From the NCBI RefSeq assembly GCF_015207505.1, contig NZ_JADEWT010000044.1:1-47140 (forward strand): a DNA stretch of 47,140 nucleotides, given 5' to 3'. The stretch is from Tychonema sp. LEGE 06208 (GTDB lineage: Bacteria; Cyanobacteriota; Cyanobacteriia; Cyanobacteriales; Microcoleaceae). Shown one piece after another: positions 1 through 47,140 of the stretch (positions are counted from its first letter, which is position 1; each line of letters starts with the position of its first letter). Made by a program: the position numbers and the translations under genes. The notes under the pieces were generated by a model. It saw only the letters and a list, made by a program, of their open reading frames with translations. It was not told the origin of the DNA and did no database searches.

Positions 1-99
1 GATATTGAACACGATTTTAGTGCCTTAAAGCGAGCCAGAATGTATGCTCCTGCTGGCACATCTTTAGATGAACTTATCTGTGCCTACTGCGCTCAATAG
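1..99 (+). pseudogene. IS630-family transposase, 3' end (cut by window edge)
   Basis: Frame 1 is open from the first base to a TAG at 97-99 and encodes 32 residues beginning DIEHDFSALKRARMYAP and ending in a LDELICAYCAQ-like tail. This matches the usual C-terminus of IS630 (Tc1/mariner-like DDE) transposases of cyanobacteria. These enzymes cut and paste DNA into TA dinucleotides. The 5' part and catalytic residues lie outside the window, so whether the gene is intact cannot be judged; it is listed as partial. No clear terminal inverted repeat was found just downstream. Confidence 0.75.
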
Positions 100-200
100 T
101 GTCTCTTTTTTATTTGAAATGACTATATCCTTGTGAAAAATCGATCGTACTACTTAAAAAAGAATGGGAAAATGGCGCTTAATTCCACTCTCCCAATTTT

Positions 201-1136
201 TTATTTCTTTGCTGTTTTTTCCTGTTTTAACTCTTCTTCTTGCATCTGCAATAACTCAGGAACCGTTACAAATTTGTACCCTTCTTTTCTCAATCTAGCA
301 ATAATATTCGGCAAAGCTTGTACCGTCTTCGAGCGATTGCCTCCCCCGTCGTGCATCAACACAATGCCGCCGGAATTTGCTTGCCGAAACACGTTGTCCA
401 TCAACGATTGCGTAGCACTCCGCCAATCTAAAGAATCGGCCGACCACAGGACAACTGTATATTTTTTCTTCTGTGCGTAAGCTGCTAACCCATTGTTTAA
501 AATGCCTCCCGGCGGGCGGAAAAGCGATGTTTTTACCCCGGTTAATTCTGCAATTAACGATGACGTGCGATCGATCTCCCGAGCTGCACCGTCTTCGTTA
601 TACTTAATGTATTGGTGGTTCCAACTGTGGTTGCCGATCGCGTGACCTGCAGCCACTACTTGTTTGCCAAGTTCGGGATAAGTGTGCAGATACCTTCCTA
701 CCCAAAAGAATGTAGCTTTAATATTGTTTTTCTTGAGAATATCTAGGATTTGTGTAGTTGTTGTCGGCCAGGGGCCGTCGTCAAATGTCAGGGCGATCGC
801 TTTGTGCCGCGAGTCGAGTTTCGCCTGACGGATTGTTACACCTTTCAACTCGGAGGGCAGGCTTGATTGAAAGCGCTTTTCCTCCAAAGAGGCGATCGCC
901 TTTTGGGAAAATTCAACTCGACTGGCGATCGCCCCTTTGATTCCATTAACATTGGCGATCGGCTTTTGTTCTGAGGGTTCGGATACCGCCAACACTTGCG
1001 ACTGCATCGGTGTCACTGGCCCAGTGGCCCGCAAGTTCATTGGCAACGTCACGCCCAGTAAAAAACTGGCGGCCGCGGCCGTAAAAGCAACGATTAAATT
1101 TTTGCGCCGCCTCAACAGCCGTTTCAATTTTGTCAC
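201..1136 (-). CDS. Polysaccharide deacetylase (NodB/CE4 family), membrane anchored
   Basis: 311 residues. A hydrophobic segment at about residues 13-32 after a basic start (KLKRLLRRRKN) looks like an uncleaved signal anchor, placing the enzyme in the periplasm. The NodB domain covers about 112-290: LTFDDGPWP (Asp119/Asp120), the metal-binding GNHSWNH (His170, His174), RPPGG (207-211), and the C-terminal VLMHDGG. Such enzymes remove acetyl groups from N-acetylglucosamine polymers such as peptidoglycan or exopolysaccharide; the substrate cannot be read from the sequence. The start is GTG at 1136, supported by AAGGAGAG about 8 nt upstream; the nearby ATG runs straight into a TGA. The gene stands alone, with about 970 bp of repeat-rich DNA upstream. 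Confidence 0.9.
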   Translation of the reverse strand: MTKLKRLLRRRKNLIVAFTAAAASFLLGVTLPMNLRATGPVTPMQSQVLAVSEPSEQKPIANVNGIKGAIASRVEFSQKAIASLEEKRFQSSLPSELKGVTIRQAKLDSRHKAIALTFDDGPWPTTTTQILDILKKNNIKATFFWVGRYLHTYPELGKQVVAAGHAIGNHSWNHQYIKYNEDGAAREIDRTSSLIAELTGVKTSLFRPPGGILNNGLAAYAQKKKYTVVLWSADSLDWRSATQSLMDNVFRQANSGGIVLMHDGGGNRSKTVQALPNIIARLRKEGYKFVTVPELLQMQEEELKQEKTAKK

Positions 1137-1361
1137 GTCATTCTCTCCTTCGCACCTTGCACAGTTAATTTGAGATTTTATGTCTATGTCCTAGTAATCC
1201 ACTTAAGAGAATTATCTTAAATCGGATTGCGTCTAAAAATGCTAATACTGCAAATAACCGATCGCGCAGAACTCCGACAGGATAAAAAAATTTAAGACTT
1301 ATGTACAAAAAACCGCCTAACCGATGAAAATCGGCAAAATTTCAACAGGATTTACGCTCTT

Positions 1362-1423
1362 AAACCGGGTTTATTTGAAAAATCTGGGTTTCTCAACTAA
1401 AAAACTAAATCTAAACCCGGTTT
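1362..1423. repeat. Degenerate AAACCGGGTTT palindromic repeat
   Basis: AAACCGGGTTT at the left and AAACCCGGTTT at the right can pair around a loop of about 40 nt that also holds a third related arm (CTGGGTTTCT). It is a weaker copy of the family at 18077, 22977, 24164, 25729, 28698, 28832 and 40718. Confidence 0.6.
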
Positions 1424-1505
1424 AAGAGTCCTCATGCTTAATATCGTCTCCGATTGACGGTTGACAGCGATAAGATTCGATCGCGCCTGTCCCGTTTAGT
1501 ACGCT

Positions 1506-1548
1506 TTCGTAGTGCCGACTTAAGTCCGCACTACGAACCGCTTTTTTT
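1506..1548 (+). terminator. Hairpin with T-tract (terminator-like palindrome)
   Basis: TTCGTAGTGC (1506-1515) pairs perfectly with GCACTACGAA (1528-1537). The loop itself is palindromic (GACTTAAGTC), and a run of seven T follows at 1542-1548. The shape is that of an intrinsic terminator read on the plus strand, but no plus-strand gene precedes it. It may instead be one copy of the dispersed 'GTAG..GGACTTTAGTCC' palindrome family also seen near 9124, 28784 and 37266. Confidence 0.45.
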
Positions 1549-1574
1549 ATGGTAATCTGACCCGACATCAAATA

Positions 1575-1723
1575 AGGATCGAAAACTTAATAACTTAAAC
1601 ATCTGCCACACTTCTCTCTCTCCAGAAGCTCAGGGCTAAAGAGAGGCAGAGCCTCGCCTATCTGCATTACCAGGCTCTTCCTGGTAACGAGCCAATCGCT
1701 TAAGTTATTAAATTTTCATTCCT
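1575..1723. mobile_element. MITE-like element, copy 1 (149 bp, TA flanked)
   Basis: The left end 1575-1598 and the reverse complement of the right end 1700-1723 match at about 20 of 24 positions, giving terminal inverted repeats around ACTTAATAACTTAA. TA dinucleotides lie at 1573-1574 and 1723-1724. The interior has GGCAGAGCCTCGCC and a TTACCAGG/CCTGGTAA hairpin. A second copy with nearly identical ends lies at 37088-37235. There is no coding capacity, so it could move only with a transposase supplied in trans. TA target sites are typical of IS630/Tc1-mariner elements. Confidence 0.7.
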
Positions 1724-1736
1724 AAGCACAATTACT

Positions 1737-1793
1737 AGGGTGCGTCAGACACGAAAGCCGAAATTATATCGATCGTTGCACCTGACGCACCCT
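1737..1793. repeat. 12-bp inverted repeat (AGGGTGCGTCAG)
   Basis: AGGGTGCGTCAG at 1737-1748 is perfectly complementary to CTGACGCACCCT at 1782-1793, with a 33-nt spacer containing ATCGATCGTT. This resembles the small palindromic 'TAGGGTGCG' repeats common in cyanobacterial intergenic DNA; related, shorter examples lie near 14811 and 33074. Confidence 0.6.
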
Positions 1794-1962
1794 ACAAGTT
1801 GATTTCAAGGTGACACTAGCATTCTGGACTGTCTTCGTTATATTCTGGGGGACTCACGAGGCGGACTCTTCTCTTTTCCTGACGCTACAAGTTGATTCAA
1901 CTTCAAATATTGCACCTATAGCGGTTCTCAAGCGTGGTGAGGTATGCCCACGGAAGCCTTGC

Positions 1963-2060
1963 CCAATGCCCTATGCGCTGCGCGGGCCAATGCCCTATGC
2001 GCTGCGCGGGCCAATGCCCAATGCCCTATGCCCACGGAGGCCTATGCCCTATGCCCTATA
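1963..2060. repeat. Short tandem repeats (24-bp unit x2 plus ATGCCC-type units)
   Basis: A 24-bp unit starting CCAATGCCCTATGCGCTG is present twice without change (1963-1986, 1987-2010). It is followed by degenerate ATGCCCA/ATGCCCT units to about 2060. No gene function is apparent. The pattern is that of cyanobacterial short tandemly repeated repetitive sequences. Confidence 0.75.
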
Positions 2061-2103
2061 CCGGATAGTACCTCATATGAGAGATTGAAAGGCTATATAT
2101 CAA

Positions 2104-3726
2104 TCAAAGTCTTTTTGTGAGTGGGGGGCCGATTCTCTGTTTGTACAAGCCGACAATCCGATCGATCACTTCGTCAGCAGTCAGATTGTCTGTTTGAATT
2201 TCCACAGCATCGGCAGCTTTTCGCAAAGGTGCAACCTCCCTGGTGCTGTCCTTTTCGTCCCGCAGGGCGATGTCTTGTTCCAACTGCGCCAAACTAATAT
2301 TAGCCCGATCGCTCTCTTTAAGTTGTAACAGTCGCCGGCGCGATCGCTCTTGTACCGAAGCCGTCAAAAAAATCTTCAACTCCGCATCGGGAAACACATT
2401 AGTGCCGATATCCCTGCCTTCTGCCACAATTCCGCCTTTTTTGCCACAGCGCCGCTGTTCCTCCACCAGAAACTGCCGCACGGCGGGAATCGCTGCCATT
2501 TCTGAGACGCGGGATGTCACTTCCAAACTGCGAATTGCTTCGGTTACGTCTTCCCCGTTAATCTTTAGTGTCAAAGCTCCGGGATCGAGGTTGTATTCTA
2601 AATAGCTGTAACTGACTAATTCGGCGATCGCGCATTCGTCAGAAATCGGCGTCCCCGTTTTCAAAGCCAGCCAAGTCAGCGCCCGATACATCGCCCCGGT
2701 ATCCAGATAAAACAGCGAGAGAGCTTTTGCTGCTTGGCGAGTTACGGTGGATTTGCCAGCGCCCGCCGGGCCGTCGATCGCCACAATCGGCCGCCGGTTC
2801 AGCAGAATTATATTGTCAATCAACCGAGTAGAGCCTACTCTGGCTGCTACGGCTAAAAGTCCTGCTGTTTCCACAACCTGCAACGGCGCGAGAGTTTCGG
2901 GATCGACAAGTTCGGCGTATTCGAGCTTGACAGCAGGCTCTCTGGCGACTTCGGCGCGCGCTGCAGCAAGTGCGGCGGTGGCAGTGCGGTCGCCTGAAGC
3001 AAAAGTTTTTGAGGCTTGTTGCAGGGCGCGGTAGAGGGCGCAGGCTTGCTGTTTTTGCTCTGCTGTTAAATACTGATTGCGGGAACTCATCGCCAGTCCC
3101 GACTCTTCGCGGGCGATCGGGCAACCAACAATCTCTACAGGCAAGTTAAAATCAACAGCCAGTTGGCGGAGAATTGCTAGCTGCTGAGCATCTTTCTGAC
3201 CGAAATAAGCTTTTGTCGGTTGCACTAAAGTCAAAAGTTTAGTCACAATTGTCGCGACGCCCTGAAAATGACCAGGCCGAACTAGGCCGCACAATACTGA
3301 TGTCATCGCCGGCGGCGGTACTACTTGAGTTAAGGATGAAAGCTGAATTTGTGTTTGGGCGGTTTTGTGTGTTTCTGCACGCGCGGCGAAGCTATCCCGT
3401 AGGGAATTGACCCCTGAGTTGCCGAACATTTCCGTTGCTGGGGGAGCAAAAATGGCATCAACCCCAGCTTCCGAACACAGCAATCGGTCTTGCTCCAAAT
3501 TCCGGGGATAATCTTGAAAATCTTCTCTCGGCCCAAATTGCAGCGGGTTGACAAAAATGCTCACCACGACGATCGCATTTTCTTGTCTTGCTCGCTGGAT
3601 CAAGCTCAGATGTCCTCGGTGCAAAGCTCCCATCGTCGGAACTAAACCGACTGTCAAATGAGGTGCAGCAGATTTTTGTGAATTTAAGTAGCAGCGAAGT
3701 GCTGCAATCGCAGTAAACAGGCGCAC
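2104..3726 (-). CDS. panC/cmk: Bifunctional pantothenate synthetase / cytidylate kinase
   Basis: 540 residues. The N-terminal half (about 1-310) is pantothenate synthetase, joining pantoate and beta-alanine with ATP: PTMGALHRGH (30-39), FVNPLQFGPREDF, SVLCGLVRPGHFQGV, YFGQKDAQQL, SSRNQYL. The C-terminal half (about 312-540) is cytidylate kinase, phosphorylating CMP/dCMP: P-loop IDGPAGAGKST (317-327), LDTGAMYRALT, AEGRDIGT. This fusion is characteristic of cyanobacteria. An odd insertion of roughly 25 residues (about 104-130, containing NSLRDSFAARAE) interrupts the normally short EMFG...LTQVVPP loop. It is encoded partly by a palindromic repeat at 3386-3407 that recurs inside priA. The insertion keeps frame, so the enzyme is probably functional. 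The gene appears monocistronic. Confidence 0.95.
   Translation of the reverse strand: MRLFTAIAALRCYLNSQKSAAPHLTVGLVPTMGALHRGHLSLIQRARQENAIVVVSIFVNPLQFGPREDFQDYPRNLEQDRLLCSEAGVDAIFAPPATEMFGNSGVNSLRDSFAARAETHKTAQTQIQLSSLTQVVPPPAMTSVLCGLVRPGHFQGVATIVTKLLTLVQPTKAYFGQKDAQQLAILRQLAVDFNLPVEIVGCPIAREESGLAMSSRNQYLTAEQKQQACALYRALQQASKTFASGDRTATAALAAARAEVAREPAVKLEYAELVDPETLAPLQVVETAGLLAVAARVGSTRLIDNIILLNRRPIVAIDGPAGAGKSTVTRQAAKALSLFYLDTGAMYRALTWLALKTGTPISDECAIAELVSYSYLEYNLDPGALTLKINGEDVTEAIRSLEVTSRVSEMAAIPAVRQFLVEEQRRCGKKGGIVAEGRDIGTNVFPDAELKIFLTASVQERSRRRLLQLKESDRANISLAQLEQDIALRDEKDSTREVAPLRKAADAVEIQTDNLTADEVIDRIVGLYKQRIGPPLTKRL
3386..3407. repeat. Palindromic repeat inside panC/cmk (in-frame)
   Basis: The 22-nt stretch beginning GCGAAGCTATCCCG matches 44371-44392 inside priA at 21 of 22 positions. 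It has a small internal palindrome (TCCC...GGGA). Read on the minus strand it encodes about SLRDSFAA. It lies in a loop of PanC where the family normally has no such residues. Confidence 0.7.
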
Positions 3727-4137
3727 CGTTATATTCTCCTGAAGGCCTTTGACAGAAGCCAGATTTGTTGACTCAGAATTTGTTCCATCTGATATCTTGC
3801 ACCGATGTTAGCAACAAGTTTGCCCCGCCCGATCGCGCGATTTTGGCCGCGAGAGCCAGATATTAGTGTCGATCGGATATCTGACATCACTATACCTCTG
3901 GCATTCATTCACAAGTTATCTGAAATTATCTGCGTCAATCAGTGTTGATCTACCTGAAATCTGCGGTTGAAAGATCGAGGACTTATGCAATCCAAGTCTA
4001 TTCTCGATCGGCTTTTGATGAACGGACTCTCATGGGGGCTCCACAAGAAAATTAATTCTTTGTGCAGCAGGCCAGAAACCCTTTGCGAGGCAGAATGCTG
4101 CAATATCTGGCCTTTTATTGTACTGTCTGTCTACCGT
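3727..4137. other. Intergenic region between panC/cmk and rlpA-like gene
   Basis: No gene is recognised. The segment 3940-3966 carries a copy of the dispersed motif ATCTGCGTCAATCAGTGTT..ATCTGCGGTT, also present near 7083, 16449 and 43976. GGCCAGA (4070-4076) and TCTGGCC (4106-4112) could pair weakly downstream of the rlpA-like stop. The plus-strand open frame across 3967-4218 shows no recognisable protein features. Confidence 0.5.
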
Positions 4138-5241
4138 TTACTGTCCCACAGTTGTTGGCTGCTGCGGTTCCATTACTTCGATTTCCACTCTCGCCACACC
4201 GCTGCCGATCATTCCTAGGACGCTGGCGGCACCTGCGGACAAGTCAATCAGCCGATCGCCCACATAGGGGCCGCGGTCATTAATGCGGACGACTACGGTG
4301 CGGCCGTTGTCGAGATTTCGCACCATCACTCTAGTTCCGAAGGGCAAGTTGCGGTGGGCTGCGGTTAAATCATTTTGGTTGAAACGCTCGCCGCTGGCGC
4401 TGAGGTTGCCGTTAAAGCCCGGGCCGTACCAGGAAGCCCAGCCGTTGAGCCGCACTTGAACGGGGCCCACAGATAGCAGGGGGCGTTCTGGTTGGGGTTG
4501 GCCTGCGACTGCTGCCAGGGGTGGAGCGTTCCCCAGCAGTCGGCGGAGGCGATTGGTTACTTGCAGCGCGTCTCGACTAAAGTCGCTGGTGCTGTCGGGG
4601 AGGATGGTTTCGGCGTTGATGTTTACCAAGTCCTCGCCGTTTGCCTGGATCAGGTAGCGGTCTCGTTCTTCCCACTTCACTGTAATGCTGTTGGGATCGA
4701 TGTTGTTGCGGGCTAGCTGGTTGAGTCTTGCTGCTAAGCTCGATGCCCGCGACACAGGATCTGCTTGGACGCTGATTGCGTTGCTGGCGATGTTTCCTAC
4801 TTTGGGATTGTCTTTTTGGTCTGCTATTTTTAACTGACTGCGAGCATCGGCTTGGCTGTCGCCTGTTTCTCCGATTTTGGCATTTTTTTCCGGACTGGCG
4901 TTGAGAAAGGTGATGACTGGAATGTTTCGCACGTAGACTGTCGCTGCTTGTCGCCCACCTAAGTCGTGGGACTGAATTTTGGCGATCGAGTCTCGGTTAA
5001 TCTCAGCTCTTGCTTGATACTGATACTGTCCGACTTTTTGTGCTTCGACCCGCTTCGCGTTTAACTGCGGGGACGGTTGGGTGGCAATTACTTGCTGGGA
5101 CTGAGAGTTTTGCTTGACGGCATCTGTTGCTTGTGCGTGACAAGAAGAGGCCGTTCCTACGACAGGAACTAACAGGACAGCGAGTAGACCACCAACAAAT
5201 TTTTCCTTCATACGTCCATTTTTGTGAAGAGCCATTGCCAA
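4138..5241 (-). CDS. RlpA-family septal ring lytic transglycosylase-like protein
   Basis: 367 residues. The N-terminus has a basic start and a hydrophobic stretch (GGLLAVLLVPVVGTASS) followed by CHAQA, a signal peptide (or lipobox-like site) for export. About 220 residues of low-conservation sequence follow. The double-psi beta-barrel RlpA domain lies near the C-terminus (about 265-360): GWASWYGPGFNG, SGERFNQNDLTAAHRNLPF, GTRVMVRNL, RINDRGPY, IDLSAGAA. RlpA proteins bind denuded peptidoglycan and in some bacteria cleave it; whether this one is catalytic is not shown. ATG codons at residues 1, 3 and 11 are possible starts; MKEKFVGG (residue 11) would give the most typical signal peptide, but no clear ribosome binding site separates them. 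Confidence 0.85.
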   Translation of the reverse strand: MAMALHKNGRMKEKFVGGLLAVLLVPVVGTASSCHAQATDAVKQNSQSQQVIATQPSPQLNAKRVEAQKVGQYQYQARAEINRDSIAKIQSHDLGGRQAATVYVRNIPVITFLNASPEKNAKIGETGDSQADARSQLKIADQKDNPKVGNIASNAISVQADPVSRASSLAARLNQLARNNIDPNSITVKWEERDRYLIQANGEDLVNINAETILPDSTSDFSRDALQVTNRLRRLLGNAPPLAAVAGQPQPERPLLSVGPVQVRLNGWASWYGPGFNGNLSASGERFNQNDLTAAHRNLPFGTRVMVRNLDNGRTVVVRINDRGPYVGDRLIDLSAGAASVLGMIGSGVARVEIEVMEPQQPTTVGQ

Positions 5242-5793
5242 GCGAGATTGGAGGATTTGCCAAGATGCGATCGGGCGCTACAGATTTTTCTGTTGGCCCT
5301 TCGCGATTCCTCCTAGAGTCACAGCAGAGTATCGGGCTGCTTTGAGTGCTTTTATGCTTCTGCCCCAAAAATTTTGGTCGAAACTTTCCCGATACTTGAC
5401 AACTCATACTCGATCCGCAATTTGTGTTTTGGTAACGAACTGCAACAGACTACCACAAACTTTTGCGCTTGGGGATCGCTCACAGCACGAAATTTACCAA
5501 AAATTGAGGGTATTTTCACAAATTTCTGTCTCAGATAATGCTTTGATTCCAGTGTTTGCAGACGTTTTCGCAATTCCTGAAAACTTTACAAAACTTTACA
5601 AAAATTCACCGGATTTTATTGCTGCGTACTAGACCTCTCCCATAATTATTCTGGAAGAGGCTTTTCGAGCCTGTTTCAGACAGGCCTTTGGAGGAAGGGT
5701 CTAATGCTTGGCCTGAAAAAAGCTGTTTGTCCACTGTTAAGCGTTAACCGTTATGGGCATACACTAAAACTTAGAAATCGATTTGGCGGATTT
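5242..5793. promoter_or_regulatory. Intergenic region and leader upstream of purM
   Basis: No separate gene is recognised. AAACTTTACA is repeated at about 5580-5600. A small hairpin GCCTGT/ACAGGC (5669-5685) precedes a strong ribosome binding site GGAGG (5690-5694), spaced 9 nt from an ATG at 5704. That ATG is in frame with purM but lies 30 codons before the conserved start at 5794, so it is either an N-terminal extension or a leader. Confidence 0.45.
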
Positions 5794-6822
5794 ATGGATT
5801 ATCGAGAAGCAGGTGTGGATGTTGAGGCGGGCAGAGCTTTTGTCTCGCGCATCAAAAATACGGTCAAAAGCACCCACAGAGCGGGAGTTTTGGGCGGATT
5901 CGGCGGATTTAGCGGGTTTTTCAGCGTCCCGGAGGGTTTAAAAGAGCCGGTGATGGTTTCGGGCACTGACGGCGTTGGGACTAAGTTGAAGTTGGCCAGC
6001 GAGCTCTCGCGCCACGACACGGTAGGTATCGACTTGGTGGCGATGTGCGTCAACGACGTGCTGACATCCGGGGCGGAACCCCTCTTTTTTCTCGATTATT
6101 TAGCCACGGGAAAGTTAAATTCTGAACAATTAGCTGCTGTGGTGACAGGGATTGCTGAGGGTTGCAAGCAAGCAGGCTGTGCTTTGCTCGGAGGTGAAAC
6201 CGCAGAAATGCCCGGTTTTTATCAAGCGGGTGAGTACGATTTGGCTGGTTTTTGTGTGGGAATTGTCGAAAAAAGCAAGTTGCTTGATGGTTCGCAGGTG
6301 CGGGTGGGAGATGTGGCTGTGGGGCTCGCTAGTTCTGGTGTCCACAGCAACGGTTTTAGTTTGGTAAGGAAAATTGCGGGCGTGAGGGGTTTTGATTGGC
6401 ATTCCCAACCCTCTGAGTTGGGCGGCCAAAGTTTGGGAGAGGTTCTTCTCACTCCGACTGCGATTTATGTTAAGCCTGTCCTCGCAGCCATTAACAGCGG
6501 TTTAAAAATTCACGGGATGGCTCACATTACTGGTGGCGGTTTGCCGGAAAATTTGCCCCGCTGTTTGGGCGCAAATCAATCTGTGAAAATTGACATTGAT
6601 AGCTGGCCGAGTTTGCCGATTTTTGACTGGATTGCTGAAGCTGGGCAAGTTGCGATCGCAGATATGTTCAATACTTTTAATATGGGTGTTGGGTTTGTCC
6701 TGTTGGTCGATCGCGCTGAAGTCGCAGCCACCGTTCAATGGTTTGAGTCTCAGGAAATTGCTGCTTGGGCGATCGGCGAAGTTATTGACGGAAATGGGGA
6801 ATTGGTAATCAACGCAGATTAA
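5794..6822 (+). CDS. purM: Phosphoribosylformylglycinamidine cyclo-ligase (AIR synthetase)
   Basis: 342 residues from the ATG at 5794. It catalyses ATP-dependent ring closure of FGAM to AIR in de novo purine synthesis in the cytoplasm. Seen: the N-terminal [17 protein letters not shown] typical of the family, [80 protein letters not shown] and the C-terminal [11 protein letters not shown]. The frame stays open upstream to an ATG at 5704 with a much better Shine-Dalgarno (GGAGG at 5690), which would add [18 protein letters not shown] and 12 more residues. The shorter start was chosen because it coincides with the family's normal N-terminus. Two clear inverted structures follow the gene. Confidence 0.93.
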
Positions 6823-6906
6823 TTTTAGTTGAAGAAATCAAAAAAAAATCGCCTTTTTTTTTTCGGCTTAATGCTTGACTTTGAGTAATCGATGAAGTAT
6901 TATTAA

Positions 6907-6955
6907 ATAATGGGAGTGGTGACATTTTTAAAATTTAACTCACCACTCCCATTAT
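6907..6955 (+). terminator. Perfect 16-bp hairpin downstream of purM
   Basis: ATAATGGGAGTGGTGA (6907-6922) pairs without mismatch with TCACCACTCCCATTAT (6940-6955) around a 17-nt AT-rich loop. It starts 84 nt after the purM stop. It lacks a proper T-tract, so it may stabilise the mRNA end or be a mobile palindrome rather than a classical terminator. A run of nine T sits closer to purM at about 6853-6861. Confidence 0.45.
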
Positions 6956-7720
6956 CTAAAATATACCACAAGAATTCTGGAAAAGTCAATAGGTAATACC
7001 TCTTTTTTAAGCCAATTTTTTTCACAAAATTTTAGGAAAGTTGGTTTATTTTACAAGATAAATTTTTGTCCGATGAAGCGATCGCAGATTTCAGGCAGAT
7101 TAACACTGATTGACGCAAATAATTTTGAATCGATCGCATCAATGCAATTGCAGTCTAATATCAATTCCGGTTGCACTCATAAGTAAGTCGGTGGGGAAAA
7201 ACACAACTTTGTTAAGAAAGATAAATGAGGCTAAAACCTTAATCCCTCCTGCATTCTGTCTCCTGACTCCTGCCTCATCCCAACTACAAATATTTACGCC
7301 TTTCTACTTACATGATGTTAACAGTCAACAGTGAATTTACTATTCCGATGAAGAGAGGATTTGATATAATTTATCCAGTGGCTAAAAAACCAGTGCAAGT
7401 CCGCCTTAAATTGTGCAGAGACTTTGCTCGCTGGGCGAGAAACAAATAATCTCAAAATCCAGAAGCTTTCTGCTAGTTTTTATGAATTGCATATTTAACC
7501 TGTCCTACCGTAAATCAGCAACGCCAGGAAATATAAACTCGATCTGCAAAAAACTGCCAGAAGTACGTGGCCAATTTACTCGACAATTAAAATGGCTCAA
7601 CGCTTGTGAATGTTGCCTTCATTTTTTATCCCAAAAATTAGTATTGAAGGCTTGCTTAAACTCAAAATTCTAAGCTGTGTCAGTCTAAACTTAACGCAGC
7701 TTCGTCGCCAGCTTTAGACT

Positions 7721-7755
7721 CTGGGGAGGCTGTTCCTCGATATCTACCTCCCCAG
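7721..7755. repeat. 9-bp hairpin (CTGGGGAGG)
   Basis: CTGGGGAGG (7721-7729) pairs with CCTCCCCAG (7747-7755) around a 17-nt loop, about 100 nt before the next gene. It could be a leader structure of that gene; no riboswitch class is recognised. Confidence 0.35.
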
Positions 7756-7852
7756 GCAGATCCGGGGAATGAGAAAAAATGAAATAAAATTTTTAAAATA
7801 TTTATGTAGTTTTGTTACAATAGGCAAAACCTAATATTTTAAACCACACTGG

Positions 7853-8557
7853 ATGACCTTTTTCAACGTCTCCGAACCCCTAATCCGCAGCAAACAGGAA
7901 CATCTCGACGTACAAGACCGATCGGGCTTGTTGCAACTAAACTGGCAAATTGGAAATATTACTCTTTTCTCAGGATTTTATACCCGGATTGACCAAACTT
8001 TTCTGCTTTGGGGTTTGGTGACGGCGGGGATTTTTTTCACGGCTCAATTTGTGCCGCTTAGTTGGAGCTTTCAGGCGATTCTGTGGTCAACACTGACGAT
8101 TATTGGCACTGCTGGGATGGCTGTGTTAACTTTGTTTTGGGTAAAAGTCGAGCGAGTTAGCTGGATTCTGTATTGTTGGGCGATGCTGATGATAACTGGT
8201 TTGGTGCTGACGGATTGCAGTATTTTTCTGGGTTGGGGTGGTTTGTTGCAGCACTTGTGCGATTTGTGGTTGGGGTTGAGCGCGATCGGCTATTTTTGTA
8301 CTGGACTCGGTTTGCGATCGCGCACTTTTATCGCGATCGGATTAGCTCATCTATTTGCGATCGGATTATTGCCTTTTGTCGCACCTTGGCAATATCTAAC
8401 CACAGGCATAATTATGGCCGGTTGTTTGCTGTTATTGTCTGAATTGCAGTGGGATATGCGATCGCCGATCGACAATACTTTGCTAAGCGAAGAACAGAAA
8501 GAATTTAACCGAATTCAACATCAACTGCGACAAATAAGCTCCACAGTCAACAAATAG
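7853..8557 (+). CDS. Conserved-type membrane protein, function unknown
   Basis: 234 residues. After about 45 polar residues there are about six hydrophobic segments suited to membrane helices: LLWGLVTAGIFFTAQFV, a long AILWSTL..VLTLFWV, WILYCWAMLMITGLVL, LWLGLSAIGYFCTGLGL, FIAIGLAHLFAIGLLPFV and LTTGIIMAGCLLLLSEL. The polar C-terminal tail (EEQKEFNRIQHQLRQI) is probably cytoplasmic and helical. No enzymatic motif was recognised. The ATG at 7853 was used; there is no obvious Shine-Dalgarno. It stands alone on this strand, between two gene-poor stretches. Confidence 0.75.
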   Translation: MTFFNVSEPLIRSKQEHLDVQDRSGLLQLNWQIGNITLFSGFYTRIDQTFLLWGLVTAGIFFTAQFVPLSWSFQAILWSTLTIIGTAGMAVLTLFWVKVERVSWILYCWAMLMITGLVLTDCSIFLGWGGLLQHLCDLWLGLSAIGYFCTGLGLRSRTFIAIGLAHLFAIGLLPFVAPWQYLTTGIIMAGCLLLLSELQWDMRSPIDNTLLSEEQKEFNRIQHQLRQISSTVNK

Positions 8558-9369
8558 GTCAAAAACAAACCACTTACTTTTCTTCGACTTTTAGCAAAAT
8601 GTGCATGAGACATAAACAATAATTATTGTGGGTAGGCATATATCTTGCCTTTGATTCGCTGTTCTGGCAAAGTCTAATAGCTGCAAATTGTAAAGTTTTT
8701 TGTACGACCGCTAACATTTTTCCAAAATCGTACAGAATAGAACGATACAGCATAAATAAACAACCAACTTTAGCCAGAACAGGTGTTTTTCTGTTTGACC
8801 TATAAATCGCCAACCATAGGAGAACGGTGTCCGGGAAGCGACTGGCGAACAATGCTGTAACTGCGGCGATAAAAGTTAATTCTGGTTGACCTTCGTGGTT
8901 AAAACAAAAAAAGTGGTGCAGGGTTTTTACCGTTTCCCCTGCTTTGCAATCTCCGAGGAGAGGCTAAACCCTCTACTAGAACAGTCTGAGGAGATTGGCA
9001 CAGAATTTGACAATTGGTCAGGCGGATTTTTGAGTCAGGCTGTTTAATAAAATTTAGAAAATGATCGCTTAGCAGCCTAGCAGGACTTACAATTAAATAA
9101 GTCCTGCTTTATCATAGGTTCGCAGTAAGGACTTTAGTCTACCCTCTTGAATTTATACCATTTATAAAAAATGTTGCAACAATAAAATTGTTGGGCGGAG
9201 TGAAACGGAGGGTTGTTTTGTTCACCCAATGTGTAAGGTGCGTCGCTATTAGATTGTCACTCTTTTTGAAAAATTTTCGATGTATCCACACCTACATATA
9301 CTGTTGCATTAATTTGGAAGATTGGTATTACTTGCTTAGCTTTTTACCTGTTAATGTAGCGCGCGCTGC
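8558..9369. other. Gene-free region with hairpins
   Basis: No reliable gene. A minus-strand open frame (8574-8852, TTG start) has no recognisable features. CAATCTCC (8947-8954) can pair with GGAGATTG (8990-8997), enclosing GAGAGG/CCTCT, which might be a small structured RNA. A perfect 11-bp hairpin is at 9079-9108, followed by a copy of the dispersed AGTAAGGACTTTAGTC motif (about 9124). Confidence 0.4.
9079..9112 (+). terminator. Perfect 11-bp hairpin, terminator-like
   Basis: AGCAGGACTTA (9079-9089) pairs with TAAGTCCTGCT (9098-9108) around an 8-nt loop, followed by TTAT. It might end a transcript from the structured stretch at 8947-8997 or be a dispersed palindrome; no upstream gene is close. 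Confidence 0.4.
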
Positions 9370-9474
9370 ATGGCACTTTGCCTAACTATAATTATGCCAC
9401 AATATACCACAGCCCGCGCCGCCATCGACATGGCAATCTACGACTGGCTGGGTAAAAAAGCAGGCTTGCCGCAT
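9370..9474 (+). pseudogene. Remnant of dipeptide epimerase / mandelate racemase-like gene
   Basis: The frame from about 9406 reads TTARAAIDMAIYDWLGKKAG followed by LP. This is the conserved capping-to-barrel segment of the dipeptide epimerase/muconate lactonizing enzyme (enolase superfamily) proteins. Everything before and after it is missing: the barrel with its catalytic lysines and metal ligands is gone. The frame runs without a stop into a fragment of a different protein (next entry), so a deletion seems to have joined two formerly neighbouring genes. Non-functional. Confidence 0.6.
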
Positions 9475-9733
9475 CACCCGCAGGTATCGATTCCGAGTTT
9501 GTTGAAAGTGGTTGAATTGTACGAAATGGTGGCGGCGGCGGGTGCTTTTGTAGGGGCAAAAGTGAGCGCGATCCGCCCTTAACACTCATCGCTTAAATGA
9601 GGCAGATGCGCTGTTAGCAATAGCTGAAATTCAAGCAGAAACGGGATTATCTTGTACCTATCCGGCGCGGTTTAGCGCGTTGGTGTTGCTGGGGGCGATC
9701 GACAATCGATCTGCTACAATCAGTTACAACTAG
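9475..9733 (+). pseudogene. Remnant of DUF1611 (DgcN-like) gene, frameshifted
   Basis: The reading frame continues as HPQVSIPSLLKVVELYEMVAA and then VGAKVSAI. It then shifts by one base to ALNTHRLNEADALLAI and ETGLSCTYPARF, ending at the TAG 9731-9733. Together this resembles the C-terminal part of DUF1611 proteins, which often lie beside dipeptide epimerases. The shift is explained by one extra C in GCGATCCGC (about 9568-9576), where GCGATCGC, a HIP1 site, would restore the frame. Family assignment is from memory of motifs. The gene is clearly broken. Confidence 0.55.
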
Positions 9734-9752
9734 CTAAGAGCTACAGAAAATT

Positions 9753-10163
9753 ATGACACAAAGCATTCAAGCAAAAGCACTGACACTCGGTGATGTCCAA
9801 ACAAAATTTAATCTACAATTGTCTGAAGACGAGCAATTTTTCAGAGAATGGATTGATGATTCGCCAGAAATCACAGACGCAGAAAAGCGATATTGAGACA
9901 AAGTAAATGTTGGGTATATTAACAGTGCCGAGTACCCCATGATAGAAGATACCGTAAAAGCTGAGTAACCCCAATCCTGATAGACCAACTTTTGGGCTTC
10001 TGACAAATGGCAGCAACTTCAGATTGATTAAATTGGTTAAATAAGACAATCCGCAGTACGCTTTATCTTATGAGTTCGTAATCGCGCCAAGGATTGTTAC
10101 GAAGTGTTTCGCATTTTGAAGCGCGTCGCTGGTATAATTTTTATTAACACCTCTTCTACTTAA
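9753..10163 (+). pseudogene. Broken restriction-endonuclease-like gene (cyanobacterial 'subunit R'-like family)
   Basis: An ATG at 9753 opens MTQSIQAKALTLGDVQTKFN and continues to an in-frame TGA at 9894-9896. The same frame resumes with DKVNVGYINSAEYPMIEDTV. Another frame then gives FGLLTNGSNFRLIKLVK to a TAA at 10042, followed by DNPQYALSYEF, and a further frame gives YEVFRILKRV. The order and motifs resemble a cyanobacterial family of PD-(D/E)XK-like proteins annotated as restriction endonuclease subunits. The usual middle of the protein is missing. At least one nonsense change, one internal deletion and frameshifts are needed to explain it. The family name is moderately certain; the decay is plain. 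Confidence 0.5.
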
Positions 10164-10172
10164 ATAGATAAT

Positions 10173-10688
10173 ATGGAACTAGATTCTGAAAATAACAATA
10201 AATTCAGTAAAGCTCACTTTGATTTTAAGAATTTGCCCCAACTCACCAACCCTTGGCGACAGCTAAATCTGCAAGGAGTAGCTTTAGGTTTGATTCGCTT
10301 GCCGGCTGGCGAGGGCTACACCTTTACTCACAGCCACGCAGAACAAGAAGAAGTCTATATTGTAGTTGAAGGCAAGGGCTTGATGGTTGTAGATGGGGAA
10401 CTATTGACACTTGAGGGCGGCGATATTGTGAGAGTTTCTCCTGCTGCAAAGAGAGCATTAAAAGCTGCTGAAAATACAGCTTTATTTGCGATCTGTACTG
10501 GAGGATTGGCCGCAGGTTATCCCAAGCAACCCAACGCGCGCTATCTGATAGATGATGGAATCCCCGATTATGACGATGTTCCGCCTTGGTATGAGGGAAA
10601 TCCCGAAATTGCCGAGAGAAATGCACGGTTAAAAGAAAGGATGTTGAAAGCCCAAGCCAAACGAGAAAGCCAACAGGAATCATCATGA
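10173..10688 (+). CDS. Cupin domain-containing protein
   Basis: 171 residues. The central cupin barrel (about 40-115) carries the metal-binding pattern FTHSHAEQEEVYIVVEGKG (two His, then Glu) and motif 2 LEGGDIVRVSPAAKRALKA, whose usual second-motif His is replaced by Lys or Arg. The C-terminal tail is charged and helical (ERNARLKERMLKAQAKRES). The substrate cannot be told from the sequence. The stop overlaps the next start by four bases (ATGA), so it is translationally coupled to the GNAT gene. It begins right after a degraded gene. Confidence 0.85.
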   Translation: MELDSENNNKFSKAHFDFKNLPQLTNPWRQLNLQGVALGLIRLPAGEGYTFTHSHAEQEEVYIVVEGKGLMVVDGELLTLEGGDIVRVSPAAKRALKAAENTALFAICTGGLAAGYPKQPNARYLIDDGIPDYDDVPPWYEGNPEIAERNARLKERMLKAQAKRESQQESS

Positions 10689-11152
10689 ATGAAAGTCATT
10701 TTTCCTTACCCCCAAAATGCACAATCCGACCAGCGTTGAAACAAGATATCAAATCAATTAGAATGTTAGTTTGGAGCGCTAAACTCGATCCTACTCAGTT
10801 GCGCTGGGAGCAATTCTGGGTCATCGAATGTGAGGGAAAGTTGGCTGCTTGCGGACAGTTGCGGAACTTTTCCGGCGCGCAAGAATTGGGTAGTTTGGTG
10901 GTGGCGAAGGATTGGCGCGATCGCAGTTTGGGCACCTATCTCACACAATATTTAATTCAACAGGCTACGGAACCGCTATATTTAGAATGTTTGGGAAAGC
11001 GACTCGCAGCATTTTACAGTCGCTTTGGCTTCGTAGCAGTTTCTGTGCAAGATTTGCCGCAGTCCTTGAAATTCAAGTTTGGTTTGTCTCAGTTAGCTAA
11101 ATTTTTATTCAGAATTCCTGTAACTATTATGCAGTATCGAGAAGGTTCTTGA
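10685..11152 (+). CDS. GNAT family N-acetyltransferase
   Basis: 155 residues. It begins with the typical IRPALKQDIKSIRMLV strand-helix of the GNAT fold. WVIECEGKLAACGQLRNF and ELGSLVVAKDWRDRSLGTYLTQYL follow; the latter includes a variant acetyl-CoA pyrophosphate loop (motif A, RDRSLG). LYLECLGKRLAAFYSRFGF is motif B. The acceptor substrate is unknown. The C-terminus ends in a hydrophobic stretch (LAKFLFRIPVTIM). It overlaps the cupin gene by four bases and is presumably its operon partner; no terminator is evident after it. Confidence 0.85.
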   Translation: MNESHFSLPPKCTIRPALKQDIKSIRMLVWSAKLDPTQLRWEQFWVIECEGKLAACGQLRNFSGAQELGSLVVAKDWRDRSLGTYLTQYLIQQATEPLYLECLGKRLAAFYSRFGFVAVSVQDLPQSLKFKFGLSQLAKFLFRIPVTIMQYREGS

Positions 11153-11967
11153 TAATTATGACTTTTATGAATTTAAGATGCTGAATTTATGAATTGACTT
11201 TAAGTTTGACTTGTTGAATAATTGCGATTGCAGGGTGCGATCGAGCTGCGCGGATCGAAAACTCCTAGGGCTTCGTGATGTCTGCGTCAGTCTCAGCGTG
11301 CATTTTTGATGCCTGAGTACGCAAAATCGGTTCGATCGTTCGGACTTGGGTATTCATCAGACGAGAGAGGAGTTGGGCCCTGACTAGAAACCTATAACGG
11401 TATTTTATCGGCGATGGTGTGAGTCGCGCACTAGATATGTACGGATGTTCCGGATTGGTCGATCGAGATTGCGTAAACTTAGAATTCACCGCCTGCAGTA
11501 GTCCACTTTGCTAAATTGGCACAGCCACAAGCCAGAGAATTAGCCTCAAACCATCGATCAATCGTTGTTTTACCGTTGCTTACTGTCCTGTGCCAGTACC
11601 AGAGACGGAAAGTGTCAGACCGATCGCACCACATACCTTCGACTTTTTATAAATTAGTAAGTGTAAAGCAAGCGAGTCACAACCGATTCAAAAAATCCTC
11701 AAATCAAAAAAGAAAACATCTTCACAGCAGCAGTAATGCGGAATCAGCCAAGCGCTAATGTAGCTAACAACATCTACCAGTGAGACAAATCCCAGCAACT
11801 AAGCGACAGCTAAATCCTTAATTCAATACCTTGGAATTACTCAATTTAGACTCCCCGCAACCGTCGCTCAAATCCCCAAAAAAATCAAAAAGTTTTTGTT
11901 TTTGCTCCGGATGGAAGCACCACAGACAAGAACAATGAAATATCTAGGCCATTAATCAATCTTAACC
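11153..11967. other. Gene-free region upstream of the NfeD-like pair
   Basis: About 800 bp in which no gene could be recognised. Open frames at 11265-11489 (minus) and 11516-11758 (plus, TTG start) lack family motifs and good ribosome binding sites. Short peptide-like stretches in several frames suggest decayed coding DNA, but no family was identified. Confidence 0.4.
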
Positions 11968-12043
11968 AGGAAATGCAGCCTCTCAAATAGCAGAAATAAA
12001 CAATTACACATCCATATATTTTAACACAACAGGAGTAAATATC
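11968..12043 (+). promoter_or_regulatory. Upstream module of the first NfeD-like gene
   Basis: The stretch AGGAAATGCAGCC followed by AAATAGCAGAAA, then TATATTTTAACACA and AGGAG, is repeated upstream of the second gene (12350-12425) at a distance of exactly 382 bp. TATATT could be a -10 element. AGGAG at 12031-12035 is a good ribosome binding site 8 nt before the ATG. Conservation may reflect recent duplication rather than selection. Confidence 0.45.
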
Positions 12044-12331
12044 ATGTTCAACGTACTAAAAGCTTTCGGCTCAATCTTTTCTACTCAAGGATACAACACC
12101 GCCAACAATATGTTAATCAAAAATTACGTCAACACCAATTTTCACTACTTCAACGAAGAAGCCGTGGTCGATGAATCGATTTACCCGAATCAAACAGGTC
12201 GCGTCCGCTTTCAAGGTAGCTGGTGGCCCGCACGGTGCGATCGCCAAATCACCCTCACACCGGGAGATACCGTTTATGTCATCGGCGTTGACAGCATCAC
12301 TCTGTTAGTTTCCCTCGCTCCCGCCGACTAA
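12044..12331 (+). CDS. Small NfeD-like OB-fold protein, tandem copy 1
   Basis: 95 residues with no membrane segment. The second half resembles the C-terminal OB-fold domain of NfeD proteins: [14 protein letters not shown], then [19 protein letters not shown]. NfeD C-terminal domains usually sit behind membrane helices and work with stomatin-like proteins, but here the domain stands alone after an unfamiliar N-terminal stretch ([31 protein letters not shown]). It differs from the next gene at 11 of 95 residues, all but two of them in the first 41. A clear AGGAG precedes the ATG. The role is unknown. Confidence 0.8.
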   Translation: MFNVLKAFGSIFSTQGYNTANNMLIKNYVNTNFHYFNEEAVVDESIYPNQTGRVRFQGSWWPARCDRQITLTPGDTVYVIGVDSITLLVSLAPAD

Positions 12332-12349
12332 ATCACAGCATCGAAAATC

Positions 12350-12425
12350 AGGAAATGCAGCCTTTTAAATAGCAGAAACAGCATCTAAAAATTTCCTATA
12401 TTTTAACACAAAAGGAGTCCGTAAA
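12350..12425 (+). promoter_or_regulatory. Upstream module of the second NfeD-like gene
   Basis: This is the duplicate of 11968-12043: GGAAATGCAGCC, AAATAGCAGAAA, TATATTTTAACACA and AAAGGAG (12411-12417) 8 nt before the ATG. It suggests that each copy carries its own promoter and ribosome binding site. Confidence 0.45.
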
Positions 12426-12713
12426 ATGTTCAATTTAGCAAAAGCTTTCGGTTCTATTTTTTCTGTCCACACCTACAGCACAGCAAATAATATGTTAATC
12501 GACAACTACATCAATACCAACTTTCACTACTTCAATGAAGAAGCAATCGTCGATGAATCGATTTATCCGAATCAAACAGGTCGCGTCCGCTTTCAAGGTA
12601 GCTGGTGGCCCGCACGGTGCGATCGCCAAATCACCCTCACACCAGGAGACACCGTTTATGTCATCGGCGTTGACAACATCACCCTATTAGTTTCCCTCAC
12701 TCCCGCAGACTAA
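12426..12713 (+). CDS. Small NfeD-like OB-fold protein, tandem copy 2
   Basis: 95 residues, the same length as copy 1 and 84 of 95 identical to it. The OB-fold segment [17 protein letters not shown] through [14 protein letters not shown] is unchanged. The changes cluster in the N-terminal arm ([18 protein letters not shown]). The unchanged core suggests either purifying selection or gene conversion on the OB domain, with the N-terminal arm free to diverge. It is followed by a strong terminator at 12763-12796. Function is unknown; soluble NfeD-like proteins are inferred to act by protein contact, not catalysis. Confidence 0.8.
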
Positions 12714-12762
12714 ATCACAACTCGATTCAAACGACCTAACTTTTTACACCTCACATAACTTT

Positions 12763-12796
12763 GGCAGGGTTTATTTGCATAAACCCTGCCTTTTTT
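12763..12796 (+). terminator. Rho-independent terminator
   Basis: GGCAGGGTTTA (12763-12773) pairs perfectly with TAAACCCTGCC (12780-12790), with a 6-nt loop followed by TTTTTT. It separates the NfeD-like pair from glyQ. Confidence 0.9.
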
Positions 12797-12839
12797 ATGC
12801 TTAAATAAGTTGAGATACATACTAGCCCTATTTAAACCA

Positions 12840-13718
12840 GTGAACTTTCAATCAATCATTGCCACCTTAAATCAATTCTGGAGCGATCGAGGCTGTCTGA
12901 TCGCCCAATCCTACGACACAGAAAAAGGTGCAGGAACCATGAATCCCCACACCTTCCTCAGAGCAATTGGCCCGGAACCTTGGTCAGTCGCCTATGTCGA
13001 ACCCTGTCGCCGCCCCACCGACGGACGCTACGGCGAAAATCCCAACCGCTTCCAACATTACTATCAATATCAAGTCCTGATTAAACCATCTCCTCCCAAC
13101 ATTCAAGAAGTTTATTTAGACTCCCTCAGAGCATTAGGAATTCGCCCGGAAGACCACGACATTCGCTTTGTAGAAGACAACTGGGAATCGCCCACCCTCG
13201 GAGCTTGGGGTGTGGGCTGGGAAGTCTGGCTCGACGGCATGGAAATCACCCAATTTACCTACTTTCAACAGTGCGGTAGCATAGATTGTCGCCCGGTATC
13301 TATTGAAATTACCTACGGGCTAGAACGCCTCGCGATGTATCTCCAAGAAGTTGATGCCATGACCAAGATTCAGTGGAAAGATGGCGTAACTTACGGCGAC
13401 GTTTACCTACAAGGAGAAATAGAACAGTGTACTTATAACTTTGAAGCTTCTAATCCTGAATTGTTGTTTACTTTGTTTGGATTGTACGAGCAAGAAGCCG
13501 AACAACTGACAAAAAAAGGATTGGTTTTGCCCAGTCTTGATTATGTGTTAAAATGTTCTCACACTTTCAATTTACTCGATGCGAGAGGCGTGATTTCGGT
13601 AACGGAAAGAACTCGCTACATTACCAAGATTCGGAATTTGGCGCGACGGGTTGCTCAGCTTTATTTGGAACAGCGCGAACAGTTGGGTTTTCCATTGGAA
13701 AAAACAGTAAAAGTTTGA
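12840..13718 (+). CDS. glyQ: Glycyl-tRNA synthetase alpha subunit
   Basis: 292 residues from GTG 12840. It is the catalytic subunit of the bacterial alpha2beta2 glycyl-tRNA synthetase, charging tRNA-Gly in the cytoplasm; the beta subunit (glyS) is not in this window. Motifs: [91 protein letters not shown]. The frame extends upstream to a TTG at 12810, but the family starts at (M)NFQS, so the GTG was chosen. The length is normal. Confidence 0.95.
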
Positions 13719-14034
13719 GAAGGAAGAGCGGCACGACACGGATGCGGACACGGATACACGGATGAATTTATTAGATAGATTTCTGACTTCTTAAAGAAGT
13801 TGGAAATCTGGCTATTATTTTTCCGATCTTCTTCCTGATTCTGACTTCGTGTGGGAGCATCTCATATTTGTAAAAATACTTCTTTTGACTCCTTCTTTCT
13901 TCCTCTTTCCTCTTTCCTCCTGTCTCCTACCTCCATTTTTTAGCTTGGCTGCTTTCATTGAGATGCTCCCCTTCGTGTCCTTTGCGTCTTCGCGGTTCAA
14001 TAAAACTAATTATTCCCTATTTTAAATAAATTAA
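13719..14034. other. Intergenic region with hairpin and REDAKDTKG-type repeat
   Basis: An interrupted hairpin (AGATTTC..ACTTCTT / AAGAAGT..GAAATCT, 13777-13809) may end the glyQ transcript. Near 13970-14000 lies CCTTCGTGTCCTTTGCGTC, a dispersed cyanobacterial intergenic motif which, read on the minus strand, spells NREDAKDTKG. The 61-codon minus frame through it is not considered a gene. Confidence 0.5.
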
Positions 14035-14802
14035 ATGCTTAATTATTCACCAAATAATACAGAAACAATTCCTCAATTGCGCGTTGATGATGTAAGTTTG
14101 AAAACACCGATCGCCTCTAGCTACTTATTAGACAATATCTCGTTTGATGTGCACTCTGGCGATCGCGTCGCAATTGTCGGCCCTTCGGGGGCTGGGAAAA
14201 CAACGCTGTTGCGGTTGTTAAACCGACTCAGCAGCCCCACCAGCGGCTCGATTTATCTGGAAAATCGGGATTACCGACAAATACCTGCGATCGAACTTCG
14301 GCGACAAATCACCCTAATTTTGCAAGAATCTAAGCTTTTGGGGATGTCGGTGCGGGAGGCGTTGGCTTATCCTTTGAAGTTGCGGGGCGTGACTCCATCA
14401 AACATTGCACAGAGAATTAGCGGGGTTATTGAACAACTTCATATCCCCCAAGAATGGCTCGATCGCACCGAATTGCAGCTTTCCACAGGCCAAAAACAGT
14501 TAGTGGCGATCGCCCGCGGCATCATTTTGGAACCCAAAATCTTGCTTTTAGACGAACCAACATCCGCCCTAGACGCAGGAAAAGCCGCTCACATTTTGCA
14601 AGTATTGACACAGCTAACTAACAATCAAACCACAATTTTAATGGTCAATCACCAATTAGAATTAGCCGAACAGTTTAGCACGCGAGTCCTGCATTTACAG
14701 CGCGGAAAACTCCTCGAAGATTCCCCATCTCATCAAATAAATTGGGTGGAACTGCGGCAAAATTTAATCCAAGCAGAAGCAGAAGCAGAACAAGAATGGT
14801 GA
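14035..14802 (+). CDS. ABC transporter ATP-binding protein (FetA/YbbL-like)
   Basis: 255 residues, a complete ABC ATPase: Walker A GPSGAGKTTLL, Q-loop LILQESKLLG, signature LSTGQKQLVAIARG, Walker B ILLLDEPTSALD, H-loop MVNHQLE. The short, single-domain form and SGQ-type signature recall the FetA subunit of putative iron/metal exporters, but no FetB-like permease lies beside it, so substrate and direction are open. The C-terminus ends in an acidic repeat (QAEAEAEQEW). The following MFS gene is convergent (minus strand), 32 nt away. The permease must be encoded elsewhere. Confidence 0.85.
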   Translation: MLNYSPNNTETIPQLRVDDVSLKTPIASSYLLDNISFDVHSGDRVAIVGPSGAGKTTLLRLLNRLSSPTSGSIYLENRDYRQIPAIELRRQITLILQESKLLGMSVREALAYPLKLRGVTPSNIAQRISGVIEQLHIPQEWLDRTELQLSTGQKQLVAIARGIILEPKILLLDEPTSALDAGKAAHILQVLTQLTNNQTTILMVNHQLELAEQFSTRVLHLQRGKLLEDSPSHQINWVELRQNLIQAEAEAEQEW

Positions 14803-14834
14803 ACATTTGTAGGGTGCGCCGAGGCGCTATATAA

Positions 14835-16421
14835 TCAATGAGCGCCCCCTCCACCACCCGCACCCGGTTTCACCTTTTTAAAACCCAAAATAGCAATCCC
14901 GCTTACCAGCAATGCAATTCCCACAAAATAAAAACAATCATTAAAAGCCATCACATAAGCTTCCCGGCGCACAATATTATCAATTGCCTGAATTGCCCGA
15001 TCTTTCGCCACGCTCAAATCAGCACCGCGACTCACAAAATACTGAGTCATTTGATTAATTCTTTCCTGCGTTGCGGGATTATACAAAGAAACAGATTCCC
15101 CCAATCGATTAGAGTGAAATTGCTGCCGCTGCGTCACCAAAGTTGCTAGCGCCGCAATCCCCATCGAACCTCCCATATTTCGCATCATATTAAACAAACC
15201 AGAAGCCGAACCAGCCTCGTGTTTCTCCATACCAGCCGTGGCAATAGTTGACAGCGGCACCATAATTAAAGGCTGTCCCAATGCTCGCACTAATTGCGAC
15301 CAACGCAACTGATCGATACCCGTATCGTGACTCATGTTGGCATTCATAAAACAACTCACCGCAAACAAACTCACACCTGTAGCAATCATCACCCGTATAT
15401 CAATTCGCTGCATCAATTTCGGCACGATTGGCACGATGAATAATTGCGGTACGCCAGCCCACATAATTACCTCGCCAATTTGCATGGCATTGTATTGCTG
15501 AATCTGACTTAAATACAGGGGCAGAATGAACACCGAACCGTACAATCCTACCCCCAATGAAATATTTACAATAGTTGCCAAGCCGAAATTGCGGCGAGTC
15601 AGCAATCGCAGGTTGATAAACGGGTTTTTTCGAGTTAGTTCAATCCAGAAAAAAGCGCTGAGGAATATGGCAGAGATTATGGTTAAACGCAAAACAAAAT
15701 CAGAACTAAACCAGTCTTTGCGGCTGCCTTCTTCTAACACGACTTGCAGGGAACCTAAGCCGATCGCCATTGAGGCAATTCCCCACCAGTCGCCGCCTTT
15801 GAGCAGTTCTAGCCGCATCGGTGTCGGGGCGACGGCATACCACACAGCACTTAGCAGCATCAGCCCCGGAACCAAGTTCAAATAAAAGACATATTCCCAG
15901 CCGTAATTCTCCGTCAGCCAACCTCCCAATGTCGGCCCGATGGATGGTGCAAAAGTAGCTGTCAGGGCAAACATCGCCATCCCTATCGGCTGCTTTTTGG
16001 GCGGTAAATTTGTCAGCAAAAACGCAAAAGACATCGGAATCAAAATGCCGCCCGTAAACCCCTGCAGCGCTCGAAATACAATCATTGAACTCAAATTCCA
16101 CGCCCAAGCGCAGCACATGGAAAAGAATACAAAAAAACTTGCATTTACCAAGATGTAGCGGCGAACAGAGAACACCTGCGACAGCCATCCCGTAATCGGA
16201 ATAACGACTATTTCGGCGACTAGATAGGAGGTGGAAATCCAAGAACCTTCTTCTAAAGTTGCGCCTAAAGCTGCTTGGATATCTCTGAGGGATGCGTTGG
16301 TGATTTGGATGTCTAAAACTGCCATGAAAGCGCCGAGAATTGTTCCCATCACGCCGATCCAGGTTTTTAAGGGAACGCGATCGTCGCTTTGCTGTTGGGG
16401 AATTGCACTGGTATTTGCCAT
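14835..16421 (-). CDS. DHA2-family MFS multidrug efflux transporter (EmrB/QacA-like)
   Basis: 528 residues, about 14 predicted membrane helices, located in the inner membrane. The family pattern is clear: GTILGAFMAVLDIQITNASL, EEGSWISTSYLVAEIVVIPI, TGWLSQVFSVRRY, ALQGFTGGILIPMSF, PSIGPTLGGWLTENYGW (motif C, antiporter signature), SASGLFNMMRNMGGSMGIA. It is presumed to export drugs or metabolites in exchange for protons. No membrane-fusion partner (EmrA) is adjacent. The ATG at 16421 has AGAGGTG 6 nt upstream; a GTG three codons earlier is a weaker alternative. The next MFS gene is upstream on the same strand, about 85 nt away, so co-transcription is possible. Confidence 0.9.
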   Translation of the reverse strand: MANTSAIPQQQSDDRVPLKTWIGVMGTILGAFMAVLDIQITNASLRDIQAALGATLEEGSWISTSYLVAEIVVIPITGWLSQVFSVRRYILVNASFFVFFSMCCAWAWNLSSMIVFRALQGFTGGILIPMSFAFLLTNLPPKKQPIGMAMFALTATFAPSIGPTLGGWLTENYGWEYVFYLNLVPGLMLLSAVWYAVAPTPMRLELLKGGDWWGIASMAIGLGSLQVVLEEGSRKDWFSSDFVLRLTIISAIFLSAFFWIELTRKNPFINLRLLTRRNFGLATIVNISLGVGLYGSVFILPLYLSQIQQYNAMQIGEVIMWAGVPQLFIVPIVPKLMQRIDIRVMIATGVSLFAVSCFMNANMSHDTGIDQLRWSQLVRALGQPLIMVPLSTIATAGMEKHEAGSASGLFNMMRNMGGSMGIAALATLVTQRQQFHSNRLGESVSLYNPATQERINQMTQYFVSRGADLSVAKDRAIQAIDNIVRREAYVMAFNDCFYFVGIALLVSGIAILGFKKVKPGAGGGGGAH

Positions 16422-16506
16422 TGGTTGCACCTCTGGTGTAATTTTTTACCGCAGATGAACGCAGATCGACGCAGGTGGATCTAGTTAGATATTTACCGTT
16501 GCGTTT

Positions 16507-17790
16507 TTATGTTTGATCGGCGCTAGGAATTAAACCCATTTTTTGATAAAGTGGTCGGACTAAGTGTTTTAAAGCGGGCAACTGTTTGCTGAAAACTACC
16601 GCTGCTAAAATACAAATTATACCGCCAAGTATGACTGTGTTGGGAGAGCCGATATAATTGGCCAATCCGCCGGCTACTAAATTGCCAAATGGTGTGACTC
16701 CAAAAAATGCCATTGTGTAGATGCTCATGACTCTGCCGCGTTTGTCGTCTTCTACAATTGTTTGCAAGAATGTGTTTCCTGCTGCAAATTGGATGATGAA
16801 ACCCCACCCCACGAATAACATCATGATTAATGACAGCCACAAGACGCGGGATAAACCAAAACCGATCAGTCCAAATCCCATGACGGCGGGGGAAATAGCA
16901 ATTAATTTGCCGATACCGACGACACTTTTTCGTCCAATTAAATAAATCGCGCCTGAAAATGCTCCGACTCCAGAAGCTGCCATCAAAAAGCCGAGGGTTT
17001 CTGCGTCGCCGTGGAGTATTTTTGTAGCAAAAATTGGGACTAATATTGTGTGTGACATTCCGGCGAAGCTGACTAATGATAATAAGATGAGAATTGCTCT
17101 AATCGGCGGAAAGCCGAAGGCGTAAACAAATCCTTCTTTTAATCTTTGTAAGGGTTTTGTATTAGTTGCGGCAATTTGGCGCGGCTTGATTTTCATCGCT
17201 AATAAGCCTGCAATTACGGCGATGTAGCTGAGTCCGTCAATCAGGAAACAATAACTAGAGCCGATTGTTGCTATCAGCAAACCTGCAATTGCTGGCCCGA
17301 TCAATCTGGCTCCGTTGAACATGGAAGCGTTGAGGGCGATCGCATTTGCTAAGTCTTCTTTTTTGTCTACGATTTCGGGCACGAAAGCTTGTCGTGCTGG
17401 TGCGTCAAACGCATTAATTGCCCCTTGAAAGAAACTCAATACCAGGATTTGCCAGATGTTCACGACTCCTGTTAGCGCTAAAAATGCTAGGGCTAAGGAT
17501 TGAACCATTGCTAATACTTGAGTGGCAATTATGACTCTGTGCCGGTTCCAGCGATCGATGAAAACTCCTGCAAAAGGCAGTAAAATTAATGTGGGAATTT
17601 GACTGGTAAATCCCACTAAGCCCAGCATCCAAGGTGAATCGCTCAAATGGTAGACAAGCCAAATAGTAGCGACTTGGGTCATCCAATTGCCAATGAGTGA
17701 GATGCCTTGTCCTGCAAAAAACAGGCGATAATTTCGAGATTTGAGGGCCGGAGGAAGTTTTATGGATTTGATTTTTGCTTGTAGATTCAT
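16507..17790 (-). CDS. MFS transporter (EntS/MFS_3-like)
   Basis: 427 residues from ATG 17790, about 12 membrane helices. Motifs: RNYRLFFAGQGISLIGNWM, ATIWLVYHLSDSPWMLG, PFAGVFIDRWNRHRV (motif A), FFQGAINAFDAPARQAFVPE and NAIALNASMFNGARLIGPA. These are typical of the MFS_3 group that includes enterobactin exporter EntS and macrolide efflux relatives. Substrate unknown. The frame continues seven codons upstream to a TTG, but the ATG fits the family start. Together with the DHA2 transporter it forms a two-exporter minus-strand cluster. Confidence 0.88.
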   Translation of the reverse strand: MNLQAKIKSIKLPPALKSRNYRLFFAGQGISLIGNWMTQVATIWLVYHLSDSPWMLGLVGFTSQIPTLILLPFAGVFIDRWNRHRVIIATQVLAMVQSLALAFLALTGVVNIWQILVLSFFQGAINAFDAPARQAFVPEIVDKKEDLANAIALNASMFNGARLIGPAIAGLLIATIGSSYCFLIDGLSYIAVIAGLLAMKIKPRQIAATNTKPLQRLKEGFVYAFGFPPIRAILILLSLVSFAGMSHTILVPIFATKILHGDAETLGFLMAASGVGAFSGAIYLIGRKSVVGIGKLIAISPAVMGFGLIGFGLSRVLWLSLIMMLFVGWGFIIQFAAGNTFLQTIVEDDKRGRVMSIYTMAFFGVTPFGNLVAGGLANYIGSPNTVILGGIICILAAVVFSKQLPALKHLVRPLYQKMGLIPSADQT

Positions 17791-18076
17791 GTATGAGTAC
17801 GGATCGAGCAATCCTATTTGATTGGTAAATATTTTGTAGCTAGCGCCCTTGGGCTATTGATTTCCACAATCGCCTAAAAACCTTTGTATTTATTGTTTAT
17901 AGCGGAGTCTCCCTCCGCCTCGCATCCCCCAATCGAATGGGGAATTTAACTGTGTTGTTGACTCCTTCTTAAGGTATAGAGGATGCTCGTTGATTTGGGA
18001 GTCCGATCGCCCAAAAATAATACTTTTGACGTATTTGTGGACATTTGAGTATTCAGGATTTATGCACTCCCATCAC

Positions 18077-18143
18077 AGAAACCGGGTTTTTTGGGGAATT
18101 TGCGGGCTGTTACCGCGTATTTTTCGACAAAAAGCCCGGTTTC
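18077..18143. repeat. AGAAACCGGG-family palindrome
   Basis: AGAAACCGGGTTTTTT at the left pairs with AAAAAGCCCGGTTTCT at the right around a loop of about 35 nt. It is preceded by TTTATGCACTCC, the outer arm seen at other copies. The first 48 nt are repeated exactly 87 bp further on. Confidence 0.8.
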
Positions 18144-18163
18144 TGGGCGATCGCGGGTTGCTC

Positions 18164-18231
18164 AGAAACCGGGTTTTTTGGGGAATTTGCGGGCTGTTAC
18201 CGCGTATTTTGTCGAAACAAACTCGGTTTCT
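18164..18231. repeat. AGAAACCGGG-family palindrome, tandem second copy
   Basis: The left arm and loop are identical to the previous copy over 48 nt (18163-18210); the right arm (AACTCGGTTTCT) has diverged. It lies directly beside the 3' end of the DUF2808 gene. Confidence 0.8.
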
Positions 18232-18241
18232 GCCCTTTTCC

Positions 18242-18754
18242 TCACTCAATGCTTAACAGCCAAGTCCCCAGGTAACGCATCAATGGAACGTCCCCTGGGG
18301 TGCGGATGCGGAGGTTGAAATTGTACATCCCGCCGGGACTTGGGTTCTGGACGTTGGAGAGCACAACTTCAACGTTGCTACCTGCTGGAATTGGTTCTGC
18401 GGGATAAATTTCTATGAATCGATTTTCTTTGTCCCAGATTACTTCTTGCAATTGTATTGTTTTGTCTTTGACGCGCACTTTAATATCTTTTTGGTCGAAT
18501 TCGCCTTTGTAGTAGTCTGGATAGGATATGTTCAGTTGGGCGATCGCCAAACTTACTTTTTTGGAAGGAATTCGCAGCCGGTATCTGTCACCGTTCATCC
18601 CTGCTTTGCCGTAATCCAAGCGATAGTTTAATTGGTTGGCGCGCTCGGGGCCGCCGAAAATTGTGAATCCCGGCATTCCTTGGGCTAAACTGATGGCGGG
18701 TAAGCCTGTCAGCAAACAACCTGTAACTGCTAGTGCTGAAAATAATCGTCTCAT
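18242..18754 (-). CDS. DUF2808 domain protein, exported
   Basis: 170 residues from ATG 18754, with GAGG 7-10 nt upstream supporting that start over an upstream TTG. A signal peptide is clear: MRRLFSALAVTGCLLTGLPA followed by ISLAQG, probably cleaved after SLA. The mature part matches DUF2808: YRLRIPSKKVSLAIAQLNIS, YPDYYKGEFD, VIWDKENRFIEIYPAEPIP, NPSPGGMYNFNLRIRTPG, and the C-terminal LMRYLGTWLLSI. The family is mostly cyanobacterial and uncharacterised. It is predicted to be periplasmic or outer-membrane associated. The gene is monocistronic. Confidence 0.85.
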   Translation of the reverse strand: MRRLFSALAVTGCLLTGLPAISLAQGMPGFTIFGGPERANQLNYRLDYGKAGMNGDRYRLRIPSKKVSLAIAQLNISYPDYYKGEFDQKDIKVRVKDKTIQLQEVIWDKENRFIEIYPAEPIPAGSNVEVVLSNVQNPSPGGMYNFNLRIRTPGDVPLMRYLGTWLLSIE

Positions 18755-19680
18755 AATCGCTCCTCTGACCAAAATTAGAATGGAACCTTAAATATTTACT
18801 GCGGGCAATTTGCAATGAATGCCTTTAATATAGCGATTGTTTTGGCAATTTGATGAGTGCGATCGCCCGAATTCAATCAATTTTTTTTTGCGTAATACTG
18901 ACAACAGACATTTACACTACAGAATTAGGCAGCGTTATATTGTACCATACTCGGCTGCAAATTGAATAGTTTAACGAAATTGAATCTATAAGACAAGTTA
19001 AAGAAGCGAGTGTATTTTTGGCGATCGGCTTTACTATCAACGTGAGAAGCCAGCAGAATAGATTTCCACCGCCACCGGGCCAGCAATTGAAATCGCTTCT
19101 TGTCAAACGATGTCCGCGACTCGGCTTCCCTCGCCGAACACCTCTGCGGACTGGGAAATTTGAATTTCCACCTGCGTCTGCAGGTTTTGTCTGACTTTCT
19201 GCTGGCGGTTTCAACCGCCCTGTCTCGTCCAGACGCGGTTGAAACCGCCATGTATGCGTGCGGTTTTAACCGCCCTGTCTATGTCTAGAGTAAAGGAGAG
19301 TTAGTCAGGAACTCAGGGCTAAAGCCGCTGAGCTTGTAAGAAATTACAAGCTATTCTGACGGGCCTAAGTCTTAACTGACTACGTTATTCAGGTCACGAC
19401 ACCGGGCGAATGCGACGCTAGTTTTCTGCTCTGTCGCTAGTTGTTAAACAGTCTTAAAGTCACTCTCGACAGTGCTGCTAGCCTAACAAGCCTTTATAAC
19501 CTTGACCGACAAGCGAACATTACCCCAGAAATGGGAGTTTGAGGCAACCATACCTCATCGGAGAGGTTAATTAAATTCCCTCTCCGACCCCCGAAAGGGG
19601 ATTCAAGGCGATTAAAATCGCCGAGCCGTTTTCCTCTCAGGACTGAAGTCGCTGAGTTTCCCACTTGCCGAGTTTTTCTT
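18755..19680. other. Intergenic region upstream of pntA; repeat cluster and unknown segment
   Basis: No gene is recognised. 19204-19274 is a cluster of GGCGGTTTCAACCGCC palindromes. From about 19310 to 19670 lies an unidentified 360-bp stretch bounded by two related motifs, TCAGGGCTAAAGCCGCTGAG (19313-19332) and TCAGGACTGAAGTCGCTGAG (19638-19657). It contains GGAGAGG/CCTCTCC and CCCCCGAAAGGGG hairpins. It may be a mobile element end or a structured leader of pntA. Confidence 0.4.
19204..19274. repeat. GGCGGTTGAAACCGCC palindrome cluster
   Basis: Three related arms: GGCGGTTTCAACCGCC (itself palindromic), AGACGCGGTTGAAACCGCC and GCGGTTTTAACCGCC. The first two can form a long hairpin with the loop CTCGTCC. 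Same family as 23055-23197, 41562-41598 and 44189-44287. Confidence 0.75.
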
Positions 19681-20832
19681 ATGAAATTAGCGATCGCCAA
19701 AGAATTTAAAGCAGAGGAACGCCGGGTGGCCTTAGTGCCCGACGCTGTAGCCCGATTAGTCAAACAGGGCGTAGAAGTTTGGGTTGAGGCCGGTGCCGGG
19801 GAAAAATCGTTTTTCTCGGATCTTGCTTACGAAGAAGCCGGAGCTCGTGTTATCGGTGATACCGCTACGCTGTGGGGCGAAGCCGATGTCGTCGTCAAAA
19901 TCGGGGAGATCCAAGAATCTGAAGTTCATCAACTCCGCGAAGGAGGAGTTTTCATCGGATTTTTGAATCCTTTGGGAAATCCGGCTTTAGTGCAGCGGTT
20001 GGCCGATCGCAAAGTAACGGCATTTAGCATGGAAATGATCCCGCGCACCAGCCGCGCCCAAAGCATGGACGCACTGTCATCCCAAGCCAACGTCGCCGGT
20101 TACAAAGCCGTACTGATCGCAGCCTGTGCATTGCCAAAATATTTCCCGATGCTGACAACGGCGGCGGGTACAATTCGCCCCGCGAAAATATTGGTAATGG
20201 GTGTGGGCGTTGCGGGCTTGCAGGCGATCGCCACAGCGCGCCGTTTGGGTGCAGTTGTCGAAGCCTTCGACATCCGCCCGGAAACCAAAGAACAAGTGCA
20301 AAGCTTGGGTGCTAAATTCGTTGATGTCGAACTAAAAGAAGAAACCGTCGCCGCCGGTGGCTATGCAAAAGAGCTATCAGAAGCCGCTAAAGAATACACC
20401 CGCCAAGTGCTCACCCAACACGTCAGCGCCTCCGATGCAGTGATTACCACCGCTCAAGTTCCCGGCAGAAAAGCACCTATTTTAGTTACCCGAGAAATGG
20501 TTTCTCAAATGAAACCTGGCTCGGTAATTGTTGACCTCGCGGCGGAACAAGGCGGCAATTGCGAGTGTTCTGAAGCGGGGAAAGATGTTGAATGGAACGG
20601 TGTTAATGTCATCGGGCCGATTAATTTGCCGTCCTCAATGCCGGTACACGCTAGCGAAACTTACTCGAAAAATATCTCGGCTTTGGTTCAGTTGATGCTG
20701 AAAGATAAGGAACTCAATTTGAATTTTGAAGACGATATCATTGCTGGTGCTTGTGTCGCCCGCGACGGTGAGATTAGCAACCAGCGAGTTCGCGATGCTT
20801 TGACGGCTGAGGCATCCGTAGTCAATAGTTAG
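19681..20832 (+). CDS. pntA: NAD(P) transhydrogenase subunit alpha part 1
   Basis: 383 residues, the soluble NAD(H)-binding domain (dI) of proton-translocating transhydrogenase, which couples hydride transfer from NADH to NADP+ to the proton gradient. Motifs: MKLAIAKEFKAEERRVALVP, RTSRAQSMDALSSQANVAGY, GTIRPAKILVMGVGVAGLQA (Rossmann GxGxxG), VEAFDIRPETKEQVQSLGA, SVIVDLAAEQGGNCE, PINLPSSMPVHASETYSKN. The membrane part is a separate gene, the split arrangement usual in cyanobacteria. The partner genes begin 431 bp downstream after an unusually long, repeat-filled gap. The ATG at 19681 has no strong Shine-Dalgarno. Confidence 0.95.
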   Translation: MKLAIAKEFKAEERRVALVPDAVARLVKQGVEVWVEAGAGEKSFFSDLAYEEAGARVIGDTATLWGEADVVVKIGEIQESEVHQLREGGVFIGFLNPLGNPALVQRLADRKVTAFSMEMIPRTSRAQSMDALSSQANVAGYKAVLIAACALPKYFPMLTTAAGTIRPAKILVMGVGVAGLQAIATARRLGAVVEAFDIRPETKEQVQSLGAKFVDVELKEETVAAGGYAKELSEAAKEYTRQVLTQHVSASDAVITTAQVPGRKAPILVTREMVSQMKPGSVIVDLAAEQGGNCECSEAGKDVEWNGVNVIGPINLPSSMPVHASETYSKNISALVQLMLKDKELNLNFEDDIIAGACVARDGEISNQRVRDALTAEASVVNS

Positions 20833-20886
20833 TAGTCAATAGTCAATAGTCATTAGTCATTAGTCATTAGTCATTAGTCATTGGTT
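20823..20886. repeat. TTAGTCA heptanucleotide tandem repeats
   Basis: Seven-base units (TAGTCAA/TAGTCAT) run from the pntA stop codon to about 20886. The array begins inside the last codons of pntA (VVNS*), so the stop region is itself made of repeat sequence. Its complement (TGACTAA) forms another array at 21139-21232. Confidence 0.85.
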
Positions 20887-20961
20887 ATTAGTGGGGATAT
20901 GGCTGGTGTAATTAGTGTCAACTTAAATCTAAAACCATTGATGAATCTCGTTTTTAGCCAA

Positions 20962-21064
20962 GGCCAGATCCCCCTAAATCCCCCGGATAGTCGGGGGACT
21001 TTGAATGCTTCTTCTCCTCCCTTATTAAGGGGGAGTAGGGGGCAAGCTAAGGGGTAATCTGGCC
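20962..21064. repeat. Palindromic GGCCAGAT-CCCCCT element between pntA and pntA2
   Basis: GGCCAGAT (20962-20969) pairs with ATCTGGCC (21057-21064). The interior has AATCCCCCGG/CGGGGGA and CTCCCTTATTAAGGGGGAG hairpins. Related G/C-rich arms (CCCCTTACCAAGAAGGGG) are found inside rsmB near 42978. Non-coding. Confidence 0.7.
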
Positions 21065-21138
21065 TCGGCAGTAAACAGGAGTCTGTGAATAGGTTTGAAC
21101 TGATTGGGAAACGGTAAAGCTTTTACAGTTGATAACTA

Positions 21139-21232
21139 CTAACTAATGACTAATGACTACTGACTAATGACTAATGACTACTGACTAATGACTACTGACT
21201 ACTGACTAATGACTAATGACTACTGACTAATA
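21139..21232. repeat. TGACTAA/TGACTAC heptanucleotide tandem repeats
   Basis: About 13 seven-base units alternating TGACTAA and TGACTAC, the reverse complement of the array at 20823-20886. The two arrays could pair in the transcript. It ends about 30 nt before the pntA2 start, in a run of ATTACCAATT repeats. Confidence 0.85.
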
Positions 21233-21263
21233 ACCAATTTCCAATTACTAATTACCAATTGTT

Positions 21264-21557
21264 ATGGCAGAAGGATTGATTGCAGGTTTAGTAGTGTTTA
21301 CGCTAGCGTCGTTTGTGGGATTTGAAGTAATTAATAAAGTCCCGCCGACGCTGCACACACCTTTGATGTCGGGATCGAATGCGATTTCGGGAATTGCGGT
21401 TTTAGGGGCAATTCTGATTTCGGGCCAGGGAAATGTGACTGTTACTTCGATTTTGGGGACGATCGCGATCGCCCTGGCCACAATTAACGTTGTCGCCGGT
21501 TTCTTAGTAACCGATCGAATGCTGCAAATGTTCAAGAAAAAAGAGGTTAAAGCGTGA
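21264..21557 (+). CDS. pntA2: NAD(P) transhydrogenase subunit alpha part 2
   Basis: 97 residues, the membrane domain portion contributed by the alpha subunit. Three hydrophobic helices: GLIAGLVVFTLASFVGFEVI, AISGIAVLGAILIS and ILGTIAIALATINVVAGFL, ending FLVTDRMLQMFKKK, as in the family. It forms the proton channel with PntB. The stop overlaps the pntB start by four bases, so the two are translationally coupled. Also called pntAB; the symbol varies between annotations. Confidence 0.92.
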   Translation: MAEGLIAGLVVFTLASFVGFEVINKVPPTLHTPLMSGSNAISGIAVLGAILISGQGNVTVTSILGTIAIALATINVVAGFLVTDRMLQMFKKKEVKA

Positions 21558-22960
21558 GCGATTTTCTACCCAGTGGCATTCAGCTAGGCTATCTAGTGGC
21601 CGCATCTTTATTTATCGTCGGTTTGAAACAATTGGGCTCCCCGGCTACTGCGCGTCAAGGAAACGTGTTAGCTGCGATCGGGATGTTTATTGCGATCGTC
21701 GGTACGTTACTCGAAAGGCAAGTTATCAGCTACGAATTGATTGCTGTCGGCATCATCATCGGTTCCATTGTGGGAACAATTATGGCGAAAACCGTTGCAA
21801 TGACGGATATGCCGCAGATGGTGGGTTTGCTTAACGGTTTCGGGGGCGCGGCTTCTGCACTTGTTGCTGTGGGCGAATTCTGGCGCTATCTCAGCATCCC
21901 GCAATCGCCTGCGCCGGATACGACGATTACGATCCTTTTGGGCGTGTTAATCGGCGGAATTACCTTTACTGGTAGCCTTGTGGCGTTTGCAAAACTGCAA
22001 GAATTGCTACCGGGTGCTCCGATTTCGTTTCCGTTTCAACAGCCGTTTAATGCGATGCTGGCGATCGCGCTTTTAGCCGGCAGCGGTTATATGGTGTTTC
22101 ACCCGGAGGATGTGCCGGTATTCCTGGCTTTGGTGGCGATTTCCAATATTCTGGGGATCATGTTTGTACTGCCGATTGGCGGTGGTGATATGCCGGTGGT
22201 GGTGTCGCTGCTTAACTCCTATTCGGGGATTGCGGCGAGTGTGGCTGGGTTCATTTTGATGAACAATATGCTGATTATTGCTGGGGCACTTGTGGGCGCG
22301 TCTGGAATTATTTTGACGCAGATCATGTGTAAGGCGATGAATCGATCGATCTCTAACGTGTTGTTTGGCGCGTTTGGTGGCGGCGGCGGTGGTGCGACTG
22401 CTGGGGCTGCTGCTGGTGCTACTGACAAAACTGTTCGCAGCATCAATCTCGAAGAAAGTGCGATGATGTTAGGCTATGCGCGATCGGTGGTAATTATTCC
22501 CGGTTACGGAATGGCTGTAGCGCAAGCCCAGCATTCGGTACGCGAGTTAGCCGACGGTTTGGAAAAAATGGGTGTTGACGTGAAATACGCGATTCACCCG
22601 GTGGCTGGGCGGATGCCGGGGCACATGAATGTGCTGTTGGCGGAAGCAAACGTGCCTTATCCGCAGTTGTACGATATGGACGATATCAACCCGCAATTTG
22701 AAGAAACGGATGTGGCGTTGGTAATCGGCGCGAATGATGTGGTGAATCCGGCGGCGCGCCACGATACGGCGAGCCCGATTTACGGGATGCCGATTTTGGA
22801 GGTTGATAAGGCTAAGCATACGATCGTAATTAAGCGCGGGATGAGTGCTGGTTTTTCTGGTGTTGACAATGAGTTGTTTTATAAGGATAAGACGATGATG
22901 TTGTTTGGTAGCGCTAAGGATGTGGTTGCGAAATTAGTTGCTGAGGTGAAGCAGTTGTAG
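21554..22960 (+). CDS. pntB: NAD(P) transhydrogenase subunit beta
   Basis: 468 residues, GTG start overlapping pntA2 (GTGA). The N-terminal 260 residues hold about eight or nine membrane helices (MVGLLNGFGGAASALVA, PIGGGDMPVVVSLLNSYSGI). The C-terminal NADP(H)-binding dIII domain shows VVIIPGYGMAVAQAQH, DVKYAIHPVAGRMPGHMNVL, VALVIGANDVVNPAA and KRGMSAGFSGVDNELFY. A Gly/Ala-rich linker (GGGGGGATAGAAAGATD) joins the two. Length is normal. With pntA and pntA2 it forms the complete transhydrogenase supplying NADPH. An AGAAACCGGG palindrome immediately downstream could end the transcript. Confidence 0.96.
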   Translation: MSDFLPSGIQLGYLVAASLFIVGLKQLGSPATARQGNVLAAIGMFIAIVGTLLERQVISYELIAVGIIIGSIVGTIMAKTVAMTDMPQMVGLLNGFGGAASALVAVGEFWRYLSIPQSPAPDTTITILLGVLIGGITFTGSLVAFAKLQELLPGAPISFPFQQPFNAMLAIALLAGSGYMVFHPEDVPVFLALVAISNILGIMFVLPIGGGDMPVVVSLLNSYSGIAASVAGFILMNNMLIIAGALVGASGIILTQIMCKAMNRSISNVLFGAFGGGGGGATAGAAAGATDKTVRSINLEESAMMLGYARSVVIIPGYGMAVAQAQHSVRELADGLEKMGVDVKYAIHPVAGRMPGHMNVLLAEANVPYPQLYDMDDINPQFEETDVALVIGANDVVNPAARHDTASPIYGMPILEVDKAKHTIVIKRGMSAGFSGVDNELFYKDKTMMLFGSAKDVVAKLVAEVKQL

Positions 22961-22976
22961 GATTTTTGCGAGGCCG

Positions 22977-23043
22977 AGAAACCGGGTTTTTTTACGAAAA
23001 TATTTCGTTGTAGTCGATAGATTTGATGAAAAACCCGGTTTCT
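22977..23043. repeat. AGAAACCGGG-family palindrome after pntB
   Basis: AGAAACCGGGTTTTTTTAC on the left pairs with AAAAACCCGGTTTCT on the right across a 35-nt loop, starting 16 nt after the pntB stop. The T-run in the left arm followed by the paired right arm gives a terminator-like shape. Confidence 0.8.
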
Positions 23044-23054
23044 TTAGAGAAACT

Positions 23055-23197
23055 CGGCGGTTGAAACCGCGTCTACACAAACAAAGTCCGCCTTCGCGGA
23101 CTAAGAAAATAAGCGGGTATTTAAGTCTAGTTTGATATCAATATTCTTCAGTCGGCGGAGGCCGACTTTGTTTTTGTAGAAGCGATTTCAATCGCCG
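23055..23197. mobile_element. MITE-like element with 33-bp terminal inverted repeats
   Basis: 23055-23087 and the reverse complement of 23165-23197 match at 29 of 33 positions (CGGCGRTTGAAAYCGC...CTACAMAAACAAAGT). Two small GC-rich hairpins lie inside (GTCCGCCTTCGCGGAC; GTCGGCGGAGGCCGAC). There is no coding capacity. Its right edge overlaps the 3' end of the HicB-like gene and supplies that gene's stop codon. Related ends occur at 19204, 41562 and 44189. Confidence 0.75.
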
Positions 23198-23388
23198 AAT
23201 CTTATCAGCCGATTCTTGACTTCAGAAGGATCTGCTGTTTCAAAAAATAGTTCCAGCGCCTCGATTAGATTTTGTCGCGCTGCTTCTATATTGTCACCTT
23301 GGCTGGCAATATCAAGTTCTGGGCAAAGGGATACATATCCGTCGCCTTCTCGTTCAATAATTGCTGTAAACTGTTGTGTTGACTTCAT
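23188..23388 (-). CDS. HicB-like antitoxin-family protein, C-terminus probably truncated
   Basis: 66 residues: FTAIIEREGDGYVSLCPELD then IASQGDNIEAARQNLIEALELFF, the HicB RNase-H-like fold with its typical 'E.EG.GY.....LD....GD..EEA..N..EAL' pattern. HicB normally neutralises the mRNA interferase HicA, but no hicA is seen beside it. The expected C-terminal strand (after EVKNRL) is replaced by IRFGD-stop, encoded by the edge of the repeat element at 23055-23197. The gene may therefore be a functional solitary HicB-like protein or a remnant. The ATG at 23388 has no clear ribosome binding site. Confidence 0.75.
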   Translation of the reverse strand: MKSTQQFTAIIEREGDGYVSLCPELDIASQGDNIEAARQNLIEALELFFETADPSEVKNRLIRFGD

Positions 23389-23513
23389 AATACTATAATA
23401 GCATTATTCGACATCGGGGAAGTTTTCGGGAATCCGTTACTTGGCTGATGTAGAAATTCTCAACTTATTGTCGCTCTTGTTGTCTATCAAAATTTTATCG
23501 AGGATTCAGTACC

Positions 23514-24131
23514 GTGAGTAATAGTGGAAAGTTCTTTAACGTCGCAAACCTGACTATCGGTGTACTAGGTTTGTTAGCGGCTGTTGGCGGTGCGGGAATT
23601 GCTATTGTTCAAGGTTGGCCGCCCCTGTTATTTGGACAAAATACTCGTTTTTCCTGCCAACTTCAGCCAGATACTCAGCGGGGTAGTGAAGTTTGGACTG
23701 TTATGTACCGTCACGATAAAGGTCAACAACCTTGGCTAAAAATGGTCACAACTTTAGGCAGTGATTATACGCCTGTAAGACGCTGCCAAATAATTTCTGA
23801 AACCTTGAACGGTTATCGCAAAGATGGTTTAATTAAGTTAGCTTATAGAGACGAGCCTAAGACGCCGAATCAATACGTGATTTGTGCTAAAACTAAGTTA
23901 AGTGGCGATGGTTGTCCGCTGGTGTTGACGTTGAATCCCGGTAGCGATACGCAGGCTTATCAAGCAATGCGAGATATGACTGAAAATTTGTTGAATGGTG
24001 GTAATGGGGTTTATCAAAATAGCGATGGTAAGTTGGCAACTTCTCAGTTTTCTCCGTCTTCGCCAGAGATTGATTTAACTCCTTTTTTGGCTGAAGAGGA
24101 TCGGATTGCTGGATCTAATTCTGCTAAGTGA
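23514..24131 (+). CDS. COP23-domain protein, membrane anchored or exported
   Basis: 205 residues, GTG start. A hydrophobic segment at about residues 11-32 (ANLTIGVLGLLAAVGGAGIA) acts as signal anchor. The remainder shows the COP23 pattern: TRFSCQLQPD, WTVMYRHDKGQQPWLKMV, RCQIISETLNGYRKDGLIKL, YVICAKTKLSGDGCPLVLTL, and four cysteines likely paired outside the cytoplasm. COP23 (circadian oscillating protein 23) was named in cyanobacteria; its activity is unknown. It stands alone between the HicB-like gene and an AGAAACCGGG palindrome. Confidence 0.85.
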   Translation: MSNSGKFFNVANLTIGVLGLLAAVGGAGIAIVQGWPPLLFGQNTRFSCQLQPDTQRGSEVWTVMYRHDKGQQPWLKMVTTLGSDYTPVRRCQIISETLNGYRKDGLIKLAYRDEPKTPNQYVICAKTKLSGDGCPLVLTLNPGSDTQAYQAMRDMTENLLNGGNGVYQNSDGKLATSQFSPSSPEIDLTPFLAEEDRIAGSNSAK

Positions 24132-24163
24132 TATTAAATTTATAGGAATTACGCATGGGGTTC

Positions 24164-24228
24164 AGAAACCGGGTTTTTTACGAAAATACTTCGTTACATC
24201 TCGCAGATTCGGAAAAAACCCGGTTTCT
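24164..24228. repeat. AGAAACCGGG-family palindrome with outer arms
   Basis: AGAAACCGGGTTTTTT pairs with AAAAAACCCGGTTTCT. It is flanked outside by GGAATTACGCA (left) and GGGAGTGCGTAAGTCC (right), which are complementary. The full element is therefore a long interrupted palindrome of about 110 bp (24145-24251). Confidence 0.8.
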
Positions 24229-24408
24229 TTGGTGGGAGTGCGTAAGTCCTGATTCATTAAAAAGTTCGTTTTGGCTAATTGTTATAATCCTCAAGTTGCT
24301 GGTAATATCCTGGCTGGCAAGTCGCAGTGCCAGGTATCGGAAACCCAGACACCGCATGACTTAGTGAATTTTGACTCTCTGACAATTTTTAATAAAAACT
24401 TAAAGCCT

Positions 24409-25542
24409 TTATAGGTTACAACTTACAACTCTCTGCACGAGAGAAGAATATTTCTCTATGAAGATACCTCTATTGCCCAAACGACCTATTCGGGGATCAT
24501 CACCAACCGGGAGGTGGGCTGATGGTGCATTGGTATTGAAAGTTAGTTGAGAGTAATTCAACCATTCTCCTTTCTCTCCTTTCTGTTTCCAGCCGATCGC
24601 CTCAGCGTAAGGTACCCATACTTTTCTATCATACTCTTTAGTGCCACCAAGACTTTGATAAATCTGCTTCTGCACCGAAAAGCCGAAGCGTCCATCACTG
24701 TATTTTACCCAAAGTCGATCCATCGCCCGCAAATCTGGACAGGAAAAATTTTCGATATTTTCACTGTCTAGCCAACCTTCTTTTTGTCTACCCGCCACTT
24801 CTAACATTTTGTTAGCAGTTTCCTCATCTGCTTCTTTCCACTTCCCGGTCGCCAACAACTGTTCCAGTTTAGTATAGTCTGCCTTAGCAAGGGGTTGATT
24901 TTCCCAAGACTGATTTGCCAGATAAGTTTTAATTGGAATTCCCCTCGGCAATTTATCCTTCGCCTGCCCGTGAACTGCCACCACTTTACCGCTAGCATCT
25001 AAAACAGGCGCGCCACTTATCCCAACAGAAACTCCAGCTATATAATTAATTCCATAGCCCTCCGTCAAGACAACATTAATCCTCGATACTGAACCTTCCA
25101 AAAATTCCGGCGCTAAATCTTCGTTTTGAAGAACAGGAAAACCAGAAATATAGATTTTATGTCCTACTTTCAGCTCGTTAGAATCGCCAAGATTGACACT
25201 TTGATAAGGACAATTTTCCCCAGCAGACTTAAACGTCACCACTGCTAAATCGTAAGTAGGACTTGTTTGAATACTGTCAGTTGTATGACCTTGTTGATCC
25301 TGATAAGTTTGCAGTTTCAAACTATAGCCTTTAACCACATGACCGGCCGTGAGAACAGTGCAAACTCCCTTTTTTCCCGGTACAATAAACCCGGTACCGT
25401 GTCCGCCTTGATTTTCGTAGTAAATCAGCACAAGGCTCTTGTTAACTGTTTCAGCAATTTCTTGAGATGACTTCTGCTGGGAGCAACTTGTTAAGGAGAG
25501 TCCGATGAGGGTAAAAATTAGCCAGCAAGAGCGGGATTTCAT
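24409..25542 (-). CDS. Trypsin-like serine protease with C-terminal GUN4 domain, lipoprotein
   Basis: 377 residues from ATG 25542. The N-terminal lipobox LIFTLIGLSLTSC predicts export and lipidation. A trypsin-like domain follows: GHGTGFIVPG, CTVLTAGHVVKG (catalytic His), SPTYDLAVVTFKS (Asp), then GVSVGISGAPVLDASGKVVA, where Ser of GISGAP is the expected nucleophile. The last 150 residues are GUN4-like: DYTKLEQLLATGKWKEADEE, CPDLRAMDRLWVKYSDGRFG, FSVQKQIYQSLGGTKEYDRK, WLNYSQLTFNTNAPSAHLP. Free GUN4 binds porphyrins in chlorophyll synthesis; GUN4 domains fused to sensors or proteases are common in filamentous cyanobacteria, and their ligands are uncertain. The frame continues 34 codons upstream, but the lipoprotein start is preferred. 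Confidence 0.88.
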   Translation of the reverse strand: MKSRSCWLIFTLIGLSLTSCSQQKSSQEIAETVNKSLVLIYYENQGGHGTGFIVPGKKGVCTVLTAGHVVKGYSLKLQTYQDQQGHTTDSIQTSPTYDLAVVTFKSAGENCPYQSVNLGDSNELKVGHKIYISGFPVLQNEDLAPEFLEGSVSRINVVLTEGYGINYIAGVSVGISGAPVLDASGKVVAVHGQAKDKLPRGIPIKTYLANQSWENQPLAKADYTKLEQLLATGKWKEADEETANKMLEVAGRQKEGWLDSENIENFSCPDLRAMDRLWVKYSDGRFGFSVQKQIYQSLGGTKEYDRKVWVPYAEAIGWKQKGEKGEWLNYSQLTFNTNAPSAHLPVGDDPRIGRLGNRGIFIEKYSSLVQRVVSCNL

Positions 25543-25879
25543 AGATTTTGCTGATAGTTTTAGGGAATAAGAGAGTAAATGAATAATTTCTACAACAGTG
25601 ATGTGTTGTTTTCTAGGTAGGAGATTAACATGAAAGTATACCATTTTTTTGAAGTGGTAGCTACGGGTAAGGACACGGTAGTGCCCAGAGGTGACAAGTT
25701 AAGATTCAGGACTTACGCACTCCGACTAAGAAACCGGGTTTTTACCGAATTTGTGGACAGCAACGAAAGAGTTTTGTAAAAAACCCGGTTTCTGGGCCTC
25801 ATGCGTAAGTTTTTACAATTAAATTCCCCATTGAACCCAAGATTAGGTAAAATTATTTGGGTGTCTGAGGATAAACTAT
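25543..25879. other. Divergent intergenic region between protease-GUN4 and PAD-like genes
   Basis: It contains the AGAAACCGGG element at 25729-25793 with its outer arms (GGACTTACGCACTCC, and CATGCGTAAGT on the right). No gene is seen. Promoters for both divergent genes must lie here but none stands out. Confidence 0.5.
25729..25793. repeat. AGAAACCGGG-family palindrome
   Basis: AGAAACCGGGTTTTTACC pairs with AAAAAACCCGGTTTCT. The outer flanks GACTTACGCACTCC and GCGTAAGT are also complementary. Confidence 0.8.
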
Positions 25880-28507
25880 ATGCGCTTAGTTAAATATATT
25901 ACGATCGCCATTGTCAATGCTTTTGGTGTCGTCATCGGTATTATTTGGGTTGCTGTGCCCGCAACAGTGGCTCAACCTTCCCTCAACTACCAACTCGCAC
26001 TCTCAGGGCGACAGTCAGACGGCGACACTCCGCAATCGCTCCCGGAACTCTACAAATTGCGCGATCGCCTCAAGGTAGAATTAGATAACAGCGCGAAAAA
26101 TACCGACAGCAACCTGTTTTCCCCAGAACATTGGAACCGCCAGCAATCTAAAAATCTGGCCGAGGAACTCCAAAACGCTCAAAGTCAGATTCAAACAGAA
26201 GAAAGAGCTAAAAATAATTGGGACGATGCTGCTAAAATAGCCGCCAGAGCTGTTGTAATTGGACGCACTTCTAAAGCCGACCCTGCTACTTGGGAAGAGT
26301 CACAACGCCTGTGGCAAATGGCGCTCAACCACCTGCGACTCATCCCTCACGGTTCTTTTTTGGCTGAGCGGGCGATCGACAAAACCATCGAATATCAAGG
26401 AAACCTCACTGTCGCTACCTACGAATGGCAAGTAGCACGTTCTCAACAGAAAATTAGAGCCGAGGAAGAACAGGTAAGAGAGCTAGCCAGAAAAGAGCAA
26501 GAGAAAAAAGAATTCGCCCGCCGAGAAATAGAGAGAAAAGAACAAGAGAAAAAAGAACTCGCCCGCCAAGAAATAGAAAGACAAGAATTTGCCAAACAAG
26601 AATTAATCCGCCACGAACGAGAAAAACAAGAATTCGCCCGCCAAGAACTAATCCGCCAAGAACAAGAAAAGCAGGAATTAGCCCGCCAAGAATTAGAAAA
26701 GCAGGAACGAGAAAAACAAGAATTAGCCCGCCAAGAATTAGAAAAGCAAGAACTAGCCCGCCAAGAATTAGAAAAGCAAGAATTAGCCCGCCAAGAACTC
26801 GCCCGTCAAGAATTAGAAAAGCAGGAATTAGCCCGCCAAGAACTAGCCCGCCAAGAATTAGAAATAAATCAGCAAGCAACTCCTCAACCAACTCCTGAAT
26901 CAACCGCAACTGCTACTCCCGCCCCTGTAAACCTCGCAGCCTCGCAGACCAACTTCTTCTTTGCGGGAGATACTAACAGAGACGGCGAAATTAATCAACT
27001 AGACGAAGCCGGAAAAGAACAATGGTCATTGTCTAGCGGCGCGCTAATTGTGTTTAACGATCCCAAGAACGATCGCACAAAAATAGCCCCTTGGAAACAA
27101 ACCAAAGTTAGCGTCCCCCGCCGCGCAGCCATGCTTTCTCAAGTTAACTTAACTTTGTCTGAAAACTTCAAAACCTCTCAATTATTTATCACTGCTGATA
27201 GCATCGCCAGCCCTCATATCAACGTTTTTCAGAAAATAGGCGATGGATGGCAAGCTGTAGATATATCCGGTACAAAACCCCTAGTTTTCAGCACGAATAT
27301 TATTTTAGGTGTCGAAGCAAAACAATTTGCCGATCGCAATTGGAACGGCAAAGTCAATCTCAAAGCAACTGCCGAAAACAACGGTCAACAAATCGCCGCC
27401 ACCACCATCCAAATGGGTGTCAGTCCTTGGATAATACCAGCCAATACCGCACCAGTCACAGAAGTTCAAGTCAGCGACAGAGGGGCCGCCAACAGTGAAT
27501 TTATCTCGCAACTGAAACAAGCAGTAGAACCCACTGGCGCTCAATTAAAAATTATCCAGGGCGGTAATGCTTGGATGCAAAATATTCAGAAAAACGGTTA
27601 CATTCAACTTCCCGAAAAATCTGATATACGCCAATTGAATGTGGCTCTCAAAAGCAATGACGAACCCAATAAAAACCCGCCGGATAAATCAAGTGAAGAG
27701 CGTAACTTGAGAGTAATTAAAATTGGCAACTCTCGCGACGATAACCCCGTAAGTCAGTGGTCAAATGGCTACGGAAATTTGCAGGTGACACCGCCGATTC
27801 CCGGATATCCAATGGGTCGAGCTTATTACGGAAATTCGGGAAATGCTAGTTTTAATCCAGAGGTACTTGATTTTATTCAAGCTCAAAGAATTCAAGGGCC
27901 TGCAGTGGATATTGATACTTCTTGGCTTTTGACTCGCCAAGTCGATGAAATTATCAATTTTATTCCCAGTCAAACTCCCGGAAAATATGTAATGGCGATC
28001 GCCAGTCCAGAAGCCGGAGTAAAGCTGTTGGAAGAATTGGCGGGGAAAGGTTACGGCGAGGTTACTATCAATCGCGGTTTGAGCAATGAAACTACAGTCA
28101 GCGCCGCCTTGAAAAATCAAGCTTTAATTCAACACAACCTCAATTTGCAAAAGCAGAAAATCAACCCGATATTAGACAAGTTGAAAAGAGAGTTTTCACT
28201 GACAGACGACCAAATCGTTCAAGTTCCAGCGATGTTTGGCTACAGCGGTTATGCTTGGTGGCCAAATATGGTCAATTCGGTACCAGTCAACGGCAATTTG
28301 TTAGTTTCTAATCCCCGCGGCCCGATGATTGACGGCAGAGATTACACTCAAGAAAGATTGCGCCAACTGCTGCTTCCTGCTGGTGTTAGTGTGAGTTTTC
28401 TAAACGATCGCTATTATCAAGAATTGAAAGGAAACGTGCAGTCGGCAACGAATACTGTGAGGAAGCCTGAACTGCAGCCTTTTTGGCAGACTTTGCCTAA
28501 TAATTAG
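25880..28507 (+). CDS. Protein-arginine deiminase-like pseudoenzyme with long coiled coil, exported
   Basis: 875 residues. Signal peptide at about 1-31 (IIWVAVPATVAQ). A helical domain spans about 50-190, a Glu/Arg/Gln-rich repeat coiled coil 191-330 (QELARQELEK units), and a Pro/Thr linker 331-350. The rest aligns with protein-arginine deiminases (PAD): FAGDTNRDGEINQLDEAGK (Ca-binding-like), GVSPWIIPANTAP, WMQNIQKNGYIQLP (565-578), YGNLQVTPPIPGYPMGR, SWLLTRQVDEIINFIP (681-696), FPNMVN-like WWPNMVN, GPMIDGR, VSFLNDRYY, ATNTVRKP. PADs convert peptidyl-arginine to citrulline. Of the four catalytic residues of human PAD4 (Asp350, His471, Asp473, Cys645), the aligned residues here are Asn568, Gln687, Asp689 and Ser855. 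Three are lost, so deiminase activity is not expected. A binding role is inferred. Confidence 0.85.
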   Translation: MRLVKYITIAIVNAFGVVIGIIWVAVPATVAQPSLNYQLALSGRQSDGDTPQSLPELYKLRDRLKVELDNSAKNTDSNLFSPEHWNRQQSKNLAEELQNAQSQIQTEERAKNNWDDAAKIAARAVVIGRTSKADPATWEESQRLWQMALNHLRLIPHGSFLAERAIDKTIEYQGNLTVATYEWQVARSQQKIRAEEEQVRELARKEQEKKEFARREIERKEQEKKELARQEIERQEFAKQELIRHEREKQEFARQELIRQEQEKQELARQELEKQEREKQELARQELEKQELARQELEKQELARQELARQELEKQELARQELARQELEINQQATPQPTPESTATATPAPVNLAASQTNFFFAGDTNRDGEINQLDEAGKEQWSLSSGALIVFNDPKNDRTKIAPWKQTKVSVPRRAAMLSQVNLTLSENFKTSQLFITADSIASPHINVFQKIGDGWQAVDISGTKPLVFSTNIILGVEAKQFADRNWNGKVNLKATAENNGQQIAATTIQMGVSPWIIPANTAPVTEVQVSDRGAANSEFISQLKQAVEPTGAQLKIIQGGNAWMQNIQKNGYIQLPEKSDIRQLNVALKSNDEPNKNPPDKSSEERNLRVIKIGNSRDDNPVSQWSNGYGNLQVTPPIPGYPMGRAYYGNSGNASFNPEVLDFIQAQRIQGPAVDIDTSWLLTRQVDEIINFIPSQTPGKYVMAIASPEAGVKLLEELAGKGYGEVTINRGLSNETTVSAALKNQALIQHNLNLQKQKINPILDKLKREFSLTDDQIVQVPAMFGYSGYAWWPNMVNSVPVNGNLLVSNPRGPMIDGRDYTQERLRQLLLPAGVSVSFLNDRYYQELKGNVQSATNTVRKPELQPFWQTLPNN
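26565..26862. repeat. In-frame tandem repeats encoding the coiled coil
   Basis: Units such as GCCCGCCAAGAATTAGAAAA (15-18 bp variants, in multiples of three) recur about 15 times and encode ARQELEKQE-type repeats. The near-identical nucleotide units toward the 3' end imply recent expansion by slippage or unequal recombination. Confidence 0.8.
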
Positions 28508-28544
28508 TAATCGGGAATTGGGAGTCGGAAATTGGTAATTGGTA

Positions 28545-28601
28545 GGGGCGGGTTTCACCAACAATACTCGCCTGTAACGAACAATCTCATAAACCCGCCC
28601 C
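28545..28601. repeat. 11-bp inverted repeat (GGGGCGGGTTT)
   Basis: GGGGCGGGTTT at 28545-28555 is perfectly complementary to 28591-28601, with a 35-nt loop. It lies 38 nt after the PAD-like stop codon and could serve as its transcript end. Confidence 0.6.
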
Positions 28602-28697
28602 CACCCAGCGATAAATTTACGCCTACATTTTTCCCATCAAAAAGTTTTGATTTCTGTTTGCGCTCAATACTTATATTTCAGGGCGCACTCGGAACAA

Positions 28698-28761
28698 AGA
28701 AACCGGGTTTTTACCGAGATTGATGATTTTGAGCAGGTATTTGGCAAAAAACCCGGTTTCT
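28698..28761. repeat. AGAAACCGGG-family palindrome
   Basis: AGAAACCGGGTTTTTACC pairs with AAAAAACCCGGTTTCT. The outer flanks GGGCGCACTC and CACTCGCGCCCC are partly complementary. Confidence 0.8.
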
Positions 28762-28831
28762 GGTCACTCGCGCCCCCTAGTTTGTAGTAAGGACTTTAGT
28801 CCTCAGCGCTAGGAATGACGCATCGGTGGTC

Positions 28832-28900
28832 AGAAACCTGGTTTTTGGAGAAAATACGAGCGTTACAGTTTACAGATGAGCGAAAAAACCCCGGTTTCTT
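28832..28900. repeat. AGAAACCGGG-family palindrome, divergent copy
   Basis: AGAAACCTGGTTTTT pairs with AAAAAACCCCGGTTTCTT with one bulge. It lies 70 nt before the next gene. Confidence 0.75.
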
Positions 28901-28970
28901 TGACCTTAATAGGCAAGTCGCGATCGCGTAAAATGTCTAAAAGCAGTATTTGTACAAAAAATTTAGCCCC

Positions 28971-29882
28971 ATGAACGACGAACAGGAAAAAAATCAAATT
29001 TTGACCCAGCAACCAGAAACAGTTTCCACAGCCAGCGATGAGTTCCCGAACGCAGAAATGGTTAGTGCCAATTCAACAGCAGAACCGACAGAAACTCCCG
29101 CTGAAATTGTGGCAAACGAAGATATTCCAACAACAATCAACGAAACAGAAACAATTCCAATTTCCGCAGAATATCCGCCTGAAACCAGTCAATTTGTCAG
29201 TGATTCCTATCCCACAACTCACACAGCAAATCCTGAACCAAAACCAACTCAATTTTGGCAAATTTTGGCTATTTTTTTCAGTGGAATGTTAGTCGGTTCT
29301 GTGCTCAGTCTCGGTAGTTTCCTAGCGTGGAAAATGTATCAGGAAAGAGCGAACATTCAAATCAGACTGCCCGCTGACGTACCCCTGCGGGAAAGCCCTC
29401 CGCCTGTCCCTGAAGCGCGCCTCAACCGCCGGCCCGGACTTCCCCCAGCACCCCAGCAGACACTGCCCCTCACCATCCCGCCGTCGGCCAGTCAGACTCC
29501 AATTCCCTCGCTCTCAGGCGTTCCGCCACTTGCTTCGCCGTTGCCGAAATCTTCTCCATCTCCTTCTGGCGCTGCGGTGGAAACTCCTGTAACTGAGCGA
29601 GTTAACTTTCCAGCAGGTGCTACGGGAACTACTCTCAATAATAGTTTGCGAGCCAATATATCCAAGCGCTACTTGGTAGAATGCAATAGCGGCCAAAGCA
29701 TGACAATCAAGGTTCAAGAAGGTCAAGTTAACGCGGCAATCACTGCTCCTAACGGTGAAAAAATCGGCACTGCAGATAGCGCGAGTCAGTGGCAAGGTCA
29801 GCTACCAAGCAGCGGCGATTATACTATAGAAATTTCGGGCGATCGCCAAGCAAACTACGTTGTTAAAATAGAAGTAAAATAG
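28971..29882 (+). CDS. Membrane-anchored protein with C-terminal PPC-like beta domain
   Basis: 303 residues from ATG 28971 (a TTG seven codons upstream is also in frame). The first 95 residues are acidic, Glu/Thr-rich and probably disordered and cytoplasmic. One membrane helix follows (FWQILAIFFSGMLVGSVLSL). A Pro/Ser-rich spacer of about 95 residues then leads to a C-terminal domain of about 90 residues: RVNFPAGATGTTLNNSL, KRYLVECNSGQSMTIKV, ITAPNGEKIG, WQGQLPSSGDYTIEISG. That pattern resembles bacterial pre-peptidase C-terminal (PPC)-like beta-sandwich domains. The architecture suggests a periplasmic binding domain on a tether. Function is unknown. It lies downstream of the PAD-like gene in the same direction, but about 460 bp of repeats separate them. 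Confidence 0.75.
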   Translation: MNDEQEKNQILTQQPETVSTASDEFPNAEMVSANSTAEPTETPAEIVANEDIPTTINETETIPISAEYPPETSQFVSDSYPTTHTANPEPKPTQFWQILAIFFSGMLVGSVLSLGSFLAWKMYQERANIQIRLPADVPLRESPPPVPEARLNRRPGLPPAPQQTLPLTIPPSASQTPIPSLSGVPPLASPLPKSSPSPSGAAVETPVTERVNFPAGATGTTLNNSLRANISKRYLVECNSGQSMTIKVQEGQVNAAITAPNGEKIGTADSASQWQGQLPSSGDYTIEISGDRQANYVVKIEVK

Positions 29883-29943
29883 TAAGTATAATTTGCTCGG
29901 GGGGCAACTACAAAAGGAAGCATCAAGCGTCAGAGCTTTTGTA

Positions 29944-29990
29944 GTGCTGTCCCCGTTCGTTACATATAAGGAAGCGAACGGGGACAGCAC
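29944..29990. repeat. Perfect 16-bp hairpin upstream of putA
   Basis: GTGCTGTCCCCGTTCG (29944-29959) pairs perfectly with CGAACGGGGACAGCAC (29975-29990) around a 15-nt loop. There is no T-tract. It lies 62 nt after one gene and 100 nt before putA, so it may be a transcript end or a dispersed palindrome. Confidence 0.65.
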
Positions 29991-30089
29991 CCATACAAAA
30001 AATGCTTTTTACACTCCGCAAGAGATGCTTTGGTTGCCAAATATATCAGCCCGCCGCGCCAATTACCAATTACCAATTACTAATTAGCA

Positions 30090-33062
30090 ATGGTCGCACA
30101 AGTATCTCCAACCATCTACGAAGCCAAGACTCAGGAAATAGCTCAAGAAATCCTGAAGGCCACTCAAGACAAAAAGCGATCGTTTTTTGGCCAACTGCAA
30201 GACCAAATGCGCTGGGACGACAAACTGATGGATTGGGCAATGGCCAGCCCCGGACTGCGCGTCCAATTGTTTCGATTTATTGACTGTTTGCCCGCCCTCC
30301 GCAGCAAGCCGGAAATTGCCCGCCACTTGCAAGAATACCTGACTGTGGAAGAGGTAGAATTGCCCGAAGCTTTGAAAAAATTGCTCAGCTTTGCTAACGC
30401 TGATTCTGTCCCCGGTCAATTGGCGGCGACGACGGTTGCGCCTGCGGTGGAAACTTTGGCACACAAGTATATTTCTGGGGAAAATATCAAGCAGGTAATT
30501 AAAACCTTAGAACGACTTCGCAAAGATAAAATGGGTTTTACAGTTGACCTTTTGGGGGAAGCTGTGATTACAGAAGCTGAGGCGGAAAGTTATCTCAACC
30601 GCTATTTGGAATTGATGGCGGAACTAGCGAAGGCAGCGCATAATTGGTCGCAGGTAGATGCTATTGACAAAGCTGATGGCGAAACTTTGCCGCGAGTGCA
30701 AGTATCTGTCAAGTTAACGGCTTTTTATTCTCAGTTTGACCCGCTGGATGCTAAAGGCAGCGAGGAGAAAGTCAGCGAGAAAATTCGCTTGTTATTGCGC
30801 CGCGCCCAGGAGTTGGGAACTGCCGTTCACTTCGACATGGAACAGTACGCCTATAAGAGTTTAACTCTCAGCATCCTCAAAGACTTATTGTTAGAGGAAG
30901 AGTTTCGCAGTCGCACGGATATTGGTATCACATTGCAGGCATATTTGCGCGACAGCAAGCAAGATTTGCGAGACATTATTGCCTGGGCTAAGAAACGCGG
31001 CAATCCCATAACTGTACGGCTGGTGAAAGGCGCTTATTGGGATCAGGAAACTATCAAGGCGATGCAGAAAGATTGGCCGCAGCCTGTCTACAACGACAAG
31101 GTTGCTACGGATGCGAATTTTGAAGCAATGACGCAGTTGCTGCTAGAAAATCATGATTTTTTGTATGCAGCAATTGGCAGTCACAACGTGCGATCGCAAG
31201 CCAGGGCGATCGCGATTGCCGAAACTCTCAACATACCGCGCCGCCGCTTTGAAATGCAGGTACTGTACGGCATGGGCGACAAATTGGCTAAGCTTTTGGT
31301 CGATCGGGGTTATCGCGTCCGAGTATACTGTCCCTACGGCGATTTGTTGCCGGGAATGGCTTATTTGATCCGCCGATTGCTGGAAAATACCGCCAACAGT
31401 TCGTTTATCCGGCAAAGTTCCGAAGAAATGCCGATCGAACAATTATTAGCCGCCCCAGTAGCCAATGGCAACGACCAGCTAGTTTACAGCAAAGTATTTC
31501 CCAACGTCGCCGATACCGACTACGCCAATACCAAATTGCGGCAACAAGCAGAAACAGCCATCAAATCAGTGCGCGCCAACCTAGGAAAAACCTATTTACC
31601 CCTAATCGATGGCGAGTACCAAAACACCGAAACCACAGTTAACTCTCTCAACCCTTCCAATCCCGCAGAAATAGTCGGCAAAATCGGATTGCTATCCGAA
31701 GAACAGGCAAAACAAGCCCTAGAAGCAGCAAAAGCAGCCTCTACGAGTTGGCGGAAAACCCCCGTCCGCCAGCGCGCCGGAGTTTTGCGAAAAGCAGCAG
31801 AATTGATGGAACAGCGGCGGCACGAACTGTCAGCTTGGATGGTGTTTGAAGTCGGCAAACCTGTCAGAGAATGCGATGCCGAAGTTTCCGAAGCTATCGA
31901 TTTTTGTCGCTACTACGCCGATGAAATGGAACGCTTGGAACAAGGGCAAAATTACGATGTAGCAGGAGAAAACAACCGCTACACCTATGGGCCGCGCGGC
32001 ATTTCTTTGATTATTTCTCCTTGGAATTTTCCCCTCGCAATTCCCGTAGGCATGACAGTTGCATCGCTAGTAGCAGGTAATTGTACGCTGCTAAAACCAG
32101 CGGAATTTTCCTCAGTAATTGCGGCTAAAATAGCCGAGATTTTGCTAGAAGCGGGGATTCCTAAAGGCGTATTTCAATACGTGCCTTGCAAAGGTTCAAC
32201 CGTGGGGGCGTATATGGTAAAACACCCAGATGTTCACATGATTACCTTCACCGGTTCTCAGGAAGTTGGCTGTCAGATTTATGCGGATGCTGCGATTTTG
32301 CAGCCGGGACAAAAACACCTGAAGCGAGTAATTGCGGAAATGGGCGGCAAGAATGCAATTATTGTCGATGAAAGTGCGGATTTAGACCAAGCCGTGGCGG
32401 GGGTGGTTTATTCGGCATTTGGATATAGCGGTCAAAAATGTTCTGCTTGTTCGCGAGTAATTGCGATCGAATCGGTGTACGATACTTTTGTGGAAAGATT
32501 GATAGAAGCTGCGCGATCGCTCAACGTCGGTGCAGCCGAAAATCCCGGCACTCAAGTCGGGCCAGTCATCGATGCCACCGCCCAGTCGCGCATCCGCGAA
32601 TACATCGAAAAAGGTCGCGCCGAAGCTAAGATAGCCTTAGAAATGGCGGCACCCGAAACAGGTTATTTTGTCGGCCCAGTGATTGTTACGGAAGTATCGC
32701 CGACTGCAACTATCGCCCAAGAAGAAATTTTTGGCCCGGTGTTGTCGGTGATTCGGGCAAAAAATTTCAGCGAAGCGATTGCTATTGCTAACGGTACGAA
32801 TTTCGCTTTAACCGGCGGATTGTATTCTCGCACGCCTTCGCATATCGATCGCGCCCAAGCCGATTTTGAAGTCGGAAACCTGTACATAAATCGCGGAATT
32901 ACCGGCGCAGTGGTATCGCGGCAACCCTTCGGAGGATTCAAACTTTCGGGAGTTGGTTCCAAAGCCGGCGGCCCGGATTACTTGCTGCAATTCCTCGAAC
33001 CGCGCACAATAACCGAAAACATTCAGCGACAAGGTTTTGCGCCGATTGAAGGAGTAGATTAA
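30090..33062 (+). CDS. putA: Bifunctional proline dehydrogenase / L-glutamate gamma-semialdehyde dehydrogenase
   Basis: 990 residues. It oxidises proline to glutamate in two steps, passing electrons via FAD to quinone and then to NAD+. The proline dehydrogenase barrel fills about residues 50-470: VQVSVKLTAFYSQFDPLDAK, HFDMEQYAYKSLTLSILKDL, GITLQAYLRDS, VRLVKGAYWDQE, IGSHNVRSQARA, QVLYGMGDKLA, VRVYCPYGDLLPGMAYLIRR. The aldehyde dehydrogenase domain fills about 500-985: IISPWNFPLAIPVGM, LLKPAEFSSV, ITFTGSQEVG, AEMGGKNAIIVDESADLD, GYSGQKCSACSR (catalytic Cys784), EEIFGPVLSV, INRGITGAVVSRQPFGG. The short form lacks the DNA-binding ribbon-helix-helix domain of E. coli PutA, so it should not self-regulate. 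It stands alone. Confidence 0.95.
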   Translation: MVAQVSPTIYEAKTQEIAQEILKATQDKKRSFFGQLQDQMRWDDKLMDWAMASPGLRVQLFRFIDCLPALRSKPEIARHLQEYLTVEEVELPEALKKLLSFANADSVPGQLAATTVAPAVETLAHKYISGENIKQVIKTLERLRKDKMGFTVDLLGEAVITEAEAESYLNRYLELMAELAKAAHNWSQVDAIDKADGETLPRVQVSVKLTAFYSQFDPLDAKGSEEKVSEKIRLLLRRAQELGTAVHFDMEQYAYKSLTLSILKDLLLEEEFRSRTDIGITLQAYLRDSKQDLRDIIAWAKKRGNPITVRLVKGAYWDQETIKAMQKDWPQPVYNDKVATDANFEAMTQLLLENHDFLYAAIGSHNVRSQARAIAIAETLNIPRRRFEMQVLYGMGDKLAKLLVDRGYRVRVYCPYGDLLPGMAYLIRRLLENTANSSFIRQSSEEMPIEQLLAAPVANGNDQLVYSKVFPNVADTDYANTKLRQQAETAIKSVRANLGKTYLPLIDGEYQNTETTVNSLNPSNPAEIVGKIGLLSEEQAKQALEAAKAASTSWRKTPVRQRAGVLRKAAELMEQRRHELSAWMVFEVGKPVRECDAEVSEAIDFCRYYADEMERLEQGQNYDVAGENNRYTYGPRGISLIISPWNFPLAIPVGMTVASLVAGNCTLLKPAEFSSVIAAKIAEILLEAGIPKGVFQYVPCKGSTVGAYMVKHPDVHMITFTGSQEVGCQIYADAAILQPGQKHLKRVIAEMGGKNAIIVDESADLDQAVAGVVYSAFGYSGQKCSACSRVIAIESVYDTFVERLIEAARSLNVGAAENPGTQVGPVIDATAQSRIREYIEKGRAEAKIALEMAAPETGYFVGPVIVTEVSPTATIAQEEIFGPVLSVIRAKNFSEAIAIANGTNFALTGGLYSRTPSHIDRAQADFEVGNLYINRGITGAVVSRQPFGGFKLSGVGSKAGGPDYLLQFLEPRTITENIQRQGFAPIEGVD

Positions 33063-33073
33063 AAAACCTATTG

Positions 33074-33101
33074 GTAGGGTGCGCCGGCCGGTGCACCTTA
33101 C
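33074..33101. repeat. Small palindrome after putA
   Basis: TAGGGTGCGCCGGCCGGTGCACCTTA is an imperfect palindrome centred on GCCGGC, related to the AGGGTGCG motif at 1737. It could act as the transcript end of putA. Confidence 0.5.
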
Positions 33102-33135
33102 TCAACAATTTAATATCAAATAAGTTATTGCACAA

Positions 33136-34755
33136 ATGGAAATAACTAAAAACAGCAATAAAGTGCATCCTTTTCAGGCATTGCCTCCGAAGGGACTGCG
33201 AGTTGTAATTGTCATTTTATTACTTTTAGGCATATTTTTTCGCTTCGGCAATCTCGGAGGAAAAGTATACTGGATAGATGAAGCTTATACCTCCTTGCGG
33301 ATGTCCGGTTATACAGAATCAGAGTTTATTGAGCAAGTAGTTGACGGAAAAATTCGAGAAATTCAATACTTACAAAAATACCAGCGGATTAATTCAGAAA
33401 AAAGCGTAGTCGATACTGTAAAAGGTCTAGCATTAGAAGAACCTCAACTCGCTCCCCTGTATTTTATCACAACCAGATTTTGGGTGCAACTGTTCGGTGA
33501 TTCAATAGCTGTAACTAGAAGTATGTCAGCAGTTTTTAGCCTGCTGGCCTTGCCTTGTATGTATTGGTTGTGCTTAGAATTATTTGAATCATCACTAACA
33601 GCTTGGTTGGGAGTTTCTTTACTAGCTGTATCGCCTTTTCAAATAGTTTACGCTCAAGAAGCTCGACCTTACAGTTTATTTGTCTTAGTAATTTTGCTGT
33701 CGGGCGCTGCTTTGCTGCGGGCAATGCGTCTAAAAACTAACAGTAGTTGGGCAATTTATGCCCTAACAGTAGCACTGGGATTTTATTCTCACCTATTATT
33801 TGCACTGGTAGCACTAGGACATGGAATATATGTAGCCATCTCGGAAATACTGCGATTTAAAAAAAATATAATTGGCTATTTACTAGCATCGATAACCGGA
33901 ATTATTGCTTTTTCTCCTTGGATTTTAGTTTTTATAATCAACTCCCAAAATGTAAATCAAAAAACATCTTGGCAGTCTTTAAAGATTCCCCTTCCAGACT
34001 TAGCTGTCAATTGGGTGTATAACATTGCTAAGCAATTTTTCGATCTAGGAATAGACTCCAATGTACCGCGATTATATTCAAGATTGCTCCTACTTTTGAC
34101 TTTAATAATTGTTGCATATTCTTTTTATTTACTCCTGAAGTATACAGAACAGCGTGTTTGGTTGTTTGTTATGACATTAACCTGCGTGATAGTCGTGATT
34201 TTTTTACCCGCAGATATAATTTTTGGCGGAATTCGATCGCTCAACACGCGCTACATGATTCCCTGTTATCTAGGAATGCAAATAGCTGTTGCCTATCTTT
34301 TTGCTTCCAAAATCACATCTCCTCAAGTTACAGTGCAGTTGCAAAAGCTGTGGAGGCTGGCTTTTGCTGCTGTGCTATCTGTTGGGATTATCTCTTGCTG
34401 CATCTATTTGCCGGCAGACACTTGGTGGAATAAAGACCGTTCTTATATTAACATCCCGATCGCCCGCACGGTTAACTCAGCTTCTGGGCCTTTACTGGTT
34501 GCAGATTTGTGGGTGTATAGTGTAGATACAATCGCTAATTTACTCAGTCTGAGTTACCTGCTGGTTCCCCAAACTAAATTTATCGTATTCCCGCCTCAAA
34601 CCGTGGAAATTCCCCCAAATTTTCAGGAGATATTTCTATACGGAATTTCCCCTGAAGTCAAAGCAGAAATCGAAAAAAAGACTCCCTATGAAATCGAAAA
34701 AATTTATTCTCTAAAAGATGGACATACCATTTTGAGTAAGTTGCGAACCAAGTAA
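33136..34755 (+). CDS. Glycosyltransferase family 39-like membrane protein (tandem copy 1)
   Basis: 539 residues with about ten to twelve membrane helices. The first lumenal loop has YWIDEAYTSLRMSGY, whose Asp-Glu pair matches the catalytic acidic residues of GT-C enzymes (ArnT/PMT type). Others: PLYFITTRFWVQLFGDS, VSPFQIVYAQEARPYSLFVL, LGFYSHLLFALVALGHGI. Such enzymes move a sugar from a polyprenyl-phosphate donor to lipids, glycans or proteins outside the cytoplasmic membrane; the substrate is unknown. The C-terminal 130 residues are periplasmic. The following paralog starts only 14 nt after the stop, so the two form an operon. DNA is AT-richer than in the paralog. The start ATG at 33136 lacks a clear Shine-Dalgarno. 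Confidence 0.85.
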   Translation: MEITKNSNKVHPFQALPPKGLRVVIVILLLLGIFFRFGNLGGKVYWIDEAYTSLRMSGYTESEFIEQVVDGKIREIQYLQKYQRINSEKSVVDTVKGLALEEPQLAPLYFITTRFWVQLFGDSIAVTRSMSAVFSLLALPCMYWLCLELFESSLTAWLGVSLLAVSPFQIVYAQEARPYSLFVLVILLSGAALLRAMRLKTNSSWAIYALTVALGFYSHLLFALVALGHGIYVAISEILRFKKNIIGYLLASITGIIAFSPWILVFIINSQNVNQKTSWQSLKIPLPDLAVNWVYNIAKQFFDLGIDSNVPRLYSRLLLLLTLIIVAYSFYLLLKYTEQRVWLFVMTLTCVIVVIFLPADIIFGGIRSLNTRYMIPCYLGMQIAVAYLFASKITSPQVTVQLQKLWRLAFAAVLSVGIISCCIYLPADTWWNKDRSYINIPIARTVNSASGPLLVADLWVYSVDTIANLLSLSYLLVPQTKFIVFPPQTVEIPPNFQEIFLYGISPEVKAEIEKKTPYEIEKIYSLKDGHTILSKLRTK

Positions 34756-34769
34756 AAAATATTGAAAAA

Positions 34770-36410
34770 ATGCGTTTTAATTTACCTAGAAAATGGTTGG
34801 GTTTTCTGATAATCGCCGTATTAGCGATCGGCATTTTCTTTCGATTTGTCAATCTCGATGGAAAATTTTATTGGATAGACGAAACCTATACTTCTTTAAG
34901 AGTTTCCGGCTACACGGAAGCGGAAATGCTCAAAGAAATTTCCTACAATAAAATAAACTCGCCCTCGGATTTACAAAAATACCAGCAGGTAAATTCCGAA
35001 AAAACCTTAAGCGATAGCCTGAATTCCTTAGCAACCGAAGACCCGCAACACCCGCCGCTGTATTATGTACTAGCGCGATTTTGGGCGCAATGGTTCGGCA
35101 CTTCAGTTACAGCAATGAGAAGTTTGGCCGCGGTGATTAGCTTGCTAGTATTTCCCGCCATTTATTGGCTGGCTTGGGAGTTATTTGAATCCTCTGCTGT
35201 GGCTTGGATGGCGATCGCAATTTTCGCGATTTCTCCCTACCACATCTTATTTGCCCAAGAAGCCAGACAGTACAGTTTGTGGACATTAACTACTATTTTA
35301 TCGAGTGCGGCCTTGCTGCGAGCAATGCGCCCCGAAGCAAATCAAAATCCAATTTGGCTGGTTTCTCACTGGGCGCTTTACGCAGTCACAGCAGCAATGG
35401 GATTTTACACCCACTTGTTATTTGTCTGCGTCGCCGCCGCCCATGCAATCTACGTCGCCTTGATTGCCAACTGGCGCGATATTAAAACATTTATTGCCTA
35501 TTATGTAGCAGCTTTAATTGCTTTAATCGGCTTCATGCCTACCCTCGTAAATACTGTAGAAAATTTAAATCAAATTAGAAGCACAACAGTATGGGCAGAA
35601 CAGACAAATCTCTTAAGATTAGTTAGCAGGTGGGCGGGCTCCCTCAGCATAGCATTTTTTGATATTGGCATTGATGGAAGTGCCAGCGCCACACAACTAG
35701 CCTTGATAATTCCCGCTGGTATCGCGATTCTAGCTTTAGTCGGCTATGCGATTTATTTTCTGTGCCGGCAAACACCAAAGCGGGTGTGGTTGATGGTATT
35801 GTTATTAATTGCCACAACCGCAATATTTTTAGCTTTGCCCGATATACTTAAAGGCGGCAGGCGATCGGCAAATCCGCGATATTTAGTTCCTTGTTATGTG
35901 GGAATTCAGCTAGCATTTGCTTACCTGCTGTCTGCAAAAATTAGCAACAAATTTGATAACTTAAAACAGCAAAGATTGTGGAAAATAGTTATGGTTTCAC
36001 TGTTTTGTGCAGGCATCATATCCGGTGGAGTTAGTTCTGGGGCCGATAGTTGGTGGAACAAAGGCAGCGGCTGGCTGCGCGCGGAATTGGAAGTAGCGGC
36101 GATTGTCAATTCTGCCAGCAATCCCTTAATAATCAGCGATGCGAATATCGCATACATTATGGCTTTGAGTTATCGCTTGCAACCACAAGTCAAACTGCTA
36201 ATAGAACCGCGCTGTTATACTTCTTGCTACAAAAATCAAGAATTGGCACGAAAAAAACCTGAACCCCCGACAATTCCCGGCGGTTTCAGCGAGTTGTTTT
36301 TATACAGACCGTCCTCAAATTTGCGATCGGCAATTGGCCAACAAAACTATCAAATAAATCCGGCGGTTAGTAATGTCGATCTCAATCTCTGGAAAATTAC
36401 CAAGAAATAA
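34770..36410 (+). CDS. Glycosyltransferase family 39-like membrane protein (tandem copy 2)
   Basis: 546 residues, clearly paralogous to the preceding gene along its whole length: FFRFVNLDGKFYWIDETYTS (catalytic-type Asp-Glu conserved), YQQVNSEKTLSDSLNSLATE, PPLYYVLARFWAQWFGTSV, ISPYHILFAQEARQYSLWTL, AALLRAMRPEAN, MGFYTHLLFVCVAAAHAIY, RYLVPCYVGIQLAFAYL, GADSWWNKG. The order of helices and loops is the same, which indicates tandem duplication followed by divergence. In the C-terminal part it has a Cys pair region (RCYTSCYKNQ) absent from copy 1. A strong 14-bp hairpin follows. The two may form a heteromeric or two-step transferase; this is inference. Confidence 0.85.
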   Translation: MRFNLPRKWLGFLIIAVLAIGIFFRFVNLDGKFYWIDETYTSLRVSGYTEAEMLKEISYNKINSPSDLQKYQQVNSEKTLSDSLNSLATEDPQHPPLYYVLARFWAQWFGTSVTAMRSLAAVISLLVFPAIYWLAWELFESSAVAWMAIAIFAISPYHILFAQEARQYSLWTLTTILSSAALLRAMRPEANQNPIWLVSHWALYAVTAAMGFYTHLLFVCVAAAHAIYVALIANWRDIKTFIAYYVAALIALIGFMPTLVNTVENLNQIRSTTVWAEQTNLLRLVSRWAGSLSIAFFDIGIDGSASATQLALIIPAGIAILALVGYAIYFLCRQTPKRVWLMVLLLIATTAIFLALPDILKGGRRSANPRYLVPCYVGIQLAFAYLLSAKISNKFDNLKQQRLWKIVMVSLFCAGIISGGVSSGADSWWNKGSGWLRAELEVAAIVNSASNPLIISDANIAYIMALSYRLQPQVKLLIEPRCYTSCYKNQELARKKPEPPTIPGGFSELFLYRPSSNLRSAIGQQNYQINPAVSNVDLNLWKITKK

Positions 36411-36417
36411 TCTAAAA

Positions 36418-36446
36418 GTAGGGACACGGCAGTGCCGTGTCCCTAC
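36418..36446 (+). terminator. 14-bp hairpin after the GT39 pair
   Basis: GTAGGGACACGGCA (36418-36431) pairs perfectly with TGCCGTGTCCCTAC (36433-36446). No T-run follows. This palindrome resembles a dispersed cyanobacterial repeat; a shorter version (GGACACGGTAGTGCC) is at about 25670. It probably marks the end of the two-gene operon. Confidence 0.55.
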
Positions 36447-36560
36447 AGGTACAAATGAAAATCATTGAGGATTGCTATATGTCGCAAGTAGAGTAGAATA
36501 TGGCTGCTTTTCGCGGTAAGCTAGAAATTAAGCATCTAAAAATAACATAAAAAATCTACA

Positions 36561-37040
36561 ATGACAGTAACTGAAACCTCCAATATTCGCAAACTGCTGT
36601 GCGATCCAGAGTTAGGACTGATCCCTCATCTAGAAAAGTGCCTGAAAGACTTGCACTCGTCGGCGATCGCCAGCGGAGAGAAATTTAAGGTAGAACCTTA
36701 TGATATCGAACTGCAAAGCTGCCACACCCAGAAGCATCCCAACGACCAAAGACCGATCGTCACTCAGTCAGTGTTAATCAAAATTCCCTTGACAGGGAAA
36801 GCTGAAGACAAGATGCACTTATTTCTGATTGCAAGTGACTTGCAGAACCAAATCGACATCAAAATTATCGACTGGAGTGCCTTAGAACGCCGCCAATACG
36901 ACATTCACGGCATCCCCTTAAAGCAGCCGATTACCAAAATTGAGGGCGAGATGAAATACGATTTAGTATTCGATCGACCAAATCACTGCTGCATCACTCT
37001 GTGCCGCAAATTTGACTTGATTTACGCCGCCAATTATTAA
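36561..37040 (+). CDS. Hypothetical protein
   Basis: 159 residues, soluble, no signal peptide. It begins with a helical stretch (IRKLLCDPELGLIPHLEKCL) and continues with alternating strands (SVLIKIPLTG, DKMHLFLIASDL, IDIKIIDWSALERRQYDIHG). It contains six cysteines, two of them adjacent (CCITLCRKFD). No family was recognised, but codon use and start context look genuine (ATG at 36561, after an AT-rich leader). The gene is isolated between the GT39 operon and a MITE-like element. Confidence 0.7.
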   Translation: MTVTETSNIRKLLCDPELGLIPHLEKCLKDLHSSAIASGEKFKVEPYDIELQSCHTQKHPNDQRPIVTQSVLIKIPLTGKAEDKMHLFLIASDLQNQIDIKIIDWSALERRQYDIHGIPLKQPITKIEGEMKYDLVFDRPNHCCITLCRKFDLIYAANY

Positions 37041-37087
37041 GGATCGGACTTGGTGGTGGACGCTGCAACTATACAAAATTAGGACTA

Positions 37088-37235
37088 AGGATCGAAAACT
37101 TAATAACTTAAAAACCTCCTACAGTCCTCTCTCGTGTAAGTTGCTTTCTTCAAAGGAGGCAGAGCCTCGCCTATCTGCATTACCAGGCAGAGCCTGGTAA
37201 CGAGCAGTCGCTTAAGTTATTAAATTTTCATTTCT
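37088..37235. mobile_element. MITE-like element, copy 2 (148 bp, TA flanked)
   Basis: The left end 37088-37111 is identical to 1575-1598, and the right end 37212-37235 matches 1700-1723 with one or two changes. TA dinucleotides flank it at 37086-37087 and 37235-37236. The interior shares GGCAGAGCCTCGCCTATCTG and TTACCAGG..CCTGGTAACGAGC with copy 1. It lacks coding capacity. Confidence 0.75.
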
Positions 37236-37297
37236 AAAGTCCTTCTTTAGATTGCGATGAGGAAAAACTAAAGTCCTGACTACAAACCGGATCGAAT

Positions 37298-39343
37298 TTA
37301 AACCGATCGATTGGCAGTTTCCGCCAGAATCTGCTTAATTTGAGCAGGAGTCAGACTCGGATTTGCCTGCAACATCAAAGCTATCACCCCAGCTACGTGC
37401 GGCACTCCCATTGAAGTACCCGCAAAATATCGATAGGGAATCCCCGGTTCAGAAAGCGGTACAGTTGAATAAACGTCACCAGAATCTGCCCTGCCGCCAT
37501 CACCACCCGGAGCAACAAAGTAATTAATTAGTTCCGATCCCGCCCGGTTAGAAAAATCGGCAAATAAGCCGTTGCGGCTAACACCACCGACAGCAATTCC
37601 TACCTCGTTGGCAAACCGAGCCGGATAATCTACCTCCGGGCGATCATCATTTCCCGCTGCTGAAACTACGAGTATGCCGCGAGCTTCGGCGGCTTGAATT
37701 GCAGTCAATTCTCGATCGTTCAACTGTTGGCCACCCAAACTCACATTAATCACTTTCGCTCCATTTGCTACCGCATAATAAATCGCCTCAATTTCATCGT
37801 TAATTGTCCCCACTCCGGCGCTATCGAGTATTTTTAAAGGCATAATTTTCGCAGTCGGAGCCGTTCCAGTAATTCCCACTCCATCTTTTTTCGCAGCAAC
37901 TAAACCGGAGATATGAGTGCCGTGACTGTTATCATCCATCGGGTCATTATCGCCGTTGACAAAATCCCATCCCCGGAAATCGTCCACAAAGCCATTGCCA
38001 TCATCATCAACGCCGTTGCTAGCTTTATTGCGACCACCCGCATCAACGCCGCTTTCCCCCGGATTGCTCCAAACATTCCCGGTCAAATCCGGGTGATTGT
38101 AGTCAATTCCGCTGTCGATAACTGCTACTACAATGCCGTCTCCAGTCAAGCCTTGCGCCCAAACTTCTGGAGCTTTGATTAAATCTCGACCCCACTCGTC
38201 GCCGCCCAAGTCGGGAACGTCAGGAAAAGTTGGAACACCCGCAGCCTTAGCAACTGCTGCCGCCGCATTCACCAAACCGAAGCCGAAACGACTGTCAAAA
38301 CCAGGCACGTTGCTTGGATTGTTATCAGAAATAGTTGGAGGGGTTGCAGACAGATTTAGGGTAAAGTTTGTATTGCCTTGGTATTGAGAAACTCGGATAA
38401 AGTAAGTTCCTGCTGCCAAATTTTTGAGGTCGATTGACTCCGGCGATAAACCAGGTTCTTGAGAAGCAGCAATAATATCGGTAAAGTCAATAGAATTGTC
38501 ACCATTAATATCTTTAATCAGCGCAACGCCAACATCGCCGGTGAAATTGTTGACTGTTAATTTAAAGTCGCTAGTTGCGGGCAAAGTAAAGCGGTAAATG
38601 TCGTCTGGTTGAGTGCTGCTAACTGAGTCGGTGATGGTTTGAGTGCTGTCCAAAACGCCTAAATCGCGGGCTTGGCTGAGTTGGTTTCCTAATAGGGTGC
38701 TTGCAGAGATGAATTTATCGGCGAGGTCTTGTGGAGATGCGTTGGCTACCAAGCCTAAAATAGCATTGGATTGGCGAATTTTAATTAATGTATTGGAAAT
38801 GCCGGGGCCGATCGCGATTTCTTCGAGAATCAAGTCAGCTTCGGTAAGATTGTCAGTCAGCCCGATCGCATCCACAAAACTGTTAAAGTCTGTAATGATG
38901 TCAGCGGCTGCGGGATCGGAGACTGCCGTGTCGCTGCGGAGGACAAAGGTATCGGAGCCCAAACCCCCTGTCAGGGTATCTTTGCCCCCATCGCCTACTA
39001 AAACGTCGTTATCGCGACCGCCGTAGAGGGCATCATCTCCCCTACCTCCCTGCAGGGTATCGCTGCCAGAATTCCCAAATAAGAAGTCATTGCCGGTACC
39101 GCCGTTGAGCAAGTCATTCCCGATACCGCCGAAGAGTGTATCGGAATTGCTGCCGCCGAGGAGTCTGTCGTTACCGCTGTTACCGTTGAGGCGATCGGCA
39201 TCCGAGGAACCGACAATCAAATCGTTACCTCCGAGGGCAAAAAGTCCGTTAGGATAAGGAGTCAAAAAGCCCGGAGTTAATGCGAAACTGTTGGGACTAT
39301 CATCTAGAAGATAGGAAAGACCGTCAGAACTCGGGCTGGCCAT
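37298..39343 (-). CDS. Subtilisin-like (S8) peptidase with N-terminal RTX repeats and PPC domain
   Basis: 681 residues. The N-terminal 35-135 holds RTX calcium-binding nonapeptides (GGNDLIVGSSDADRLNG, GNDRLLGGSNSDTLFGG and so on). PPC-like sequence follows at about 238-335 (TDSVSSTQPDDIYRFTLPA, LAAGTYFIRVSQYQG). The S8 catalytic domain occupies 385-681: AVIDSGIDYNHPDL (Asp410), DNSHGTHISGLVA (His474), SAAGNDDRPE (oxyanion Asn565), AGTSMGVPHVAGVIALMLQ (Ser644). The triad is complete. There is no Sec signal peptide; RTX proteins usually use type I export, whose signal is C-terminal, so the RTX-first order is unusual. A GFGLVNAAAAV motif, which often closes S8 domains, here precedes the domain (355-365). 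Confidence 0.9.
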   Translation of the reverse strand: MASPSSDGLSYLLDDSPNSFALTPGFLTPYPNGLFALGGNDLIVGSSDADRLNGNSGNDRLLGGSNSDTLFGGIGNDLLNGGTGNDFLFGNSGSDTLQGGRGDDALYGGRDNDVLVGDGGKDTLTGGLGSDTFVLRSDTAVSDPAAADIITDFNSFVDAIGLTDNLTEADLILEEIAIGPGISNTLIKIRQSNAILGLVANASPQDLADKFISASTLLGNQLSQARDLGVLDSTQTITDSVSSTQPDDIYRFTLPATSDFKLTVNNFTGDVGVALIKDINGDNSIDFTDIIAASQEPGLSPESIDLKNLAAGTYFIRVSQYQGNTNFTLNLSATPPTISDNNPSNVPGFDSRFGFGLVNAAAAVAKAAGVPTFPDVPDLGGDEWGRDLIKAPEVWAQGLTGDGIVVAVIDSGIDYNHPDLTGNVWSNPGESGVDAGGRNKASNGVDDDGNGFVDDFRGWDFVNGDNDPMDDNSHGTHISGLVAAKKDGVGITGTAPTAKIMPLKILDSAGVGTINDEIEAIYYAVANGAKVINVSLGGQQLNDRELTAIQAAEARGILVVSAAGNDDRPEVDYPARFANEVGIAVGGVSRNGLFADFSNRAGSELINYFVAPGGDGGRADSGDVYSTVPLSEPGIPYRYFAGTSMGVPHVAGVIALMLQANPSLTPAQIKQILAETANRSV

Positions 39344-39446
39344 AGAAATTTACTCCTTAAGTACGATCGATCTAAATTTTAGATATAAAACATGAAATTG
39401 TGGTTAAGAAATCTACAATCCCAAATTCACTAATCAGGATCGGAAA

Positions 39447-40547
39447 ATGGGAAAACAACACTTGCATCGAGTTCAGAATTTTTTCAAGCTGGCGAAATCG
39501 CGTTTAAAGCCTTATGTTCGCTATGTAATTCTGGGCGGGACGTTTTTATTTATTGCGAAAGCTTTTTTCACTCACTGGCGAGAAGTTGCGAACATCCAAA
39601 TTCGAGCCGAAAGTTTTCCCTTGCTGGCGATCGCCCTCGGCATTACTTTAGTGTCTCTGATTTTTGTCGGCTGGGTGTGGATGTTAATTTTGCGGGAATT
39701 CAATCAAGTTGTAAGTGTCCGGTGGGCGATTCAAATTTTTCTCAAAACTAATATTGCTAAGTATTTGCCGGGGAATATTTGGCATTTTTGGGGTCGAATT
39801 TCGGAGGCAAAAAAGGCTGGTATTTCGCAGAAAGTTTCTATTCTCAGCGTGTTGTTGGAACCGCTGCTGATGGCTTCGGCGGGGGGGCTGATTGGTTTGA
39901 TTTGTTTTGACAAATTCAACGGTTTTTTGCGGATTTTCGGTTGTGCTGCGATTTTAACGGCGATTCAGCCCCGAATTTTAAATCCGATCGTCCTATTTGT
40001 GGAGCGGTGGAAGTTATCTAAGAAGAACGGGGAAAATTCTGAGATTGGGGAGGAAATTGGGGAGGAGATTGGGGAGGAGATTGGGGAGGAGATTGGGGAG
40101 GTTGCGGGCGATCGACCAACTTGGCGTTTTGGGTCTAGCTCCAATCTAGCTAAAAATACATCTGGTGTCAAGTCTTCCCGGAAAATTAATTTACCAATTA
40201 AACGTTATCCTTTAGTGCCGTTAATCGGACAAATGTGTTTTATCGGATTGCGGGGCTGCGGTTTTTTGCTAACGGTAATGGCTTTAAATCCGGTGAATTT
40301 GATTGATATTCCGAACTTGTTCGGTGCTTTTTGTTTTGCGTTTGTTGTGGGTTTAGTTGTACCGGGTGCGCCCGGAGGGATGGGAGTATTTGAAGCAACG
40401 GCGATCGCCCTGCTGTCCGATCGCTTTTCTGTGGCTATAATCTTGAGTGCGGTGGCGTTGTATCGGATAGTGAGCATTTTGGCGGATGTTGCGGGTGCTG
40501 CTGTGGCAAAGATCGATCGGCAGCGGGGACAGGTTAAAAGAAGGTAA
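39447..40547 (+). CDS. Lysylphosphatidylglycerol synthase-like / UPF0104 flippase-like membrane protein
   Basis: 366 residues, about eight membrane helices. The family signature at the end is clear: FVVGLVVPGAPGGMGVFEAT (P-G-G-x-G-V-x-E), with TNIAKYLPGNIWHFWGRISE and SVLLEPLLMASAGGLIGL earlier. Proteins of this group include the membrane part of MprF and AglD-like proteins, linked to lipid or glycolipid flipping; the substrate here is unknown. A cytoplasmic loop (about 199-218) consists of five EIGE repeats encoded by a 12-bp tandem repeat (40041-40100). It lies divergently to the RTX-subtilase with 103 nt between them. Confidence 0.8.
   Translation: MGKQHLHRVQNFFKLAKSRLKPYVRYVILGGTFLFIAKAFFTHWREVANIQIRAESFPLLAIALGITLVSLIFVGWVWMLILREFNQVVSVRWAIQIFLKTNIAKYLPGNIWHFWGRISEAKKAGISQKVSILSVLLEPLLMASAGGLIGLICFDKFNGFLRIFGCAAILTAIQPRILNPIVLFVERWKLSKKNGENSEIGEEIGEEIGEEIGEEIGEVAGDRPTWRFGSSSNLAKNTSGVKSSRKINLPIKRYPLVPLIGQMCFIGLRGCGFLLTVMALNPVNLIDIPNLFGAFCFAFVVGLVVPGAPGGMGVFEATAIALLSDRFSVAIILSAVALYRIVSILADVAGAAVAKIDRQRGQVKRR
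40041..40100. repeat. In-frame 12-bp tandem repeat (x5)
   Basis: GAGATTGGGGAG repeated five times (one unit has GAAATTGGGGAG), encoding EIGE each time, inside the UPF0104-like gene. Near-perfect identity suggests recent expansion and possible length variation between strains. Confidence 0.9.
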
Positions 40548-40717
40548 ATTTAACTATTTCGGCATCAGTTACCCGCTGAAAATATCGGAGAATATGTAGA
40601 TTGCAGGTAATAGGAATAGTGCGATAGAGTAGGGAACCGATTAGAACCGTTGGTGTCAACTTAACCCTAAAAATCGCCAGAGGTTTAAACCCCTAGCAGA
40701 CTTATGCACTCCGACAA

Positions 40718-40781
40718 AGAAACCGGGTTTTTACCTAATCTGTGAGTTATAATGAACTATTTTCCGAAAAACCCGGTTTCT
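40718..40781. repeat. AGAAACCGGG-family palindrome
   Basis: AGAAACCGGGTTTTTACC pairs with GAAAAACCCGGTTTCT. The outer flank GACTTATGCACTCC is present on the left and GCGTAAA on the right. Confidence 0.8.
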
Positions 40782-40833
40782 CGGCCTTTAGCGTAAAATA
40801 GAAATTGATGATACTAGCAAAGGACTCATCCCC

Positions 40834-41550
40834 ATGACGGCAACAATTCCCACAAAAACCTCAGCCGAAATCATCTACCCAGACAGCGACGGCAAACCCA
40901 TGTCTGACAACACTAAACAGTTTGAACTAATTGTCACCATTCAAGGCGGAATAGATGCCCTATACAAAGAAGACGAAAATATTTTTGTAGCAGGTGACTT
41001 GCTGTGGTATCCAGTCGAAGGAGATAACAAAACTCGCCAAGCACCTGATACGATGGTAGTGTTTGGCAGACCGAAAGGTTACAGAGGTTCCTACCAACAG
41101 TGGCTGGAAGACAATATCGCCCCGCAAGTTGTCTTTGAAATCCTATCACCGGGAAACCGAATGGGATCGCTGTTTAAGCTGTTTAATTTCTATCAGAATT
41201 ATGGAGTAGAAGAATATTATGTCTACAATCCAGAGGATAATGAATTAATGGGTTGGCTGCGAAGTGATGGAAAACTCAACTATATTGAATTAATTGATGG
41301 TTGGGTGAGTCCGCGTTTGCAGATCCGTTTTCAAACTGCATCGGGAGATTTAGAAATTTATCGGCCTGATGGAAAAAAGTTTTTGTCTTATGTGGAGTTG
41401 TCCAGACAACAGGAATCAGCACAACGACAAATGGAACTGACACAGCAACAAATGGAACAAGAACGACAGGAGAAAGAATTAGTACAGCAAAAAGCCGATC
41501 GCCTTTCCGACAAATTGCGAGAAATGGGCATCAATCCCGACGAAATTTGA
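40834..41550 (+). CDS. Uma2 family endonuclease-like protein
   Basis: 238 residues. Uma2 (DUF820) fold of the PD-(D/E)XK superfamily: APDTMVVFGRPKG (Asp), VVFEILSPGNRMGSLFKLFN (Glu), YQNYGVEEYYVYNPEDNELM. The C-terminal 55 residues form a Gln/Glu-rich coiled coil (QQESAQRQMELTQQQMEQER), common in this group. Cyanobacteria carry many copies; substrates and roles are not established. The next Uma2 gene is convergent, and the two ends are about 40 nt apart with a shared palindrome between them. Confidence 0.85.
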   Translation: MTATIPTKTSAEIIYPDSDGKPMSDNTKQFELIVTIQGGIDALYKEDENIFVAGDLLWYPVEGDNKTRQAPDTMVVFGRPKGYRGSYQQWLEDNIAPQVVFEILSPGNRMGSLFKLFNFYQNYGVEEYYVYNPEDNELMGWLRSDGKLNYIELIDGWVSPRLQIRFQTASGDLEIYRPDGKKFLSYVELSRQQESAQRQMELTQQQMEQERQEKELVQQKADRLSDKLREMGINPDEI

Positions 41551-41561
41551 ACAAACAAGAC

Positions 41562-41598
41562 GGCGGTTGAAACCACGTCTATACTGATTTCAATCGCC
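41562..41598. repeat. GGCGGTTGAAA palindrome between the Uma2 genes
   Basis: GGCGGTTGAAA (41562-41572) and TTTCAATCGCC (41588-41598) pair with one G-T mismatch. It is related to the ends of the 23055-23197 element. The right arm supplies the stop codon (GGC GAT TGA read on the minus strand) of the second Uma2 gene. Confidence 0.7.
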
Positions 41599-42324
41599 CT
41601 TTCCCGACTCTCCCGACAAAATCCCAACAAAATCCGCGTGTTCCGGCGAATTAATCCCCTCCTGCAAAACCGCCATCACCTGCGCCAAATCTCCCGACAA
41701 CAAAGCCGGTACAGCCAACCACAAACCCGGAAAAACTCTACTGCAAATAACACCATTATCATCCGGTTGGATAGAAATATAGTTGCCTTTTTCCAACCTA
41801 AACCAATGCAAACGTTGTTTGTTAATCTGCCAAACCATATACTCCTGCACCCCATTTCGCCGATAAGCATTTTTCTTATCGTGCAAATCCTTAGATGCTG
41901 TACTTGCAGCTATTTCTACAATCAATTCTGGCGCACCTTGCACGTAATCATTATCAGTAATTCGCGAATTTCCTCCATTCTCAATTCGCAGCAAAGCGTC
42001 GGGCTGCGGTTCATTTTCTAAATCTAAAAATACAGTAGTTTCAATCCCTAAATCTACCCCTGGTGTTGCCACTTGGTAATTCAACAACAATCCGGTAATC
42101 GCAGCATGGGGTTTACCGTGGCTTCTGTGACGTACTGGGGATGGCATATACACAATTCCTTCAATTAATTCGGCTTTCTTGACCTGCGGCATGGCGAGAT
42201 AGCGATCGTGAAATTCAGGTCGTGAAAGCCGATCGCCATTTTCCAGCGGCAGAATACTCGCATCGTCATCAGCAGGAGTTGGTTGCTCAATATTTCTTGT
42301 ACTTTTTACAGATATTTGAGTCAT
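41590..42324 (-). CDS. Uma2 family endonuclease-like protein
   Basis: 244 residues. Uma2 signature residues: PEFHDRYLAMPQVKKAELIE, PSPVRHRSHGKPHAAI, EPQPDALLRI (PD), ELIVEIAASTASKDLHDKKN (ExA and Lys), YRRNGVQEYMVWQINKQRLH. This belongs to a different Uma2 subgroup from its neighbour. The last residues (ESGKGD) and the stop come from a palindromic repeat edge, so the original C-terminus may have been altered. Start ATG at 42324; no strong ribosome binding site is visible. Confidence 0.87.
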   Translation of the reverse strand: MTQISVKSTRNIEQPTPADDDASILPLENGDRLSRPEFHDRYLAMPQVKKAELIEGIVYMPSPVRHRSHGKPHAAITGLLLNYQVATPGVDLGIETTVFLDLENEPQPDALLRIENGGNSRITDNDYVQGAPELIVEIAASTASKDLHDKKNAYRRNGVQEYMVWQINKQRLHWFRLEKGNYISIQPDDNGVICSRVFPGLWLAVPALLSGDLAQVMAVLQEGINSPEHADFVGILSGESGKGD

Positions 42325-42485
42325 CAGAAATCACCTTTTACTACAGGTATAGAAACTCGAAATAGTCAAATAAATAAGCAGTTATTTACATTATACACTT
42401 AACATCAACCTCGTTTTATCTTGTGAAAACAACGCTTTCAATCCTCAGACAACCTATAATAACTTGACATATCAACCAACCAGCC

Positions 42486-43946
42486 ATGCAAAATCCGCGC
42501 CAAATAGCCTTTCTCGCACTCCGCGAAGTCCACCGCCGAGGTGCGTTTGCAGATGCCGCCCTCGATCGCACTTTAGGCAATTCTCAACTCAACGACCTCG
42601 ATCGGCGTTTAGTCACAGAATTAGTTTACGGTAGCGTCAGGAGAATGCGGTCGATCGACTTTATCATCGACAAACTAGCAACAAAAAAATCCTCCCAACA
42701 ACCGCCAGACATCCGCACCATCCTACATTTAGGCTTATATCAACTGCAATATCTCAACCACATCCCCCCCTCCGCCGCCGTCAACACCACCGTTCAACTA
42801 GCAAAAGAAAACGGATTTTCAGGACTCAGCAGTTTTGTCAACGGTTTGCTGCGACAATACATCCGTTTAACCCCCCCAAGCGGGGCCCGCACGCACCATC
42901 CATTACCCCTAGAAGAAGGGGCTAAGAGTGCTCCGAATTCCCCTCAGCAACCAGAGACTGAAACCACATCAAATCCCCCCCCTTACCAAGAAGGGGCTAG
43001 GGGGAGTTTGAATTTCCTAACATTACCGGAAAATCAAATCGAACGCCTAGGAATTCTGCACAGCTTCCCCGACTGGATTGTCAAATTGTGGATCGAACAA
43101 ATAGGCGAAAACGAAACCGAACAACTCTGTGAATGGTTCAACAAATCCCCCAAAATTGACCTAAGAATAAATCCCTTAAAAAGCTCGATCGCCCAAATCG
43201 AAACCGCCTTCACAGCCTGCAACATCTCAACTAGCAGAATCCCCAACTTACCCCAAGCATTAAGACTAAATAGCAGCACCGGCGCAATTAAAAACCTCCC
43301 CGGATATAGAGAAGGTTGGTGGACAATCCAAGACAGCAGCGCTCAATTAGTCACCCATTTACTCGATCCACAGCCTGGAGAAATCATCATCGATGCCTGC
43401 GCGGCCCCAGGAGGGAAAACCACCCACAGCGCCGAATTAATGCAGGATACAGGCACTATTTACGCCTGCGACAAAACCGCCAGCAGACTCAAAAAACTTA
43501 AAGAAAATGCAGACAGACTCCAGATGAAATCTATCAAAATTCATACCGGAGACAGCCGCCAATTCCCAGAATTTATCAACCTAGCAGACAGAGTGTTATT
43601 AGACGCACCTTGTTCCGGCCTCGGAACCCTCCACCGCCGCGCCGACGCCCGCTGGCGGCACACACCTGAAAACATTCAACAACAATCCCAACTGCAATCA
43701 GAATTATTAGCAAATGCAGCGAAATTTGTCAAGTCCGGCGGCGTATTAGTTTATGCAACTTGCACGATTCATCCCTTAGAAAACGAACAAGTTGTGCGAT
43801 CGTTCTTAGACAACAATCCTCACTGGCAAATCGAACCGCCAACCATTGATTTACCTGTACAACCATCACCCGAAGGATGGGTGAAAGTTTGGCCGCACAA
43901 ATATCAAATGGACGGCTTCTTTATGGTTAAACTCAAGCAAAATTAA
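42486..43946 (+). CDS. rsmB: 16S rRNA (cytosine-967-C5)-methyltransferase
   Basis: 486 residues. The N-terminal NusB-like domain (about 1-128: RQIAFLALREVHRRGAFADA, LDRRLVTELVYGSVRRM) recognises rRNA. The methyltransferase domain (about 180-486) shows IIDACAAPGGKTTHSAELM (SAM binding), DRVLLDAPCSGLGTLHRRAD (PC motif Cys) and LVYATCTIHPLENEQVV (catalytic TC Cys). It methylates C967 of 16S rRNA using SAM. The linker between the domains (about 131-176) is unusually long, rich in Pro/Glu and encoded by CCCC...GGGG-type repeat DNA, apparently a tolerated insertion. The gene stands alone, convergent with priA. Confidence 0.93.
   Translation: MQNPRQIAFLALREVHRRGAFADAALDRTLGNSQLNDLDRRLVTELVYGSVRRMRSIDFIIDKLATKKSSQQPPDIRTILHLGLYQLQYLNHIPPSAAVNTTVQLAKENGFSGLSSFVNGLLRQYIRLTPPSGARTHHPLPLEEGAKSAPNSPQQPETETTSNPPPYQEGARGSLNFLTLPENQIERLGILHSFPDWIVKLWIEQIGENETEQLCEWFNKSPKIDLRINPLKSSIAQIETAFTACNISTSRIPNLPQALRLNSSTGAIKNLPGYREGWWTIQDSSAQLVTHLLDPQPGEIIIDACAAPGGKTTHSAELMQDTGTIYACDKTASRLKKLKENADRLQMKSIKIHTGDSRQFPEFINLADRVLLDAPCSGLGTLHRRADARWRHTPENIQQQSQLQSELLANAAKFVKSGGVLVYATCTIHPLENEQVVRSFLDNNPHWQIEPPTIDLPVQPSPEGWVKVWPHKYQMDGFFMVKLKQN
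42870..43014. repeat. Palindromic G/C-rich repeat-like DNA within the rsmB linker
   Basis: Two arms of the type CCCCTAGAAGAAGGGGCTAAG and CCCCCTTACCAAGAAGGGG, the latter followed by CTAGGGGGAGTTTGAA, resemble the pieces at 20962-21064. Here they are translated in frame as a Pro/Glu/Ser-rich linker (LPLEEGAKS, PPPYQEGARGS). Confidence 0.6.
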
Positions 43947-44309
43947 CTTGCAAGACGATTGAAATCTGCAATTGCATCGGCGTTAATCAGTGTTAATCTG
44001 CGGTTCACCATTCACAATTTAGATGGTTGCAATAAATCCAATGTACATTTAAATTGTTGGTTGGGCCGGACGGTTTTTTTCAATTGTTGGTGAGAATGAA
44101 GGATTGTTGGTGAACCCTGCCCGGAAGGATTGTGAGATCGTGTATTTTTGATGAAGGGGCGATCGCACTGGTATTGCAAAGAAGACCGGGCGGTTGAAAC
44201 CGCATCTATACAGACAAAACCCGGATGGTGCGCGGGTTGAATACCCGGCCGTTTAAATTACGTTGTTTTCTTCAGGTTTCAACCGCCGTCTTATCTTTTT
44301 CACCACCAA
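43947..44309. other. Convergent intergenic region rsmB/priA
   Basis: No gene. It contains the dispersed GTTAATCAGTGTTAATCTGC motif (about 43981-44000), three ATTGTTGGT(T/G)-type repeats (44052-44112), and the GGCGGTTGAAACC palindrome pair at 44189-44287. Confidence 0.55.
44189..44287. repeat. GGCGGTTGAAACC inverted repeat
   Basis: GGCGGTTGAAACC (44189-44201) pairs perfectly with GGTTTCAACCGCC (44275-44287). The left side continues GCATCTATACAGACAAAAC as in other family members. It may serve as the terminator zone for priA. Confidence 0.7.
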
Positions 44310-46895
44310 TCAACCAAAATTCAACGGATCGACATCAATAGTTAGACTAACAGAACGCGGCGTGCGTGAAGCGAAGCTATCCCGAAGGGAATCGCGCAAC
44401 CCGATCAAATCCGACAAATCCACAGACTCATCCACAGGTAACTTCAGCAAAATCTGCCACCGATAGCGATTCGCCACCCGCATAATCGCCGCCGGTGCAG
44501 GCCCCAACATCTCGCAGCCAGTCACCGAAAGTCGATCGATATACTGTTGACAAACAGACGCCAACTGTACCGCAGTCACCGCAACTTCCGCCGCATCAAC
44601 ACTACTCAACCGCAACAAAACCAACCGCCCCGAAGGTGGATAATTCAACAGCGCCCTTTCTGCTAATTCCGTCTCCACAAAACCCGCATATTCATGCCGC
44701 CTCACCGCTTGAATTACCCGATGTTCGGGAGTGTAAGTTTGGATAATTACCCGCCCCGGATCGTCACCTCTCCCCGCACGGCCCGCCACTTGAGTTAATG
44801 TTTGAAAAGCCCGTTCGCTGGCCCGATAATCCGATAAATTCAGCAACCCATCAGCAGACACAACTCCTACCAACGTGACTCCTGCTAAATCTAACCCTTT
44901 CGTCAGCATTTGCGTCCCCAACAAAATATCAGCTTCCCCCTTCGCAAATTGAGTTAACAATCTGCGGTGGTCGCCCTTATTTCTAGTAGTATCGCTATCA
45001 AACCGAATCGCCCGCAATTCGGGAAACAATCTGGTTAATTCCTGTTCCACTCGCTGGGTGCCACTGCCGAAGTTTTTGAAGTAAGGAGAACTGCAATCTG
45101 GACAGTTTTGAGGGTGTCGTTCCGTGTGGTTGCAGTAGTGACAGCGCAATATTTCTGCGGTTCCTTCGCCGACGTGGTGATAGGAAAGCGAAACATCGCA
45201 ATTCGGGCATTCCATCACGTAGCCGCAACTCCGACAAGAGACAAAGGTACTGTGTCCTCGGCGGTGAATAAATAGAATACCTTGCTGTTGTTTTGCTTGC
45301 AATTGTTCCAGGGCGTTTTGCAGGGAAGTGCTGAAAATTGAACGATTTCCTTGCCGCAATTCTTGCCGCATATCGACTACTTCCACGGGCGGCATCGGGC
45401 GGGAATAAATGCGAGTTGGTAATGATAAATAATGGATAGTTGGTAACGAGTGATAATCTCGGCGCGTCCCCACTAATGTCTCTAAGGCTGGCGTTGCAGA
45501 ACCTAAAATTAAGGGACAATTTTCTAATTCCGCGCGCCATTTGGCAACAGTGCGGGCGTGGTAACAGGGCGCTGGTTGGTCTTGTTTGAAGCTGCTGTCG
45601 TGTTCTTCATCGAGGATAATTAAGCCGAGGTGAGGCAATGGTGCAAAAATGGCCGATCGCGTGCCGATGACAATTTGCGGGGTTCCAGCGAGCATCTGCC
45701 GCCATGTATCGTAACGTTCGCCGTCGGATAGGGCGCTGTGGTACACGCAAATTTGCTCGCCAAAACGGGCGCGGAATCTGTCTGTAAGTTGCGGTGTCAA
45801 CCCGATTTCGGGGACGAGCACGAGGGCGGATTTGCCGCTGGCTAGGATTGGGGCGATCGCCTGCAAATACACTTCAGTCTTCCCGGAACCTGTAACGCCG
45901 TGCAGCAGCACTTGACGGAATCCCGAAAAACTGTTAATAAACGCTAAAGCTTCAGCTTGAAAATGAGTTAAATTTTTCGGCGCATCGGGTAATTGAGCAA
46001 TTGCGCGATCGGCCCTGAGCACTTCCCTTTGATCGATCACAATACAGCCTTTTTCTGCCAATTTTTTGACAACGTAGGAACTCGTACTGCAAATTCTCAG
46101 CAAATCGTTCATCCACATTTCACCGCCGCCCAGCCGCAAAACTTCTAATACTTCTTGTTGTCGCTTGGTTAAATCTACAACAAAGGCGCTAGGAATTAAT
46201 GTCACTGCCGGTTTGAATTGTGCTTTGGGAGGATTGGGCGGCTCTATATAACTTTCTACCCAACCCCGTTTCAACAAATCTCGCAATCCCCGATAGCTTC
46301 CCTTGACTTGTCCCTGAAGATATTTCCAAGTGTAATCGCCGTTTTTTTGAGCTTGCAGCAATTGCAATATTTGACTAGCAGCGGGATTTAGAAATGTTTC
46401 GGCATTGGGAGAAATAGCTTCTTTAATTAAGCGAATGCGGCGCACAGAACGGCTTAATAAACCGGGCGGTAGCGAAGCTCTAATTACTTGAATTAATGGC
46501 GTGCAATAATAAGTAGATACTCGTTCTAGTAGTTGCCAATAACTAGCCGGAAAAAATCCCGTAGTGACAATATCTTCGACATCTTTCACCCGCGCCGGAT
46601 CTAAGTCGGTTGGCAGTTGAGAAACGAACCGAATGGCGATCGCCCCTACCTGTTGACTGCCAAAGGGTACGCTCAAAATATCCCCCGGCTGCACGTTCAA
46701 TTGGGCTGGTAAGCGATAGGTAAATAGTTTGTTTTCCTCCCCCGGCAAGTCCCCCGCGCCCCTGAAAGGAGAGTCCACCAACACCTCGATCCACTCTGCT
46801 GGCGCGCTGGGGCGCTGGGGCGCTTGGTTGCTATCGTAGGATGCCCCCGGCTCTGCGGCTGCAGGGGTTGATAAACCAAAAGTGACAGTAGACAT
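44310..46895 (-). CDS. priA: Primosomal replication protein N' (helicase)
   Basis: 861 residues from ATG 46895 (an ATG four codons earlier and a TTG further upstream are alternatives). It restarts stalled replication forks. Motifs: GVTGSGKTEVYLQA (Walker A), IILDEEHDSSFKQ (Walker B/DEAH-like), LGSATPALETLV, a zinc-binding insert with eight cysteines (CRSCGYVMECPNCD, CHYCNHT, CPDCSSPYF), GTQMLTKGLDLAGVTLVGVV and QVAGRAGRGDDPG. Near the C-terminus the stretch SLRDSFASRTPR is encoded by a palindromic repeat (44371-44392) shared with panC/cmk and is probably an insertion of about ten residues before the normal SVSLTIDVDPLNF end. The protein is otherwise of normal size. Confidence 0.94.
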   Translation of the reverse strand: MSTVTFGLSTPAAAEPGASYDSNQAPQRPSAPAEWIEVLVDSPFRGAGDLPGEENKLFTYRLPAQLNVQPGDILSVPFGSQQVGAIAIRFVSQLPTDLDPARVKDVEDIVTTGFFPASYWQLLERVSTYYCTPLIQVIRASLPPGLLSRSVRRIRLIKEAISPNAETFLNPAASQILQLLQAQKNGDYTWKYLQGQVKGSYRGLRDLLKRGWVESYIEPPNPPKAQFKPAVTLIPSAFVVDLTKRQQEVLEVLRLGGGEMWMNDLLRICSTSSYVVKKLAEKGCIVIDQREVLRADRAIAQLPDAPKNLTHFQAEALAFINSFSGFRQVLLHGVTGSGKTEVYLQAIAPILASGKSALVLVPEIGLTPQLTDRFRARFGEQICVYHSALSDGERYDTWRQMLAGTPQIVIGTRSAIFAPLPHLGLIILDEEHDSSFKQDQPAPCYHARTVAKWRAELENCPLILGSATPALETLVGTRRDYHSLPTIHYLSLPTRIYSRPMPPVEVVDMRQELRQGNRSIFSTSLQNALEQLQAKQQQGILFIHRRGHSTFVSCRSCGYVMECPNCDVSLSYHHVGEGTAEILRCHYCNHTERHPQNCPDCSSPYFKNFGSGTQRVEQELTRLFPELRAIRFDSDTTRNKGDHRRLLTQFAKGEADILLGTQMLTKGLDLAGVTLVGVVSADGLLNLSDYRASERAFQTLTQVAGRAGRGDDPGRVIIQTYTPEHRVIQAVRRHEYAGFVETELAERALLNYPPSGRLVLLRLSSVDAAEVAVTAVQLASVCQQYIDRLSVTGCEMLGPAPAAIMRVANRYRWQILLKLPVDESVDLSDLIGLRDSLRDSFASRTPRSVSLTIDVDPLNFG
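44371..44392. repeat. Palindromic repeat inside priA (in-frame)
   Basis: The 22 nt starting GCGAAGCTATCCCGAA match 3386-3407 in panC/cmk with one difference. Both are read on the minus strand and in the same frame, giving SLRDSFA in each protein. Confidence 0.7.
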
Positions 46896-46982
46896 AGGGT
46901 TGCACATCAAACTAGGAGGAGCCGCAATCAAAGGGCGTTTTGATTATCCCTCAGTTTACCGCAGTCGATCGAGACTTAGACA

Positions 46983-47094
46983 GAACCTATATTTTACTCG
47001 TTTTACTCGTTACCAAGCTCTTCCTGGTAACGCAGATCCGCAGGCTCTGCCTCCCTAACTCTGTGTCGAGGCAGAGCAAGAGTGATATAGGTTC
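46983..47094. repeat. MITE-like palindromic element near window end
   Basis: GAACCTATAT (46983-46992) is complementary to ATATAGGTTC (47085-47094). The interior has a GTTACCA/TGGTAAC hairpin and GGCTCTGCCTCC, the same building blocks found inside the two 148-149 bp elements, but the outer ends differ. It precedes priA. Confidence 0.55.
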
Positions 47095-47140
47095 CCAAGC
47101 AGAGCCAGAGAACCAGTGAACTCCCCCTCTCCCCCTCTCC

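Follow-up and report, generated by a model that had tools for sequence, protein, structure and literature searches.

The window, that is, the whole 47,140-nucleotide stretch of DNA analysed here, carries on its forward strand an open reading frame at positions 25880–28507 that runs for 875 codons from an ATG start codon and contains no internal stops. Reading-frame analysis, Pfam and phmmer together identify its product as an 875-residue putative pseudoenzyme with the fold of the protein-arginine deiminases (PADs) and an export-signal-like start. Residues 506–869 (27395–28486, + strand) match Pfam family PF03068 with an E-value of 5.9e-58 and a score of 197.2 bits, against a curated cut-off of 25, and this segment is thus a homologous PAD_C domain. 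Human PAD2 of known structure matches a somewhat larger segment, residues 471–874 (phmmer E-value 6.9e-42). The AlphaFold model of residues 350–875 is of good quality (mean pLDDT 88.1, pTM 0.86) and its top Foldseek match is human PAD4 (PDB entry 5n0z; E-value 6.0e-47, TMq 0.87), which bears out the conserved PAD fold proposed in the initial annotation; all of the top 50 PDB matches listed are PADs. The PAD_C domain is preceded by a degenerate PAD_M-like middle domain (residues 356–505; 26945–27394, + strand), which can be aligned and modelled yet stays below the detection level of Pfam. A Pfam PAD_M match is obtained for 18 of the 29 rows of our full-length alignment, the window protein not being one of them. 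No PAD_N domain was found in the window protein, and its PAD_C match is the single one in its genome.

The catalytic tetrad Asp350–His471–Asp473–Cys645 of PAD4 reads Asn–Gln–Asp–Ser in the window protein. Apart from Asp350, Glu353, Glu411, Gln349 and the residues aligned by phmmer, PAD4 residues are given the numbers that we take them to have. In the phmmer alignment the Asp, His, Asp and Cys residues of human PAD2 stand against Asn568 (codon AAT, 27581–27583), Gln687 (codon CAA, 27938–27940), Asp689 (codon GAT, 27944–27946) and Ser855 (codon TCG, 28442–28444), all on the + strand, and the four columns fall in the same places when the protein is aligned by MAFFT with intact cyanobacterial PADs. 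Both agree with the initial annotation, in which the replacement of the first Asp, the His and the Cys and the retention of the second Asp had been noted. Gln854 (28439–28441, + strand), the equivalent of His644, lies beside the nucleophile position, and the entire 875-residue chain is devoid of cysteine. These substitutions are not sequencing errors, since the same states recur in separate assemblies: Gln687 is present in all 27 copies from the window's genus and Ser855 in all 26 that are readable. Asn568 occurs in just four of the 27 copies, and the Asp-to-Asn exchange is therefore a local variation. Of the three replacements originally reported, the loss of Cys thus holds for a whole family of genomes and the His-to-Gln and Cys-to-Ser exchanges are fixed in the genus, whereas the Asp-to-Asn exchange varies within it. 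Human PADI4 carrying the C645S mutation serves as an inactive mutant (PMC3107201), which supports our expectation that the window protein does not citrullinate.

The calcium sites are affected as well. In PMC11402830, Glu353 and Glu411 are given as the Ca1 glutamates of PADI4, and Ca1 and Ca2 are described as creating the active site of PADI2 and PADI4. Among the Ca1 ligands Gln349, Glu353 and Glu411, the first is kept in the window protein as Gln567, while the glutamates are replaced by Lys571 (27590–27592, + strand) and Gln635 (27782–27784, + strand); both exchanges, E353K and E411Q, are present in 26 of 26 genus rows. Asp594 (27659–27661, + strand), close to a loop of low pLDDT, takes the position of Arg372 according to the alignment and the numbering that we assume; this arginine is a substrate residue. 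Across the 26 genus rows the position holds Ser 19 times, Asp three times, Leu and Asn once each and Arg twice, and is thus changed in 24. The Ca3–5 loop of the PAD_M-like domain (residues 393–420; 27056–27139, + strand) is eroded and has low pLDDT. It retains one to three acidic residues in the window's genus, too few for an acidic calcium-binding loop, compared with 8–10 in Okeania, 7–9 in Planktothrix, 6–7 in Kamptonema and 5–6 and 4–8 in two groups of intact PADs. What remains is an EF-like motif, DTNRDGEINQLD (residues 364–375; 26969–27004, + strand), which by our reading is the equivalent of Ca6. Each acid or Asn position of its pattern D364-x-N366-x-D368-G...D375 is kept in all 26 genus rows, so that a Ca6-type motif is probably preserved throughout the genus. 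Calcium binding, one of the functions for which the protein was initially thought to be retained, therefore finds a candidate site in this motif, while both Ca1 glutamates are gone and the acidic loop is eroded.

The losses are selective. In the 43 intact rows, 41 columns are near-invariant, defined as one residue in at least 95% of the rows. Six of these are kept in fewer than half of the genus rows (Glu353, Arg372, Glu411, His471, His644 and Cys645), and all six belong to Ca1 or to the active site and its immediate surroundings. The corresponding hypergeometric probability is about 6e-6, for a set of eight functional columns that was picked knowing the losses. By the same rule Kamptonema has lost four columns and Planktothrix nine. 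The window's genus shows the clearest pattern, because several of the Planktothrix losses (Gly632, Pro639, Pro674, Val798 and Arg861) are not at known active-site positions. Glu353, Glu411 and Arg372 are all retained by the intact two-domain relatives (17 of 17 rows). Counting cysteines over the last 520 residues gives exactly one for 17 of the 18 intact two-domain cyanobacterial rows and four for L049, against none for the 26 genus rows and none for 50 of the 55 family rows. The other five family rows (L121, L145, L048, L081 and L082) hold a cysteine elsewhere in this segment, which could conceivably act as a displaced thiol.

Alternatively, the pocket might have been kept to bind peptidyl-arginine or citrulline without turnover, making the protein an extracellular arginine-recognition module. 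Trp347, Asp473, Glu474 and Asn648 are indeed kept in all 26 genus rows. The state of the Okeania/Trichodesmium/Hydrocoleum group is closer still to such a function: Cys-to-Asp is the sole exchange that takes any of the 41 columns below half, 12 of 13 rows keep Trp347, Asp350, Glu353, Arg372, Glu411, His471 and Asp473 together (the exception, L132 from Trichodesmium erythraeum, has Lys at Glu353), and the new acid would fit a binding site. However, His471, both Ca1 glutamates and, in 24 of 26 rows, Arg372 are missing from the window's genus, and Asp350 is missing in this species. As Ca1 and Ca2 build the active site in PADI2 and PADI4, the pocket seems to have been dismantled here. Binding of arginine peptides, also suggested initially, is therefore weak as an explanation for the window protein, in which an arginine-binding pocket is unlikely; in Okeania and Trichodesmium such a pocket is possible, and a reader function is most credible on that branch, where Asp replaces Cys and most of the pocket is intact. 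As a whole we consider this explanation improbable. The same holds for its historical version, equally doubtful, in which the family would have turned from a writer of citrulline into an extracellular reader of arginine. Okeania and Trichodesmium would then have kept the pocket and the Ca1 ligands, and the Asp that took the place of the Cys would give the guanidinium a third acidic neighbour; the window's genus would have gone on to discard the pocket and to use the fold, carried by a long rigid helix, as a structural component of the filament surface. A structural role of the window protein, also put forward initially, is plausible.

A PAD_C match is found in 57 of the 61 genomes of the window's family versus 24 of 386 sampled cyanobacterial genomes. 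The family, which we call Microcoleaceae, includes Microcoleus, Tychonema, Kamptonema, Okeania, Trichodesmium, Hydrocoleum, Planktothrix and Lyngbya aestuarii; its naming is based on loci with identical PAD_C, and the named scan covers the best 80 of 141 confirmed loci, with distant PADs under-sampled. The four family genomes with no PAD_C match (G015, G023, G029 and G446) have completeness values of 87, 96, 55 and 92%, and in the window's genus the gene is present in 27 of 29 genomes. At position 855 the 57 family copies have 38 Ser, 13 Asp, two Thr, two Ala and one Met; the remaining copy, from G003, is unreadable owing to a run of N (the printed Leu lies past the gap). The catalytic cysteine is thus absent from all 56 readable copies. 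Position 568 is Asp in 38, Gly in ten, Asn in four, Glu in four and a gap in one, position 687 is Gln in 29, His in 25 and Asn in three, and position 689 is Asp in 56 and Ser in one. Outside the family all 14 tallied genomes have D-H-D-C. This tally leaves out G051 (locus L006), in which the gene has an internal stop and likewise reads D-H-D-C.

We calculated a tree from 99 PAD_C rows with the four catalytic columns masked, drawn from 175 loci with a PAD match after removal of duplicates, of rows gapped at a catalytic column and of L006, L091 and L120. All 55 family rows form a single clade (SH-aLRT 99), and of the 44 rows outside it 43 have the intact D-H-D-C set and L140 alone has D-H-D-S. 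In a smaller tree of 43 rows the family clade (24 rows) has a support of 100/98. The nucleophile, missing throughout the family, was most simply lost at its base. Further losses of catalytic, substrate and calcium residues differed from genus to genus. The fewest changes on the 99-row tree comprise two losses of Cys, five of Asp350 and two of His471. A single and a repeated loss of the cysteine are both compatible with the data, given these two losses on the one hand and, on the other, a single clade of all 25 dead rows including L140 that is not rejected (p-AU 0.199). The serine codons at position 855 are of the TCN type in Microcoleus and Kamptonema and of the AGY type in Planktothrix, which fits either separate losses or drift through Thr. 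L140, from Oscillatoriaceae cyanobacterium M7585_C2015_266, lies outside the main clade, has Lys at Glu353 and Gln at Glu411, and possibly represents a second loss of the cysteine.

These distributions also bear on the idea that the old active site performs a different chemistry, based on a Ser or Asp that has replaced the Cys. Two groups have a fixed residue at position 855 (Ser in 26 of 26 and Asp in 13 of 13) and retain Asp473–Glu474. Against this, the His was lost in the same lineage that carries the window's Ser, and the replacement differs among genera (Ser, Asp, Thr, Met and Ala) and even within Planktothrix (nine Ser and one Thr). Such varied replacements are more readily explained by relaxed constraint than by a shared new mechanism, and a new enzyme is in our judgement very unlikely.

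For PAD_C, the window's genus has a median pairwise dN/dS of 0.180 (325 pairs), Okeania/Trichodesmium one of 0.108, Planktothrix one of 0.081 and Kamptonema one of 0.169 (three pairs), as obtained by Nei and Gojobori counting from non-independent pairs, every one of which falls within the dS limits of 0.05–1.5. Two intact groups have medians of 0.140 and 0.117. The comparison with active PADs put forward in the initial annotation thus places the genus slightly above the intact groups and far from neutrality: constraint is slightly weaker there, yet the gene is maintained, as medians of 0.08–0.18 imply. Decay of the gene, or a sequencing artefact, could account for the variation of Asp350-to-Asn and of the Arg372 loop within the genus and for a single split copy. 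It is nevertheless hardly tenable in view of the many separate assemblies with the same states, the open frames, these dN/dS values and the presence in 57 of 61 genomes. The split copy, L077 in G429 (about 8378–10668), is the only one seen in the family; its PAD gene is divided over two frames of 557 and 178 amino acids and may be a pseudogene or an assembly error. Together with the four genomes with no match it suggests that the gene may not be strictly required.

Pseudoenzymes commonly regulate an active relative, and the protein could act on an active PAD of its own cell as a dominant-negative or regulatory partner. Among the 57 family genomes with a match, however, no active PAD was found in the same cell: 56 contain just one PAD_C match, and in the last, G429, one gene is split over two frames. 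The fold has thus stayed under purifying selection where the genome offers no other PAD_C match. We regard this role as scarcely credible; an active PAD of neighbours or hosts could conceivably be the target instead.

The N-terminus of the window protein (residues 1–31; 25880–25972, + strand) resembles a signal peptide, as read directly from the sequence, and ends in ...VPATVA followed by Gln. A similar start, near-constant across genera, is present in 27 of the 29 rows of the full-length alignment; the two exceptions are L166 and L147, intact relatives whose sequences were read from a later Met codon onward. The signal-like segment (25880–25975) seems unusually alike across genera, perhaps beyond what export needs. 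It is followed by a helical domain (residues ~50–190; 26027–26449, + strand), which resembles parts of three further proteins encoded in this genome (E-values 1.4e-20, 3.5e-7 and 5.1e-4) and for which the full-length model has helices at 54–73, 82–128 and 135–153. In one of these three proteins, at L002 (733–2037, − strand), the helical domain is fused to a Beta-lactamase2 serine hydrolase.

Between the helical domain and the PAD_M-like domain lies a repeat rich in Glu, Gln, Arg and Lys (residues ~191–330; 26450–26869, + strand), built on tandem DNA repeats of 15–75 bases and predicted to be helical with a period of five. The initial annotation saw a long repetitive coiled coil here. A coiled coil, and with it an oligomerization device, is not supported, as there is no heptad signal: the hydrophobic power at period 3.5 is 0.07 (shuffled mean 0.21) against 5.89 at period 5, and 15 of 39 hydrophobic residues fall on the best a/d register, itself 40 of the 140 positions. 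The full-length AlphaFold model is weak (mean pLDDT 65.7) and draws a single helix over residues 162–327, whose block means drop below 70 at about residue 251 and to about 50 toward its end. With a rise of 1.5 Å per residue this helix, if continuous, would be ~25 nm long, and the repeat looks in this model like a single charged helix. The linker is 129–213 residues long in the window's genus and 40–57 in the other family rows measured. Since it is genus-specific, the charged helix does not explain the retention of the protein throughout the family.

The gene neighbourhood gives no clear hint of a partner, as no neighbour is common to all genera among the 29 loci compared. The widest neighbour, near six loci of Kamptonema, Okeania, Trichodesmium and Planktothrix (three members tested), is a response-regulator protein, and was set aside as a clue to function because its domain is common and its distances vary. 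Inside the genus pntB and putA (and, by our reading, pntA) are frequent neighbours and belong to ordinary metabolism. Upstream of the PAD gene in the window lies a homolog of the circadian oscillating protein COP23 (23514–24131, + strand), which is also found upstream of the intact PAD of two Oscillatoria (L137 and L138) and in Tychonema L114. The protein encoded at 24409–25644 (− strand) combines a trypsin-like protease domain with a GUN4 domain (Pfam E-values 1.8e-19 and 5.9e-41), and a homolog adjoins the PAD gene in L108 and L114. Downstream, 28950–29882 (+ strand) encodes a 310-residue protein that has a single hydrophobic segment and is Pro-rich in places, and for which no Pfam family exceeds its cut-off; in Microcoleus loci it sits between the PAD gene and putA.

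Taken together, we consider the window protein an exported pseudoenzyme from a two-domain (PAD_M-like plus PAD_C) lineage of cyanobacterial PADs that serves as a binding or assembly module, with a probability of roughly 0.7. It has a homologous PAD fold, has lost catalytic and calcium residues and is retained across its family under purifying selection; export, lack of citrullination and a binding or scaffold role are what these sequences point to. The initial proposal of an exported pseudoenzyme kept by selection is in line with the signal-like start, the missing nucleophile and His and the low dN/dS. The N-terminal helical domain and the genus-only helix would hold the Cys-free propeller up to ~25 nm away from its base, the propeller would act in the periplasm, envelope or sheath, and the remaining EF-like motif would bind one stabilizing calcium ion.

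The nearest intact relatives are the two-domain PADs of Zarconia (L147), M59 (L166), Oscillatoria (L137 and L138) and Geitlerinema (L152). They are D-H-D-C, and the long charged helix is absent from those sequences that were read; the Zarconia and M59 proteins also carry the N-terminal helical domain, as judged by eye. The PADI of Cyanothece sp. 8801 is described in Cummings 2021 (PMC8826395) as a three-domain protein with all catalytic residues and calcium-dependent activity. It shares homologous PAD_M and PAD_C domains with the window protein, and the Nostocales type, which we take to be three-domain, clusters apart in both trees. The main text of that paper does not name Planktothrix, Trichodesmium, Arthrospira, Okeania, Lyngbya, Microcoleus or Oscillatoria. 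A search of the open-access literature, with subscription journals and supplements outside its scope, returned no description of an inactive cyanobacterial PAD, and the clade is apparently an undescribed bacterial PAD pseudoenzyme in that literature. It would represent a large, maintained, nucleophile-less PAD clade outside mammals, whose genes bear the name protein-arginine deiminase by homology but probably do not encode enzymes. Its sister genera show graded states, from loss of the Cys alone to loss of the pocket and of calcium sites, that allow direct tests of how a fold passes from enzyme to binding module.

The nearest analogue is mammalian PADI6, with a separate origin and different residues lost. 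According to PMC11402830 and the preprint PMC13060343, PADI6 is inactive in vitro, has its Ca1 glutamates replaced (Ala362 and Met420), does not bind calcium and is a scaffold component of the oocyte lattices. Both proteins keep the PAD fold with both Ca1 glutamates replaced. PADI6 retains both Asp residues and the His and has its cysteine displaced, whereas the window protein has no Cys at all. PADI6 is furthermore a cytoplasmic three-domain protein and one of several mammalian paralogs, while the window protein has a signal-like start and no PAD_N domain was found in it.
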